Assembly (NCBI GenBank): GCA_001887945.1
Contig: LDOQ01000300.1
Location: 1-64,000, forward strand
Direction: 5' to 3'
Origin: Spraguea lophii
Taxonomy: Eukaryota; Microsporidia; Spragueidae
DNA: 64,000 nucleotides
The position numbers and the translations under genes were made by a program. The notes under the pieces are model-generated. The model saw only the letters and a list, made by a program, of their open reading frames with translations, searched no databases and was not told the DNA's origin. Positions 1-64,000 of this stretch are shown piece after piece (position 1 is the stretch's first letter; every line of letters starts with the position of its first letter).

Positions 1-120
1 GCATATCTGTAGTGAAACCAGTTAGTACAAGTTTAATGTCGCTCGAGGAACCGAAGGTCACAGACCATGGTAGGCCGCAACCGGCCAGGAAGCTTTGATA
101 AATAAAAGTTTCATTCGTAA
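1..120 (+). repeat. SINE-like repeat, 3' end (cut by window edge)
   Basis: This is the 3' quarter of the dispersed repeat seen complete at 26521-26995. Shared blocks are GAAACCAGTTAGTACAAG, GAGGAACCGAA, a GGCCGCAACCGGCCAGG-like block and the terminal GATAAATAAAAGTTT followed by an A run. It matches the intact copy closely, so it is fairly young. Its head lies outside the window. Confidence 0.8.
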
Positions 121-159
121 AAAAAAAAATTGTTGAAATTAGTATAAAAAATTATTTTT

Positions 160-597
160 TAAATAACACTTTAATTATAGCCAAAGCATTCTTGTTGATT
201 ATAACCCATCGTCCTCTGAAATAACTGGTTTATTAAACCATGAGTATTATGTATCATCTTGCCCGATTGTCTATATGTATTAATTTTATCTTACTTTTGT
301 TCTTGGGCGTTAAGAATTATATATTTTTAATTACCATTTTATCAATATTAATGAATTTCTAGCATTCCTCTTAGCATAGCATTGCTAGAATCACTAATGA
401 ATATATGTGTTGCAACTATATCAATTAATCGTCGTTTCGATTTAATACTGAATTGTTTTACAAAACATAATCAAGTTATGCTATCGTATCTTCATACATA
501 TTTTTTTATTTTAAAAATTTTCTGGATGAAAAGATTTGAATCCAGTAAGCTTACAATTTGGTCATCCCCTCCCAACAACTTAGTCAAATAGAATTTA
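160..597 (-). repeat. SINE-like repeat, degenerate, near full length
   Basis: A minus-strand copy whose tRNA-like head lies at about 520-597, next to the CTGGATGA motif that marks the head in the intact copy. The 3' end lies near 165-240. Its B-box region is still recognisable (GATTTGAATCC on the plus strand). The body has drifted strongly toward A and T. The small open frame at 382-591 lies entirely inside it and is not taken as a gene. Confidence 0.65.
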
Positions 598-912
598 TTG
601 TCATAAATATCTTTAATATTAAATATAATCCAATATAAACTTTTCCTTCGCTAGTGAAAATAAAATAATGATTTGTTATATTTATGTTTTAAAACAGCAA
701 ATGATTAACCGTAATAAATATTTAAAATTAAACTATAAATAATAATAAGAATCACATTTACTTATTTTTCTTTTCTTCTTATAATCTATTATAAGATGAT
801 AAATAATTTTGTCTTTATTATATTATATTATTTGTTTTATTCAACATAATTTAATTCGTTCTTTTTCCTTTTAAAGATTTCTTGATAATTTCTTTAATTT
901 TTTTAAACCCTC

Positions 913-3153
913 ATGTTACCTATCCAAAATCTTATAGCGTTATTAAAAACGAATCCACAAATGTTGAAACCTTTAGAAGTTGAAGTATATAGATTAACAG
1001 AGGTTGAAGATAATAGCGAATTGGCAGTGTTAAAAAATGGGACTTCGGAAGAGCAGCTTTATTTCTTAATAATTTTCGAGCAAAAAATAAAACATTTCAA
1101 AAAAATTGGAAGATCAGATGTCATTGTACGTCTTATTCAGTTATTGGATTTTTATCCTAAATTTTATATAAAAAAATTTTCTCGTATTTATGCATTATTG
1201 GGATTGTATGAGTATCCTCAGAACTTTAATGGTTTTTATAATAATATTGTTCAGCTGATAAATTCAAATGATCCTTTGGGTATTATGATTCTTTCGGATT
1301 TCTTATTCATGGTGGAATACTCTACGGAGATTGATGGGAAAAGGAGAGGAGAGCTGACAAAAGCTAACAAAGTAATGTCAACACATTATTTACAAAAAGT
1401 GTATGAGCAATTAAAAGAACCGCATAATATTTTAAATGAGATTCTAAATGTTATAGAAGCAAATGAAAACATAAACTATGAATTTTTATTAACCATTCCT
1501 TACTCAGAAAAATTACTTGAAATCCTAAACGTTCTTTTTCATGAAAAAAAATATTTTATAAAATTTTTGAATTACATACAGAATATTCCATTAATTTTAT
1601 CAACGGTCATTGAACTTACCAGAACCAATCTCATAAACTCTGAAAGTTTATTTTTAGCATTAAATTATATATCAAAACCTACAGAAGACAAAGATATAAT
1701 TTTTTATTCCATTCTTTTTCTAAAAAAGAATAAAAAATATCTTAAGGATTTGGATAAAACTTTAAAATATAACATGATAGTCTTCCTAATTGATAAATAT
1801 ATTAAATTCAATGATATCGGTACAACAGAAAATGAATTGCTTACATTTAATACTAATTTTTTAGATATAATACGTTATCTATTGAATAACAGCACCTTGG
1901 AAGAAATAAATGATATTTTTAGAATTAAAGAAATGTTACAATGTAATAAAGTTCCTAAAAAAATATTTATGTGTATTTTAGATGAAATAAATCAGATGAT
2001 AAAAGGAAATAAACTTTATGCAGATACTACAGATATTGAAAATCTAAGAAAATATGAAAATATAAGTTTCCCGTACAATGATACTTTCTTAGATAGTTAC
2101 TTTCTTACAAAAAATAAATTTAGAGAAGCTTTAAATTATTTATTTATGTTAAAAATAGAAGATTATGAGGATAGAAGATTGATAATTAAAATAATAGAAA
2201 ATTATGATTTCAATAATGAAGAATACACAAAGCTTTTAGAATATTTTAAGGATGAAGAGATCAAAGCAAGGATATACTTAAGAAATAACATAAAAACCAC
2301 ATTTAATTTTACTACTGATACAGAATTATTTTATTTTTATTTAAAATTCAAAGGTGACGTAGACGATGACTGTTTAAATGAATTTTATACATATTTTATG
2401 AATAATTTTAATTTTTCTCTTATGAAGATAATGGGAGAAATAATAAAAAATAAAAGATTCAACAGAGAAGATATTTTAGAGAAACTGATAGAAAATTTAG
2501 ATATTTCCGGTATATCTATCTTTATAAAAGAAATACTTGCAAATTATTCTTACGAGACAAAAGATCTAAAATTTGATTTTAAAATGAAAATGATAGAAAA
2601 AATATCTTTGATAATTTTAAAAGAATGGAACAATGAAGAAGATATTTCCCACATATTAAAATTTACAGATATACTTATTAAAGAATATGATAGAAATAAA
2701 AGAACATATAATGGAAGCCAATATTTAACCAACACAACAAAAGACATGTGTACGCTATCTGTAAATATTCTTACTAATTTCTTAATTATTGATGAATTAG
2801 ATGTTCTCCATCCAATTATAAGCTTCTTAAATAAAAATAGAATTAGTGACAGAACCGTTGTGGAAAAATTAATGGTATGGTACAGATCATCCTATGATAG
2901 CTTACATGCTATGATAATAAACAATATAATTACCAGTGGTTTATTAGACAGTAAAATAAGAGAAATGAATAATGATGGAGTAATGAGTAGTAAAAAAACA
3001 AAAATAATGGTAAGAGAATATTTAAAAGAATTTAAAGGAAAACCATTATGTGAACTGTTTAAAGAAGAAAATAAAGTAAAAGAACAAGGTATATGGAATA
3101 AAGATGATAAACCCAACAACGAGTTTGATATTGAATTGGACCAACCTTTTTAA
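913..3153 (+). CDS. Exportin-like karyopherin (putative)
   Basis: A 746-residue, almost entirely helical protein. The N-terminal 150 residues fit the exportin pattern. A stretch with YPKFYIKKF is followed by DPLGIMILSDFLFMVEY and then a charged RRGELTKANKVM segment, resembling the region after the Ran-binding helices in exportin-T and exportin-1. If correct, it carries tRNA or protein out of the nucleus with Ran-GTP. The rest is helical-repeat-like with no motif I can name, and the length is below the 950-1100 residues of yeast exportins. The ATG lies two bases after a CCC tract at 908-910, the usual start context here. A degenerate SINE copy ends about 315 bp upstream. The family call is an inference from pattern and could be wrong. 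Another HEAT-type transport receptor is the main alternative. Confidence 0.45.
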   Translation: MLPIQNLIALLKTNPQMLKPLEVEVYRLTEVEDNSELAVLKNGTSEEQLYFLIIFEQKIKHFKKIGRSDVIVRLIQLLDFYPKFYIKKFSRIYALLGLYEYPQNFNGFYNNIVQLINSNDPLGIMILSDFLFMVEYSTEIDGKRRGELTKANKVMSTHYLQKVYEQLKEPHNILNEILNVIEANENINYEFLLTIPYSEKLLEILNVLFHEKKYFIKFLNYIQNIPLILSTVIELTRTNLINSESLFLALNYISKPTEDKDIIFYSILFLKKNKKYLKDLDKTLKYNMIVFLIDKYIKFNDIGTTENELLTFNTNFLDIIRYLLNNSTLEEINDIFRIKEMLQCNKVPKKIFMCILDEINQMIKGNKLYADTTDIENLRKYENISFPYNDTFLDSYFLTKNKFREALNYLFMLKIEDYEDRRLIIKIIENYDFNNEEYTKLLEYFKDEEIKARIYLRNNIKTTFNFTTDTELFYFYLKFKGDVDDDCLNEFYTYFMNNFNFSLMKIMGEIIKNKRFNREDILEKLIENLDISGISIFIKEILANYSYETKDLKFDFKMKMIEKISLIILKEWNNEEDISHILKFTDILIKEYDRNKRTYNGSQYLTNTTKDMCTLSVNILTNFLIIDELDVLHPIISFLNKNRISDRTVVEKLMVWYRSSYDSLHAMIINNIITSGLLDSKIREMNNDGVMSSKKTKIMVREYLKEFKGKPLCELFKEENKVKEQGIWNKDDKPNNEFDIELDQPF

Positions 3154-3784
3154 AGTACCAGAATAAATTTTATTATAATTTCTTAAAAGTTTTTAATTTT
3201 TTATGAGAAAATATAATGTAATATTTTATATCACCATTTAAATTTTATTTCTTACAAAGTATTTAATAACAATAATAAGTATATTCTATAATGTTTAGAA
3301 AGAATCACGTATACCTTATGACTACAAATAATTATAATAATATAAACTTTGGAAAAAAGTTAAAAATTATTTATCATGGAACAGATTCAACATGTGAAGC
3401 GGTATGATAACTTAGATCTTTAATATAATTTATAATAAAAAGTGTTAAGACGAAGATAAAATTCATAACGAAGAAAACGATGATTATAAAAAATCTAAAT
3501 TCTGATTATGCAAAAGGAATTTGTTGAACATCCTATTATTACAATCAAAATTCTGAAAATTTAAATTTACAAAATCCATTTACAGCGATTTTGAATACTT
3601 GTATTATTCATTAAAAACATTGTTCTCATTCCTTTCTGAATTAGTTATCAATACAAGAATTAAATGTGAAATATAAAATCACGTGAATTTTATTAATATA
3701 AAAATCTAATTAATATGAAATTTAATATATTAATTTCTAACTATAGATTGATCGATGAGATTTTTTTCAAATAGCATTTTAATT
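3154..3784. other. Gene-free spacer, AT-rich
   Basis: No supported gene. A 38-codon open frame begins at about 3291 and is followed by short open pieces broken by stops up to about 3570. These may be the remains of a coding sequence, possibly part of the decayed element downstream. I cannot assign them. Confidence 0.4.
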
Positions 3785-4120
3785 ATTATCAAAATGTTCC
3801 AGCTGATTATAACCCACAATGGTCCAAGACTGTTGATTTCCTAAAACGCGAGCAAGTTGTATAACCCGGTTTCATTATATATATGCATTAATCCCATCTT
3901 ATCTTATGCTTCAGAGCATTGTGGTTTTGTGTATGATTCACATCACCTCCTCTCTTCAATCCTTAATAAGATACCAATCTTCTTCTTCACATAATATTGG
4001 CTGAGCAAGTAATCAATACAAGAAGTACAGTTACACCAGCTAAACATTACTTTAATCACGTAATGGGTTGTTATGTAACATAATCATGTTACATTATCGA
4101 ACCCTCAACTGATCAATAAA
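3785..4120 (-). repeat. SINE-like repeat, head missing
   Basis: A minus-strand copy of the dispersed repeat. Matching blocks include TATGCATTAATCCCATCTTA, the ATATTGGCTGAGCAAGTAATC segment and ACTACTTTAATC-like sequence, in the same order as at 26600-26860. The tRNA-like head is absent, so the copy is 5' truncated or its head has decayed beyond recognition. It sits immediately before a decayed transposase. Confidence 0.7.
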
Positions 4121-4401
4121 TATTGACATTAATTAATCTATATAAAGGTAAATTAATAATACATGTATAAATAAACTCCCATTATAATTAAACGATGTGT
4201 ATTAACAAAGGTTTTATAATTATCAGATAGTATGTTTCTCTTATGTCTGGACATTTCATACATAATATTGTAAAAAATTTCTTATAATACAATCTCCTAC
4301 GAGGAAAATATACAAAAATATTTATATTTTTTTAACATATGAACACTCATCATCTTCATTTATTTTTATAAATAAATCAAAATTTTTAGAAATGTATATA
4401 A

Positions 4402-4740
4402 AATAGAATAATTTTAGTTGACATATCATCATATTTACAAATAAGTGATGTAAGAAATAAAAACTTTAATTTTATAGTTGTTACTAACAAAGAACAAATT
4501 TTAAATTATAAGAATAATATCAATAATACCAATAATTTATATTTTGGTAAATATTGAATGAAGCTAATTAATATTATTAAAGAAATATAAATTGTCAATC
4601 ATTATATAATAGATAATACAATGAATAACATTTTAATGGTATAAAAGAATAATTATTTTTATGAATAATCTTAATGTTGTTTGTCTTCCTCCATATTTAC
4701 CGCTTCTGAATATAATAGAAAATTGATTTACCAAGAAATA
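4402..4740 (+). pseudogene. Decayed DDE transposase (Tc1/mariner-IS630 type)
   Basis: Conceptual translation gives, in order, a segment containing NFIVVTNKEQILNY, then YIIDNTMNN, which resembles the second catalytic-Asp motif (IIMDNA), then LPPYLPLLNIIEN, which resembles the LPPYSPxLNPIEN motif carrying the third catalytic acid. The reading frame is broken by TGA after position 4555, by TAA near 4590 and by a frame change around 4630. A further TGA follows IIEN, where the family usually has a hydrophobic residue. The element is dead. Its N-terminal DNA-binding part was not found. It was possibly separated from this part by the SINE copy directly upstream. Confidence 0.7.
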
Positions 4741-5001
4741 GTAATAATACAAATAATAAATTTTTATTGAAATAAATGTGAGTTTTAATTGTATTAAGTA
4801 AAATGATATAAATGGATATTACGGAAATATGCTCGAGTATTTACCAGGATTACAAAATATAAAAAACGATTGAATACAACTTTTTAATAAATTTATTTAG
4901 AAAAATATACAAAATTGTTCATAAATCCATATAAGTATTATAAGATTATTAAAACATATATTTTTATAATATTATATATTTCTATATTATACTAAAAAAT
5001 A
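4741..5001. other. Short AT-rich spacer
   Basis: Nothing recognisable. It separates the dead transposase from the 3' end of the minus-strand gene that follows. Confidence 0.4.
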
Positions 5002-5370
5002 TTAATCATCTTTATTATCTTCTTCTTCTTCACTCTCATTACAATAATCCTTTATATCAAATCCATATTTTTTTAAATTTAAAGCTTTAAATATATCTTT
5101 TCCATTATGATCATATGAATCTATAAGCATTATAATACAATTATTTATACATTCCTTCCATTTTTCTATTTCTTCTTCCATATTTTTATTTTCTTCGTAT
5201 AGTTTTTCTATCATTTTTAATTTTTTAAAAATATCTTTTTTTATAAACAATGGATCTTTGAATTGATCAGAATATCTACGCTTCTTTTCACGTAAGAAAT
5301 AATATTTTTTATTATTTAAAATTTTTATATGATAATTGTTGGTGTTATTAGGTGGAGAAGTGTAAAACAT
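5002..5370 (-). CDS. Small coiled-coil protein, possibly Sfr1/Mei5-like
   Basis: 122 residues. A basic N-terminal half (about 20-50) is followed by a coiled coil (about 50-75), then KWKECINNCIIMLIDSY and a segment ending LNLKKYGFDIKDYC, and a final run of acidic residues. The order (coiled coil, Trp-containing helix, short helix, then a hydrophobic residue and an acidic tail) recalls the C-terminal half of Sfr1/Mei5, the Swi5 partner that loads Rad51. That likeness is weak and I treat it as a suggestion. The start is supported by CCC immediately before ATG (GGG at 5371-5373 on the plus strand), the strongest start context in this genome, so the gene is probably real. Spacers of 0.26 kb (3' side) and 1.1 kb (5' side) flank it. 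Confidence 0.55.
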   Translation of the reverse strand: MFYTSPPNNTNNYHIKILNNKKYYFLREKKRRYSDQFKDPLFIKKDIFKKLKMIEKLYEENKNMEEEIEKWKECINNCIIMLIDSYDHNGKDIFKALNLKKYGFDIKDYCNESEEEEDNKDD

Positions 5371-6511
5371 GGGTAATTATATTCAAATGGAAAAATTAAT
5401 GTAAGAAAGTTAATCTTTTAAAGAACAAAAGAAATATAATTGAAAATTATTTTTTATTCATAAATTAATTTTATAATTGATCTTTTTTTATTTTTATTAA
5501 AGAGAAAAGAAACCCTTCATTCATTATTGGAGTCTTATGGTTAATTACTAGATTCTTATAATTCAAACATAGAAGAATATTATTCTTTTACTTCATATTA
5601 TAATTATTATTCATAATAATTCTATTTTACTTAGAATTTATATTATATTCATTGATTTTAAATAATTTCTATTTCCTCTTATGTTTATTCTTCTACTTAT
5701 GATATTCTATGCTCTTATAATTCCATTTGAATAAATATCAGTAATAAAGTTCTATCTCTAAATTTATATTTATGAGTAGATCAATATATTTTAAATGATA
5801 TTATTATTTAATGTTAATATTATCAGTATATATCTTATGTAATTTATTATTACAAACATTATTATTGTTGTTGTATGATAATTTATATTGTTATTTAAAT
5901 AATTAGAAATATTATTTTTATTATTTTATAGAAGAAAAAAAGATCTAATAAATTATAATAACTAATACATTACGTGTATGTTAATATATGTTATTAGTTA
6001 TTACAATTTATTATATGTTTAAGAAATAGAGTATAAATGTATATTATAGATCTTTTATATATAATTTTAAATATTTACCAAAAAAATCATATAAAATTTA
6101 TTCGATATTTGTGGCATTTTAAAATTATTGGTTTTAGAATATTTATTTATAAGAAATTACAATGTATTTATATTTCAGAATATTTTTTTGGTTAAATTAC
6201 AATAAAAACAAAAAAACAATGATTATTGTTATGTATTATAGTGTAAATTGTTTTGAATATTCCATACTTGTTAATATAATACCTTAAACCATAATATTTG
6301 TACTTTTGTGGAAGATTTTAGATAATTTATATTGTGTCTTCTTATGACTTCAAAAATGTCATTTTTATTATTTTGAAATTTAGATTTAAAAAGAAATTGT
6401 TAATTCTTAGTAGAATTACTTTTTTTAATGTTTTTGTAATTATATCTAAAGATCTAATTTCTTTATAACAAAAAATGATAATGATATAAAAAAATCAGAA
6501 AATATATAGCC
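5371..6511. other. Gene-free spacer, 1.1 kb
   Basis: Extremely AT-rich with no coding frame worth reporting. The only structure I see is the inverted repeat at 5946-6013. The spacer holds the divergent upstream regions of the minus-strand coiled-coil gene and the plus-strand zinc-finger gene. Confidence 0.5.
5946..6013. repeat. Inverted repeat (22-bp arms)
   Basis: The left arm (about 5946-5967) and right arm (about 5992-6013) are complementary with one or two mismatches, around a 24-base loop. The arms contain AATAACTAATA and its complement. One of several such hairpins in spacers of this window. Confidence 0.65.
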
Positions 6512-7111
6512 ATGGATAATATAAATAAAGAAAACGTGGAAAATAAAGAGAACATAGAATTGAACAAGGATATTATGTCGGAGGATAGCATAAAGAGTAA
6601 GCCCAAAAATGACTTTAATGAATTACGTAATTCACCCGAAAATGAAGATTCACAAAACTCTGTTGAGATGTATTTAGATTCAATATGGAAAGATACTGTC
6701 TTTGAAATAAAGTATGGGAGGGGTTTTAAACCAATATCCGAAAAACAAATTATCATTGATGCTGAACGTATGTTTATGAGTGATTTTAATTGTTGTGGTT
6801 TACGATTTGAAAGAAAAAATCAATATCTGGAACATAAATTTATGGTGCACGATAGTATTGCCCCAGAAGAACCCGTGAAAAAGGAGGAGGAAGAATCATT
6901 TGCATGTCATTTAAAAGGATGTAATAAAGTATATGCATCATCTTATGGATTAAAATATCATTTAGAAAGAGGACATGCAAAAAAACAAGATGATTTAATT
7001 AAACCTCATGTATGTCCTTTACCCAACTGCAAAAAAAGATATAAAAATTCTAATGGGCTAAAATACCATATGAAGCATGGTCATGTAAAAAAGAAAAAAC
7101 CAACTATTTAA
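6512..7111 (+). CDS. C2H2 zinc-finger factor, Sfp1-like
   Basis: 199 residues. After an acidic, Asn-rich N-terminus there are three fingers. An atypical first finger at about 94-113 contains FNCCGLRFE and ends with His108 and His113. Two standard fingers follow, at Cys132/Cys137/His150/His155 and Cys168/Cys173/His186/His191. The last reads RYKNSNGLKYHMKHGH, close to the signature of fungal Sfp1-type regulators, which also carry the unusual CCGL first finger. Yeast Sfp1 activates ribosomal protein and ribosome-assembly genes in response to nutrients. A similar nuclear role here is inferred. The protein is far shorter than yeast Sfp1 (683 residues) and is little more than the DNA-binding part. 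The start lacks a CCC tract. The stop is only 38 bp from the start of NSP1, on the same strand. Confidence 0.75.
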   Translation: MDNINKENVENKENIELNKDIMSEDSIKSKPKNDFNELRNSPENEDSQNSVEMYLDSIWKDTVFEIKYGRGFKPISEKQIIIDAERMFMSDFNCCGLRFERKNQYLEHKFMVHDSIAPEEPVKKEEEESFACHLKGCNKVYASSYGLKYHLERGHAKKQDDLIKPHVCPLPNCKKRYKNSNGLKYHMKHGHVKKKKPTI

Positions 7112-7140
7112 TAAACGATTTTTTGGAAATAAATTTTTAT

Positions 7141-7143
7141 CCC
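7141..7143 (+). promoter_or_regulatory. CCC start motif deciding the NSP1 start
   Basis: CCC lies six bases before ATG 7150. The reading frame is open further upstream to a TTG at 7123, but no ATG occurs there. The CCC context favours 7150. Confidence 0.6.
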
Positions 7144-7149
7144 TCAAAT

Positions 7150-8031
7150 ATGAATTCTAATAATAATTCTCCTTTTTCTTTCGGACAACAAAATAACACT
7201 CAGAATGAGAATAAACCTAATTTATTTCCTCAATCTACTTCTTCTAATATATTTAATCCACAGACACAACAAACCAATACAAATAATCAACCTTCACAAA
7301 ATCAACCATTTAATTTAGGTGGAAATCAAACACAAACTAATGCTTTTTCAACAATACCAAAAGTAGGAGAATCTGGAAACCCATTTTCAACACAACCACA
7401 AACTATGGATTCTCAATCAAATCCAACACAAACTCAGAATACACCATTTCAACAATTTAAAGCACCACCAACTATGTCAACACAACAACCAGGAGCACAA
7501 ACTTATCCTAATAATATTATTATCCCGCCTACACCAATGGTTACAAAAACAGAACAAGAATTATCTGCTGAGATTGATACACCAATAGGATTTGGACAAA
7601 AAGTAGTAAATGAAATAGTTGAAGAGATAAAAGAAAATCTTGAAAAAGATGTAAAAAATTATAAAAAAGTGGCACAAGAAGTATTTGCAGCCAACGAAAA
7701 AATAATTAAAGCCAGAAATAATTATTCTTCCACTATCAAACTTATTGAAAAAGAAGAAAGTAAATTGAAAGAATTAGATGGAACAATCGATTTATTTAAT
7801 GAATATTTTACAACAACAAGAAAAGAACTTGATCTTAAAGACACGTCTATGATAAAAAAAGACCAACTTCTTGATTGCATATTTGAAATAGAAAATTTAT
7901 ATGGTGATTTTAATTCGTTGGTAGCTGAGATAAAAGATGAAGATGATGAAATCATGGCTGTGATAAATGAAAATATGGGAATAATAAAAGAATTAGATAG
8001 AGATCTCAAGAAGTTAGAAGTAAAAAAATAA
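7150..8031 (+). CDS. NSP1: Nucleoporin NSP1/Nup62-like
   Basis: 293 residues in two parts. Residues 1-130 are rich in Asn, Gln, Thr and Pro, with scattered phenylalanine motifs (SFGQ, GFGQ, PFNLGG) like a reduced FG-repeat domain. Residues about 145-293 form a continuous coiled coil containing NYKKVAQEVFAANEKI and an LYGDF segment, matching the Nsp1_C domain. The protein belongs to the central channel of the nuclear pore, where its coiled coil assembles with Nup54- and Nup58-like partners. FG repeats are far fewer than in yeast Nsp1 (823 residues), as expected in a reduced genome. It lies 38 bp downstream of the Sfp1-like gene on the same strand, so transcripts of the two may overlap. Confidence 0.85.
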   Translation: MNSNNNSPFSFGQQNNTQNENKPNLFPQSTSSNIFNPQTQQTNTNNQPSQNQPFNLGGNQTQTNAFSTIPKVGESGNPFSTQPQTMDSQSNPTQTQNTPFQQFKAPPTMSTQQPGAQTYPNNIIIPPTPMVTKTEQELSAEIDTPIGFGQKVVNEIVEEIKENLEKDVKNYKKVAQEVFAANEKIIKARNNYSSTIKLIEKEESKLKELDGTIDLFNEYFTTTRKELDLKDTSMIKKDQLLDCIFEIENLYGDFNSLVAEIKDEDDEIMAVINENMGIIKELDRDLKKLEVKK

Positions 8032-8138
8032 TTAAATATTTTATTATAGGTTTAATTTCTTTCATTGTTTTTTGTTTATTGGTCTATAACACAGTTATAG
8101 AAAACAATATTTAATTTTATTATTGCTTAATTACCAAC

Positions 8139-8575
8139 CTATTTGATCCAGCGATCATAAACTGGTAACTAAACCTCAAGTATAATGCGTTCGTATTTTT
8201 CATTGAAGAAAATATTTTCTACCAAAAAAAAATCAAAAGTAGTTGATTGGTTGATATCTATACAATGTAACTTAGTTATATCTTGTATAATTAATCATAC
8301 GTTATGTTAAAATACTATTTAACACAAATGTATTTTCAATCCCGGTATTAATTTGTAAATCTAAATTACTATACAAAGAAAATTGTTAGAATTTCAAAAA
8401 GGTTGAAAGAGTGGTAATTAACCAATACGTAAAATCTTATCGTTTTAGAGCATAAGCGAATATGGGATTAAAACATACGCATGCAATACAATGAACTAAT
8501 ACAAGTTATTTGTGCTTTGAGGAAATCAACTCTTTTAAACCATATTGGCCATAATCAACCAAATCTGTTTAATAA
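8139..8575 (+). repeat. SINE-like repeat, degenerate, full length
   Basis: A plus-strand copy. The head (about 8139-8215) contains TTTGATCCAGCGATCAT in place of the A box, GGTAACTAAACCTCAAG, and a damaged B box (TGCGTTCGTAT). The body keeps the TAAAATACTATTTAACAC-like segment and the CAATCC...TTGATT pairing of blocks. The 3' part keeps GAGCATAAG and ACAAGTTATTTGTGCTTTGAGG. It ends about 140 bp before the next gene. Confidence 0.7.
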
Positions 8576-8712
8576 GTAATTAAGCATATTAAAAGAAGAA
8601 ACAAGAATAAATTATTAATTTAAAAAAAACAATAACAAAAATCTCATTATAAAATAAATTATTTTTTCTTTCTTTTTTTAAATTAATAATTTATGCATAA
8701 ACAACAATTCCC

Positions 8713-10395
8713 ATGGAGAAAGAATCAAAACAATTAGATCTTATAGAAAACTTCTATTCCATGGATTTTAATCCTGTAGAATTTATAAATGATACATTTA
8801 AAGATAGTAGTGAGTTTGATATTAAGGAATATTCTGAAAATTTGTTTATGAATATAGAAGATGATAAGAAGAAGAGTAGAGATATGGTTAAAATACATTT
8901 TAATAAATATATAGAAAGTAGAGAACTTATTAAAAGTTTAAAAAAACATGAGGATCTTTTAAAATCTTCAGAAATACAAATAAATCATATTTTAGCGTCT
9001 AATAATGAATTATTGAATAAATTTATAAAATTTATGAGAGAGAAGAAGATAGATTTGGAAAATGAAGAAAAAGAGAGGAGAAGAGAATATTTTAAAAATA
9101 AATATAAAATATTATTTGAATTTGAAAATAGGTTAAAAGATTATTTAAATAGAAATGATTATAAGAAATATGTAGAACATTATAAAAAAGGATTAAGAGT
9201 TTATAAAGAAGTTGAAGGTTCTAAGTTTTTAAAGAAATTGTTCAATAAGAATTGTAAAGTAGAATTTTTAAATAAAATAACAGATGAAATACAAAATGAA
9301 AATAACAGCGTTGAAGAAATTTTAAAATATTTTTCATATTATTTTGAAATAGAAAAAGGAGATAAAAAAGCTTTAGGAAATACAGTGCTTGTAAATGTAA
9401 AAATATTTCTTAATAGAACATATGATTTAGTATTATCATGGGATGAATTGAATGAAACTACTTTTTACATTTTTAAGATGTTGAATGTGATAGATTTATT
9501 TTTTATAGAAAATTTAATTGTAGAAGAATTTTTAAAGAAAATAGAAGAAACCATTGATAGATTAGAAATGACAGATAATGTAGAAGAAATAAATACAGAA
9601 ATAAATAAGAATATAATCGTATATAAAATATTTTTAAAAAGATTGAGAAAGATAGCTACAGGTTTAAATGAAAAAGTAAATAATCAGGTTGTAATAAGAT
9701 TTGTAAGAGGAATAGAAGAAATAGAAGATAAAATACTTAATATTTTATGGAAAGATGGTTTTTATATTTTAAGAGATGATATTAATTCCTATGAAGATAA
9801 AATATTCAAAATTTTGGAAGAATCAATAAAAATAACAGAAAATAATAAAAAAGTAGAAAAGAAACTTAGAAATACGATAGAGAAATATTTAGATTTTAAA
9901 AATTGGAAAAATCTTAGTACAGAAAAAGATAAAATAGTATTTAAATCCTCATTAATTTATGTTTTTAAAAAAGAAAATCATATTGAAAATGATAATAGTG
10001 ATGGATCTTTTTATTTTTACACAGAATATCTTCAAGGATTAACAGAATTAAAAGAAAAGATAAAAAAATATTCTAATTTTTTCGATAAACCTAAATATTT
10101 GGTATCTAAAATTTCTGATTTGATAATAGAAGCAGAAGATAAAGCCATAAATGAAATTGTTTCAAAAATAAAAATAACAGAAGATGACGTTGAGAATTTA
10201 ATGATAGCACTTAAAATTGTTTTAATTTTCAAATTCAGTTATAAAAAAATACTTAAGAAAATAAATTATGATTCTAATGTTTATAATTATTTTCTGAGTA
10301 AAATAAAAAAAGTAGAAGTAAATTTAAATGAAGAGGAAAAAGAGGAAGTAACAAAATTGGGATGGAAATTTAATTATCTTTTAAATTTATCATAA
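8713..10395 (+). CDS. Exocyst Sec5-like tethering subunit (putative)
   Basis: 560 residues, helical throughout. The N-terminus reads FNPVEFINDTF, then after about 20 residues ENLFMNIEDDKKKSRDMV, then HFNKYIESRELIKSL. This reproduces the Sec5/Vps51-type entry: a short FxPxxF segment, a helix that ends in a run of charged residues, then NFDRFVxAKxxI. This leads into a long coiled coil (about 75-130). Sec5 is part of the exocyst, which tethers secretory vesicles to the plasma membrane. Several microsporidia keep a reduced exocyst. Yeast Sec5 is 971 residues, so this would be a compact form. CCC directly precedes the ATG. Another CATCHR-family subunit cannot be excluded. Confidence 0.5.
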   Translation: MEKESKQLDLIENFYSMDFNPVEFINDTFKDSSEFDIKEYSENLFMNIEDDKKKSRDMVKIHFNKYIESRELIKSLKKHEDLLKSSEIQINHILASNNELLNKFIKFMREKKIDLENEEKERRREYFKNKYKILFEFENRLKDYLNRNDYKKYVEHYKKGLRVYKEVEGSKFLKKLFNKNCKVEFLNKITDEIQNENNSVEEILKYFSYYFEIEKGDKKALGNTVLVNVKIFLNRTYDLVLSWDELNETTFYIFKMLNVIDLFFIENLIVEEFLKKIEETIDRLEMTDNVEEINTEINKNIIVYKIFLKRLRKIATGLNEKVNNQVVIRFVRGIEEIEDKILNILWKDGFYILRDDINSYEDKIFKILEESIKITENNKKVEKKLRNTIEKYLDFKNWKNLSTEKDKIVFKSSLIYVFKKENHIENDNSDGSFYFYTEYLQGLTELKEKIKKYSNFFDKPKYLVSKISDLIIEAEDKAINEIVSKIKITEDDVENLMIALKIVLIFKFSYKKILKKINYDSNVYNYFLSKIKKVEVNLNEEEKEEVTKLGWKFNYLLNLS

Positions 10396-10620
10396 ATATT
10401 TTTGTAGTACAAATGATCAACAGAGTTTTTATATAAACAATAAAATAATTAAAAGAAATAAATATTTTCTTGGTTTTAATTCTCTTATGTTATTTTTATA
10501 TTATTACTTGTAATCTTATTATTTTATTATTCTCTTATATTCTACTTTTCTTTTATCATTCTACTTTTTTTTATTTCACTTTTCTTTTATTCTATATTTT
10601 TTTTAAAAATATTTTTTCTT

Positions 10621-10624
10621 CCCC
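10621..10624 (+). promoter_or_regulatory. CCCC start motif of RPS18
   Basis: CCCC four bases before ATG 10629, in an otherwise pyrimidine/AT-rich leader. It is typical of the translation-machinery genes in this window. Confidence 0.6.
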
Positions 10625-10628
10625 TTAA

Positions 10629-11111
10629 ATGCAAGCAAAAGAATCCAAATTAGTATTTAACAATAATCCTTTACCTATTCAAGCTATGATACGTATGTTC
10701 AACACCAACATAGATGGTAAAAAACAAATTATAAAAGCACTTACAACTATTAGAGGAATTGGAGATAGATTATCTCTTGCTATATTACGTAGAGCTAAAA
10801 TACCTACAGATAAAAGAGCAGGTGAATTAACAGAAGATGAACTTAATGAAATTAATGAGGTAATTTTAAATCCACAGAAATATGATATACCAGAGTGGAT
10901 GTTAAATCATCAAAATGATCCTATTGATGGAACAACTAAACATCTTATAGGTAACCAAATAGAAGGAACCATCAGATTATGGAATGAAAGAGGAAAGAAG
11001 ATAGGATTAGTAAGAGCTTTTAGAACATCTTTAGGATTGAAAGTAAGAGGACAAAGAACTAAGAGTAATGGAAGAGGTGGAAGGACAATGGGTGTTTCAA
11101 GAAAGAAATAA
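10629..11111 (+). CDS. RPS18: 40S ribosomal protein S18
   Basis: 160 residues, the size of eukaryotic S18 (bacterial S13 family). The hallmarks are present in order: MFNTNIDGKKQIIKALTTIRG, KRAGELTEDELNE, the YDIPEWMLNHQND segment, and a basic tail LGLKVRGQRTKSNGRGGRT ending GVSRKK. It sits at the head of the small subunit and contacts the large subunit through a bridge at the top. The middle GTTKHLIGNQIEGTIRLW segment is the least conserved part, but the protein is complete and certainly functional. The CCCC tract at 10621-10624 marks the start. Confidence 0.97.
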   Translation: MQAKESKLVFNNNPLPIQAMIRMFNTNIDGKKQIIKALTTIRGIGDRLSLAILRRAKIPTDKRAGELTEDELNEINEVILNPQKYDIPEWMLNHQNDPIDGTTKHLIGNQIEGTIRLWNERGKKIGLVRAFRTSLGLKVRGQRTKSNGRGGRTMGVSRKK

Positions 11112-11216
11112 ATATTATTGGAATTGATTTTATCGGTTATATTTATTTATTTTATTTTTAACACTCTGAGTGTAATTTATTATTTTATTAATCGAATTAT
11201 ATTTATTTTATAGAAA

Positions 11217-11303
11217 TTACCGTTTCTTTACCCTGGAATTTTTAACCTTTACTTTTCTATGAAGCGTAAGACCCTGGTAATGGGGAAATAAATTGTCTTT
11301 CAT
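11217..11303 (-). CDS. Possible 28-residue basic protein in a GC-richer island
   Basis: The stretch 11215-11310 is visibly richer in G and C than the DNA around it. On the minus strand it contains an ATG frame of 28 codons ending in a very basic tail (HRKVKVKNSRVKKR), reminiscent of small ribosomal proteins. No family is recognised. On the plus strand the same stretch contains two copies of ACCCTGG 51 bp apart. It could instead be a small non-coding RNA gene, or a conserved 3' element of the kinase gene, whose stop codon lies 36 bp away. No CCC start motif precedes the ATG. Treat as tentative. Confidence 0.25.
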   Translation of the reverse strand: MKDNLFPHYQGLTLHRKVKVKNSRVKKR

Positions 11304-11338
11304 CTTCAGGTGAAAAATAAAAAGAAAAAATTACAAAT

Positions 11339-12124
11339 TTAATATAACGTTTCTTCCATATATCTCAATATACCTTTTGCATTTGATCTTTCATTACTTC
11401 TTCTTAAACAACTGATTATTATATCTACTAACCTATCATTTACATTTAAATTATCAACAACCTTTTTTCTTTTCTTATTTTTATTTTCCTGTAAAAAATG
11501 AATTATAAGATTCAATTGTTCTTTTTTATCATTTCCCATAAACAACGGTTTTCCTGTAATCATTTCAGAAAGAATACATCCAATTGACCATATATCTATT
11601 TCTGAGCCATAATTTACAGCACCTTCTAAAAGTTCTGGTGATCTATACCACAATGTTACTACTTCAGAAGAATAATAAGGCATTTCTATTTCTATTGAAC
11701 GTGCTAACCCTAAATCTGCGATTTTTACATTTCCTCTTCCATCCACCAAAATATTCTGAGGTTTTAAATCTCTGTGTATTACAGAATTCATATGCATAAA
11801 ATTTACACCTTCCATAATTTGCTTAAAACAATTTATTACATCTCCTTTCTCATTGATATATTCTAATAAATCATATTCTATAAATTCAAAAACCAATGTT
11901 AAAGAATATTCAGCATGTAATACATCTAAGAGTTTTAAAATATTTGGATGTTGTAATTTCTTCATCAATGAAATCTCTCTTAATGCTGTACTTGGAATTC
12001 CCTCATCCTCATTTAACTTTATTTTTTTTAATGCTACTATTTCATTGCTCTCTGAATCTAATGCTTCATATACCTTACTATATGTTCCTGCACCAATATA
12101 TCTTCTTTGTATGTATCTACTCAT
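11339..12124 (-). CDS. Cyclin-dependent kinase, Pho85/CDK5-like
   Basis: 261 residues, a complete but short CDK (usual length 290-310). Visible elements are the glycine loop GAGTYSKVY (11-19, with Thr14 and Tyr15), Lys33, the cyclin-binding helix PSTALRE (44-50), HRDLKPQN (117-124), DLG in place of DFG (137-139), and the activation segment YYSSEVVTLWYRSPE. The T-loop residue aligned with CDK2 Thr160 is a serine, as in Pho85 and CDK5. This argues for that branch rather than Cdc2. The C-lobe is shortened after GKPLFMG, where the 60-70 residues before the last helices are compressed. Pho85-type kinases tie phosphate and nutrient signals to growth. The start follows GGGCGTAAT rather than a CCC tract. 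Confidence 0.85.
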   Translation of the reverse strand: MSRYIQRRYIGAGTYSKVYEALDSESNEIVALKKIKLNEDEGIPSTALREISLMKKLQHPNILKLLDVLHAEYSLTLVFEFIEYDLLEYINEKGDVINCFKQIMEGVNFMHMNSVIHRDLKPQNILVDGRGNVKIADLGLARSIEIEMPYYSSEVVTLWYRSPELLEGAVNYGSEIDIWSIGCILSEMITGKPLFMGNDKKEQLNLIIHFLQENKNKKRKKVVDNLNVNDRLVDIIISCLRRSNERSNAKGILRYMEETLY

Positions 12125-12717
12125 ATTACGCCCTGTAATAAAAATTTATAAATATTTTTTTAAGGATAGGATAATGTTTATTAAATAATATTTATTGATA
12201 TTATCATTTAAAATAATTTATTAAAAATAGAAATGTATTATGATAGGAATATATTATCATTAAGATAAATTTTTACCATATTAAATATTATAATCGATTA
12301 TTTCTTTGATTAGTTTATTCTTAATATTTATATGTGTGTGATAAAATAATTATAATATTTTATAATGTTTGTATATGACGATACAAATTATATTTTTTAA
12401 TCTTTACAATACAACTAAAAAATTAATTATTAATTATATTATTTTATCTTTATAATAACTGAAACTACGATCTAAATGTAAAAAATATTATTAAATAAAA
12501 AAATAATAATTATCTTTTTTTCTGAATTCTTTACTTTTTTCCGAATTACCTTGTATTATATTATATATATTTAATTAAAATACCCTTATGTTTGGTGAAC
12601 TTCATGTATTATAATATTTTATATTTCTCATTATTTTGTTAATTCAATATTCCAATTAACATTTGTTTTTCCTCAAATGCAAAATTGACAATTTAGTAAA
12701 AGGATAAAATCATACCC
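12125..12717. other. Divergent upstream region, kinase and peroxidase
   Basis: About 590 bp of AT-rich DNA between two divergently transcribed genes. No repeat or extra gene seen. The only clear signal is the CCC (12715-12717) directly before the peroxidase ATG. Confidence 0.4.
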
Positions 12718-13191
12718 ATGTCTTTCTATTCTCTTAGTGCGATTAATGCCGACGGTGAAAAAATAGATTTTTCGCAGTTTAAAAATCAATGTTGTCTTAT
12801 TGTTAATGTAGCTAGTAAGTGTGGGCTTTCGAGTAAAACTTATAAATCTCTTGTAAGTCTTTCTAATGTTTATCCTTCTTTAAATATTTTATTATTTCCA
12901 TGTAATCAGTTTCTGGAGCAGGAACCCGGGGAAATGTGCGAAATAAAAAAATTTGTGTGGAATTATTCTAAAAGTTTTAATATCTTTGATAAAGTTGATG
13001 TTAATGGTGAAAATAGACATCCTGTATATCGATTTTTGGTTTCTCAAAAAAGTGGATGGTGGAGTGACAATATTAAGTGGAATTTTACTAAATTTTTGGT
13101 AAATAAAAAAGGGGAGGTGGTAAAAAGATATGGTCCTTTGGAAAAAGTTTGTAAAGATGATGAATATTTGATTAAAAGTTTAACGGAATAA
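12718..13191 (+). CDS. Glutathione/thioredoxin peroxidase (GPx family)
   Basis: 157 residues, the usual length for monomeric, non-selenium GPx proteins. Catalytic residues are visible: peroxidatic Cys35 in NVASKCGLSS, Gln64 in FPCNQF, and Trp121-Asn122 in IKWNFTKFLV. It reduces hydrogen peroxide and lipid hydroperoxides in the cytosol, normally using thioredoxin in fungi. The resolving cysteine of yeast Gpx3 (Cys82, in FCQLNYG) is replaced by Val80 here (FVWNYS), but a cysteine occurs six residues earlier at 74, in the same helix. CCC directly precedes the ATG. The gene is convergent with the following secreted-protein gene, with a 55-bp gap. Confidence 0.92.
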   Translation: MSFYSLSAINADGEKIDFSQFKNQCCLIVNVASKCGLSSKTYKSLVSLSNVYPSLNILLFPCNQFLEQEPGEMCEIKKFVWNYSKSFNIFDKVDVNGENRHPVYRFLVSQKSGWWSDNIKWNFTKFLVNKKGEVVKRYGPLEKVCKDDEYLIKSLTE

Positions 13192-13246
13192 AATACAATT
13201 AATTACTTTTAATTACCTTCCTGTTTCTTAAACATTTTTTTTCATT

Positions 13247-14617
13247 TTAAGATGTTGGTAAATTATCAAGAATTATATTAAATTCTCTTACTTGAACATT
13301 TGTCATTGATCCTAATGTTTTAAATATATCTTTGAGGCATTTGCAAATTTCATTCTTGTCATTACCAGTATAAGTAGGATGTAAATCTCTTATACATTCG
13401 GAAGGGAGTAGATCTTCATCTTCAAATGATCGTCCTTGATCCTTTTTACACATATTTGTCATTTTTCCTTTTTTTGTTCTAATGCTATCTTTACTTTCCG
13501 ATCTATCTCCAATACTTTGATCGTCACTTACCTCAAGAAATTTTTGATGTTTGGATATTCCATCTTCTTTGTACATGTCTTGAAATTTTTGTGAAAGTGG
13601 TGATCTTTTTCGAGCTTTAACCGTATCAGTAATGTTAGCATATATCGGATCTGATCTTTTTTTCTTACTAATTTTAGTTTGTTTTAAACCATTCCTTCGT
13701 GTATTAACCGCTTCAATGACCCATTCTTCAACAAGCTCTTCGTCGATTCTACCTAAAGGTTCTTGTCTCAAAAACAATCTCGCCTTATCATCACACTCGT
13801 TTTTAACTTCACTTACGTCCATATTGTTAAGATTCTTTAGTTTGCTTTCGTAATTTTGTTTTGACTCCTTATATTCTTCTAATATTACTTTTCTAAACTC
13901 ATTATCAACTGGATAAGCTTTAATGTCTTTTTTTCCACAACGTTCTAAAAGCGCTATTTTTCTACGCAAACGTGCGATATCTTTTTCATAACTTGTTTTC
14001 AACGAGTAAACATAACACCCAATACAATCATAAACATATTTGTTGAAGAGAGGAATAAATGGAATTAATAAATCCTTACTTTTTTCATTGGCATCTTCAT
14101 GTATTTCGTCAATAAGCATATCATCACTTTCGTCAACATCTGGTAATGCTGGTGTCTCTCTAAACCCAGTTTCGATATTCACTTCAGGGTTTTTATTGGA
14201 TTTAACACATTCATCATGATTTTTTCCATTCCCCATATTCCAAGATTTTACTCTCTCCTCTGACGAGTTTCTTTCAGGTATGACACCTATCAAGGTTTCT
14301 ATTTTCTCCTTTTCACCCTCTCTTTTTTTATCATAACGCGATTCTATTTTTGAAATACATAATAGAATATTGCTTAATGTTAAATCAAGTTTATTTCCCA
14401 ATAATTCAAATCCTTCGTTAATTTTGCAATTAGATTTTGAAAGTTCATCTAATACAACTTCAGCTGGTTTCATAATTTCACATTCGTTATTATCATTAGA
14501 TGGTACAACTTGATCCTCATATCTTTTATAAATTCTACTATGGTGATTTCTCTCGCTATCATTATCAGAACAATAAACTTTAGTTTGTAAGAATAAAATA
14601 TATGTTAGAATATTCAT
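13247..14617 (-). CDS. Secreted protein of unknown function
   Basis: 456 residues beginning with a hydrophobic stretch, ILTYILFLQTKVYCSDN, that fits a signal peptide with cleavage near residue 17. The rest is soluble and highly charged, with about ten cysteines spread through it, a helical Lys/Glu-rich centre (about 210-300) containing RLRRKIALLERCGKK, a basic patch near 325 (KISKKKRSD) and no transmembrane segment. I recognise no family. Codon use is less AT-biased than its neighbours. The start has no CCC motif, which is shared with the other exported proteins here. It opens a 16-kb run of minus-strand genes for exported or membrane proteins. A host-exposed or spore-wall role is possible, but nothing in the sequence proves it. 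Confidence 0.7.
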   Translation of the reverse strand: MNILTYILFLQTKVYCSDNDSERNHHSRIYKRYEDQVVPSNDNNECEIMKPAEVVLDELSKSNCKINEGFELLGNKLDLTLSNILLCISKIESRYDKKREGEKEKIETLIGVIPERNSSEERVKSWNMGNGKNHDECVKSNKNPEVNIETGFRETPALPDVDESDDMLIDEIHEDANEKSKDLLIPFIPLFNKYVYDCIGCYVYSLKTSYEKDIARLRRKIALLERCGKKDIKAYPVDNEFRKVILEEYKESKQNYESKLKNLNNMDVSEVKNECDDKARLFLRQEPLGRIDEELVEEWVIEAVNTRRNGLKQTKISKKKRSDPIYANITDTVKARKRSPLSQKFQDMYKEDGISKHQKFLEVSDDQSIGDRSESKDSIRTKKGKMTNMCKKDQGRSFEDEDLLPSECIRDLHPTYTGNDKNEICKCLKDIFKTLGSMTNVQVREFNIILDNLPTS

Positions 14618-15844
14618 ATTTTACGAATATCGTTTTTATTTATATCAGATTTATTACTATATTTGGTAGATTTTCTGAATATAGTACTATCAAAAAATAG
14701 GTAAAAATATTACATATTTTTTTTTCTGTGCATTTAAAAGAGGAGAGTATTCTGCATCTTTTTTATATCAACATAAAAATATATGTATATTTCTAAATAT
14801 ATCAAAGAATTTAGATTATTTTTTTACATCTGCAAACCATAAATACATTGTAAAATAGATATTATAAATAATATTCTTCTTAATAAAATTACTATATTTA
14901 TATATTTTCTATTTTAGGTACTATCTTATATTTATCTTATCTTATATAAAATAGTTTTATATGTTTAATGTTTTAATAGGTTAAAATGCCGTGTATCTTA
15001 AGTTAATTATAAAATTTGAATTTTTTCGTATTAAATTTTTGGAAATAAATAAATATATTTCACAAAGAATGTTTCATCGTATAATAAACAATAGAGATTA
15101 AATTATGATTTCTAATGTTTTATTAAATATAGCGATATATATTACAAATTATCTTTTTTCGTTTTTATAATATCCTACTATGTAATATTATATAGAAGAT
15201 ATTGTAAAATATAAAAATTGGAATAAAAGAACACAGAAACACATGAAAATACATTATAAATCTAATAAAGTATTACCTACTACAATATTATCAAAAACTG
15301 TATAATATTATCACAAAAAAATATTGGTAATATGATATATATTTAAATATTAACTTGTACGTAATAAAGTGGAAAGGTATATAGATAAAGGGTGTTATTG
15401 ATTTGCGTAACTAATAAAACTATATCATCCCAAATTATACGGAAATATCTCGTTAATACGACTTTTATAATATTTATCAGGGATAAATTAAACAGTTTTA
15501 AGGAAATGAATATCACTGATTATAGTATATTGCATTATATTAAAGTGTTTAAAATGTAAGTAAATAATTATTAATGACGAAATCAAAGTTTAAAAATCTT
15601 TAAAAATAAATTATGCTTTTTAATAAAAACTTTTTTAAACATACTTAAAGCTCTCTAATTGGTTTTAAATATTAACGTTCTAATATTATGGTTTTTTTAA
15701 CGCACGTAATATATTTGTACAATTTATTTTTATATATATACATATTAAGTTGATCTTATATTATATTTCAGAATGTTAAATATTTGTATGATATTTTACT
15801 GTTACTACATAGACATTGCGTGATACAACACTTTATTTACATAA
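14618..15844. other. Gene-free spacer
   Basis: AT-rich and without a gene. The longest suggestive piece is an open stretch of about 46 codons at 15420-15559 with no start codon, bounded by stops. It may be a relic, but I cannot assign it. Confidence 0.35.
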
Positions 15845-15995
15845 CGTTGGCAAAATAAATAATCAATATAGAACTTAAATTACAATAGCTAATCAATACT
15901 TTGATCTAATACCGAGTTATTGTCCAAATAAAGCTAAGCTATATTATTAAATTCACACATTCGACTCTTCTCTCATGAAATAATGTATACTTTAT
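15845..15995 (-). repeat. SINE-like fragment (doubtful)
   Basis: Blocks resembling AGTAATCAATAC, ATTGCAACTACATCAG and CTACTTTAATCTA of the intact repeat appear in the right order on the minus strand, then a TATCGAAT-like remnant. The match is heavily eroded. Confidence 0.35.
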
Positions 15996-16189
15996 TGTTT
16001 TGAAAAATTTCCGATAATGATTTCAAATTTGTTAATGTTAAACTCGTCTATTATCTCCTAGTTATTGGCTGATGAAGTTTATCTAGCAGCCTCATAAAAA
16101 ACTATTAGAATAATAAATATTATTAATAAGAATAAGTTAATTATATGATTATTAATGAAGATTATACTTTAATTATATCTTGTATTATA

Positions 16190-17998
16190 ATTTTGAATGA
16201 ATATATACTTAGCTAATTTGATTGGAATTACTAAATTTACGTTATTTTGGTCAATACAATGTAAAAAATATTAGATTTAAATTTTATTAAAATATGAAGA
16301 TTTCAATAATACGTATCGGCTCAAATTTCTAATTTTTTTGGATATAAAAATAAAAAATGATAAAAAATGGATTTAATTATCCCAATCAAGGATGTAAGAT
16401 TTGATGGTAAGTTTGATAAATAATATTCGAAAGAAATAATGACAAATGTTTTCTATTCTTAGCAATATTGGAAAAGATGATATGTCGTGGTAGACATTAT
16501 AAATTTTTTTAAAAAATTGTTAACAAGTTTTTTTATTTAAGCGAAAATCAGCATTGGCAACAAAATCATTTGTGAGTACAACACAAAAGATATGATGTTT
16601 CTAAATCCATTTTTTCCTCCTGACTCATTGATAGTTTTATCTTGATAAATCATATCTTCTTGTTCTCTAATGTGATCTTGTAACTTTCTTGACGTATCTT
16701 TCGTCTGTGACTTGTCTGGATTTATCTTTGTATTCTGTCTAAATTGCTTTTTTGGTTCAATGAAATCTTGTCTGTTATGTATTTCAACTGGTTCGTTAAT
16801 CTCGCCGGATTTATTTGATCTACCAGAGTTTGTGTTAGCTTCTTTTCTAGGTTGGTTTTCTGATTTATCGACTTTTTGATTTGGATTTGAACTTTTAATA
16901 GAATTTGGTTCAGATTGTTCGCCGGGTCCATTGGAATCTTGTTTTTCAGGTGTTTTAGCCGGGTTACTAATCTCGTTGGGTGTACGTTCATTTAAATTTG
17001 TGTTAGCTTCTCGTCCAAGTTGGTCTTCTTGATTTTCCTGTAATTTATATCTAATTATATTCTTTAATAAACTCATTGAATCGGGAATCTGGTTATTTGT
17101 TATTTTACGAAGAAACTCCATATTATTTTCATCTTGCATAACTATATTTCCCGGTCCAATATTCATAATTGATATTTTCTTAAATTGGTTGTACGTTTTT
17201 GTTAGTTTTAAAGAATAATTTATATTCGCGATATATGATGAAGAGTAATTTCTCTCTTCTAATTTCAATTCATATCCATTAATTTTAACTGTTTGGTCTA
17301 TATCAATTTTGTTGTTACTGAAAGGATAAATTTTAACATTTTTAAAGAAAAAATCTATCATAAAACACTCTTCTGTTTTTACAATATCATTGTCTTCCAA
17401 AGCAAAACATGCATAATAATGTTTATCGCACAGAGAATTGATTTTAGTGTCTTGATAATTTTTTACGGTAACTTTGCAAACCATCCCTTGAATTAGCGAT
17501 AAAACATCTTCAGTATGTATAACAAAACCAATCAATTCTAAATCACATGGAAATTCGGTTTTTTTTGCAGAGAATCCTGGTTTATAACTCAAAATAAATT
17601 TAAGTTCTTTATTCATATTAACAATCTCTGGTTTTGAGGAAAAAAATCGTTTTTTGCTGACAATTATATTTGATTTGTCAAATTCCAAAGCGTTTACTTT
17701 TATATATCCATTCAACATCAACAAAATATTGAAAATTAAGTATTGTATTCCAATGATTTTCATTATAGAATTATAGATTATTGTCTTATATAAATAAATA
17801 AATAAAATGACATCGCAAAATCCTCAAAAATATGACATTTGATATTATTGACATTCTCCTTTTATAAAAGTAAAAATTAAATAAAATACATCATTATTGT
17901 ATAGTATTTGTCAATTTGCAATAAGTAAAACATGGAATTCATTAACTTTTAGGCTTTAAAACTTTTAAAAATTCATATTTAACAAAAATCAAAAATAT
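16190..17998. repeat. Segmental duplication, copy A
   Basis: 17000-17876 is nearly identical to 22790-23685, covering the N-terminal two thirds of the coding sequence and about 110 bp upstream. A second matching block lies at 17926-17998 (copy B 23815-23885, containing GGAATTCATTAACTTTTA). Downstream, 16260-16330 resembles 19880-19960 (TTTTATTAAAAT, then AATAATACGTATC against AATAATATGTATC). So the duplicated unit was larger than the gene, and copy B was later split by a transposon. Confidence 0.7.
16537..17763 (-). CDS. Exported repeat-containing protein, copy A
   Basis: 408 residues: signal peptide (about 1-25), a globular region (about 30-245) with paired cysteines (Cys78, Cys97, Cys110, Cys116/120, Cys133 region), then a hydrophilic region with two 56-residue repeats rich in Asn, Ser, Glu and Lys (units contain EANTN...TPNEIS...SNPNQKVDKSE). 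It ends in a hydrophobic tail with no residues after it (FVLYSQMILLPMLIFA), typical of a GPI-anchor signal. The likely location is the cell or spore surface. The globular part is almost identical to the gene at 21337-23559, showing recent duplication or gene conversion. One difference is a cluster of three base changes turning FFQK into FSSK near residue 43. No known family. No CCC start motif. Confidence 0.75.
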   Translation of the reverse strand: MKIIGIQYLIFNILLMLNGYIKVNALEFDKSNIIVSKKRFFSSKPEIVNMNKELKFILSYKPGFSAKKTEFPCDLELIGFVIHTEDVLSLIQGMVCKVTVKNYQDTKINSLCDKHYYACFALEDNDIVKTEECFMIDFFFKNVKIYPFSNNKIDIDQTVKINGYELKLEERNYSSSYIANINYSLKLTKTYNQFKKISIMNIGPGNIVMQDENNMEFLRKITNNQIPDSMSLLKNIIRYKLQENQEDQLGREANTNLNERTPNEISNPAKTPEKQDSNGPGEQSEPNSIKSSNPNQKVDKSENQPRKEANTNSGRSNKSGEINEPVEIHNRQDFIEPKKQFRQNTKINPDKSQTKDTSRKLQDHIREQEDMIYQDKTINESGGKNGFRNIISFVLYSQMILLPMLIFA

Positions 17999-18639
17999 AT
18001 TCATAAATACAATAAATTGAATATTTTCTATTTTCCTCAAATATCTATTCGGTAATCTTTGATAACAGCAAATCCACAGCGTTATTGTATTTGAATTTCA
18101 CGTTTAAAAATATTTTCAAAGCCGAAGGTGATAGGGCAATTTGAATGAATCATGTTCATCGTCTTAACTTATATATCCATGCCATGTTATTCTTATAATA
18201 CCAAAGCGCTGGTTATATGTTTAAATACAATATACATATAAATTATGATTTGGTTAGAATTATACAAAGAAAGAAGTTGAAATTATCTTAAATTTATGAA
18301 ATAATGGTAATATATTATGAGCAAATCTTTAATATTCGGAATCATATAATAAAATGAAATTAATATATATATACATCAAAGTTGGTTAACACGTAGGCTG
18401 AAAACGAATATTCATGAATAAAAATCAGAAGAAAGTAAATAAATAAAAAATATTAGAACGTAAATAAATCCTTCAAATAAGTTTATGTCATTTTACCTGG
18501 AACTGGATTCTTAAAAGTATTCTTATACGTCATTAAAGATGTTACTTCTTTTAAATTTTATAAATTTTATAAAATGCATCATCTTCCTTTTATGCTATGT
18601 GTGTGTATTGTTTTATTTTTTGAATGATTATTCTGAGAT
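17999..18639. other. Gene-free spacer
   Basis: AT-rich. I see no gene, RNA or clear repeat here. Confidence 0.35.
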
Positions 18640-19094
18640 GATTCTACTTATTTAAATTTGTGTAACTTTTTCAACAGTCAAACATAACCATAAAATATTT
18701 AAAAACATTTTAACGATTTTTCTTGTTCAAAGGTGACATATTTCTTTCAAATATTTCTTCAAAACAGACATTCCCCTATTGTTTTAAAAATTCCTCTAAA
18801 AATCTATTTAATTTTTATTAATTCTCATTTGTTATACTTTCTTTTATATATAACAAATTTGTTAAATTCAACATATTGATCTGGTTCACTAATTTTTTTA
18901 CTTATTATTTTTATATTATTCTCAAAATTATAATTTTTAATCCATTCATATAAAATAATTATAAAACCTTTAAATATGATTTTTTTCATGTATAATAACG
19001 TAGCAAATGTTAAAATTCTCATGTATTTTTTACAAATATCTTTAATACATCTAAAATAACTTAATTCTTTTGGTTTGGAAAATATGAGCTTCAT
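18640..19094 (-). pseudogene. Merlin/ISXO2-like transposase relic, N-terminal part
   Basis: An 89-codon frame (18825-19094) begins with a YFRCIKDICKKYMRILTF segment, like the CxxxxC zinc-ribbon remnant and following segment in ISXO2/Merlin transposases, where the next part is a Trp-containing helix. Here that part reads FIIILYEWIKNYNFEN. Downstream, to about 18640, other frames contain TIGECLF and KKYVTFEQEK, loosely matching IGGxGxxVEID and RKYxRGRxLxxQ. Stops separate the pieces and the catalytic acids are not intact. I rate this lower than the relic at 20354-20900. Confidence 0.4.
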
Positions 19095-20353
19095 GCTTTT
19101 TTACATATCATATTTTCAAGCAATAGTTCCATATCCTAAATATGAATACACAAAACTTGGTATTTAAAATAAACGAATGAAAATCAATATCATTTCTATT
19201 GAACTTTTTGTTTAATATCATTTACGAGGAGATAACAGTTTTTTTTATAATACATGTGTATTACGTTGTTAAAAATCACTTATACTGAATGATAAGTCGT
19301 TGAATATATGTAAGGTGTTATTATTAAAAACAATTTGTGAAAATATAAATTTATGTATGAAGAAAAACTTTTATTTTTTTCATAAAATACAATTCTAAAC
19401 AAAACAGTGAATTACTCAACAAAGATGTTCAAAGCCTTTATTAGTTGAGAATAAAAGATATAAAATAGAAATAATGTGACCAATGTTTAAATAACTTTAT
19501 TTGACGGAATAAAAATGCAATCACACCTGTTTACGTAAAAATACAATATGTCGATGCATCCGTATTGATAATTTGCGATTCTGTTTACTTAAACAGAAAA
19601 TATCCCAATAATAAATATTTTTTTATATAATTCAACAAAATTTGTTAGGAAGTTCATATTTAAGTTATTTTAAGCTGTTTTTTTAAACAAACAAAGACGT
19701 TAGTTATTTATTTCCTTTAAGTTCATAAAGTTTTATGTAATTTCATCTCTAATCCCAGATTAATACATTGCGCAGGTTATATATCAGTTATATATTTTGT
19801 ACTGTATTTTTAAATAAAGAGATATTTAGTTGATTTAATTATAAGTATTATATTTACTATTGGTCCTTTTGATATAATGAAAATATATTGAATTGGGATT
19901 TTATTAAAATGAAAATATTACCAATAATATGTATCATATAAAATTTCCGAAACTCTGTGAATAAGAAAATACGATATTAAGAATATTTGGAGTAAATAAA
20001 TCTAATACAAATCAAATTGTATTTGTAATAAGATCTAATGATATCAAATTTAATTAACAAGTTTAAATGATTTGAACAGACTTTAAAAAACTTATATTAT
20101 TTAAATTGTTTTTTATAATTAGAGTTTTTAGAATTGTAAAGGTCAAATTCATAATTTCTTATTGAAATTAACCAAGAGCAAGAAACAAGTAGTATTACAA
20201 GCGTGGGTTTTTATAAGATAGTTAATAATATATTCAGAATAATATAACCCTCAAGCGCATGATGGTCTCTGAAAAGATACATATGCAGGAAATATAAAAA
20301 ATTTCAGCAAAACTAACAATAAAAATAAATAAGATAGGTATATTGTGGACTAT
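19095..20353. other. Gene-free spacer
   Basis: AT-rich. The stretch near 19850-19990 resembles DNA downstream of copy A (16200-16330), marking the far end of the segmental duplication. No gene seen. The minus-strand frame at 20234-20506 overlaps the transposase relic that follows and is not supported. Confidence 0.4.
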
Positions 20354-20900
20354 ATGACGAAGAAATGTCGGAAGATCGATATTTCTAATCATAAAAAAAA
20401 CATTATTCAGTGGTATTGGATAAACTTTCAGATAATAGCTGATGATCATTTTTGAACGTTTTAGAAATATAGGTATAACATAATTATAAATTGAGTTTTT
20501 AAACATATATTAATTAAAGTTATCAATCTGCTAAAAGCAATTTATGTCTTAAAAATGTGCAACAAAAATTGAAAAAAATAAAAATATATGAAATTATTCT
20601 AATTAAAAGAAAGTACACCAATGGAAGAGTATTAAAAACAGAGAGGATATTTGGAGAACTTTATTGGGATAAAATGAATTTCGACCGAAAGGAAGTTATT
20701 CTAACCTAGATTATAAAAAATATACAAAAAATGTATGTATTCGATTGTTGAAAGCGTATAAAAACTCGGTAAAGTAGACTCGTTAAATAATAAATCGGAA
20801 TAAAAATTTTGTAAGTCCAGAAAACAGTTAAAAAACATTCAAAATTTCTGGATGAGATTCAAAAAATCCATAAAAAAGAAATGTAGAAATAGAAAAAAAA
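20354..20900 (+). pseudogene. Merlin-type (IS1595/ISXO2-like) transposase relic
   Basis: Pieces of a Merlin transposase follow each other in the right order in shifting frames. They are MTKKCRKIDIS (zinc-ribbon end, 20354-20385), KRKYTNGRVLKTERIFGEL (equivalent of KRKYxRGRxLxxQWVFGG, 20604-20660), KYTKNVCIRLLKAYKN (equivalent of KYIxPGTxIxSDxWxAY, with the catalytic Asp lost, 20720-20770) and NIQNFWMRFKKSIKKK (equivalent of NxIExxWxxxK, 20838-20885). Multiple stops and frame changes show it is dead. It lies inside the segmental duplication, between the 3' end of copy B and its outer border, so it inserted after or around the duplication. No terminal inverted repeats were identified. Confidence 0.75.
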
Positions 20901-21336
20901 ACAATTTTTGTTGTATATCGAAGAATTTTATATAAAGAAAGCTCAAAAAACCATTTTCATTAAAATCGTAAAAGATCTAAAATCAAGACAAATTTATTAA
21001 TATTTTCTTTAAGTTTATTTTAGTAAAGATTATAAACCTGATTTTAATTCATTGAAATTTTACAAACAAATTCATTGGTAGTAAAAAAGAAAATTTATCT
21101 TATTCTTAAAATTTCTTTTATTTAACTTATTCATTTGACTAATGATATTCATATGGAGATTAATTAAATACATATTTTACATATTAAATAACATTCGATT
21201 AATAACTACATATCTTATTTTCATTATAATTGGAATAAACATACTTATATTTTTATGGTATGTTTTATAGGATAAACAAATAAAATTTACTAAAGTTAAA
21301 TTAAAAGTTGAAAAAATTGCTAATAAGCGTCTTTAT
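20901..21336. other. Gene-free spacer
   Basis: AT-rich tail after the Merlin relic and before the 3' end of copy B. No recognisable feature. Confidence 0.35.
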
Positions 21337-23559
21337 TTAAGCGAAAATCAGCATTGGCAACAAAATCATTTGTGAGTACAACACAAAAGATATGATGTTT
21401 TTAAACCCATTTTTTTCTCCTGGCTCATTAATAGTTTTATCTTGATAAATCGTATTTTCTTGTTCTGAAGTTTGCTCTTTTAACTTTCTTGGTGTATCTT
21501 TCGTCTGTGACTTATCTGGATTTATCTTTATATTCTGTTTAAGTTGTTTTTCTGGTTCATTGAAATCTTGTTTTTTAGATATTTTATTTGATACATTAGC
21601 GTTATTGGTTGTCTGTGGATTTTCCTCGATTGGGTGTATACTTTGTACAGTTTGTTTTTCCGGTGCGGTATAATAGTTTTCTTCACTCGAACTTGAATTT
21701 TTAACAGTGTTTGGTTTAGATTGTTTCTTTGATTTACTCGAATCTTGAGGTTCTTGCGAGTTATTTGGTACATTAAGCTTTATAGTTTCCTGTAATTCAT
21801 CTGAGTCTCCGCTAGTTTTTTGTTCAACTTGTTTTTCTGATATACTAGAATATTTTTTTCCATTTGGATTTGAACTTATAACGGAGTTTTCATCGAGCTT
21901 GGCTTCGGAATGTTCTTTCGATTTATGAAAATTTTGAGATTTATTTGATCCGTTTAATATATTGGCATTTATTTTTTTCAATGGTTCGTCGGGATTTTTA
22001 ATTGCTTCTTGTTCAGATTGTCCTTTCGTTTCATTGAAATTTTGTTTTTTATATATATCGGCTGGATTATTAGATTTTGTGCGTGTATTTAATTTATCTG
22101 AGTTTGTATTAGCTTTTTGTTCAAGTTGTTCTTCTGATTTATTGACTTTTTGCTTTGGATCTGAACTTTCAATAGAATTTTCAACAGAACTTAATTCAGA
22201 ATGACCTTTCGATTTGTTTAAATCTTGACTTTGGTGTATTTCAGTTGGTTTGTTAGCTTCGTCGGATTTACTTAATTCCCCCGAGTTTACGTTAGCTTCT
22301 TTTCTAAGCTGGCTTTCTGATTTATCGACTTTTTCATTTGGATTTGAATTTTTAATAAAATTCAATTCAGATTGTTCGCTGGGACCACTGGAATCTTGTT
22401 TTTTAAACGTTTCAGCTGTTTTACTAATCTTATTGGGTGTATGTTCACCTGAGTTTGCGTTAGCTTCGTGTTCAAGTTGTACTTCTGATCTATTGACTTT
22501 TTGATTTGGATCTGAACTTTTAGCGGGATTTGGTTCAGATTGTTCGCTAGACCCATTGAGATATTGTGTTTTAAATGTCTCGGCCGGTCTATTAATCACG
22601 TTGGGTGTATGTTCATTTGAATTTGTGTTAGCTTCTTTTCTAGGTTGGTTTTCTGATTTATCGACTTTTTGATTTGGATTTGAACTTTTAATAGAATTTG
22701 GTTCAGATTGTTCGCCGGGTCCATTGGAATCTTGTTTTTCAGGTGTTTTAGCCGGGTTACTAATCTCGTTGGGTGTACGTTCATTTAAATTTGTGTTAGC
22801 TTCTCGTCCAAGTTGGTCTTCTTGATTTTCCTGTAATTTATATCTAATTATATTCTTTAATAAACTCATTGAATCGGGAATCTGGTTATTTGTTATTTTA
22901 CGAAGAAACTCCATATTATTTTCATCTTGCATAACTATATTTCCCGGTCCAATATTCATAATTGATATTTTCTTAAATTGGTTGTACGTTTTTGTTAGTT
23001 TTAAAGAATAATTTATATTCGCGATATATGATGAAGAGTAATTTCTCTCTTCTAATTTCAATTCATATCCATTAATTTTAACTGTTTGGTCTATATCAAT
23101 TTTGTTGTTACTGAAAGGATAAATTTTAACATTTTTAAAGAAAAAATCTATCATAAAACACTCTTCTGTTTTTACAATATCATTGTCTTCCAAAGCAAAA
23201 CATGCATAATAATGTTTATCGCACAGAGAATTGATTTTAGTGTCTTGATAATTTTTTACGGTAACTTTGCAAACCATCCCTTGAATTAGCGATAAAACAT
23301 CTTCAGTATGTATAACAAAACCAATCAATTCTAAATCACATGGAAATTCGGTTTTTTTTGCAGAGAATCCTGGTTTATAACTCAAAATAAATTTAAGTTC
23401 TTTATTCATATTAACAATCTCTGGTTTTTGGAAAAAAAATCGTTTTTTGCTGACAATTATATTTGATTTGTCCAATTCCAAAGCGTTTATTTTTATATAG
23501 TATCCATTCAACATCAACAAAATATTGAAAATTAAGTATTGTATTCCGATGATTTTCAT
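21337..23559 (-). CDS. Exported repeat-containing protein, copy B (expanded)
   Basis: 740 residues with the plan of copy A: signal peptide, globular N-terminal domain, repetitive hydrophilic centre, C-terminal GPI-like tail (FVLYSQMILLPMLIFA). It differs in the centre, which is about 330 residues longer. At least four units repeat at exactly 168 bp (the equivalent base in successive units is at 22793, 22625, 22457 and 22289), and a fifth follows 183 bp further, at 22106. More distant, eroded units run on to about 21550. Units carry EAN.NS, EHTPN, QD.NGP.EQSE and SNPN.KVDKSE. The last 100 residues again match copy A. This is how surface or invasion-linked proteins diversify by unequal exchange, but the function is unknown. 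The gene has an intact reading frame throughout. No CCC motif at the start. Confidence 0.75.
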   Translation of the reverse strand: MKIIGIQYLIFNILLMLNGYYIKINALELDKSNIIVSKKRFFFQKPEIVNMNKELKFILSYKPGFSAKKTEFPCDLELIGFVIHTEDVLSLIQGMVCKVTVKNYQDTKINSLCDKHYYACFALEDNDIVKTEECFMIDFFFKNVKIYPFSNNKIDIDQTVKINGYELKLEERNYSSSYIANINYSLKLTKTYNQFKKISIMNIGPGNIVMQDENNMEFLRKITNNQIPDSMSLLKNIIRYKLQENQEDQLGREANTNLNERTPNEISNPAKTPEKQDSNGPGEQSEPNSIKSSNPNQKVDKSENQPRKEANTNSNEHTPNVINRPAETFKTQYLNGSSEQSEPNPAKSSDPNQKVNRSEVQLEHEANANSGEHTPNKISKTAETFKKQDSSGPSEQSELNFIKNSNPNEKVDKSESQLRKEANVNSGELSKSDEANKPTEIHQSQDLNKSKGHSELSSVENSIESSDPKQKVNKSEEQLEQKANTNSDKLNTRTKSNNPADIYKKQNFNETKGQSEQEAIKNPDEPLKKINANILNGSNKSQNFHKSKEHSEAKLDENSVISSNPNGKKYSSISEKQVEQKTSGDSDELQETIKLNVPNNSQEPQDSSKSKKQSKPNTVKNSSSSEENYYTAPEKQTVQSIHPIEENPQTTNNANVSNKISKKQDFNEPEKQLKQNIKINPDKSQTKDTPRKLKEQTSEQENTIYQDKTINEPGEKNGFKNIISFVLYSQMILLPMLIFA
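22000..22815. repeat. Tandem 168-bp coding repeat
   Basis: Four units are spaced at exactly 168 bp, with a fifth 183 bp further on. Copy A keeps only two (equivalent bases at 17000 and 16832, also 168 bp apart). The units nearest the N-terminal domain are the most alike, and similarity falls toward the C-terminus. This points to recent duplication at that edge. Confidence 0.85.
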
Positions 23560-24144
23560 TATGGAATTATAGATTATTGTCTTATATAAATAAAAAAATA
23601 AAATGACATCGCAAAATCCTCAAAAATATGACATTTGATATTATTGACATTCTCCTTTTATAAAAGTAAAAATTAAATAAAATACATTTTATATAGAATA
23701 AAGTTTTAATAAAAAAACAACCGAATAAACATATTAATTTTTCAAGATGGCTAGGATTTAGTATTTTTCCAACACGTCTTTAGTGTATACGATCGATCAG
23801 TTGTGTAAGTAGAAGATGGAATTCATTAACTTTTAAACTTTAAAATTTTAAAAAATTCATATTTAACAAAAATCAAAAACGTCTTTTTTGTAAGCATGTC
23901 ATAAAAATTGTCAATAAAGAATTTTTTTAGCTTTTAAATTAAAAAATAAATAAAATGTTAATGTTCCGCAAATCATCTATATATACTTAATTCGCTATTT
24001 TTTTCGATTTGAGAAATTAAAAAAAGATGAAAAAATAGAGAATTCACGTTTCGACTAAATTTATTTATTTTAAAGTTAGAGTCTAAATAAAGTTTAATAT
24101 TCAAATAATTAAGATTGTAATTTTATTACAATAGTTTTATATAA
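23560..24144. other. Upstream region of copy B and spacer
   Basis: The first 125 bp repeat the upstream DNA of copy A almost exactly (GACATCGCAAAATCCTC and the TTGACATTCTCC block), so any promoter is shared by both copies. After about 130 bp without a match in copy A, a further matching block appears at 23815-23885. The remainder is AT-rich without genes. Confidence 0.55.
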
Positions 24145-24395
24145 TTAGTAATCCTGTCAGTATTATAGCAAAAAGGAGGTTATGAATTTATAAAAAAATA
24201 GGTGGGTTGGTGACGTACATCATACGCAAAATTATAACGCTCTAATGCATGAGATAAAATAAAATTGATGGTGTCTACAGCAAAACCAGTTAATACGTTT
24301 TAATGTGTTATAGGAACCAAAGATTATAAATTATAATAGACGGTAGCTATCAGAAAACCTCTATAAATAAAAATTTCATTAAAAAAATCTTAAAA
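24145..24395 (+). repeat. SINE-like repeat, 3' half
   Basis: A plus-strand 5'-truncated copy. TGACGTACATCATACGCAAAA, GCTCTAATGCATGAG, CAGCAAAACCAGTTAATACG and GGAACCAAAGATTA occur in the same order as in the intact copy, ending ATAAATAAAAATTTCATT. Confidence 0.75.
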
Positions 24396-24430
24396 GAATT
24401 ACATACAAATTAACAAGCTTTATTGAATAA

Positions 24431-25876
24431 TTAAATTCTATTTATAACATATTTACCAATATAAAATATACCAACCAATATTCCTATTATTATTACACAG
24501 TACGAAATCCACATGATAAATTTTTTAATACTTTCATCATTTTTTACTGTTGCCTTATTTGGAGCCTTCTGGAAATTTTTAATTCTATTTTTCAATGATT
24601 TCTTTTTATTAATTTTGATTGCTTTATTTCTATTTTTTATTTCTTCGTTTTTTAAAATATTTCCATTTAATGATTCAAAATCGTAGTTTCGGAATCCAAA
24701 ATCAGCGTCTTGGTTTTCTTCACTTATTTTATCGATTGGTGGAGTTAATGCAACGTTACATGCGTCATCAGGCGATGAGATTGGAGTATTTATATCCTGA
24801 GCTGGTATTGGACCAGGTGATTTGTTATTATCGTCTAGATCTTGTTTATACAATAATTTCCTAACAAGGAATCCGCAAACACTGAATGGTATACTAATTA
24901 TTTTCATTACAATATCAACCACATATCCTAACATACCTTTATTATGGATTTTTGCAATAATATTATTCTTTTCTTCTTTATTATTTTGTTCTGAATCTTT
25001 ATTTTGGTCATTTTCTTGATTTGGTGGATTGATACAATTTTCTGTTTCATTACAAGTTTTTTGAATATCATCTAATAATGTATTTTCATTCTTATTTTCT
25101 TCACACCCAGAATATTTTGATGGTATTATTGAAGTTTTAAAGCTAGATTTTTCTTTTATTTGAGAGTTACCATCAGCACAAATGTTTGTTTTTACTTCCA
25201 AATCATTTGGCGACGAATAGTACGTGTCTTCTTCAACATCATTCGATAATGAATGGTAAGTATCTTCTTCAGCATCATTTGATATCGAATGATAAATTTC
25301 TTCTTTAAAATTTTCCGAAGCTTGTATTTGATCAATTGGTATACCCAAATCGGCATTTTTAGTTAACTGAAATTCTTCTGATTTTATTGGACATATTACC
25401 ATTTCTTTATTTTGATTATCTTCTTTTGAAGATGGAAATAATTTCCGAGAAATTGAGGATAAAGGCCTAAGGGCATATGAAACTATGCTACATAAAGCAT
25501 TTTTTCCTTTTTTAAATAAACCTTTTTGTTTTTTACATTCATTCATTTGATCATCAAAGTTTTCTTCAACTAATTCATTTTTATCCAATACATCTTCTTG
25601 AACATGACTATTTTTTCCTATTACACTTTTATTTGAAATTGATTGTGTATCCACAGCTTGTTCTATTCTTTCGATATTTTCTGTATTATTAGAAATAGTT
25701 TCATATCCTCTTTGAAAATTTTTAGTATTTCTCTTTTCTGACTCATTAACAGTATTTGATATTTTATTTTCTGTTATTCCATTTGGTTCAATTGTCTTTA
25801 CTTTTTTGTGCTTATCATTTGTATTTATCACAGAAATAAAAAGCAGAATATATTTAATCAATGAAAATTTTTTCAT
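24431..25876 (-). CDS. Signal-peptide protein with C-terminal membrane anchor
   Basis: 481 residues: signal peptide at about 1-22 (FSLIKYILLFISVINTND), a long Asn/Glu/Lys-rich region, two internal hydrophobic or amphipathic stretches (about 130-150 and 325-350, the latter containing IISIPFSVCGFLVRKLLY), and a strong C-terminal transmembrane helix (about 456-477) followed by a short basic tail, YVINRI. Residues about 190-227 hold three short repeats (EEIYHSISNDA, EEDTYHSLSNDV, EEDTYYSSPNDL). The layout matches the gene at 27417-29552, and the two may be distant paralogues. The reading frame opens at a TTG nine bases upstream, but the ATG at 25876 gives a normal signal peptide. GGGGG lies close upstream instead of CCC. 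No family recognised. Confidence 0.65.
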   Translation of the reverse strand: MKKFSLIKYILLFISVINTNDKHKKVKTIEPNGITENKISNTVNESEKRNTKNFQRGYETISNNTENIERIEQAVDTQSISNKSVIGKNSHVQEDVLDKNELVEENFDDQMNECKKQKGLFKKGKNALCSIVSYALRPLSSISRKLFPSSKEDNQNKEMVICPIKSEEFQLTKNADLGIPIDQIQASENFKEEIYHSISNDAEEDTYHSLSNDVEEDTYYSSPNDLEVKTNICADGNSQIKEKSSFKTSIIPSKYSGCEENKNENTLLDDIQKTCNETENCINPPNQENDQNKDSEQNNKEEKNNIIAKIHNKGMLGYVVDIVMKIISIPFSVCGFLVRKLLYKQDLDDNNKSPGPIPAQDINTPISSPDDACNVALTPPIDKISEENQDADFGFRNYDFESLNGNILKNEEIKNRNKAIKINKKKSLKNRIKNFQKAPNKATVKNDESIKKFIMWISYCVIIIGILVGIFYIGKYVINRI

Positions 25877-26520
25877 AACCCCCAAAAGATAAAATCTTTA
25901 AAAAAGAAAAATCTTAAAGTATTTCCATTTTGATTCAAACATTATATTTAAAAATAAAAAATATTTAGTTAAAATTTTTTTATTCATATAAATATTATCT
26001 ATCGTGGTATTTATTATAAGTTACTCTTTAGTTAATATATAAGATATATTGTTTTTAAAATATATTTTAATAATCGTCTTAATTTAAAATATTATATGAA
26101 ATAAATTAATTAATATTTAATTTATATAATTATTGTAATGATAGGGATATTGCTGTATAAAGTATCATTACTTTGATTTATTAAATATTTATTTTAAAAG
26201 AATTTCTTCAAAAGGTTAATTAGGTTATTAGAATTTCTGAAATAAAAATAATCTATAAATTAAATATAAATTTTAAATAGATATATTTAGAAATTTAGTA
26301 ATTTTATGGTTAATCAAAATTTTTTATATTCTAGCGTATCATTGTTTAATATATATTTATTTTGATTGTAATTTTTGGTGAAATCCTAGAATGGGAATTT
26401 ATAAAAAAAAATATTTTTAGCAAAAAATAAAGCAATTAAAAATTCGAATTAAAAAACTTTAATTTCCTAACAAACCTTTAAATATTGCTTGATTGTTACT
26501 CTTTCTTTTTTGTTTATAAA
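25877..26520. other. Gene-free upstream spacer
   Basis: AT-rich. I see no gene or repeat before the SINE copy that starts at 26521. Confidence 0.4.
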
Positions 26521-26995
26521 ATTTTTATTTATCAAAGTTCCCTAGCCGGTTGCGGCCTTCCATGTCTGTGACTTTCGGTTCCTCAAGCGGATCTAAGCTT
26601 GTACTAACTGGTTTCGCTACAGATATGCATTAATCTCATCTTACCTTATGCTCCAGAATGTTAGGATTTTGCGTCTGGTGCACGTCGCCGTCTTCCTCCC
26701 AGTTTTTAAGGAATTCCGAACCTCTTTCGTTGCATAGTATTGGCCGAGTAACTAATCAATACAGGGATTGCAACTACATCAGTTAAACACTACTTTAATC
26801 TACTAGCGGGGCCGACATACAAGGCATAGCCAATGTTAAACTATCGAATCTTCATTCACTCAAGAACCTTTTTCTTCACTTCTGCCTTTTATTAATATTT
26901 TTATTTTTTTGAAAATTTTTCTGGATGAGGGATTCGAACCCGCCAGGCTTGAGGTTTGGTTACCACCCCATGACTACTGGGCCAAGCGGGACCTT
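26521..26995 (-). repeat. SINE-like repeat, best-preserved copy (tRNA-derived head)
   Basis: A 475-bp element, much richer in G and C than its surroundings. On the minus strand it begins GGTCCCGCTTGGCCCAGTAG, with an RNA polymerase III A box (26972-26984) and a perfect B box GGTTCGAATCC (26930-26940) at tRNA-like spacing. The ends of the head do not pair as an acceptor stem (GGTCCCG against CTCATCCAG), so it is not a working tRNA. A roughly 390-bp body follows that is unrelated to any tRNA or rRNA I recognise, ending GATAAATAAAAATTT. Head, body and AT-rich tail make this a tRNA-derived SINE by structure. No protein is encoded. At least eleven other copies occur in the window. Confidence 0.8.
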
Positions 26996-27416
26996 TAATT
27001 TTCAAAAAACAATTTTAATTATAAAGAAGGCCATTTTAAACCAAAACCTATAATTAAAGAATTGAAGTCTTTCTTTTATAAAAATTTCATAAGAATGCCA
27101 TCTATTAACAAACTAAATAATAAAATTATTTTTATAAAAAATAACTATTTTAAAGAGGATATATGATATTTTTGCAAACATTAAAATTAATATTATTTTA
27201 CAACGATTAAAATATTTCCTCCTCGGGTATAAAACAAAAAAAAGTCAAAATATTATTAAAAATATAAACATCGTATAAAAAATAAAACGATCAAATTTTA
27301 ACAAATCTAAAGATTATATGTAAATTAATTGGTTTTTAAAAATATTAAAATACAGTTTCTTAATTTTAATAATTTAATCATTCGAATTGAACTTAAAATT
27401 ATAAAATTTATTTTTC
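26996..27416. other. Gene-free spacer
   Basis: AT-rich DNA between the intact SINE copy and the 3' end of the next gene. Nothing else seen. Confidence 0.35.
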
Positions 27417-29552
27417 TCAAACAATATTTTTCACAATATAAAAAATCACTATAATCATAATAACAACAGCTATTATAAATAAGCCACCCCATAATATTTT
27501 CATCTTAAAATTGCTTTCTTTGGTGGTTTGTTTAGGTGCTTTATTTTCTGATTTTTTAGATATACTTTCATTATTATTTTTAGAATTCCGTAGTTTTTGA
27601 TCGTCAGTAACAGATCTTATTTTATTATCCAATGATTTTCTTATTGATACAGACTCTGTATTAATTTTCTTTCTATCTAAAGAATTTTCATTTTCTTCGC
27701 GATTATGATAAACACTCACAGAGTTGTTATTAGCATTTTTTTTCCTAATTGATTTTTCTTTAAAATAATCGTTATATAGAAACTTACATTTATCCGGTTT
27801 TAAATTTATGCAATCTACGGCGTTTATTCTGTTGACATCACCTTTACAAACATTTGAAATAGAAGGTGATACTTTATTGCCAACTAATTTAGGATCATTA
27901 CAGTTTTTTTGTTTTTTAGTATTGATACGTTTATTACGCTGTATATTATTTGCGTCATTATTAGGATTTTCTTTTAATTCATTAATTGGAATTAAACCGA
28001 TTGTATCTGTTGCTTTTTTGCCATAAACACTGGTTTGTATATTCAATAAATTTGGATTTGTAAATTTATAAATCTTATTGCTTATTCTTTGTTGACTCTG
28101 ATAAATCAGATCTTTTAAAATGGCTAATTTTGATTTTAACAAATTTTTTTCGCCAATATGTTCAATTTCTAATATTTTCTTTTCAACGTTCGGTGGATTG
28201 GAATAATATCTCCCTGTTAATCTATTAGGTAAAATCCATAATACAACTAATTTAATATTATTGAAATAGGTATAAATATTCAAATAAATTCTACTAAATA
28301 AAGAATGTTGAATTTCTTCAGGTTGTTGTACTTCTTTTGAATTTTGAGAATTATTTAAACAAAAGTCTTTTGCTGTTGTAATTTTATCAACAAAACTTTT
28401 ATACCATCTTGTGTTTTTTAAAGGATTATTTGGCAAAAATTGTATTACTATACTAAAAATCGAAAATCTACCTTTTTTGTCTTTTTCGCTTGTTATTATA
28501 ATGGGATCAGAGAAGTTAGTTTTGTTTTTACTTGGTTCTAATTCTAAGTCCAACATTTCAGATTTTAAATCTTCTTTTTTATCTTTTTTTCCTATAAGCG
28601 AAACATCCGTTAGTTTTAAAAAATCATTTTCTTTTAAAATTAAAGGTATTATTTCTTGTGGATAAATATTATTTTCTAATATTGCATCATTTTCTCCTTT
28701 ATTAATAATCTCTTCATTTAACTCTGCATTTGTTTCTTGACCAACGCGTATTTCATTATTTGAGAATTCAATTTGCTTTTCGCTCAAAACAGATTTAAAT
28801 GAAATGATTTCAGATGAAATAGGTAATTTGTTTTTTTCAGAAATATTTTCCTCAAAATCCTTTCTTAAAATATTTTCATTATTTTTTAAATAGTACTTAA
28901 AACTCGAAGAAAAATAATATAAATAATTATTAATCATCGATACTATTCCGGAAATAAAATTTGTCATTCTCTGTTTATTATATCCATAATATGCTTCACC
29001 TGGGTTGATTATACTTATACTTTGACAAATTTTATTATTTTCTTCAAGTTTGAAAACAGTGTCATTTAATTGTTTTTTTGAACAAATATCAGTAGGTGAT
29101 CTTGCGTCATCCGTTTTTTTATCAGATACAAATTCTTCTCTATTAAGTTCACTAGAAGAAACCAAATCCGGGCTGGATGGTTTGTTGGGTATGGGATTTT
29201 CTTCGTATTTTGTAATGTCATCATCTCCATCTTTTAATTCTGTAATAGAAGCAATTTTTTGAGCTAACCTTCCCGTATTTGGATCTGAGATTTTCGTGAA
29301 ATTACTGTTTGCACCATCATTCTTTTGTTTTTTACAATTTTTGTCAATTGCATTAAACAGACTGTTAATACGCTTCCATGTTATGTTTGTTTCGATATAG
29401 CTTTCCTCCTCCCAGATTTCGGGATTAAAAAAGTTTTTCTCGTTTCCGGGCAATACAGGGTTTTCAGTAGATAACATTTCTTCTAAAACGTTAGCAGAGT
29501 TTATTATATTAATCAACAAAATAACCTTAATAATAACTTTCATCGTCTTCAT
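27417..29552 (-). CDS. Large signal-peptide protein with C-terminal membrane anchor
   Basis: 711 residues: signal peptide about 1-20 (VIIKVILLINIINSANV), a long Asn/Lys/Glu-rich region with few cysteines, three moderately hydrophobic aromatic-rich patches (near 215, 375 and 440, the last with LVVLWILPNRLTGRYY), a serine/asparagine-rich basic stretch (about 600-680), and a C-terminal transmembrane helix (about 685-708) with a two- to three-residue tail. This is the same plan as the gene at 24431-25876, including tails that read FYIGKYV and FYIVKNIV. Insertion in the secretory or plasma membrane, with the bulk facing outward, is inferred. Met1 and Met4 are both possible starts. No CCC motif. 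No family recognised. Confidence 0.65.
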   Translation of the reverse strand: MKTMKVIIKVILLINIINSANVLEEMLSTENPVLPGNEKNFFNPEIWEEESYIETNITWKRINSLFNAIDKNCKKQKNDGANSNFTKISDPNTGRLAQKIASITELKDGDDDITKYEENPIPNKPSSPDLVSSSELNREEFVSDKKTDDARSPTDICSKKQLNDTVFKLEENNKICQSISIINPGEAYYGYNKQRMTNFISGIVSMINNYLYYFSSSFKYYLKNNENILRKDFEENISEKNKLPISSEIISFKSVLSEKQIEFSNNEIRVGQETNAELNEEIINKGENDAILENNIYPQEIIPLILKENDFLKLTDVSLIGKKDKKEDLKSEMLDLELEPSKNKTNFSDPIIITSEKDKKGRFSIFSIVIQFLPNNPLKNTRWYKSFVDKITTAKDFCLNNSQNSKEVQQPEEIQHSLFSRIYLNIYTYFNNIKLVVLWILPNRLTGRYYSNPPNVEKKILEIEHIGEKNLLKSKLAILKDLIYQSQQRISNKIYKFTNPNLLNIQTSVYGKKATDTIGLIPINELKENPNNDANNIQRNKRINTKKQKNCNDPKLVGNKVSPSISNVCKGDVNRINAVDCINLKPDKCKFLYNDYFKEKSIRKKNANNNSVSVYHNREENENSLDRKKINTESVSIRKSLDNKIRSVTDDQKLRNSKNNNESISKKSENKAPKQTTKESNFKMKILWGGLFIIAVVIMIIVIFYIVKNIV

Positions 29553-29630
29553 AATCCATTGTTTGATTTTTATATTAAAAACTTTTTTACCAATATCCTT
29601 TTTGTAGAAAATTATAAAATAAAAAAAAAG

Positions 29631-29731
29631 AATGAAAAATTTTGTTTATTATTTAAATAAAATACATAATATTTATAATCCAATTATTTAATATTTTTAT
29701 ATACTTTAATAAATAAACAAAATTTTTCATT
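29631..29731. repeat. Inverted repeat (27-bp arms)
   Basis: The left arm 29631-29657 (AATGAAAAATTTTGTTTATT...) and right arm 29705-29731 are complementary over about 25 of 27 bases, with a 47-base AT-rich loop. It starts 79 bp upstream of the ATG at 29552, so it lies in that gene's upstream region. It may be a hairpin, a regulatory palindrome or a very short MITE. Confidence 0.75.
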
Positions 29732-30898
29732 ATTTTTTCTATTTCCAATAATATTAAAAAATAATTTGACAGATAAAAATAAAAAAATTTACAAAAACCA
29801 TATTTTATGAATTTGATTCAATGGATATATTATTGTCATGTATATTAAAATATCTATTGTTGCGTATATGACATACATAAGACTTTTTTGGAAAAAAAAT
29901 AATTGAGTCATTTCAAACTTATAAGACAGTTATAAATCTTTGTATAAATTAAAATATTCACTTTTATTATCACAGGCCCTAAGAAAAATGTTTGATTGCT
30001 TTAAAAATCAATATTTAAATTTACTCGTAATAGAATATTAATTCATATAAATTAATTTTCAAAATAACTTTAATATCATTATTATTTTATGTCCTTATTC
30101 TATCATTTAGTTTAAATCTCATTTCTTTGATGATCTTTTTTAATATTGGTATTTATTAAAATATAGGTTTATAAATAAAAACACAATAAAATCTAAGAAA
30201 AACAGTCCAACAATATACATATTATGAAATATATCATTGTTGTTTAAATATTTTAATTATAATTATTATTAAAGGGAAATATTATATTAATAAAGATATA
30301 ATCATAATTGTTTTAAAATTACATTGTAAATATTATTAAATATAAATATTAAACTTGTAATAAGATTTGTATGATAAAGAATATAATTAGAATTAAATTA
30401 TTAACACACGAAAATATGATTTGTAGAATGAAATAAGTGTATACAAAAGTATTAATAATGAAATTAATAATATTTTTTAAAAAAATAAATATTCACAATA
30501 ATTAAAACTTTTTTCAATAAAAATTTTATAACTAATAATCGAATATTTATAAACGTAAATAAATTTAAAATTTTTTTATAAAGAAAAAATTACACAATAT
30601 TTTTAAATTTAGATTTATTATAATCCATAGAAATTTATTAACATTTATTTTATCGCTTTAAAATATTACAACAGTAAGATTATAATAAATTTAAATTATA
30701 ACTCAATCAATTTTCAGAAAGGTTATTTTAACCTTATAAATAAAAATCCATAGAATACTTTATTTCTAAGATATTTCTAAAATATTTTCTTACCATCACA
30801 ATAGTTTGTATAATTATTTGCCGGTAAAATATTTCTTTTTATAGTAATAATATATCACAGTTGGTTTGATTATATATAATACATTTGTATATTTGGGT
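29732..30898. other. Gene-free spacer, divergent upstream region
   Basis: About 1.2 kb of very AT-rich DNA between the last membrane-protein gene and the GATA gene. No coding frame or repeat stands out. Confidence 0.45.
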
Positions 30899-31585
30899 AT
30901 GAATTCGAAATGTTGTAAAAAATGTAGTAAATTTTATTTAAAACAAAATCGTAACTCAAATAAAATATTTTCGTTTTCACAAGATCATAGTTCAGATGAA
31001 ACTATACCATTCATACCATGTAAATGTTCAGATAATAATATAAATGTGAATTGTAATATCATAAATAATTATAAAGATAATACATCAAATCAAAATTTGA
31101 ATATTGAACTTTGCGATGATATTAAACATAATGATAAAATAGAAAGTAATATACCAATACACGAGATAAATAATAATGTGGTTGTATATTCGAATAGTAA
31201 ATCACGTGAAAATTGTAAATACGCACATGCGAAAGAAAATATAGTAGAAAGAAATGGTGATAATAGTAACGAAAGAGAAAGAAATAGTAAAGACCCTAAC
31301 GAATCCAACGAACAACAAAATCGTTATAACATTGCTTGGGCACAATTAAGTTATACACAAGCAAGAACAATAAGAGAAAGATATCGGAGAATTCCAAGAG
31401 AAAATTCTCCATATTGCAAATTATGTGGAACCACAGAAACATGCGTATGGAGAAGAATAGGTAATGATGTAGTTTGTAATGCATGTGGTCTTTATTATAA
31501 AATACACGGAAGAAGAAGACCGGAGAGTGTTGTTAGAAATAGAAATAAAAGAAGAGCGAGATCGGATAGAGGTAGAAAGAAATAG
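30899..31585 (+). CDS. GATA-type zinc-finger transcription factor
   Basis: 228 residues. A low-complexity Asn/Glu-rich N-terminus with scattered cysteines is followed by one GATA finger at about 173-196 (CKLC, then 16 residues, then [16 protein letters not shown]) and a strongly basic tail ([16 protein letters not shown]). Most fungal GATA fingers have 17 or 18 residues in the loop and TPLWRR; here it is 16 and TCVWRR. Such factors bind WGATAR sites and in fungi control nitrogen or iron genes. The role here is unknown. The frame is open upstream to a TTG at 30866, but the first ATG is 30899, three bases after GGG. It lies about 90 bp upstream of DPH3 on the same strand. Confidence 0.88.
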
Positions 31586-31675
31586 AAATTCACATTTTTA
31601 TTAAAAAATATTTAAATTATTTTTCTTTATTTAAAAATATGTTATTTTTTACGTAAATTGTAAGCCCCAAAAACA

Positions 31676-31951
31676 ATGAGTGGTAATTATAAAATCGAAA
31701 CAAATGAAAATTTCAATTATGGAGATTTGGAGTTCCAATTTAGTTCTTACAAAAATTTTTATGATGAAGTTGATATTCAAAGCTTTGAATATGAAGATGG
31801 ATACTTCTATTTCCCATGTCCTTGTGGTGATAGATTTGAAGTTAGTTTAGAAGAACTAAAAGACGGTGAGGAGATTGCAACATGTCCTAGTTGTTCTCTT
31901 ATTGTTAAAATTATATATGAAGAGGATGATCTCTTAGAATTTGAAAAATAA
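31676..31951 (+). CDS. DPH3: Diphthamide biosynthesis protein 3 (Kti11)
   Basis: 91 residues with a CSL zinc domain. [20 protein letters not shown] leads into [20 protein letters not shown], giving metal ligands Cys48, Cys50, Cys70 and Cys73. DPH3 passes electrons to the radical enzyme Dph1-Dph2 in the first step of diphthamide formation on elongation factor 2, and in yeast also serves Elongator-dependent tRNA modification. Yeast Dph3 has its first cysteine at position 26, so this protein has about 22 extra N-terminal residues before the domain, acidic and aromatic. The CCCC at 31665-31668 and the spacing favour the ATG used. RPL9 starts 43 bp downstream. Confidence 0.9.
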
Positions 31952-31988
31952 ATTTTTTTTTCTAAAATATTTTTTTGAAAAAAATTAT

Positions 31989-31992
31989 CCCC
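31989..31992 (+). promoter_or_regulatory. CCCC start motif deciding the RPL9 start
   Basis: CCCC two bases before ATG 31995, inside the 43-bp gap after DPH3. The longer open frame upstream would overlap DPH3 and lacks an ATG. The promoter must lie within or directly behind the end of DPH3. Confidence 0.65.
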
Positions 31993-31994
31993 TA

Positions 31995-32558
31995 ATGGTG
32001 TACGTATACGTAGAAGAAAAAGTTCAAATACCAGAAGGATGCAAAGTTGAAGTAGTAAACAAAAAAGTTACAGTTACTGGACCCAAAGGAACAGTATCTA
32101 AAGATTTTTCTCATATATTTGTTTTTATCGATATACATGAAGAAAATGTTAGATGCAGATTATGGAATTGCAGAAAACAAGAAAGAAGCAAACTTATAAC
32201 ATGCTCCAAACTTATTAAAAACATGATAGATGGTTCTATGTCAGGATACTTCTATGAATTAAAAGCAGCATACAAACATTTCCCTATTACCTTTGAAATA
32301 AAGGAAAATGGAAAATTATTGATTGTTAAAAACTTCCTTGGACAAAAATGGGCTAGAGAATTTAAGATGATAGGAGATACAATCATTAAACAAGGAGTTA
32401 CCAAAGATCATTTGATCTTAGAAGGAATTTCAAAAGAAGACGTATCCCAGACAGCAGGTTTGATACAGAACAACTGTCTTCCAAAAAATCTTGACAGAAG
32501 GATATTCCAGGATGGAGTTTATATTGCTACCAAAGGATTGATTGAAGAGGTGAAATAA
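31995..32558 (+). CDS. RPL9: 60S ribosomal protein L9
   Basis: 187 residues, normal for eukaryotic L9 (bacterial L6 family, 190-192 residues). Conserved stretches run in order: VQIPEGCKVEVVNKKVTVTG, PKGTVSKDFSH, NMIDGSMSGYFYELKAAYKH, FPITFEIKENGKLL, KNFLGQKWARE, DHLILEGISKEDVSQTAGLI and DGVYIATKG near the end. It sits at the base of the large-subunit P-stalk near the factor-binding site. The start chosen matches the family N-terminus and has CCCC two bases upstream. Confidence 0.97.
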   Translation: MVYVYVEEKVQIPEGCKVEVVNKKVTVTGPKGTVSKDFSHIFVFIDIHEENVRCRLWNCRKQERSKLITCSKLIKNMIDGSMSGYFYELKAAYKHFPITFEIKENGKLLIVKNFLGQKWAREFKMIGDTIIKQGVTKDHLILEGISKEDVSQTAGLIQNNCLPKNLDRRIFQDGVYIATKGLIEEVK

Positions 32559-32817
32559 ACTTAATTAAGCACTTTTTGAAAATTTTATATTTTAACTTTA
32601 TTTTTTTATTGTATTTTTATTTATTACCACATTCTATTACTATGATATAATATACAAGATATTTCTGTTATATGTTGAAAGAAATTGAAAACTCATTTTA
32701 TTCACTAATACTTAAAATATTTATAGATATTTAAAATAATTTTTATAATTTATTTAACATTTTTAATATTAATCAATTTGTTTATATTTTATTTATTTAT
32801 TTTTTCTTAATTATGCA

Positions 32818-33075
32818 TCTTGAACAACGGCACTATTATTAGATTAAAATAGTATTTAACTGATGTAATTGCAATCCTTGTATTGATTTATGAATATAGA
32901 TTACCACGCTAAGAATGATAATTAAACAATACGCAAAACTTATAACGCTCTGGTGTATAAAGTAAGATGAGATTAATGTATATATGTAGCAAACCCAATT
33001 AATACAAATTTAAATGTGTCTTACAAACCAAAGGTCATAGCCATGGTAGACCAGAAAACTTTTATAAACTAAAAT
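32818..33075 (+). repeat. SINE-like repeat, head missing
   Basis: A plus-strand copy. TTAACTGATGTAATTGCAAT, GTATTGATTTA, ACGCTCTGGTGTATAAAG, TAAGATGAGATTAATG and GGTCATAGCCATGGTAGACC follow in order, ending at AATTAAAATATT-like tails. No tRNA-like head before 32818. Confidence 0.75.
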
Positions 33076-33253
33076 ATTCATATAGAAAAAAATTTCTATA
33101 AATTAAAATATTAATATAGAGAAATAAAGATAATATTTGTTATATAACGTTAAAAATAATAAAATAACAATCTGATAAGTTATATGAAATATGAAATATA
33201 AATATAACATTAATCTAAAATATAAATAATATATTATTTACAATTATTTATTG

Positions 33254-33763
33254 TTAATCATATTGCAAACAATAATAAAATATACCATTGACATACAATT
33301 CATAAAAAATATCAAACATTTCTTTATCGAATTTCCCATTTTCAAAGAATTCCAATAATTTAGAATTTATATTCTGTTTGTATTCAAGCTTTGTTTCTTC
33401 TACCGTTTTATCAAATACATTCATCTTTTTTATAATTTCTTTTGATTTTAAAAATTTATTAGGTGCAATAACAATTTTAACACAAATTTTATTTTCTTCG
33501 TACCATACTTTTAATTTGGATATAAAATCTACTTCTATTTTATCACATATCAAAGGTAGCATATCCATCATTAAATCATAATGTATTATTGCCATAGGCC
33601 AAAAATTTTCTATTTTTGCAATAATATTATCTCTACGTTGTAATATTGGTATGATGGTTTTATGATGTTGTAATCTTAAATTAAATTCTTCTTTCACGTA
33701 AATATCATATTCTTCGTCTATTTCTTTTTGTAAGGATATTAAATGTTTTTCTGGTGTTTCCAT
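33254..33763 (-). CDS. NAP/SET-family histone chaperone
   Basis: 169 residues. An N-terminal helix (about 1-40) leads into RRDNIIAKIENFWPMAIIHYD, the family's RxxxIxxIPxFWxxxxxxHP signature, then ISKLKVWYEENKICVKIVI, matching the first strands of the earmuff domain. It ends with helices and lacks the acidic C-terminal tail of SET and Vps75. Such proteins bind H2A-H2B or H3-H4 and work in nucleosome assembly. Vps75 works with the acetyltransferase Rtt109. At 169 residues it is about two thirds of Vps75 (264). CCC directly precedes the ATG (GGG at 33764-33766 on the plus strand). Confidence 0.75.
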   Translation of the reverse strand: METPEKHLISLQKEIDEEYDIYVKEEFNLRLQHHKTIIPILQRRDNIIAKIENFWPMAIIHYDLMMDMLPLICDKIEVDFISKLKVWYEENKICVKIVIAPNKFLKSKEIIKKMNVFDKTVEETKLEYKQNINSKLLEFFENGKFDKEMFDIFYELYVNGIFYYCLQYD

Positions 33764-34490
33764 GGGTATTTGATTATTTGATGATAAATAAAATTTCTGA
33801 TAAATTTAACAGTAATACGATTCAAAATGTTTAATAAAATTTAAATACCTTAATAATAGGTAATAGAAGGTTTTCTTCTCCTTTGATGAAAATAAAAAAA
33901 ATGTAGAATTAATATGAAAATATTTTTCTATTAAAATACAGAATTGTTGCTAAGTAAAATCAAGAGATTAAATAAATTTTTTAATAAAATGATTTTTAGA
34001 ATGTAACAACAATAATAATGTATTTTATTTTTTTATCTTAATAATTTTTATGTTCGTTTGTAATATTTTTATATTCTTCTTACTTATTTAAAATATTAAG
34101 ATTACAAAATAAACACTTCACTGTTAGACATATTTTATGATATCATTGAATCTAATATTAATTTATGATTATAAATATTTATGAGAAATATACATAATTT
34201 CAAGTGTCTACTTATATACAGAAAAAAGTTCATCTTTTTAGATCATTAATTTTTAAGGTTAACTGATAGATACCAATTGAAAATATCTTAGTTGGGATAA
34301 TATACAATATCTTACCTAATTATTCAGAGTATGAGTCATTATATTTTAAAATATGTCTATTCTAATATTATAAATCCTATATTCCCATTATCCACCGATT
34401 ATTAATAATTATAAAAACAATTATAAATAATTATTTTCCTCCTTCTATATTTTCCCTCCAAATGCATAAAGTAAACTAAAAATATTTATA
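33764..34490. other. Gene-free spacer, divergent upstream region
   Basis: About 730 bp between two divergent genes. AT-rich, with no repeat or gene seen. Confidence 0.4.
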
Positions 34491-34493
34491 TTG

Positions 34494-34496
34494 CCC
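34494..34496 (+). promoter_or_regulatory. CCC start motif deciding the Maf1 start
   Basis: CCC three bases before ATG 34500. The frame runs back to a TTG at 34491, which would place CCC inside the coding region. The ATG is preferred. Confidence 0.6.
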
Positions 34497-34499
34497 TTT

Positions 34500-34976
34500 A
34501 TGCGATATCTACAAGAAGAAGCGATAGACCACCTATCCACATTATATAAAGAAATAGAAGAAGACGATGAAAATCTTAGTTTAAACATTGAATTACACAC
34601 TCTTAAATATACGAAAAAACAAAAAAAGAATACCAAAACGGGCACTACAATTTTAGACATTCAAAACTCTCTATCGCTTTGTTATCCTGAATTTATATTT
34701 GAATTTAACGAAGAAGATTTTAAAATTATTAACTTCAGTGAAGTAAGAACTATTCTTTTTAATTTTTTTATTACAATTCCGAACAAATATCAGAAGGTTT
34801 ACATTGATACGGTAAGTACATTGGATAAAATTGTAAATATTGACAATTCAACAATTTATTCGCTTAAGAATAAAATTGGTCCATTCATAAATTCATATTG
34901 GTTTTACTGTTATTTCTTTTATAATAAGAAATTGAAAAAAAATATTATTTTATCAATACAACAGAAGAAAGTGTAA
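34500..34976 (+). CDS. MAF1: Maf1, repressor of RNA polymerase III
   Basis: 158 residues. Two Maf1 signatures are clear: CYPEFIFEF followed by F, V and R positions (about 61-83), matching the PDYDFS...F block, and near the end YWFYCYFFYNKKLKKNIILS (133-152), matching the SFNYFFYNKRLKRIVFFS block. Maf1 binds RNA polymerase III and shuts down tRNA and 5S RNA synthesis when nutrients are short. The long Asn- and Ser-rich loop and phosphorylation-site region of yeast Maf1 (395 residues) are absent, leaving close to the minimal fold. The first segment is replaced by an acidic stretch and a basic KKQKKNTK patch. The start is set by CCC at 34494-34496. Confidence 0.82.
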   Translation: MRYLQEEAIDHLSTLYKEIEEDDENLSLNIELHTLKYTKKQKKNTKTGTTILDIQNSLSLCYPEFIFEFNEEDFKIINFSEVRTILFNFFITIPNKYQKVYIDTVSTLDKIVNIDNSTIYSLKNKIGPFINSYWFYCYFFYNKKLKKNIILSIQQKKV

Positions 34977-35118
34977 ATAAAAAATTATAACTTTCATGTA
35001 AATAATTATATAAATGTATTAATGTGATTAAATAAATATTATGTTATAATTTGTTAATTAAAATATCTCTATAAATAACATTTACAGGTTGTTATTATTT
35101 TTAATTTATTTTTTTATT

Positions 35119-35565
35119 GCTAACTCATTTGGTCTAGTGGTCGTGGGTTGTGGATGTAACCCTAGGTCTAGCGAGTTCGAATCCCTTACATAGAAAAATT
35201 CTTTTAAAAAATAAAAAAAGTAGAAGAGAAAGGTTGTTGAGTAAGTTAGGGTTTGATAGCATTAATTATATAATATATATAGATATTAGATCAAAGTAGT
35301 ATTTAATTGGTGTAATTGCAATCCATATATTGATTTATAAATCTAGATTACATGCTAAGAAAGAGGTTAGAAATCTTTAAGAAGCTGAAATAATGGTAAT
35401 TAAATAATATGTAAAAATCTCAACACTCTGAAGTATAAGATAAAATAACCACATATCTGTAGCGAAACCAATTAATAAAAATTTTAATGTATTTTAAGAA
35501 TCAAGATTACAGATTACGATAAACCCCACACGACCAAGAATCTTAGATAAATAAAAGTTTCATTT
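35119..35565 (+). repeat. SINE-like repeat, full length
   Basis: A plus-strand copy with an intact promoter-like head: A box TTGGTCTAGTGG at 35129-35140 and B box GAGTTCGAATCC at 35173-35184. Then the spacer AAAAAGTAGAAGAGAAAGG, the body block AATTGGTGTAATTGCAATCC, and the 3' block ATCTGTAGCGAAACCAATTA, ending GATAAATAAAAGTTTCATT. The body has drifted toward A and T, but the head is well kept. Confidence 0.8.
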
Positions 35566-35687
35566 AAAAAAAACAATCAATACATTTAGAATATACAATT
35601 ATTTCAAACCAAATATAAAATTAAAAAACTACCAATCTTAGATTATAGTAAATTGAAATAAAAACATTTAGATTACTAAAAAATTAT

Positions 35688-36338
35688 TTATTGTTTACAT
35701 TTATCTCTTTGTATTTTATTTTTTATATAATCAAGAATAAAATCATATTCCAATAAATTATTATACTCACCATATTTATTTTGAAGAAAATTTACTATCT
35801 GCTCATATACCACCAATTCTTTTTCATTATAATATTTTTTTACCCATTGTTTAACGAATTCAGGATAAATATCCATTTCCTCATCAATATTATCTCCTAA
35901 CTTCAAAATAGAATCATAATATGTTAATATTTCCAATATTACATTATATTTTAATATAAAAAACATATTCTCTTTAATCACAAATCTATATTTTTTTGAT
36001 AATTCATATATTTGATGATGACTTAAACCATATTTACATTCTATTTCATCAAAAGTATAATAATGTATTTTATCAAGTGTACTTTGTTCTAAATTAAATA
36101 AAAATTGTGATAAATCTATGTTAATATCTTCTAATTCATATAATTTTTTTACTTTGTAGATTTTATTTTTATCTTTTATTAAAATCGTATTGGAAAATGA
36201 ACTACTTTTTATTTTATAACCTTTTGTATTTTCATTGTCAGATGTTATCATATATGCATCATCTTCACCGATAATGTATTTTGGTAAATTTTTTGATTTT
36301 ATAATGTAAATATCTTTTTCTTCGTATGTAAGTTTCAT
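35688..36338 (-). CDS. DCC1-like subunit of the Ctf18 clamp loader
   Basis: 216 residues. The N-terminal half resembles the Dcc1 start. DDAYMITSDNENTKGYKIKS is followed by SSFSNTILIKD, the family's LCTxxKTYxLRxVExSNxxLL pattern, then a region with YTFDEIECKYGLSHHQIYEL and FFILKYNVILEILTYY, corresponding to the winged-helix repeats. Dcc1 with Ctf8 and Ctf18 forms an alternative clamp loader that loads PCNA for sister-chromatid cohesion. The protein is about 60 percent of the yeast length (380), with the C-terminal winged helices reduced. CCC lies one base before the ATG (GGG 36340-36342 on the plus strand). Confidence 0.6.
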   Translation of the reverse strand: MKLTYEEKDIYIIKSKNLPKYIIGEDDAYMITSDNENTKGYKIKSSSFSNTILIKDKNKIYKVKKLYELEDINIDLSQFLFNLEQSTLDKIHYYTFDEIECKYGLSHHQIYELSKKYRFVIKENMFFILKYNVILEILTYYDSILKLGDNIDEEMDIYPEFVKQWVKKYYNEKELVVYEQIVNFLQNKYGEYNNLLEYDFILDYIKNKIQRDKCKQ

Positions 36339-36495
36339 TGGGTGTTAAATTCTAATTTTAAAAAAATTAAGTGATAATTAAAGAAATTTCTAATTTTTAA
36401 AAAAATGTAAATAATTAAATAATTTTAAATAATTTTAAAAAAAATGAAATGATAATTATATAAACGTAAATAAATAAAAATCCATTAAATAAAGT

Positions 36496-37263
36496 TTACT
36501 TAAACTTACTTGACTTCGTTACCATCATTTCAATACTACCACTAGCTTTAGCTTGTTTTTTATTTTCCAACTCACGTGCTTTTCTTTTATGTTTTTCTCT
36601 CGGTGTTTTACCCGATTTGACATATAGGAGATCTTCTCCTCTATTTTTTTTCATATTAGTGGTTAAATTTCTAATTTCTCGTGTCTCCTGAGCTTTATCA
36701 TTGTCAAGTTCTTTTTCAAGTTTAATTGTTTGATTTAGCATTTCTGAAATTCTTAATAAAATTTCATGTGCTGGATGTTCTTCGGGCGACTTGACAATTT
36801 TTTTGTATAAAGACAAATTTATAAGGTATAATACAAGTAGCTCATATTTTGTTTTTTGGATTGAATCATTTGAATCAGAATCTGCTTTTCTGATTTCATC
36901 TGCTATTTGGATAACATCCGTACTATAAAGTGAACAACTGTTATCTTGTTTTGAATCTGCACTTTCCGTAACATCTTCACGCCCATCTTCATGACTCATA
37001 GTTTCAGATGCATTTACATCATTATCAGAAAAATCTTCTCCATCGGTATCTTCCTCAGACCCATTAACATCTTCCAAATTCTCCATATCTGTTGTTGAAG
37101 TATCTTCTACTTCTGAAGAAATCTCAGATGATGTACCAGTCTTTTCTTTTGATTCAGTAGATACTTCAACATCATCATCAGCTATCTTCTCTTCCTTACC
37201 AGACTTATAACCTTTTTCAACATTTTCTTCACAGTCGTTTTCCCATTTTTGTGATTCACCCAT
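36496..37263 (-). CDS. Sas10/Utp3-like rRNA-processing protein
   Basis: 255 residues. A long acidic region (about 1-115, Glu/Asp/Ser-rich) is followed by a helical segment containing LVLYLINLSLYKKIVKS and EHPAHEILLRISEMLNQ, matching the Sas10/Utp3/C1D domain (YLxNLxxYLxLKxxG...HPVxxRLxxLRxxLEK). A basic tail (about 205-255) includes KKNRGEDLL and TPREKHKRKARE, similar to the family's R-K-rich C-terminus. In yeast Utp3 and Lcp5 act in the small-subunit processome. The acidic N-terminus with a late basic tail fits Sas10/Utp3 better than Lcp5. CCC directly precedes ATG. Confidence 0.6.
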   Translation of the reverse strand: MGESQKWENDCEENVEKGYKSGKEEKIADDDVEVSTESKEKTGTSSEISSEVEDTSTTDMENLEDVNGSEEDTDGEDFSDNDVNASETMSHEDGREDVTESADSKQDNSCSLYSTDVIQIADEIRKADSDSNDSIQKTKYELLVLYLINLSLYKKIVKSPEEHPAHEILLRISEMLNQTIKLEKELDNDKAQETREIRNLTTNMKKNRGEDLLYVKSGKTPREKHKRKARELENKKQAKASGSIEMMVTKSSKFK

Positions 37264-37573
37264 GGGTTAGAGAAAAAATAATAATGATCAAGAAAAAAAG
37301 ATGAAAACCAAAAAAAAATATTAAAATTAAAAAATGTTTATTTTTCTTTAAAAATAAGATTTTAACCATTAAATAAAATATTTTACATATAATTTACTAA
37401 TTTCTATATTTAGAATTCAAATAAAATAATTATTTTCAATCCAATATACATAATTAAAGTTTCTTTTATCAAAAGAATGATGTAAAATAATATATTCTTT
37501 AAAAAATCAATATAAATATTTAATTTTATTGTTTTTGAATACTGTCAAAATATTTGAAGTTAGCTGATTGGAT

Positions 37574-37717
37574 AGAATAAAATTATAACATATATTATAA
37601 TATGTTATTATAATATATAACAATATTTTCAAATAAAAGTATATTCAAGATTATTATGATTTCTATTATAATATGTTATTATAATATGTTATAATTTTAT
37701 TTTATGTATATTCACCT
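37574..37717. repeat. Imperfect inverted repeat
   Basis: The outer arms AATAAAATTATAACATAT (about 37576) and its complement (about 37684-37713) enclose inner palindromic ATAATATGTTATTATAAT units present in both arms. Arms are about 45 bp with an AT-rich centre. May form a large cruciform or be a decayed short inverted-repeat element. Confidence 0.55.
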
Positions 37718-38804
37718 AAGTTTTATGCATTTTAAATAAAAACCCTTGTTTCTAAATATACAGGATTCATATTTTGCTTTTCATGATATTATACTAACTA
37801 ATTCAATAAACAATATAAAAATATTTCATAGAATAGATTCATAGAATAGATAAAGGAGTATTATTCAAATTTAAAAAATAAAATTATTACAAATATATAA
37901 TATTATCTTATTATCATCTTACCTAATTTTCGTATTCTAGAATCAAACATATAATTCTAGATATTGTATGATGACCATTATACGAGTAACAAGATAAAAT
38001 TTGATAAAAGTTATTTTTAAGAATTATATTTTCAAACATCATTAAAAAAATTAAAATATTAAAATATTTTAATTGCAATTATTGTTATGATTCACTACTA
38101 TATTCTTATATTATAATTTGTTATTATACCTTTAAATTATGATTTGTTATTATTCTTTTAAATATTTTTTTAACCGTATCCATATTATTTATATTTTTTA
38201 TATATGTATTTCATTGTTTATTAGATTTATAAAATTTCCCTCTATCACAAATAATAAAATATTTAATATTTTTAATATTTATATAAGATGGTAATCAGTC
38301 AGTAATTATTATATTTTATTTTTTATGGTATTCTTCAGTATTTCTTTATTTTATTATTTTGAAATATACATTATTCGTTTCTCTACACATACCCAGAATA
38401 ATTTATAAGGATGATAATATTCTCATTTATTAAATTTTCTTGTTTACAAATGTTTCATCAATCTTTATACTTAAAATTCTATCGTCTATTTTTCATATTT
38501 AATTTGATTCGTTCTTTCTTTGATTATAGAAAAACTGGTATTAATTAATTTATAATTTATTCAGTATTGTTATTTAATCTGTTTTATTGTTATTTAATAA
38601 TATTAGTTGTATATATTTTATTTGTAAAGGTTAACTCCTTTAAAATAAATTCTTTACGAATACTGATATAATAATTTTGTATTTTCTCTTAAAATATCTT
38701 CTTATAAGATAATTGATAAATTTTTACAAATTATAAATAGTATTTTTCTTTTAAAGTATCTAACCTAAATAAATTTCCATAAAAATCATGTTTATTGATA
38801 TCAT

Positions 38805-38917
38805 TTATTTAATAATTTTATTGAATATTTTATTTAGAAATGATAAGATTATAATTATAAAATATTTTATATTTAGAAAACAATAATTAAATATTCAATA
38901 AAATTATAATTATAAAA
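38805..38917. repeat. Inverted repeat
   Basis: The left arm near 38806-38832 (AATAATTTTATTGAATATTT) is complementary to the right arm near 38886-38912 (AAATATTCAATAAAATTAT), with a loop of about 55 bases. Confidence 0.55.
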
Positions 38918-39072
38918 TATTAAATGTAAATGTAAAATAAATATCTTATCTATGAATATTATTTGTTTTTTAAAAAAATAATAATAATTTTAATTTACAA
39001 AATTTACATTCTATTTCTTTTTTTACTGATTCATTGAAAACACACTCTTCCATTTATAACATAAAATATTTT

Positions 39073-39498
39073 TTATTCTAACTTCACACCTTGCTCTTCC
39101 AACATTTTTTCTATTTCATCCAAATCCTTATCTGCCAAATCCTCACTTATATCTTCTTCATCTTTACCATCTTTTATTTTTTCTATTTTTTTCTTTTTAA
39201 TTTCTTCCAAAGTTTTTATCTTTCCTGTTTTCCATTCATCTCTCTTTTCATCTACGTGTTTGAATTCACAATGCTCTTTTGTACACCCTTGAGATTGTGT
39301 TTCCCAATAACACATTTCTCCTTTTCTATTTTTTACCAGATGGTATTTACTATGTCTGAAAAGACAATCTACTCGGCATATTTTCTTTTTATCCCATGTC
39401 TTGCATAATACAGTATTTTCTTTTGCAGAATTGGAATGTCTGAATTTGCAGTCTGATTTATTGCATTTTGAATACAAGAAGAAATAACAATCTTCCAT
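39073..39498 (-). CDS. CCCH zinc-finger protein, ZC3H11A-like
   Basis: 141 residues. Three compact CCCH fingers at the N-terminus: residues 1-21 (DCYFFLYSKCNKSDCKFRH), 32-49 (CKTWDKKKICRVDCLFRH) and 63-81 (CYWETQSQGCTKEHCEFKH). They match the ZC3H11A order DCYFFxYSxCxKxxxCxFRH, CxxWxxxxCxxxxCxFRH and CYWExQPxGCxxxxCxFxH. The human protein associates with the TREX mRNA export complex. The rest is a lysine-rich helix and an acidic C-terminus, DLDEIEKMLEEQGVKLE. The long C-terminal half of the animal protein is missing. The CCC (39504-39506 on the plus strand) lies five bases before ATG. The closeness of the finger trio makes the call strong, but the biological role is inferred. Confidence 0.8.
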   Translation of the reverse strand: MEDCYFFLYSKCNKSDCKFRHSNSAKENTVLCKTWDKKKICRVDCLFRHSKYHLVKNRKGEMCYWETQSQGCTKEHCEFKHVDEKRDEWKTGKIKTLEEIKKKKIEKIKDGKDEEDISEDLADKDLDEIEKMLEEQGVKLE

Positions 39499-40428
39499 AG
39501 AATGGGTGAAGATTTATAAAAAAATAAATAATTTTAAAATAATGTTTATTTTTGTATTTTAAATGGGTGTAGGTAAAATATAGTTAACTGTAAATAAATA
39601 ATACTTTGATATAATAATAATTATTTTTTATATGAGTAAAAGTATTATTTTTATATATAACTTGTTTATAACTGAGATATATTATTTTTTCTACTATCAG
39701 ATTATAGATTATTTCTTCTAATATCAAATTATAGATTATTTTTCATTAACGTATTACTCCTTTATTTTTATTGTTGATGGAGGTAATAATAAAGATAAAG
39801 GAGTAATGATAATAAGGATCTTTAATGATCTAATATTACCATTTATTTAGAACAAGCATATCTTTAAAATTTTGAATTCATAATATTTACTCCTGGTGTT
39901 AAATTGTTTTCTTTTAAAAATAATGATATAAACAATTTTAAAGGAAAAAGTCGGTTATTGACATACTCTTGTATCAATAATCTTTCATCCTATTTTATCT
40001 CCTTTTTATTGTGTATACTGTTTGATATAACTAAAGAAATATTAAAAAAGTGGATTAAAAATTTTTATAATATTTTTTTCTCCCTTAAAAATCTTAGAAT
40101 TTAACCGGGAATTTCTTTTAAATTATATTTATTAACATCTAAACCAATAGTTTTTATTATTATTAATATTACGTATTTGGATATTAAGAATATTATTTTT
40201 TGATAGGTAACGTGATTTAATTTTAAAATTGTATAACTTCCATTATAAAATCTTTGATAAAGATATTTGTATGCTTTACATATCATTAGAAAAGAAGATA
40301 TGAAAATATATTAATATTATAATTTTATACTATATTCTAATCTCATTAAAATTATATGATTTTGTTTTAAATTGTTTATTTGTTCGCATCATTTTTTTGT
40401 ATCATATTTACTTTTTTAAAAAAAATAA
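39499..40428. other. Gene-free spacer, divergent upstream region
   Basis: About 0.9 kb, AT-rich. A frame at 39904-40104 has no ATG near its start and is not supported. Confidence 0.4.
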
Positions 40429-40432
40429 CCCC
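40429..40432 (+). promoter_or_regulatory. CCCC start motif deciding the start at 40442
   Basis: CCCC nine bases before ATG 40442. The upstream in-frame TTG at 40397 lies before the motif, which places it in the leader. Confidence 0.55.
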
Positions 40433-40441
40433 ATAAACATT

Positions 40442-42097
40442 ATGACATTGAAAACAATTGTTGAGAACAATGAAGAATATATTATAACTGATGATACATT
40501 GAATATGGTAGAAAAGATAAAAGAATTTATGAATAACCAGAAAAAGAAGAATACTGGCTGTTTATATTGCAATAATAGGAAATACGATATTGAGAATATT
40601 TATGATTTATCAGAATTTTATTTATCTGCTATATTTTGTGTGGAAAAACATATGGAAAATATTTTATATGAGAAAAATATATTTTATTATCTTTTTTTTA
40701 TAGAAAATTTTATTTTTGAAGCTGTTTCAAAAGATGATGAAATTTCTAATGTAGAAAAATTATTGTATGAGGGGAAGAAATCAGAGAAAATGAAAAATAA
40801 AATTATAGAAAAAAGTAAAATGTATGCAGTTGATAGTTCTGTGCATATTAATTGTGAGCAGGAAATAGATTCTTTGTGTTATAAAGTTTTTAAAAAAATG
40901 TCTTTTAAAGAGAAAATGACGGTTAATGAAAATGAAGTAGCTTTTATTTTGTATATTCTTTTTAGGAGATCGGAGTTTATGAGATTTTATAAAACTTTTA
41001 ACGGTGGAAAAAAGAGTCTTGTGGGATATAGATTATTTTTAATCTTTTCAATGCATCCTGATAGTGAAAAAAGTATTACTGCAATAAAAAATGAATTGAA
41101 AAATGCAAAGAGAATAAAAACTGATGGATTTTATATGGAAGAAAGTATAATGAAAGAACTTAAACCTATTGAACAAAATGAGAATATGAAAATAAATGGA
41201 ATTTGTAAAAATAGTGTTATTGAAATTATAGAAAAGATGAATGAGGATGTAGGATATGAAAATGGATGGAAAGATCAAGAAGAATGGTTAGAAATAAAAT
41301 CTGTAGAAAATAAATATCTTGATTGTATGAAAATGTGGTTTTTCAACAAAGAGAAAGGACCAGAGAGTGTTAATGCATCAATGATAGGTGTATGTATTAC
41401 GTATAGAAAATTTGATGATGGATGGCTTATATTTAATTCATTAGAACAGAAATATGATTCAGTAATTGCCAAAACATGTATTCTCTGCTGTGTTGCAATA
41501 AAAGTTACACATTGTAATATTTGGATTGATAGACTTAATTTAATAATAAAATTAGCTACTGAAAAAAATGTTAGAGGTCTTTGCTGTACGACGGCTAAAG
41601 AAATATTCAGCCATTTATCAGATTTTACAGAAGAAGAAAAAATGAAGATTTTGGAACAATTTATGCAGAATGTTAATTTATACATAAAAGAAAGTGGAGA
41701 TGAATTTATAAGCACCGTACTTAATGGAATGTCCATGCTCTGCCATTCTTCTGATGATAAACTTAATGTGTGTTGTTTTGAATATGCTAATAGAATATAC
41801 ACTTGGTGGAAAACATGCAAGAAAGGAGCTAAGAATTTTAAAAAGCAAAAAGAATTAAAACCAACGATTTATGGTTCTATGTTAAGAGTATGTGAAAAAA
41901 CAAATAATTGTGATGAATTCTGTTCTATATGCAAAGATTTAGAAAAAAGTAGTTCGGATTTAAACGTAGAAATATTTACCCAGTTAGATAGTTATCATCG
42001 AATGAAGAATTGTAAGTGTAATTTGACTGATTGTGATGGAAGAGATAAAAAAGAGATAAAGAAATTATTGAAACATGTGGTGAAGGATAAAATATGA
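40442..42097 (+). CDS. Helical-repeat protein of unknown function (PPR-like pattern)
   Basis: 551 residues, cysteine-rich and helical. The region about 315-450 shows helix pairs of about 35 residues, for example VNASMIGVCITYRKFDDGWL, then IFNSLEQKYDSVIAKTCIL, then NIWIDRLNLIIKLATEKNVR. These recall pentatricopeptide or TPR hairpins (N-xxMI-xxC-xxxxxxDxGWxIFxxL). An N-terminal half with a Cys-x2-Cys pair (CLYCNNRKY) comes first. If PPR-like, it would bind RNA. Microsporidia have no organellar genome, so the target would have to be nuclear or cytosolic. I do not recognise a named family. A single CCCC tract sets the start. Confidence 0.5.
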   Translation: MTLKTIVENNEEYIITDDTLNMVEKIKEFMNNQKKKNTGCLYCNNRKYDIENIYDLSEFYLSAIFCVEKHMENILYEKNIFYYLFFIENFIFEAVSKDDEISNVEKLLYEGKKSEKMKNKIIEKSKMYAVDSSVHINCEQEIDSLCYKVFKKMSFKEKMTVNENEVAFILYILFRRSEFMRFYKTFNGGKKSLVGYRLFLIFSMHPDSEKSITAIKNELKNAKRIKTDGFYMEESIMKELKPIEQNENMKINGICKNSVIEIIEKMNEDVGYENGWKDQEEWLEIKSVENKYLDCMKMWFFNKEKGPESVNASMIGVCITYRKFDDGWLIFNSLEQKYDSVIAKTCILCCVAIKVTHCNIWIDRLNLIIKLATEKNVRGLCCTTAKEIFSHLSDFTEEEKMKILEQFMQNVNLYIKESGDEFISTVLNGMSMLCHSSDDKLNVCCFEYANRIYTWWKTCKKGAKNFKKQKELKPTIYGSMLRVCEKTNNCDEFCSICKDLEKSSSDLNVEIFTQLDSYHRMKNCKCNLTDCDGRDKKEIKKLLKHVVKDKI

Positions 42098-42167
42098 ATT
42101 AAACTAAGTTAATGTTTATTTTGTTTTAAAATTATTTTATCTTTAAACAACTTCTTTCAACCAGAAG

Positions 42168-42835
42168 GAGAATATGCTTAATCTAATGATCACGGTATGG
42201 TAACTAAATTCCAATTATATTCGAACCACTTACCATAAAAGAGTTTTAAAATTTTTGTAAACAGATTTATTATATCCACAGAAGATAAAGAAATAGAATT
42301 GTTTTTACTTTAAGGCTTATTTTGTTTAATTATTCGTTCATCTAGTAAATATTCATACAATGACTAATTAAATATTACATATTAGATGATATTTGATTAG
42401 CGACTATTTTTCTTATTTCTTTTATTCTATCAAGACATCTTACCATAGTTTTGATAGCTTTCTACGGGGGTATTCTTATGTATTTTACAAAAATAAAAAA
42501 ATCAAAAAGAAAGGAAAAAAGATATTGGATGAGTAAGGATTCAATAACATAGCTTGATTGCGTTTTATACAAAGAATAACTACTAAATTAAAATAATTGC
42601 AATTCTATATTAATTTTTGAGTTGGTTAATACTATGTCAAGAAAGAAGTTAGACATCTTTAAGAAATCGATAGAGGGGAGTGATGTACATCATACTCAAA
42701 ATTTTAATTTTCTGGACATAATATAAGATGGAATTAATAAATATTTGTAATGATACCATTTAATGCGAGTTATTCATGTTTTAAAAAACAACAGTTTCAG
42801 AGATAAACCGCACAGGAATAAATTTATAATAATTA
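42168..42835 (+). repeat. SINE-like repeat, full length with inserted segment
   Basis: A plus-strand copy. Head at 42168-42245 with TCTAATGATCACGGTATGGTAACTAAA and a changed B box (TATATTCGAACC). The body resumes at about 42505 (GGATGAGTAAGGATTCAATA) and runs to about 42835, with blocks AATTGCAAT, GGGAGTGATGTACATCATAC and GAACCA-like relics. About 215 extra bases at 42285-42495 are absent from other copies. Confidence 0.65.
42285..42495. other. Segment inserted in a SINE copy
   Basis: About 210 bp that interrupt the SINE copy between head and body. It contains CATCTAGTAAATATTCATAC and a G-rich point CTACGGGGG near its end. No inverted ends or gene recognised. It could be a nested insertion, or could mark the join of two partial copies. 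Confidence 0.35.
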
Positions 42836-42897
42836 TAATATTATCTGAAAAAAAATTAATTTTATTTTAAAAAAATATTTTTTTCAGCTTACGTTTA

Positions 42898-42900
42898 CCC
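42898..42900 (+). promoter_or_regulatory. CCC start motif, LeuRS
   Basis: TTTACCC immediately before ATG 42901. The same TTNCCC-ATG layout occurs at the coiled-coil gene at 5370, at Sec5 and at SulP, and is the clearest form of the motif in this window. Confidence 0.7.
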
Positions 42901-45462
42901 ATGAACACAAAAAATTCAACAAAGCTTAATTTTATAACAGAATTAGAATTTAAAGATGAAAATACCACTGGGGTAGATTATGCACGTAAAAAATATTTTA
43001 TAACATTTCCATATCCTTATATGAATGGTAGATTGCATTTAGGCCATTTATATTCTATTTCAAAATCAGAATTTATGTCCAGGTATAAAGCACAGCGTGG
43101 ATTTAATGTTTTATTTCCTTTTTCATTTCATTGTACGGGTATGCCTATTTCTGCATCTGCACAAAAATTGGAAAATGAAATAAAAAGAGGAGAAAATGGA
43201 CCTACTACAAAAATTTTAAAATCTTTAGGTTTTGATGATCCTAAACCATTCACTGATCCTATACACTGGCTTAAAACATTTCCAGGATTAAATATAAATT
43301 CTTTAAAAAATTTTCATATAAATGTGGATTGGAGGAGATCTTTTATTACAACGGATATAAATCCATATTATGATTCATTCATAAAATATCAATTCAATAA
43401 ATTGAAGAGGTTGGGGTATTTGTCTTTCGGTAAAAGAAATACAATATTTTGTCCAGTGGATAATCAACCTTGTTTGGATCATGATAGAATGAAAGGTGAA
43501 GGTGTTTTACCAGCAAAAATTAAATTGTTGATAATAAAAAATAATAATGAGAATTTATGTGTTAGGATTCCAGATGAAATGATCAAAGAAGTTAAAAATA
43601 AAAAAATAGGGATTTCTGTTATTTTAAGAAAAGATTCTATTTTTAAAAGAATTTCTATGCATAAACAAATTTTTATTGTAGAAGAGAAAGTTTATAATAA
43701 TATTAAATATCAGTTAGAAATTGATGTATTGGAGGATATACACGTAGAAGATATTGTAAAAATAGATTTTAAAGGTGTAGAATTATATATAAAAGATATC
43801 AAAGATGATATAATTCTTAAAACTTCCAAGAGAGAAGAAAGTACATTAGAAGAAGAAATAAAGGATATCAGTATAACTGAAAATTACATGAATAAGATAA
43901 AAAAAATGTTAGAAACGAATATAGAAGGAACTACCATCAATGAGGATTTTATACAATATTATGAACCTGAAAGTGAAGTAATAAGTAGAAGTGGTGGTAT
44001 ATGTTGTGTAGCATTAACAGATCAGTGGTTTATAAATTATAATTCAAGAGAATGGAAAGATAAAGTATTAGAGCATATTAATTCTATGATACTTACAAAA
44101 GAGACAAAAGATATTTTATTAGATGGTGTAGAATGGATAGATAAATGGGGATTTAGTAGAAGCTTTGGATTAGGAACAAAAATACCATTTGATGAAAAAT
44201 ATATAATAGACTCATTAAGTGATTCTACAATATACATGGCTTTTTATACGTTTAAAAATCTTTTATTCAAGGATTTAGAAGGAAAGGATGAAATATTCAA
44301 AAAAAAATTTTTATCTGAGGATGTATGGAAATATATTTTTGAAGGAAATGAGATTGTAATGGATAAAATAGATGATAAACATAAAATGATACTTATTGAA
44401 TGTAGAAAAGCATTTGAATATTTCTATCCGGTAGATTTACGTGTTAGTGGGAAGGATTTATTGAAAAATCATCTACTCTTCTTCCTCTTCAACCATGTAG
44501 CACTTTTTGATTCTTCAAAATATCCTCTTAGAATATTTACTAACGGTCATTTACTTCTTAACAATGAGAAGATGTCTAAAAGTACTGGTAATTTCATGAC
44601 TGTAGATCAAGTTCTAGATAAATATGGTGTAGCTGCTACACGTATGACATTGGCTACATGTGGAGATCATAATGAAGATGCCAATTTTGATGAGAATGTT
44701 GCAGAAACATCCATTTTAAAAATTTATAATTTTATAGAATTTATAGAAAATTATTTTTCCCTGAAGGAATATTCGCATGATTTTTCTTTCGCAGAAAAAT
44801 ATTTTTCTGAAGGAATTAATTTTAACATAAAAGAAACAGAGAATGCTTTTGAAAAAATGCTTTACAGAGATGCTATAAAATATGGATTTTATGAAATGAT
44901 AAACCTGAAAGATGATTATTTAGCCATGGGAGGAAAAGAAAACAATATTATTTTCAAAGAATTTATAAAAATAACATTGAATCTCACATATCCTATTTTA
45001 AACAGTATTAGTAAAACTCTACTTAAAAAATATTATGATGAATCACCTTCCTGGATATCATGTATTTATGATAATAAAAATAATAATATCTTTTCTGGTG
45101 TAGATATTATAAAAAAGCAATTTAAAAATATTCATAAAAAAATAATGAAATTAAAAAAGAATAAAATAATAATAGGCGTAGGTAAAGATAAACCAGAATG
45201 GAAAAAAGAATGTGATAATTTATTAAATAAAAATATAAATGTAAAAGAAAATATATCTGAATATAAAAATATATTTAAAAAATATAAAATAAAAGATAAT
45301 ATGGGAATGTCATACATAATGACAAAGAATGATAAAGAATACGATGAATTGTATTTATTAAATGAACTTAAGAAATATTTTGAAGAAAAATATAAAATAA
45401 ATATTGAAATAAATGAATGTGAGAAAGCAGAGAAATATAATCCAATGATAAAATACGAATAA
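42901..45462 (+). CDS. LARS: Leucyl-tRNA synthetase, cytosolic
   Basis: 853 residues, class I synthetase. Start: FPYPYMNGRLHLGHLYSISK, with the HIGH motif as HLGH at 46-49. GFNVLFPFSFHCTGMPISAS follows, as in eukaryotic LeuRS. The WKDQxW-type and LVSGKDL-like elements appear as RVSGKDLLKNHLLFFLFNHV near 517-536. KMSKS is at 557-561 (NEKMSKSTGNFMT). It attaches leucine to tRNA-Leu. The editing (CP1) region between about 190 and 440 is present but shortened. The C-terminus beyond the anticodon-binding helices is also reduced (yeast Cdc60 is 1090 residues). The ATG is directly preceded by CCC. A SINE copy ends about 65 bp upstream, unusually close to the promoter. Confidence 0.93.
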   Translation: MNTKNSTKLNFITELEFKDENTTGVDYARKKYFITFPYPYMNGRLHLGHLYSISKSEFMSRYKAQRGFNVLFPFSFHCTGMPISASAQKLENEIKRGENGPTTKILKSLGFDDPKPFTDPIHWLKTFPGLNINSLKNFHINVDWRRSFITTDINPYYDSFIKYQFNKLKRLGYLSFGKRNTIFCPVDNQPCLDHDRMKGEGVLPAKIKLLIIKNNNENLCVRIPDEMIKEVKNKKIGISVILRKDSIFKRISMHKQIFIVEEKVYNNIKYQLEIDVLEDIHVEDIVKIDFKGVELYIKDIKDDIILKTSKREESTLEEEIKDISITENYMNKIKKMLETNIEGTTINEDFIQYYEPESEVISRSGGICCVALTDQWFINYNSREWKDKVLEHINSMILTKETKDILLDGVEWIDKWGFSRSFGLGTKIPFDEKYIIDSLSDSTIYMAFYTFKNLLFKDLEGKDEIFKKKFLSEDVWKYIFEGNEIVMDKIDDKHKMILIECRKAFEYFYPVDLRVSGKDLLKNHLLFFLFNHVALFDSSKYPLRIFTNGHLLLNNEKMSKSTGNFMTVDQVLDKYGVAATRMTLATCGDHNEDANFDENVAETSILKIYNFIEFIENYFSLKEYSHDFSFAEKYFSEGINFNIKETENAFEKMLYRDAIKYGFYEMINLKDDYLAMGGKENNIIFKEFIKITLNLTYPILNSISKTLLKKYYDESPSWISCIYDNKNNNIFSGVDIIKKQFKNIHKKIMKLKKNKIIIGVGKDKPEWKKECDNLLNKNINVKENISEYKNIFKKYKIKDNMGMSYIMTKNDKEYDELYLLNELKKYFEEKYKINIEINECEKAEKYNPMIKYE

Positions 45463-46120
45463 AATAAATATTTTATATGAAATAATAATTAAAATCTAAT
45501 TCAAAAATTCTTTTTACTATAAAATTTGTATTAAATATTTTTTATTATTATAAAATATTTTTATTTTTGAGTAGGAGAAATTGGAAAATTATAAAATAAT
45601 TGTATTCATAATAATACTATATCTTATTTTATTATACCAAAAAATACTTTATTATTTTTTATGTTTATTAATTATTCTATAAAATATTACTTAAAGAAAA
45701 ACATTATGCTCTTTTATAATTAAATTTAAATTATCTTCTATGTTTTTTTAATTATTCTAAAAATAAAATATGCCATAAATCATTCTATAAAATATATCAT
45801 ATTTTTAATTTATAATTATTCTTTTATGTTTGACTTAAAATCATGCTTTGGGTGTTTGACATTCTTTTTTTTTTAAAATATTTTTTATATGAAATATTAT
45901 TTCTTCTTAATTTTTTAATGTTATTGCATGCACTATTATTTTTTATTTTAATTTACCTTCATTTACCTTCATTTATTTTATTTTTATATTTTTATATTTT
46001 TTCTATTTCAAATCAACAACAATTGATTGTAATATATTTGCATCTAAAATATTTTCACTTAAAAAATTATCCATTCTTTTTCATCTCATATTCATTTTTT
46101 TGTTTACCTTTTTTATACAT
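45463..46120. other. Spacer, pyrimidine-rich toward its end
   Basis: AT-rich with a T-rich tract (45850-46115) leading into the DP gene. A frame of 110 codons here (45843-46175) reads only as Phe/Leu/Ile because of the T-runs, and is rejected as a gene. Confidence 0.4.
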
Positions 46121-46124
46121 CCCC
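46121..46124 (+). promoter_or_regulatory. CCCC start motif deciding the DP start
   Basis: CCCC two bases before ATG 46127. The frame extends upstream to a TTG at 46100 only, so the ATG is preferred. Confidence 0.6.
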
Positions 46125-46126
46125 TT

Positions 46127-46726
46127 ATGGATTTATCCGAGAATCTATTATCAGACAATAGAAGAGATGGTCTGAAGAAGATAAGTTCTTCTGTGTATAA
46201 TTTATTGCGTGAGCATGGTTCTTGTACATATAAATTTTTGTGTAGTAAGGTAAATAACAAAAATAGTAATACCTTAAGAAGAAGGATATATGATGTTTTG
46301 AGTGTAATGAGAGCGTTGAATATGGTGGTAAAAGATGGGAAGGAGTATAGATTACAAAATCTTAAGGATGAAATAAAAGAGAAAAAAAAAGTGTTGGAAG
46401 ATTTGAAATGTATAAAACAGGGTATTGAATGTTTGATAGAAAAAAATAGAAATATGCACATAGAGGAACATGAGAAATTTAGATTTCCTTTTTTTCTAAT
46501 AGCTGTAGATAAGTCAACAGATGTTCATTGTGAAACAAATGATGAAAGAACATTCTTTAAATTTAGAGCTACTAGTAAAATAAAATTAGTAGAGGATGTT
46601 GAGATATTAAAGGAATGTGGAAGAAAAAGTATTTATGGGTCAGAAAGTGTTAGGACAGAAGATATATTTTCTGAACGATATAATGTTTATGAAGAGTTAC
46701 CGTATGACCCTTTCACTTTTATATGA
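46127..46726 (+). CDS. E2F dimerisation partner (DP)-like transcription factor
   Basis: 199 residues. Winged-helix DNA-binding domain at about 10-76, with the DP/E2F recognition motif RRRIYDVLSVMRAL at 51-64, then a coiled coil (about 77-115). A DP-type marked box follows, with FPFFLIAVDKSTDVHCETND and later VEDVEILKECG. The RRRxYDxLxV core with no RRxYDITNVL-type E2F residues, and the ending VEDVEILKxxG (compare IHDDIEVLKRMG), argue for DP rather than E2F. DP pairs with E2F at S-phase genes. The retinoblastoma-binding and transactivation regions of animal E2F are missing. CCCC at 46121-46124 sets the start. Confidence 0.78.
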   Translation: MDLSENLLSDNRRDGLKKISSSVYNLLREHGSCTYKFLCSKVNNKNSNTLRRRIYDVLSVMRALNMVVKDGKEYRLQNLKDEIKEKKKVLEDLKCIKQGIECLIEKNRNMHIEEHEKFRFPFFLIAVDKSTDVHCETNDERTFFKFRATSKIKLVEDVEILKECGRKSIYGSESVRTEDIFSERYNVYEELPYDPFTFI

Positions 46727-46937
46727 ATTCAAAAAAATTAATAAATTATAAAGGATTAAAATATTTTTTTTTAGAAATAAAATTTATTAAGATTCCCGAA
46801 ATATTATTTTTAATTATTTTTAAATGTAAAAAAATAAAGGCATTTTATAACTGATTTCCCTTATATAGTAATTAATATATATAAGGAAATTGAAAAATAT
46901 GAATTGATAACTAGATTTGTTTTAATTAAATAATATC

Positions 46938-47885
46938 TTATTTTACTATTTTCTTTTCATTGTCGGAACTATCATCATCATTTTTCTTTGATTTATTATC
47001 TGTTTTAAAGTTTCCTTTGGTCATTCCAACAAGAGTCGAAGAATTATCGCATCCTCCACAAGCAGTTAATTTACCTTCAATAGCGATAGCTTTTTTAGCC
47101 AATTTCTGAATACATTCGGTACAATCATCATCTTCTTTTTGAACAGGCTTAGGTAATTCTCCTCTTTTTTCCAATAGATTTCCAAGAACATTAAATGTAT
47201 ATTCAGCACCTGCGTTATCTTTGAAACAAGATTGTGCTTCCTTTTCCTTGGGCTTCACCCTATAACTTATTGTTTCGACGACTGCCATAAGAACATCTCT
47301 TCCTTTTATATTTAAAACAACAACATTACCACCATGAACTTTTAGTCTGTAGTATGGCTCTCCTATAATATTACCCATTACTTTTTCAGCGTTACAAGCA
47401 CCGGCCTTAGCATCATATTTAACAATACATTCTTTATTTTGCTTAGGAGTTTCGATAATCTTGTTTGCTATTGCTTGTGCTGTTTTTTTCTTTTCTTGTT
47501 TTTGTAAAAAACATTGCTTTACCTGTTCCTGTTTTAATTCTGCTGCTTTTCCTTCTATAGTTAATCCCGCGCACATTGGATTCTGACTCATATCAATATT
47601 CATATTTTTAAGCGCATTATAATCCAATGTATTTGCGACTGCTCTTGATAAAGCATTTGTAGCAATCTGTCCTTGAGTCAATGCAGCTAAATTATTTGAT
47701 TTTGATTTCATATCTTCGGTTCCTGCAGACGGCATAGCTCTTCCACCATAATATCCGGAATTCCCTACATTTCCTCCAGCCATGCTATTTGAAGAATAAC
47801 TATAAGCAGCAGTTGCAGCATTTACAACATTTAATAACGAACATGCATATCCTATTACATTAAATATATTTCTTATTCTTGACAT
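46938..47885 (-). CDS. PTP2: Polar tube protein 2
   Basis: 315 residues: signal peptide (about 1-22, MSRIRNIFNVIGYACSLLNVV), a short Ser/Gly/Tyr-rich stretch, then the lysine-rich, cysteine-containing body typical of PTP2, with KECIVKYDAKAGACNAEKVMGN, YYRLKVHGGNVVVLNIKGRD and CTECIQKLAKKA with CGGCDNSSTL near the end. Acidic and lysine residues alternate in the tail (SKKNDDDSSDNEKK). PTP2 is a structural protein of the coiled polar tube discharged during spore germination. Usual lengths in the group are about 275-300. It lies about 1.5 kb from PTP1 in the same orientation. The start carries no CCC motif. Confidence 0.88.
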   Translation of the reverse strand: MSRIRNIFNVIGYACSLLNVVNAATAAYSYSSNSMAGGNVGNSGYYGGRAMPSAGTEDMKSKSNNLAALTQGQIATNALSRAVANTLDYNALKNMNIDMSQNPMCAGLTIEGKAAELKQEQVKQCFLQKQEKKKTAQAIANKIIETPKQNKECIVKYDAKAGACNAEKVMGNIIGEPYYRLKVHGGNVVVLNIKGRDVLMAVVETISYRVKPKEKEAQSCFKDNAGAEYTFNVLGNLLEKRGELPKPVQKEDDDCTECIQKLAKKAIAIEGKLTACGGCDNSSTLVGMTKGNFKTDNKSKKNDDDSSDNEKKIVK

Positions 47886-49382
47886 TGGTTTCCTATACTT
47901 TTTTTCTTTTTATTCTTTAATGATTTAAAACGTATTAGAATTAGCCAATATATTTTAAAACACTGCAACGTTAGAAACAATAGACATCATTCTAACTCAA
48001 ACAATAAAAAATATATAAATCAAAACCATATTTGTGATAAATAAAATCTATAGAAGAAATGTTATAACTTTTATAAATCAGAAAATATTAAAAATTATAA
48101 AATATTTTTATTCTATTTTTATTATATTTTATGATTTTATGGTTTAGAAACAAAACAACATATAAGACATTTAAAGTTACAAAATTAAATGATAATTATA
48201 AAATCTATTAATATTGAATATAAAACATATGATTGATACAGGTAAATATAATATTTTTTAGAATGTTTAATAAAATATAATACATTTTATATAATATCTC
48301 TTTAATATTAAATATTTTATTGTTTGAAATATGAAGAATGTAAAATACTTCAATCATTATTTATCAATATTATTGTATTCTATGGGAATGACAGAATATT
48401 TTATGATATTCGATTTTATAATATTCTATTTGAAGTTATTATTTATATAGAAAATCATAATATGATCAAGAGTATAGATGAACAATTGTATTTAAACTGT
48501 TATTAAGAAGTGAGCGAAAAAATGTTACATATATTCAAATATACAGTTATTAAAATATTTAATAAATTCTGTTACTTTATTTATTTGTGGTATTGTAATT
48601 CAATTTTTATAGAAGAATAACTGTTAAGATGCTTAATATTAAAATATAATATATAGTAATTTTAATAGAGAATAAATGTATGTATTAATTTGAATTGTAT
48701 AATAGAATTTATAATTGATATGTTTTTAATAGTTGTTAAAACGTAATACATATATAATACGTGCTTTTATATGTTTTATTATTGAATAAGAATATTGTTT
48801 GGGTTCGTATATAAAAACATTCTACAATGATAATAATTCTATTGGTATAATGGTATGATTGAAGTTAAGGATTTTTTTTAAAAATTGGAGAGGTTATATA
48901 TAACAATTGAATTCTAATACTATGATGTAAGTAATAAAAGTAAGTTATTGCAAACATCGTAATATTCAGCGATAAAAAATCAAATGTTTCAAAAACTTAA
49001 ATGTTACAGAATAAGATAGAGAACAATTTGTTGGAAAATATTTATGAATAAAAATTATATTAAAATTTATGTTAAAAAATTTCTTATAGTTTTTAAAACA
49101 GAATATTCGATCAATTAATACCAAAATATTAAAAATTTTGTTTTTCACCAGAATATGAGAAAGATTTTACATACCTTTCATTACATTCTTCTGATTATGG
49201 TTTTGAAATTGTTCGAATATTCTTTTTAATAGAAAAATTAATCTTTATTTTAAAAAAGCGGAAAAAATATGAAATATTTCTTTAAAAAATAATAAAAATA
49301 TAATTTATTTCTTTAAGAATAAAGAATAAAATTAAAAATAACCATTAAATACCTTTATTATTACTTTTCTTTAATTATTTCT
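47886..49382. other. Spacer between PTP2 and PTP1
   Basis: About 1.5 kb with no supported gene. Two short frames (48324-48506 on plus, 48966-49148 on minus) are AT-rich and unsupported. It holds the PTP2 upstream region. Confidence 0.45.
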
Positions 49383-50354
49383 TCAACAGGCACATGCACC
49401 TTGTGTTGAAAACTGTGCAACTAATTCTGCTGGAGGCTGTGGTTTTGGAGAAACAGGTGTTTCTACTCCCATTATATTCGTAACCATTGGAGAACTTGAA
49501 GAAGCCACACAATTCTGTAAATCTTTATTTAGCTGATCCATACAGTTTACATTCTGTTGTTTTGTCATTCCTCCAAATGGAACATATTGTCTTCCATATG
49601 TCTGTGGTTGACATATACACTCAGGTCTTGTCATTTGTGGTTCAACTGTACTTGATTGTTCGTAATATGTACTTGGCGATGAAAAATAAGGATAGCTTGG
49701 AACAGGCATTGGTGATGTTGGTTGTGGTGTCATTGGATTAACTGGAACTATTGGTTGAGGCACATATTGTTGTGGTGGTGCTGGATTAACTGGACCTGTT
49801 GGCTGAGGCACATAATGCTGTGGTGGCAATTGTGGAGTTGGTGGCACAACATATTGTGGTGTAATTGGAGGCTGTGGTGTGATTGTTTCTGATTCTCCTG
49901 GAACTATTACTGGGACTTCTTCGCATTGTTCTACAGTCGCAATATTACATTTTGTTGATAATTGTGTTGTTGGAGGCTTTGAACTGACAATTGGTGCTGG
50001 TGGATTGTAATAATATGGTGCTGGTGGTACTGGTGCATATTGAGGTGGTGTAATTGGAACATATTGTGGTGTTGGTGGTGCTACCGGTCCTTGTGGTGTT
50101 GGTCCTACTGGATACATTGGATGTGGACCTGCTGGATCTGTTGGTTGTACAACATTTCCTCCAAATGGTCCTACAGGTGTATATCCACCTTTTCGTCCTG
50201 GTGCTGAACAATTACATACCATACCTCCTCCTGTATTTGGCATTGGTGGTTGTGTTGGTCTTATATTACCTCCATCGCATATTACTCTACAACTATCTGT
50301 CATTGCAAAAATTGAACTAGATAACAAAAGAATATTTCCTAAATTTCTTAACAT
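49383..50354 (-). CDS. PTP1: Polar tube protein 1
   Basis: 323 residues: signal peptide (about 1-20), then a proline-rich protein with Gln, Thr, Tyr and Val, and cysteines clustered at both ends. Near the N-terminus is CRVICDGG and near the end CICQPQTYGRQYVPFGG, CMDQLNKDLQNC and a final ACAC. Imperfect PQYVP and PVNP repeats fill the middle (QYVPQPTGPVNP, then QYVPQPIVPVNP). PTP1 is the major, O-mannosylated polar tube protein in this group. High proline with end cysteines is the known PTP1 hallmark. It sits 1.5 kb upstream of PTP2 in the same orientation, as in other microsporidia, so the order supports the call. No CCC motif at the start. Confidence 0.88.
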   Translation of the reverse strand: MLRNLGNILLLSSSIFAMTDSCRVICDGGNIRPTQPPMPNTGGGMVCNCSAPGRKGGYTPVGPFGGNVVQPTDPAGPHPMYPVGPTPQGPVAPPTPQYVPITPPQYAPVPPAPYYYNPPAPIVSSKPPTTQLSTKCNIATVEQCEEVPVIVPGESETITPQPPITPQYVVPPTPQLPPQHYVPQPTGPVNPAPPQQYVPQPIVPVNPMTPQPTSPMPVPSYPYFSSPSTYYEQSSTVEPQMTRPECICQPQTYGRQYVPFGGMTKQQNVNCMDQLNKDLQNCVASSSSPMVTNIMGVETPVSPKPQPPAELVAQFSTQGACAC

Positions 50355-51147
50355 CTTAATTTCTATAGTAAAAGAATATTTATATATATTCTAATACAAT
50401 AATAGTTTCATATCAAAACAAATCTGCCAATAAACTAAGTGATTATAAAAAATATCATATATTTTTTTTAAAACTCATATTATCAAAAACAGAAGTTTCA
50501 AAAAATCATAAAAAATGGTTTAACAGATTGGAAATAAAGTATAATGTATAAATCTTTGTTATGAATTTTGTATAATAAAATAAATGTATCTTCTTGGAAT
50601 AATTATTTTTTAAAAAGAAATGAAAAATCAAAACAAAAAGTAAAAAATACAATGATATTCGTTATAATAAATTTTAAAGTAAAAATGGATTATAAAATAA
50701 AATCATTCAATAAAAAACATATGTGGCGGATTTAAAATTCGTACAGATTTAAAATTATTTTTTATTTGAAATATAGGAAATTTAAAATTTTTGGATTATT
50801 GATGGTAATAAGAAATTTAAATATATATTTATTTTTGTAAAACATTTTTATTTTGAAATCTAATAATATATACGTAACTTTTTTTTGATACAATATTTTT
50901 ATACGTAGCCTATCCATTAATTAATCTTATAGATTGATATTCTAAACATCAAAGTTTTATTTTTTTTGAGTATCTAACAAAAAATGAAGAATTCTAGATA
51001 TTTAATAATTTTTAAAAATCATAATGGGAATAAAAAGCACACAGGCGATGATAAAATGTTTTTACAATTGATGGTAATATACGATTGAATTTCTTAATAT
51101 TTTCATTTTATCTTTTTTCTTTAAAATTTTACTGATGAGAATAAATT
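50355..51147. other. Spacer
   Basis: AT-rich, about 0.8 kb, with the upstream region of PTP1 and the downstream end of the RRM gene. Nothing else seen. Confidence 0.4.
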
Positions 51148-52233
51148 TTAATTGTTGTATCTGGGTCCTTCACTTGTGCTGTAATCTACTCTTATGGGTT
51201 TTTCATTAAAAATTTTTCCTTCTAAGCTTTCTTTGGCTGTGATGGCTTCATCAAGAGAATTAAAATAAACAAAGCAAAATCCTCGTGAATTTCCTGTTTC
51301 CCTGTCTTTTATGAGTCTTAAATCAGTGTATGCTATTTCAGAAACTTCTCTTTTTAGGAAATCTTCAATTTCTATTTGAGAGGCTGCGTATGGCAATCCA
51401 AATATTCCAACGACTTTGCTTGGTGGTGGGTTTGTTGGGACTGGTTTTTTATAGTGTCTTTGATCTTCTCTATTGTAATCTCTTCGTTTATAACCTCCTT
51501 TATCATCTACATCATCATATTTTCTTTTGTATCCACGTGAGTCATCTCTGTCTCTTCCGTATCCTCTATCGTCTCTATCACGTCTATATCCTCTGTCATC
51601 CCTATCTCTTCCATACCCACGGTCATCTCTTCTATCATCTCTATCACGTCCATATCCACGATCATCTCTGTCTCTTCCATATCCTCTGTCGTCTCTTCTA
51701 TCATCTCTATCACGCCCATACCCACGATCGTCTCTCCTAAAATCTCTTCTATCGTCACGATATCTTCCATATCCACGAGAATCTTCTCTATCATCTCTAT
51801 CTCTTCCATATCCACGGTCATCTCTTCTGTCGTCCCTATCTCTTTTATATCCACGATCGTCTCTTCTAAAATCTCTTCTATCATCTCTATCTCTTCCATA
51901 TCCACGATCATCTCTCCTATCATATTCTTTTCCATTTCTACTATCTTTCATTTCTGGAGAACCATCTTCTCTGTTTTCAATTTTATCCGGTTCAGGCAAT
52001 TCTTCACCCTCATATTGATTCATCCAACCATCTTTCTTTTCTTCTGCTACATTCTTTTCAGTATTACCATCATCATTTTTTTCTGTTGGTTCAGCCCAAT
52101 TCATATCATCACCAATATCCTTTCTTTCTTCAACTTTAGATTTTTCCTCAGCTTTAGGTTTCTCCTCAACTTTAGGTTTCTCTTCTACTTTAGATTCATT
52201 AGTTTTATCAACTGAAGCTTTACGTCTTGGCAT
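51148..52233 (-). CDS. RRM protein with RD/RG-rich repeat region
   Basis: 361 residues. N-terminus rich in Lys and Glu with EEKPK repeats (about 12-40), acidic region (about 40-95), then about 120 residues of a repeating DDRGYGRDRDDRRD motif (about 105-225), and one RRM at about 274-355 with RNP2 VGIFGL and RNP1 RGFCFVYF (317-324) followed by IRVDYS. The RRM with RGFCFVYFxxxxEAxxAxExLxG and ending IRVDYSTSE resembles Tra2-type splicing regulators. The RD repeats would act like an RS domain, with alternating charge in place of phosphoserine. A link to splicing is an inference. Introns are scarce in these organisms. CCC lies three bases before ATG. Confidence 0.8.
   Translation of the reverse strand: MPRRKASVDKTNESKVEEKPKVEEKPKAEEKSKVEERKDIGDDMNWAEPTEKNDDGNTEKNVAEEKKDGWMNQYEGEELPEPDKIENREDGSPEMKDSRNGKEYDRRDDRGYGRDRDDRRDFRRDDRGYKRDRDDRRDDRGYGRDRDDREDSRGYGRYRDDRRDFRRDDRGYGRDRDDRRDDRGYGRDRDDRGYGRDRDDRRDDRGYGRDRDDRGYRRDRDDRGYGRDRDDSRGYKRKYDDVDDKGGYKRRDYNREDQRHYKKPVPTNPPPSKVVGIFGLPYAASQIEIEDFLKREVSEIAYTDLRLIKDRETGNSRGFCFVYFNSLDEAITAKESLEGKIFNEKPIRVDYSTSEGPRYNN
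51525..51935. repeat. Coding minisatellite, GYGRDRDDR unit
   Basis: Repeats of about 27 to 51 bases (variants of GATCGTGGATATGGAAGA) fill the middle of the RRM gene. All three minus-strand frames and one plus-strand frame stay open across it, a side effect of the repeat. Such arrays change length by slippage. Confidence 0.8.
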
Positions 52234-53039
52234 TAAGGGTAAAAATAAAAATAAGTAAAGTTTTCATTTTATTTTGGAAACAGTTGAAAAAAAGAAAATT
52301 AAAAATACAGAAATACAAAGATTATAAAATATAATTATTGAAATATATTAGAATATAGAGATTATAATTATTAAAATATAATCATGATTATAAAGTATAA
52401 TTATTTATTACCAATAATTTTCTAACATATTAAACCTTATGATATTATGATACACAAATATATTTATTATCTTACATAATATAAATATTGGTCAATGAGA
52501 ATATAACAAATTTTATAATAAAAATATTATTAGTTTGTAAAAAATATAATCCTTTGAATTTATATTTATGTTTGTTTTATAAATCATACCAAGCTTGTAT
52601 ACAATTGATGTAATAATCATTTTTTAAAAACAAGTAACTCTGATACAGTTTAAATAAATAATATCTTATCTCTATTAATTTAATTTTATTGTATTTTAAT
52701 TAAATATATTTTTTGTAACAAAAATAATAAAAAATTACGCATATCCTTGGAAATTGTGTGGTATGAATAATACAATGATTATTGGATTTAACAATCTTTA
52801 GAAGTTTTTCGATTTAAAAGAACGTTAAAATTAAAAGGGTTGAACTCTAAGGATATTTCTATTTGTTAACTTTATCATTAAGATTAAATAATATTTATAA
52901 AACTTCAATAAACAATACACTGATAATATCTTTAACATAAATAATACAGTATAAATATTTTTAACAATATAAATATAATATAAATATCTCTAACATATAT
53001 AAAATATAAAATATAATATAAAATAAATAATTTATCCTT
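52234..53039. other. Spacer, divergent upstream region
   Basis: About 0.8 kb, AT-rich. No gene, RNA or clear repeat. Confidence 0.4.
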
Positions 53040-53285
53040 ATGAAATACAAAGAAGATTTAAAATCTATTTTGAATAACTTAGACAACGATTCTGCATATC
53101 TTATTTTAGGAAATAAAATAAATAATCTTTTAGAACCAAAACAAGAAATATTAGAAGGTATAAAATATTATAAAGTAGATAAATATAATATTATTAAAAC
53201 AGATACATATTATTGTAGTTGTGATAAATATCTTTGTATTCATATTATCAGTGTAATATTAAAAATAAATACTATTAATTTTTAA
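53040..53285 (+). CDS. SWIM zinc-finger protein (SWS1/ZSWIM7/Shu2-like)
   Basis: 81 residues with a SWIM finger at the C-terminus, YYCSCDKYLCIHIISVIL. The ligands are Cys59, Cys61, Cys66 and His68 (CxCx4CxH). The preceding KYYKVDKYNIIKTDT segment matches the VYxVxGSSGxxY stretch before the SWIM motif of ZSWIM7, and the size approaches that of these short proteins (about 140). SWS1/Shu2 family proteins bind Rad51 paralogues and promote Rad51 assembly in recombination. The coiled-coil protein at 5002-5370, if truly Sfr1-like, would act in the same pathway. The start has CC but not CCC just before. The stop codon lies 7 bp from the convergent TBCD gene. Confidence 0.6.
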   Translation: MKYKEDLKSILNNLDNDSAYLILGNKINNLLEPKQEILEGIKYYKVDKYNIIKTDTYYCSCDKYLCIHIISVILKINTINF

Positions 53286-53292
53286 TTATTTT

Positions 53293-56200
53293 TTATTCTT
53301 CATCGTTTTCAAAGAAAGATAAACTTAGAATAGCTAATTCTCTTATTCTTTTAGATTTTATTTTAGTTAATATTTCTATTCTATCTTTTAATTGCTTATC
53401 TTTCAACATGGATTTATGTGCTGAAAAATATAATAATTTATCTCCATCTAAATTCAATACATCAAATTTCATACTTTCTATGCACAGATAAATAGATATT
53501 AATGTTAAAAATAAATATATTTTTCGTACTTTTATACTATTTTCTACTTGATAATATTTCTTTTCATAATATTCTGTTTCATCACTTATTTCATATTCTG
53601 TTTCATATTCTTTTATGTTTATATCACATTTAATAAAGAATTTTACTAAATCTGGTTTCTTGTTTATAAAGCTTTTTATTAAATCATAACATATTTTTCT
53701 AGTACTGTTTTTTATAGTAGAAGCTAATCCTAACATCAATTCTTCTTGAAGATCTTCAGTTAATAGAATACCGTAATATTTTAAATTATAAAATATATCT
53801 TCTTTTGGATTATATTGTCTTATAAATTTAAATAAAGCACAATAATTCTCTAATACTTCTTTCTTCGAATAAGTATAAAATGATTTATAAATATTATCCA
53901 TGCATTTATCATCTTTTACTTGCATTCTGCTGTTATGAAACATATCTTTATTCTTCTTATCTTTTTTATTCTTCTTTTTTGAAAAAGTAAGAGTATTCAT
54001 TAACATATGTTGTATATAATATGAATTAACTAGACTGAGATTTGTTAAATTATATTTTAAATATTCTTTTTTCAATTTGCTTATATCACAATCTATTTTA
54101 TTTTCATGACCTTTTAATATCTCTATTATAGTCTTTAAATTATCTCTTAATCCTTTGGATTTATCAGCTAATAATTTTATAAAATAATTAGGAAGAAGAG
54201 GATGTAAACATTTTACCATGGTCATCAAACACTCTTTTCTATACGAAAATCCTATATCTTCTACACCAACTTTATATGAATTTATATTCATTTCTATAAT
54301 CCTGTTAACCATATTCTTTTTATAATTAATATTATTTTTAAATGATATTTTATTATTACCATTATTTTGATAATAAAAATTACTTCTGTAGGAAGGTAAT
54401 TTATAAATTTTCAATTGTTCTATCTTATTATCATTTGTTGGTGATATTATTTTTTTAAATATTTCTTTAGAATATATTGTATTATTTCTGTTAATAAGAA
54501 TAGAAGATGTACTAATCCTACGAGACAATAAACTATACATTTTTTCATTAATATCCAATCTTTTCTTTTTTTCATCTATTCCATTATTGATTCTTTTCAA
54601 ATTTTCATCGTTTATCCCAATTCCTAAATGAAATAAGCTTTGTGTTACGCATTTTCCTGCTGTCAAATGTGAAAGATTCCTATTATAAATACTTGGTTTA
54701 AAATCTACTATTATTTTATTATTATTTTCTATTTTAATACTTGTATCATATATTGTTTCTTTTAGAAATTTACAATTAACATATCCTACTGTTTTATAAA
54801 ATTTATACAGAGCATTAATAAGAACATTGTATTTTATATTATTTTTATATTTTTCAAGATTTATATCATTTATCAGATAGATGAATGTCCAAGGATTAAT
54901 ATCACAATCTTTCTTTAAACTATTTAGTTCTATATAATCCAATACATCCCTATCATAATTATTTTCAATTATAGTAAATTTTTCCTTTTGTTCTTTCATG
55001 TTATCTTCAGAATTATTTATTGTAAATACCAAAGATATATCATTATCGTTTATTTCTATACCATCCCTATAAAATTCTTCAGCTACAATGGCCATAAATA
55101 TTATAAAGCTTATTTCTTCTATATTTTCTACTTTGTATTTATTATTTATTTTTACTTCTCTTTCTTTTTTATTGTAGATAAATTCTTCATTGATATTAAT
55201 ATTATTGTTGTTATCGGGTGTATTAGATGTTTGCTTATTATCCTCTTTAGATTTATTAGATGTGTTATTATCCTTATTATCTTTTTTAGATACTATATCA
55301 TGCTTGTTTTTTATTATATGCTTAATATATAATTTTATTGCCATATGTTGTATTTTATCATCATAATAAAAACACATTGCCAACAATGTATTCATCATTT
55401 CATTATTTACTATTGCTCTTACATTAAAATATTTTTTTACATTTTCATATCTTCTAACACTATTAAAATTTAAATGTACCATAACTTTTGCTTCTTTCCT
55501 ATTATTCTCTTTTGCTATTATAGTAGCTGCTGCTCTCCTACAATTTAAATCCGGATCAAACAATGCTGTGCTCACCACTTGCAAATATATTTTTTCTGTA
55601 ATATTTTTACTAGTATATATATAAAATAGTACTGCTTCTCTTAATTTAATAACTATTCTATCTTTTTTGAAGTAATTTAGTGCAAATATAAGCTTATCTT
55701 CCAATTCTAAATCATTTGCTACAGATTCATAATTTAGCATAGACAAAATAATAAATAAATTCGTCCATAAAGTTTCTCTACAAAATATTTCAGTAAAAAC
55801 TTCTTTAAAATTATTAAAATATGATTTATCACTATTTTTTACAATCATAAAAATAGCTCTTGCGATATTCCACGATAAAATATTATTCTCTTGTTTTAAT
55901 TCAGAAAATAAAATATTAAATATTATTTTTTTATCCAAATGAGATAATAGTGCTTGATTGGTTAGTATATTTATTTTATGATTTTTTATAATATGTCTTT
56001 CCTTTAAAAATTCCTTATAATTATTTTCTACTAACTTCTTCTCTTCAACATTTTCTTTTATCTCTTTACTTTTTTTATTATTAATATTTTCTTTTACCTC
56101 TTTATCTTCTTTTACACCATTACTTTCTTTATGATCATCAAATATATTTATTTTCTCATATTTAGATAATTCACTTAAAATTTCATAATAAATATAATTT

Positions 56201-56556
56201 GTTACTTCATTTTCTAAAATATAATATTTATCATTTTTCTTCCTATAACATACTTCACCGTTATTAATATGTATATTATTTAAATATACTGCTATTGTTC
56301 TTATAGAAATATCATTTGGTTTATTTAATAATATTTCTATTATATTTGTATTTACTATCTTTGATAGGTTAAAAGGTAGTTTGAATAAATAATATAAATA
56401 GTTTACTAACTTATTTTTATAATTATAATCTATTGTGTTTAATTCATGGAGTACAATAGGTATATATTCTATTAATGTGGGTATATAAGATATTTTATGT
56501 GTATGTAATACATTTTTTATATTTTCTTTCGTAATAATTATTTTCTTATCTTCCAT
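53293..56556 (-). CDS. TBCD: Tubulin-folding cofactor D
   Basis: 1087 residues (human 1192, yeast Cin1 about 1014). The diagnostic block is TALFDPDLNCRRAAATIIAK near 330-350, matching [20 protein letters not shown] in TBCD, followed by ENVKKYFNVRAI (for ADYFAVGNRSNCF) and KLYIKH. HEAT-type helices fill the rest, with an Asn-rich low-complexity linker near 405-450. TBCD takes beta-tubulin from cofactor A and, with cofactors E and C, forms the alpha-beta dimer. Tubulin is needed for the spindle. The start follows a run of five C (GGGGG at 56564-56568 on the plus strand). It ends 7 bp from the end of the SWIM protein gene, one of the tightest gene spacings here. Confidence 0.82.
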   Translation of the reverse strand: MEDKKIIITKENIKNVLHTHKISYIPTLIEYIPIVLHELNTIDYNYKNKLVNYLYYLFKLPFNLSKIVNTNIIEILLNKPNDISIRTIAVYLNNIHINNGEVCYRKKNDKYYILENEVTNYIYYEILSELSKYEKINIFDDHKESNGVKEDKEVKENINNKKSKEIKENVEEKKLVENNYKEFLKERHIIKNHKINILTNQALLSHLDKKIIFNILFSELKQENNILSWNIARAIFMIVKNSDKSYFNNFKEVFTEIFCRETLWTNLFIILSMLNYESVANDLELEDKLIFALNYFKKDRIVIKLREAVLFYIYTSKNITEKIYLQVVSTALFDPDLNCRRAAATIIAKENNRKEAKVMVHLNFNSVRRYENVKKYFNVRAIVNNEMMNTLLAMCFYYDDKIQHMAIKLYIKHIIKNKHDIVSKKDNKDNNTSNKSKEDNKQTSNTPDNNNNININEEFIYNKKEREVKINNKYKVENIEEISFIIFMAIVAEEFYRDGIEINDNDISLVFTINNSEDNMKEQKEKFTIIENNYDRDVLDYIELNSLKKDCDINPWTFIYLINDINLEKYKNNIKYNVLINALYKFYKTVGYVNCKFLKETIYDTSIKIENNNKIIVDFKPSIYNRNLSHLTAGKCVTQSLFHLGIGINDENLKRINNGIDEKKKRLDINEKMYSLLSRRISTSSILINRNNTIYSKEIFKKIISPTNDNKIEQLKIYKLPSYRSNFYYQNNGNNKISFKNNINYKKNMVNRIIEMNINSYKVGVEDIGFSYRKECLMTMVKCLHPLLPNYFIKLLADKSKGLRDNLKTIIEILKGHENKIDCDISKLKKEYLKYNLTNLSLVNSYYIQHMLMNTLTFSKKKNKKDKKNKDMFHNSRMQVKDDKCMDNIYKSFYTYSKKEVLENYCALFKFIRQYNPKEDIFYNLKYYGILLTEDLQEELMLGLASTIKNSTRKICYDLIKSFINKKPDLVKFFIKCDINIKEYETEYEISDETEYYEKKYYQVENSIKVRKIYLFLTLISIYLCIESMKFDVLNLDGDKLLYFSAHKSMLKDKQLKDRIEILTKIKSKRIRELAILSLSFFENDEE

Positions 56557-56615
56557 TAAACTTGGGGGAATATTTTATTTTATAGAAAAATGATAAATAA
56601 AAATTTTATATTTAG

Positions 56616-57085
56616 AATCTCTTTGTTTAATGGTAGTTAGATGGTAACCGAATATTAAATCTAATTGGTTCAAATCACTTACCTATAATAGAATAATTTT
56701 CAAAAAAAAATAAAAAAGTAGAAGAAAAAAGATAATTGAACAGGTAAAGATTCAATAATGTAGTTTTATTTATACCTGGTATGATGGATTGTTATTAGTT
56801 TAAAATAATACTTAGCTGATGTAAGTATAATTCTTTTATTATTTAATAATTCACTCATTATTATATCACGAAGAAGATTAGGAATAATATTAAGGTCAGG
56901 CGGGAGTGATACCGTGTATCCTACACAAATATTAATATTTTGTACATAAAATAATATGAAATCAATACATATATTTAATGAAATCAATCAGTACAAGTTA
57001 TTTATATTTTAATGAATCAAATATATCACAACGTGATATATCACTGTTATGATAATTAAACTATTTATTTTTATTTCTATAAATC
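56616..57085 (+). repeat. SINE-like repeat, full length
   Basis: A plus-strand copy. Head with TTTGTTTAATGGTAGTTAGATGGTAACCGAAT and altered B box (TGGTTCAAATC), the AAAAAGTAGAAGAAAAAAG link, body block TTAGCTGATGTAA, then 3' block CAATCAGTACAAGTTATTTA. It ends about 225 bp before the SulP gene. Its GATGATATCAC region has acquired a small palindrome (AACGTGATATATCACTG). Confidence 0.7.
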
Positions 57086-57307
57086 CACATTAAATAAATA
57101 TCATAATATAAATTTTGTATATAAAATAAAATTTTTCATAATTAAAAATTTTTATCAAAAAATATATTTTAAAAATAACACCTTAATCATCATAATATTT
57201 TATTCAATCAAATATAAAACTATTTTATGCATTAAAATTTTTATGAAAATTAAAATTCTATAAAAATTTTTTTTTGATAAAGAATATATTAAAAATATTT
57301 TATTTTA

Positions 57308-57310
57308 CCC
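57308..57310 (+). promoter_or_regulatory. CCC start motif, SulP gene
   Basis: TTTTACCC directly before ATG 57311. Confidence 0.65.
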
Positions 57311-58969
57311 ATGTCTGTACAAAACAAAAATCAAGTAGAGCAAGAACCACAACATTCAATTATTTTTACAGGTGAAAAAATAGAAAAAAAGAAACAAAAC
57401 TTCAAAGAATTTCTAACATTAAAAAGTATGAAAAATTTACTTTCTTGTTCATTCCTTGGATTAATTTTAACAACTGTTTATGTTTTGACTTATGGTAAAA
57501 ATGTGTTTACTTTAGATGGAAGAGTAGAAGCAGAAAATATTGGTATATTATTATTTTTATATTCTACAATTATAGGTCAGATTGTTTATAATTGTTTTAC
57601 AGATTTAAATGCAGGTGTTATGGTTTTTATGGTGTGTGAAAATTTTATACTTTCTAGGAAAATATTTTCTAAATGTATGGAAAATGGGGATATTATTTAT
57701 GCAGTAACAAATACACTCTTTTGTTGTTCTATCAGTGCTTTATTTTTAGCCTTAGGTCTTTTTTTAATTTCACGTACGAAACTTATACATTATTGTAACT
57801 ACCTTCCCAAGCCTACTTTGTATTCTTATATTATATTTATGTGTTATGTAAATGTTCATACAGGATATTCTTTGGTTTCACGGGAAATGAAACTTATTAT
57901 CCTAGTAATTATATCCTCTATAATTTTATTCTTAGCAGAACATTTTATAAGCTCACCATTTATTACATCTATTGTAATAATGGTTCAAACACTCGGATTT
58001 TATCTGTGTATGTTTTTATTCTTTTATTTCAAAGGATATTCTCTAAATCTTTCATATATTTTAGAATTCTCAGTTAAGAAATCATTTCTAAATGAAAACT
58101 CGCCTATAAAATTCTGTCCTCTTTATATTTTCAAATACTTTTCTTTAAAGTTAATAGATTATAAGATTATATTCAAATGTTCCTTAGAAATAATATCAAT
58201 GGTATTATTTGCAGTAATGCAATTTCCTGTTGCATATCCCACATTATCAGCTTTTACAAATGTAGAATATGATTTAAAGAAAGAAATAACTGCTCAATCA
58301 TATATGAATTTCTTTTCATTTTTCCTATTCTATCCTACGTGTATTTCACCCGCATGTTCATCCTCTTATTACAAATCTGGTAGTATAACTAAATACCATG
58401 GAATATTTGGTTCTTTAAGTTATATTTTCATAATATTTATTGGACCACTCTTAAATTCGATTATACCAAAATATGTATTAGCTTCAATACCTATGTCAAT
58501 TGGATTCCATTATCTTCTATCGTTTATAAATTCGTGTAAAAATCTTAATTTAAGAGAACTTATGATACTTGCAATATCTTCATTATTATTATTTGTTTTT
58601 GATATACCACTTATAGGCTTATTAATATCTATTGGTATTTGTACTATTTTTTATTATATAGATTTTTATATGATAAAAGATAATAGAAGTGGAATTGATG
58701 AAATTTTATCACCTAGATTATTAGGTTTTATTGATTTATATAATTTTGATAAAAAAATAAATATAATGGGCGATGATGTTATTATAAATTTCAATGAATG
58801 TAAAACTATGGATGCTAATGCTAGGGATTATTTGGTGGAGAAAGTTAAAGATGAAAATATATATTTTACATTTATTGGAAGACCTAATGGATTTAAACGA
58901 TATGATGATATAAATGGTGATAATATTAAAAAATATAATAGTTATTGTGAGTATTCTAATGATAACTGA
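57311..58969 (+). CDS. SulP/SLC26-type anion transporter
   Basis: 552 residues with ten to twelve predicted transmembrane helices between about 45 and 465. A helical linker and a C-terminal STAS-like domain (about 475-552, with VIINFNECKTMDANARDYL, equivalent to the LDFSxVxxxDxSA motif) follow. The first helix region reads LSCSFLGLILTTVYVLTYG and a middle loop reads QFPVAYPTLSAFTNVEYD. SulP proteins exchange sulfate, bicarbonate or other anions. This branch looks closer to the YGR125W type than to classic sulfate permeases, so the substrate is uncertain. Microsporidia use transporters to import metabolites from the host. CCC directly precedes ATG. Confidence 0.68.
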   Translation: MSVQNKNQVEQEPQHSIIFTGEKIEKKKQNFKEFLTLKSMKNLLSCSFLGLILTTVYVLTYGKNVFTLDGRVEAENIGILLFLYSTIIGQIVYNCFTDLNAGVMVFMVCENFILSRKIFSKCMENGDIIYAVTNTLFCCSISALFLALGLFLISRTKLIHYCNYLPKPTLYSYIIFMCYVNVHTGYSLVSREMKLIILVIISSIILFLAEHFISSPFITSIVIMVQTLGFYLCMFLFFYFKGYSLNLSYILEFSVKKSFLNENSPIKFCPLYIFKYFSLKLIDYKIIFKCSLEIISMVLFAVMQFPVAYPTLSAFTNVEYDLKKEITAQSYMNFFSFFLFYPTCISPACSSSYYKSGSITKYHGIFGSLSYIFIIFIGPLLNSIIPKYVLASIPMSIGFHYLLSFINSCKNLNLRELMILAISSLLLFVFDIPLIGLLISIGICTIFYYIDFYMIKDNRSGIDEILSPRLLGFIDLYNFDKKINIMGDDVIINFNECKTMDANARDYLVEKVKDENIYFTFIGRPNGFKRYDDINGDNIKKYNSYCEYSNDN

Positions 58970-59154
58970 AATTATATGTTTATTGGATTATTCAACATTG
59001 TTTAATATAATAAAAATAATAAAAAAGAGAAAATTATACAAAGCTCTTAAAACAGTGTATAATATTTATAAAGAAAAAGATCAAAAAAAATAATAAATTT
59101 AATTATATGTAAATTTTTTAGTTATTTTTCTTTTGTTTATTTTTAATTAAGAGA

Positions 59155-59345
59155 TTATTATTAAGTTTCAGGGTTATGCCCCATACGCAAATTTCCAATC
59201 CTCAGGAGCATAATGTAAGATAAGATTAATACATATATATCAGATTGGTTGTATAAGTTATTGTGCTTTAAAAAACCAACGATCTCAAATTATGGTGAGA
59301 ATAATCAACTAAGATGTTATTTGAAAGGACAATTATTCATCTAGT
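59155..59345 (+). repeat. SINE-like repeat, 3' half
   Basis: A plus-strand copy without head. CCCCATACGCAAATTTCCAA, CTCAGGAGCATAATGTAAGA and GATTAATACATATATATCAG match the intact copy in order, then AAGTTATTGTGCTTTAAAAA. Confidence 0.7.
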
Positions 59346-59671
59346 GAATAACAAAATCATACTAATTTAAATCTATGTATTATTAAGTTAATATACATGT
59401 AAATAAATGAATATTTCAAGATACATACATAGTTTAAATCATATTACACCAATATTCCATAGAATTTTATTTGTAATTATAGTATTATTAATAAAATAAT
59501 TTTTTTTTCATTTTCCTACAGCAACAGATCTATCACAAATTAAAAATAACCTTCTTATTATAATAAACATAATTTATAAATTAAAAATCATTTAAAAAGA
59601 AATAAATATTATTTATTTGTTTAATTTTCACATCAATATAAAATATTTATATATTCTTAACAAATAACATT

Positions 59672-60292
59672 ATGTTTTCTTTACACATTTATCAAAATAT
59701 TATTTTTATATTCTTATATATAATACACTTACAATCCTATAAACCTAAAAAAGATATATTTACATTAGATAATACGATTAATCCTATTGTAATTAATTAT
59801 ATTGTATCTAAAACACCAAAAAAATGTACATCTATTAAGAAAAAAGAAAATAATATACCAAATTCTTTATATAAGAATTTACGAAATAACAAAATAAAGA
59901 ATAAAAAACTATCAAATAAAAAACTATCAAATAAAGATATACAAATATTATTTACAAAAGAAATAAATCCATTATTAGATATTTATTATCCTAATCCATC
60001 ATTTGATAAAGATATTGATTTAAATAAAAGAAAAGAAAATTCATTATATTACAATATCAAAGGAAATTGTATGAAAAATAGAAATGAATATAATATTTAT
60101 GATAAAATACAAAAATATAAGAAATATTTTAAAAAGAATGAATTTTCTAATAAATATAATACATCTAAAATAATATATAAAAGATTCAAAGAAGAAAATA
60201 ATAAAAATAATAATATATTGAAATTTAAAATACAAAATACAGTTAATTTATACAACAAAAATTTATATAAAAGAAATAATATACTAATATGA
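59672..60292 (+). CDS. Predicted exported low-complexity protein
   Basis: 206 residues. An N-terminal hydrophobic stretch (about 1-21, IIFIFLYIIHLQSYK) fits a signal peptide. The remainder is rich in Lys, Asn, Ile and Tyr with a short direct repeat (NKKLSNKKLSNK near 75-90). There is no recognised domain, and composition follows the very AT-rich DNA, so it may be drifting or may be a chance frame. An ATG with a 206-codon frame in DNA this AT-rich is more than expected by chance, so I keep it. No CCC motif. Its neighbours are the SulP transporter and eIF2-beta. Confidence 0.45.
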   Translation: MFSLHIYQNIIFIFLYIIHLQSYKPKKDIFTLDNTINPIVINYIVSKTPKKCTSIKKKENNIPNSLYKNLRNNKIKNKKLSNKKLSNKDIQILFTKEINPLLDIYYPNPSFDKDIDLNKRKENSLYYNIKGNCMKNRNEYNIYDKIQKYKKYFKKNEFSNKYNTSKIIYKRFKEENNKNNNILKFKIQNTVNLYNKNLYKRNNILI

Positions 60293-60663
60293 ATAAAAAT
60301 TTATTAAAGTAATATTATTTTTACGTAATATTTTTAAGTAAATATAAAATGTTATGTGTTTTAATAATAATAACGTATCTTAAATAAATATAATAATAAT
60401 ATGTTTATATAATTTATAAATATCAATTGTATTTTAGATATTATAATAAATGGAGATAAATAAATAATTATAAGACTATTATAAATATTTTATTTTTAAG
60501 ATACACTATTAAAATAGTTAGTAAAAATATTCTTTTATAGAAATAATCAAATAAATTATTAATACACCCACATACAATTGTATAATTGCATATCTTAAAA
60601 TATTCCTTATATCAAAAAAATATATTTCATTTTTTCATTTTCTTTGGGGTAACAAATATTTTT

Positions 60664-61275
60664 ATGTCTGACAACAGTTCTAGTGATGATGAATTTATTC
60701 CAGTTGGATTTAATCCAGAAGAATTTAGACAGAAACGTTTACAGAAGCTTAAATCACATGGTAGTGTTTTGGCACCAAAAAAACAAACGAATACACAATC
60801 TAATATTCCAATAGAATTACAATACGAATCATTATTAAATAGTGCATCTGAAAAATTACCAGAAAAAAAGACGGGACATAGCAAGATGAAACTTCCTTTG
60901 GAAGTACGTAGAGAAGTGAATAAAACGAGTATTAATGTAATAGAAATAGCAGAAATGTTAAATAGGGAGCCTGAGCATATTATGAAATATTTGATGTCAG
61001 AACTTAGTACTACGGGTTCTTTTAATAAAGAAGGAAAATTATTATTAAAAGGAATTTTTTTAAAATCACAGATACAGGATATTCTACGTATGTACATAGA
61101 ATATTTTATAGTTTGTGGGTCGTGTGATAATGTTGAAGATACGGTGATAGAAAAAGAAAATAGATTGTATTTTTTAAAATGTAAGAAATGTGGTGGAAAG
61201 AAATATGTGGGTAATATAATGGAAGGATATAAAACAAAAGGTGAGGCTAAGCCTAAGGTAAGAGGATTTTTATAG
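60664..61275 (+). CDS. SUI3: Translation initiation factor eIF2 subunit beta
   Basis: 203 residues. A short acidic start (DNSSSDDEF), then the conserved helical domain (about 75-150, KMKLPLEVRREVNKTSINVI and EIAEMLNREPEHIMKYLMSE) and a zinc ribbon with ligands Cys151, Cys154, Cys173 and Cys176 (CGSC ... CKKC), ending in a basic tail. eIF2-beta with alpha and gamma brings initiator tRNA to the ribosome, and its zinc ribbon helps check the start codon. The lysine blocks of yeast eIF2-beta (285 residues) are much reduced. The frame runs upstream to a TTG at 60586, but ATG 60664 gives the family N-terminus. A GGGG tract, not CCC, lies 14 bases upstream. Confidence 0.93.
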   Translation: MSDNSSSDDEFIPVGFNPEEFRQKRLQKLKSHGSVLAPKKQTNTQSNIPIELQYESLLNSASEKLPEKKTGHSKMKLPLEVRREVNKTSINVIEIAEMLNREPEHIMKYLMSELSTTGSFNKEGKLLLKGIFLKSQIQDILRMYIEYFIVCGSCDNVEDTVIEKENRLYFLKCKKCGGKKYVGNIMEGYKTKGEAKPKVRGFL

Positions 61276-61422
61276 GTAAAATAATTAGAAATAAAAATCT
61301 TTAAGGAGTAATATTTTATTTTTTTATAAACAATTAAATGACAGCTATCATTTTTATTGTAAAATTACTTTTTCTTATAAAAATATTCTATCTGCTAATA
61401 AGTGTATGTTTCGTTCTTAATG

Positions 61423-61496
61423 TCTCATATAAATAAAATAAATATAATTTACTATTTTATTGATAATTAAATTTTATTTACTTTATTTATATGAGA
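61423..61496. repeat. Inverted repeat (28-bp arms)
   Basis: The left arm 61423-61450 (TCTCATATAAATAAAATAAA...) is complementary to the right arm 61469-61496 at about 26 of 28 bases, loop of 18. It lies 150 bp after the eIF2-beta stop and 200 bp before the next start. It may act as a transcript-end hairpin or be a short mobile remnant. Confidence 0.75.
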
Positions 61497-61688
61497 TATT
61501 CATTTATATTATTTCTTCTTTAAGATATTTCCTTTAAAAAACTTTTCTTTTTTAAAATTTACATATGATATCATTTTTTTATAACAAAAAAAATAATAAA
61601 CTTTTTAATATCATAATCATTTAGTAATTTGCAGGAGTGTTTTGACAATAAAATAAAATATTTTTTTAAAAACCTATTTATTTTCTCA

Positions 61689-61691
61689 CCC
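61689..61691 (+). promoter_or_regulatory. CCC start motif, Lcl3-like gene
   Basis: CTCACCCACACC directly before ATG 61697, with CCC five bases from the start. Confidence 0.6.
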
Positions 61692-61696
61692 ACACC

Positions 61697-62344
61697 ATGA
61701 ATACACTTTTAACTTTTCTTCTTAAATATTGGTACATACCACCCACTACTGTTATTGTAATTCTTTTACTTTATATTTTTTACAAAAATTTCAGAAGAAT
61801 TACTTCTGTATCAGACCTACCTTCAAATATGTATGGTATATATTTAACAGGTATAGTTACATATATACCTGATGGAGATACATTTAGATTTTATCATACT
61901 CCATTATTCAGATCTAGTACCTTACGTTTCGGAATAAAAACTCTTAATATTAGAATAGCTGGAATGGATGCACCAGAAGGTAAATATTTTGGCGGCGAGG
62001 GACAACCATTGCATAATAAATCTCAGAAGTTTTTAAGTGATCTAATTCATTTAAATAAGGTGAAAATAAAATTATTAAAAACTGATAGATATAATAGAAT
62101 ACTAGCAGTAGTATATATTACTAAATGGTTATTTAAGGTAAATGTGGCATATAAAATGTTGGAAAAGGGTATGGCATGTGTATATATAGGATCTGATGCT
62201 GTGTATGATAATAAAAAAGAAAAATATATTAAAAAGGAAAATATTGCTAAGAGGAAAAAATTAGGAATATGGGGATTAAAAAATTATGAATCACCAATGG
62301 ATTATAAAAAAAGGATGAGAGCAAAGAAAAAAAGCTCTAAATAA
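61697..62344 (+). CDS. LCL3: Membrane-anchored staphylococcal-nuclease-like protein (Lcl3)
   Basis: 215 residues. One transmembrane helix near 13-30 (YIPPTTVIVILLLYIFYK), then an SNase domain from about 45: GIVTYIPDGDTFRFYH, IRIAGMDAPEG and LLKTDRYNRILAVVY. The active-site residues equivalent to the staphylococcal Arg35, Glu43 and Arg87 are visible as Arg86, Glu94 and Arg134, with Asp91 in the metal site. It probably cuts single-stranded DNA or RNA in a membrane compartment. Lcl3 in yeast (274 residues) is a mitochondrial or ER-linked protein of unclear function. Ends in a lysine-rich tail. CCC lies five bases from the start. Confidence 0.88.
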   Translation: MNTLLTFLLKYWYIPPTTVIVILLLYIFYKNFRRITSVSDLPSNMYGIYLTGIVTYIPDGDTFRFYHTPLFRSSTLRFGIKTLNIRIAGMDAPEGKYFGGEGQPLHNKSQKFLSDLIHLNKVKIKLLKTDRYNRILAVVYITKWLFKVNVAYKMLEKGMACVYIGSDAVYDNKKEKYIKKENIAKRKKLGIWGLKNYESPMDYKKRMRAKKKSSK

Positions 62345-62551
62345 TTTTTAATAAAAATTTTTGTTTTTCAAAAAAGAAGAAAGTATCTTTTAATTTTTCA
62401 ATAGTAGAAATTTAATTAAATTAAAAATTATCATGCTGGAAATAGAAATTATATGCTTAATGATTTTATGTTTAAAATATTTTAATTAAAAATAATTTAA
62501 TTGAAGAAGAAAATGATAATGAATTCATAATTTAAAATACCTACAATTATT

Positions 62552-64000
62552 TTATTCTTTATTTACTTTCTTTTCCATTTCTTCTAAATCATTTTGACTT
62601 AAAAGACTATGTCCTTCTCCTCTAACTGGCTGACCCATATCTTTATAAAATCTTTTGGCGATTTGTGTAGCCATATCAATACTCAAATTACTGTTAGCAT
62701 CATCCAAACAATTAAGCACCCATCTTGGAAGTTTTTCTTTTTTATCTTTTTGATCAAATCTATGATCTGCCATAACCATTAATCCATAATCTTTTTTATT
62801 TCTCATTACTCTACCTAAACACTGTGCAGTATGTCTTATAGCATCAAATGTAAGAAAATCATTTTCTTTTATTCCATATTCTTTTCTCATGTAACTTAAA
62901 CGATGTTTTAATCTTACACTCTCTGTAAATTGATATGGTACTCCCATTACTATAACACATCTTCCATATCCATATTCAAAATCTACACCTTCTGATACTT
63001 TACCTCTGGCTACACAAAACATAATGGCTCCTTTACCTTCATCGATGGCTTTACGATAATTTTTTATAGCTAATTCACTCTCATGATAATTTGGTGTTTC
63101 AATAAACACTAATTTATGCTTCATCAATTTATCTATCATCCTGGTTTCTGACCATATTGATACAATTTCTTCCATGTAAATATACGATGGGAAAAATACT
63201 ATCATTCCATCAGGTACTATTTTACTAAATTCTAATATTAAAACAGCATAATTTCTAACCACGGCAGGATCTGATCGTAAGCTAAAAGATGTGGTTATCG
63301 TATTTTCTTTATCGATTTTATTTGTTCTTTTTCTTCCCATATCAATAAATTCTAAATCATCACTTATAGGTTTTAACGTCATTTGATCATTACCTTTGGT
63401 TATAACCATTGGTGTAATACTATTTCTATCCAAAGTAACACCTATTTCTAAAATCTTTACAGGTGTAAAATTAAGTATTTTTGTGTACATTTCAGGAGGA
63501 CTAAGCGTACCAGAGGTGATTATAACATTTTTTGCTGTATCAAATATTTTCCTCATAGCTATGCTAGCATCCAAACACCATAATCTCAGATATGGATTAA
63601 ATACTGTTTGTGCCATAGTGTCAAAAGGTTCAAAAAGAACAGTAAATCCTTGTTTATGCATAGAACACAGTGTTATAAAATCAGAGACAGTTTTCAATGC
63701 AAGAACCTCTTCATCTAAATACAAATTTAAATAAGAAATTAAAACACATAATCTCTGTGAAGTACAAGACATAGACCTTCTATCAATGTATGTCATATCT
63801 TTAATACTTCTACAAAAAGATAATGTAGATTCTGATGTAAGATGAGTAGTTCGTAATTTCGCCTTAAAAAATTCTACTATTCTTTTTAACATCGAAATAA
63901 AATGAAAAGAATTTCTTATGGTACCTGGTATATTTTCTTGATCATTAGAAATACAATTACTTATTTCTTTCCGATTAATTTTTGTTATTCTCAATCCAGT
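62552..64000 (-). CDS. RAD3: RAD3/XPD helicase of TFIIH, C-terminal part (partial)
   Basis: About 480 residues, open to the right window edge. The start lies outside. This is the second half of XPD: NVIITSGTLSPPEMYTKILNF (motif III-IV region), VPDGMIVFFPSYIYMEEIVS, VARGKVSEGVDFEYGYGRCV (motif V) and HTAQCLGRVMRNKKDYGLMV (motif VI), ending before the usual acidic tail. A lysine-rich insert (NDQMTLKP then GRKRTNKIDKENT) sits where yeast has a short loop after the helicase switch region. XPD opens DNA at promoters and during nucleotide excision repair. An iron-sulfur domain and motifs I-II should lie beyond 64000. Confidence 0.95.
   Translation of the reverse strand, partial: TGLRITKINRKEISNCISNDQENIPGTIRNSFHFISMLKRIVEFFKAKLRTTHLTSESTLSFCRSIKDMTYIDRRSMSCTSQRLCVLISYLNLYLDEEVLALKTVSDFITLCSMHKQGFTVLFEPFDTMAQTVFNPYLRLWCLDASIAMRKIFDTAKNVIITSGTLSPPEMYTKILNFTPVKILEIGVTLDRNSITPMVITKGNDQMTLKPISDDLEFIDMGRKRTNKIDKENTITTSFSLRSDPAVVRNYAVLILEFSKIVPDGMIVFFPSYIYMEEIVSIWSETRMIDKLMKHKLVFIETPNYHESELAIKNYRKAIDEGKGAIMFCVARGKVSEGVDFEYGYGRCVIVMGVPYQFTESVRLKHRLSYMRKEYGIKENDFLTFDAIRHTAQCLGRVMRNKKDYGLMVMADHRFDQKDKKEKLPRWVLNCLDDANSNLSIDMATQIAKRFYKDMGQPVRGEGHSLLSQNDLEEMEKKVNKE

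Follow-up and report, generated by a model that had tools for sequence, protein, structure and literature searches.

A SINE family with a tRNA-like head and a probable partner LINE in the genome of the microsporidian Spraguea lophii

Background

Microsporidia are a textbook case of genome reduction. The stretch of 64,000 bases of Spraguea lophii DNA analysed here, hereafter the window, contains a repeat that an earlier note had proposed, from the sequence itself, to be a SINE headed by a tRNA-like promoter. Is this repeat a SINE and, if so, which machinery copies it? In tRNA-derived SINEs with a LINE-like tail, a polymerase III head carrying A and B boxes is followed by an unrelated body and by the 3' end of a resident LINE. 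We conclude that the repeat is genuine and belongs to the SINEs. The preferred reading, a SINE that would be transcribed by RNA polymerase III from its tRNA-like head and copied by the machinery of a resident LINE, is given a probability of about 0.94.

In the main texts of three papers, LINEs are described for Anncaliia algerae and Edhazardia aedis (PMC4202319), for S. lophii (PMC3749934), and for Hamiltosporidium and Glugoides among others (PMC12449221). Since non-LTR retrotransposons exist in Microsporidia, a SINE could be served there.

Copies of the repeat in the window

The assembly searched comprises 5.27 Mb in 73 contigs, and the window lies at the start of the contig labelled C15; the G+C content of the window is 23.5%. 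For the leucyl-tRNA synthetase encoded in the window, the closest named proteins among the 120 listed of 4412 matches are microsporidian; the best listed one carries no name, and identity does not exceed 49% over most of the length. A profile was built from 31 sequences, namely 30 copies from the genome search (the index copy among them) and one older copy. At E <= 0.01, it matched 12 copies in the window, the weakest at E 4.5e-6, whereas nothing was matched in either control, a first-order Markov sequence and the window read in reverse. The earlier note had placed copies at 12 positions; the same 12 were recovered by the profile, with some coordinates shifted. The copy said to start at 42168 begins at about 42501, the one given as 160 is seen at 348-585, and the index copy lies on the minus strand, spanning 26516-26992 with its head at 26992. 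Its features are as follows.

26516..26992, minus strand: index SINE copy, near full length (nhmmer E 2.6e-155, the copy itself being in the profile)
26992 and near 26516, minus strand: ends of the index copy, the 5' end and a decayed A-rich 3' end, respectively
26974..26984, minus strand: A box of the tRNA-like head, TGGCCCAGTAG (consensus 9-19; promoter matrix)
26930..26940, minus strand: B box of the tRNA-like head, GGTTCGAATCC (consensus 53-63; promoter matrix)
26540..26587, minus strand: block common to the index SINE and the 3' end of the probable partner LINE (consensus 408-456, two predicted hairpins)
26520..26533, minus strand: conserved 3' end of the index copy, GATAAATAAAAATT (young consensus GATAAATAAAAGTTTCATTCGT, then poly(A))

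The other 11 copies are listed below, with the part of the consensus that each one covers, identity and E value.

1..118, plus strand: 3' fragment of a young SINE, then poly(A) (consensus 367-484, 98%, E 3.9e-40)
348..585, minus strand: old SINE copy (consensus 15-288, 67%, E 6.7e-13)
3786..4117, minus strand: old SINE copy (consensus 129-467, 69%, E 5e-40)
8145..8524, plus strand: old SINE copy (consensus 13-416, 67%, E 5.8e-16)
15831..16010, minus strand: old SINE fragment, the weakest match (consensus 75-270, 68%, E 4.5e-6)
24144..24380, plus strand: old SINE copy (consensus 238-481, 68%, E 6.9e-17)
32818..33072, plus strand: old SINE copy (consensus 171-471, 78%, E 9.8e-29)
35129..35564, plus strand: old near-full SINE copy (consensus 9-481, 73%, E 7.4e-45)
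42501..42771, plus strand: old SINE copy (consensus 114-399, 72%, E 1.4e-16)
56631..56999, plus strand: old SINE copy (consensus 17-399, 67%, E 1.6e-19)
59177..59238, plus strand: old SINE fragment (consensus 314-372, 81%, E 2.4e-9)

Identity to the consensus was 67 to 81% for ten of the 12 copies, 90% for the index copy (45 mismatches over 472 positions, about 9.5%) and 98% for the fragment at 1-118, whose 5' part is cut away by the contig start, that is, the contig opens inside the repeat. Old and young copies together occupy 3,355 of the 64,000 bases, and the 12 copies overlap none of the 20 reading frames of at least 220 amino acids, which make up 47% of the window.

Among the coding features of the window, positions 16508-17891 and 21308-23687 hold neighbouring paralogous reading frames of 408 and 740 amino acids, perhaps secreted; the longer paralogue, of 740 amino acids, contains repeats at a 168-base spacing. 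A predicted protein at 51148-52233 carries many repeats of the RGYGRDRDDR kind, and its end resembles, by eye, an RNA-recognition motif.

Consensus, copy number and age of the family

Alignment of 30 copies with their flanks yielded a consensus of 484 bp with 46% G+C, starting 5' with GTCCCGCCTGGCCCAGTGG. It consists of a head with A and B boxes, a non-coding body, the conserved end ..GATAAATAAAAGTTTCATTCGT and poly(A). Full copies had been put at 440-475 bp in the earlier note; young full copies actually measure about 484 bp, a length within the 100-600 bp or so that characterise SINEs. Likewise, the 3' tail GATAAATAAAAAT(T)T described there turned out to be a decayed form of the conserved end and its poly(A). 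In young copies, GATAAATAAAAGTTTCATTCGT (the last CGT is absent in a few) is followed by poly(A), sometimes with T or a few other bases, and then, in most copies, by a duplication of the bases that precede the head. The repeat does not belong to any longer coding element, an eventuality also considered in the earlier note: on either side the copies differ in their flanks (a common flank was seen for one pair among 38 copies), the longest ATG-started frame is 26 amino acids and the longest stop-free frame 94.

Genome-wide, 201 matches to the tail and 128 to the head were counted with at most 3 mismatches, compared with 0 for either pattern read backwards; positions are known for the first 100 places of each. 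The excess of tails over heads fits 5' truncation, and contigs that start inside a copy lose heads too.

Two age classes coexist. Twenty-nine of the 30 aligned copies differ by 0.2 to 2.7% from the consensus, which was made from these same copies, and the mean pairwise difference among the 29 is 2.3%; this closeness to the consensus argues for recent activity. The ten old window copies (67 to 81% identity) have a G+C content of 24 to 35%. When the 11 window copies below 95% identity were pooled, 610 changes from the consensus went from G/C to A/T and 131 from A/T to G/C. The presence of old, decayed copies beside young ones, together with this excess, indicates that activity has been long-lasting and that new copies are GC-rich at the start. 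GC-rich new copies decay towards the low G+C of the genome, and the old window copies are fossils of earlier rounds.

A promoter-like head

Promoter matrices were derived from 19 of the 21 distinct tRNA sequences found among 30 of the 57 tRNA genes of the genome. The SINE consensus scored 31.4 (A box at 9, B box at 53), within the range of the 21 tRNAs (21.6 to 32.6), and none of 5000 shuffles reached this score (best shuffle 21.8). The spacing between its boxes, 44, is the commonest among the genome's own tRNA genes. The A and B boxes attributed to the head in the earlier note are thus borne out, since the head scores like the organism's own tRNA genes. The same is true of its inability to form a tRNA: ARAGORN found 0 tRNA genes in the window, and Rfam searches listed a tRNA neither for the index copy (E <= 5) nor for a young copy (E <= 10). 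The nearest Rfam match in the young copy, with 9.7 bits and E 0.08, covered 13 bases of the T arm and was to tmRNA, which belongs to the same clan.

By alignment, the tRNA nearest to the head is tRNA-Arg(TCG), the best of 30 compared (57 being scored in the genome). The head alignment beat all 200 shuffles for 17 of the 30 tRNA genes and failed to do so for 13. Such alignments are no proof of tRNA descent; the boxes themselves drive much of them. The architecture of a tRNA-derived SINE that had been proposed is shown at the level of the promoter boxes, and no tRNA fold is recognised. 'tRNA-derived' is a fair term for the promoter and an unproven one for the origin.

These observations bear on the idea that the repeat is an internally deleted LINE that owes nothing to a tRNA, its promoter boxes being a product of chance. 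Its 3' part is LINE-like (see below), no tRNA fold was recognised and 13 of the 30 tRNA genes did not lift the head above all shuffles, all of which would suit such an origin. Chance boxes are hard to reconcile with a promoter score that 0 of 5000 shuffles matched, with a box spacing equal to that of tRNAs and with the 17 tRNA genes for which the head, largely through its boxes, beat every shuffle. We consider this origin quite improbable and retain a SINE with a tRNA-like promoter.

Transcription from this head might meet an obstacle: in 27 of the 30 copies, a run of four T is found near position 78, which could stop polymerase III early. Within 25 nucleotides downstream of 28 of the 30 tRNA genes there is a run of at least five T. 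As the organism's own tRNA genes mostly end with five T or more, read-through of the four-T run by polymerase III is plausible.

Marks of insertion

Distinct 3' ends were collected by the young tail followed by at least four A; there were 46 in the DNA analysed, of which 38 had enough upstream sequence for analysis. Target-site duplications scoring at least 6 were present in 27 of the 38 copies, compared with 21 of 740 mismatched flank pairs; at a score of at least 8, the counts were 20 of 38 and 0 of 740. The duplications that the earlier note had suggested looking for are therefore present in young copies, and it is for young copies that this result speaks, since copies were picked by the young tail sequence. 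The length was 12 to 16 bp in 25 of the 27 duplications, and 7 and 10 bp in the remaining two, of which the 7-base one may be a chance product. The sole old window copy among the 38 showed none, and the index copy has no convincing duplication. At the 27 sites, the base preceding the duplication was T in 63% and A in 7% of cases, a weak preference that recalls LINE endonucleases.

Truncation was observed as well. Five loci were chosen because no head showed near the tail among the tail matches listed: four were 5'-truncated (at 89, 89, 324 and 348) and one was an older full copy. Three of these four truncated loci (L092, L093 and L096) have duplications of 11 to 16 bp, and the fourth no convincing one. 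Three more truncated copies (at 112, 138 and 325) were present in the set tested for duplications; L057 has one, and the copy truncated at 112 belongs to the swapped pair described below. Overall, four of seven 5'-truncated copies carry duplications, and three have no convincing one.

Eleven of the 38 copies lacked a duplication scoring at least 6, and three of them could be explained: two inverted copies on contig C1, and L025. At L021 (G000:C1, about 142818-144261), two inverted SINE copies have swapped flanks and neither has a duplication of its own; the bases upstream of each copy (12 and 15 nucleotides) stand behind the other copy. The intervening DNA has apparently been turned round, either through recombination of the inverted copies or in the assembly. 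L025 (C1:213343-213813) and L082 (start of C52) have 37 bases of 5' flank in common, duplication included; the matching duplication end of L025 was found at L082, and the sequences behind the two 3' ends differ. Recombination between copies, duplication or an assembly error might each account for this. A fourth cross-match among the copies lacking a duplication, that of L054 with L034, may be due to chance.

The insertion marks allow two further explanations to be weighed. A family of conserved structural non-coding RNA genes, amplified by duplication and not mobile, would agree with the polymerase III promoter and with the folding of a young copy, which is more stable than that of shuffles (z -2.4, 2 of 100 as good). 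It does not agree with the target-site duplications and 5' truncations, with flanks that are unrelated, or with old copies at 67 to 81% identity, and no Rfam family reached its cut-off in the window; given the duplications and truncations, we judge this explanation already refuted, with a very small probability left to it. A non-autonomous DNA transposon (MITE) would likewise be a short element in many copies and devoid of a long reading frame. Here, the two ends differ (GTCCCGCC.. compared with ..CATTCGT and poly(A)), the duplications vary from 12 to 16 bp with no fixed size, and the truncated copies, which were picked by their 3' end, all keep that end. In our view, the end structure already refutes a MITE, the probability of which we hold to be next to nil.

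No clear preference for insertion near tRNA genes was found for SINE heads relative to 50 tRNA genes, in a test covering 45 of the 73 contigs and the first 100 of the 128 heads: two of the 50 genes were within 200 bases of a head (0.4 expected, P 0.07), four within 1 kb (1.9 expected, P 0.10) and eight within 5 kb (8.4 expected).

Contig ends within repeats

Six contigs carry the tail at a nearly equal distance from their start, and a repeat of chromosome ends was therefore considered; it was rejected, the assembly being broken by the repeat. Among 18 contig starts and two contig ends, most of them chosen for a match near the start, 14 starts and one end (that of C9) fall within a SINE, and they do so at a small number of recurring points. 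The 14 contigs are C15 (the window), C25, C54, C56, C58, C60, C22, C35, C36, C46, C47, C48, C3 and C19. By their coordinates, C11, C21, C61, C63 and C72 start inside a LINE. Contig starts at recurring points of SINE and LINE indicate that the assembly was broken by both repeats.

A probable partner LINE

The earlier note had predicted a partner LINE with a common 3' tail, and a probable one was found, which has a 49-base block and two predicted hairpins in common with the SINE, and a similar terminus. LINE 3' portions were located by a search with the C-terminal part of a related protein and were found at contig starts; the LINE 3' end that was read consists of 400 bases at C63:720-1119, behind a LINE 3' portion. 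Positions 408-456 of the SINE are identical at 44 of 49 bases (90%) to positions 21-69 of this LINE 3' end (L097), with E 2e-15. When 40 of 121 candidates were scored, at least eight further places were found where the block runs on into LINE-only sequence (the other end of C63, C8, C6, C21, C11 twice, C67 and C61). Six of the LINE-end matches stop at query base 204, the last A of a poly(A) run; SINE copies match query 15-70 only. Since the block continues into LINE-only sequence elsewhere, it is the end of the LINE and not an inserted SINE. The letters across the common block are known from one LINE copy, the other copies being known by coordinates and identity.

The same two hairpins are predicted for the common block in the SINE and LINE RNAs. 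The last 25 nucleotides of the two elements are also alike (3 of 10,000 single-base shuffles were as good), and about 100 nucleotides of the LINE 3' UTR are absent from the SINE. The G+C content is 43% in the LINE piece and 46% in the SINE, compared with 23.5% in the window. This GC-rich resident LINE is the probable partner of the SINE.

The genome was searched for reverse transcriptases, and nine matches were obtained: Ty3/Gypsy elements, telomerase in two pieces, LINE pieces, and one unassigned broken match on C5. None of the LINE copies found is complete. The longest LINE frame, of 458 amino acids, runs off its contig, C72; upstream of it, beyond a stop, lies a piece with a weak endonuclease match (Exo_endo_phos, E 7e-4, below the curated cut-off). 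The 458-residue frame had no Pfam match at E <= 0.001, and the RVT_1 piece was below cut-off; among solved structures, the frame matched human LINE-1 ORF2p (E 1.2e-9). Its relatives are proteins of non-LTR retrotransposons. The best of them, P0121 (31% identity), carries PF14529 and PF03372, and the best named ones are 'Transposon TX1' proteins of Smittium culicis (P0122, P0123, P0124 and P0129; 27 to 40% identity over 27 to 89% of the query), which are too distant for one family with the partner LINE.

Several retroelements were noted along the way. Contig G000:C63 (12,583 bp) carries, about 30 bases from either end, a LINE 3' portion that points inward. Behind a LINE-associated frame of L091 (C21), away from the contig end, a short TTAGG-like run, GGTTAGGTTAGGTTAGGG, is seen at about 1651-1670. 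Elements of the Ty3/Gypsy type have long open frames at L031 (C73) and L033 (C44), and a broken one is found at L032 (C48). The telomerase reverse transcriptase at L038 82-2916 (C2) contains long asparagine-rich inserts.

Could another reverse transcriptase copy a real SINE, be it telomerase, a Ty3/Gypsy enzyme or an unassembled LINE, with the 49-base block coincidental or captured? Telomerase and Ty3/Gypsy elements are present in the genome, and the longest LINE frame sits in a copy interrupted by a contig end; these points speak for such a source. A poly(A) tail, a truncated 5' end and a duplication of about 14 bp, all seen here, characterise insertion of the LINE type and not LTR elements; the common block, moreover, lies at the 3' end of the LINE, and the last 25 nucleotides are similar in LINE and SINE. 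We regard another enzyme as unlikely, and copying by the resident LINE remains the preferred reading.

Discussion

The life cycle of the SINE would be the following. Transcription by RNA polymerase III, a step that we infer, would begin at the tRNA-like head and continue across the body to the 3' end and poly(A). The 3' part of this RNA would offer two small predicted hairpins and a terminus in common with a LINE whose endonuclease is probably of the apurinic type. The endonuclease-reverse transcriptase of that LINE would bind the 3' part and, through target-primed reverse transcription, copy the RNA at a nicked target rich in T. The common 3' end is observed in the two elements, and so are the marks that such an insertion would leave: poly(A), a target-site duplication of about 14 bp and, in some copies, a truncated 5' end. 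Mobilisation would thus take place in trans, through the LINE.

How does this element compare with known ones? Like tRNA-derived SINEs, it has a head with A and B boxes, an unrelated body, a LINE-type 3' end, duplications, and both young and old copies. It differs from them in that no tRNA fold is recognised, in its poly(A) 3' end, in the internal gap of about 100 nucleotides in the common LINE tail, and in its host, a microsporidian with an assembly of 5.3 Mb. In fungi, the tRNA-related AfuSINE2 elements of Aspergillus fumigatus are 140-493 bp long, with duplications of 4-14 bp (PMC5063351). The likeness lies in the tRNA relationship, the unrelated region and the polymerase III promoter features (PMC5063351); the copy number reported there for Aspergillus is low (PMC5063351), compared with 201 tail matches here.

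SINEs of this kind are thus already known, fungi included; as far as was searched, the family is new for the phylum. The main texts of the three microsporidian papers, which describe LINEs, contain 0 words beginning with 'SINE' each (PMC4202319, PMC3749934 and PMC12449221). Among the open-access matches listed, no title or start of an abstract describes a microsporidian SINE. The exact 19-base pattern of the SINE tail was found 0 times in viral contigs.

A further reading, which we hold tentatively and think rather doubtful, is that the SINE and LINE form a complete pair, active now in a strongly reduced parasite genome, the LINE apparently recognising the hairpins, and that their high G+C reflects either entry from outside Microsporidia or continued selection on master copies. 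The outside source might, in this rather doubtful case, be the animal host or a gut fungus living beside the parasite. The old decayed copies in the window imply that any such entry was not only recent. An outside origin would make the element, as far as the literature was searched, the first demonstrated case of a SINE crossing into Microsporidia.

LINEs, LTR elements and DNA transposons have been described in Microsporidia, and within the open-access texts searched a SINE is new there. A young SINE with its probable partner LINE suggests that a small genome can harbour an element which is still parasitising that genome's own retrotransposon. Given the breakage of the assembly and the apparent flip between inverted copies, the SINE may reshape the genome. 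Its insertions with clean duplications would be markers for the history of populations and species.
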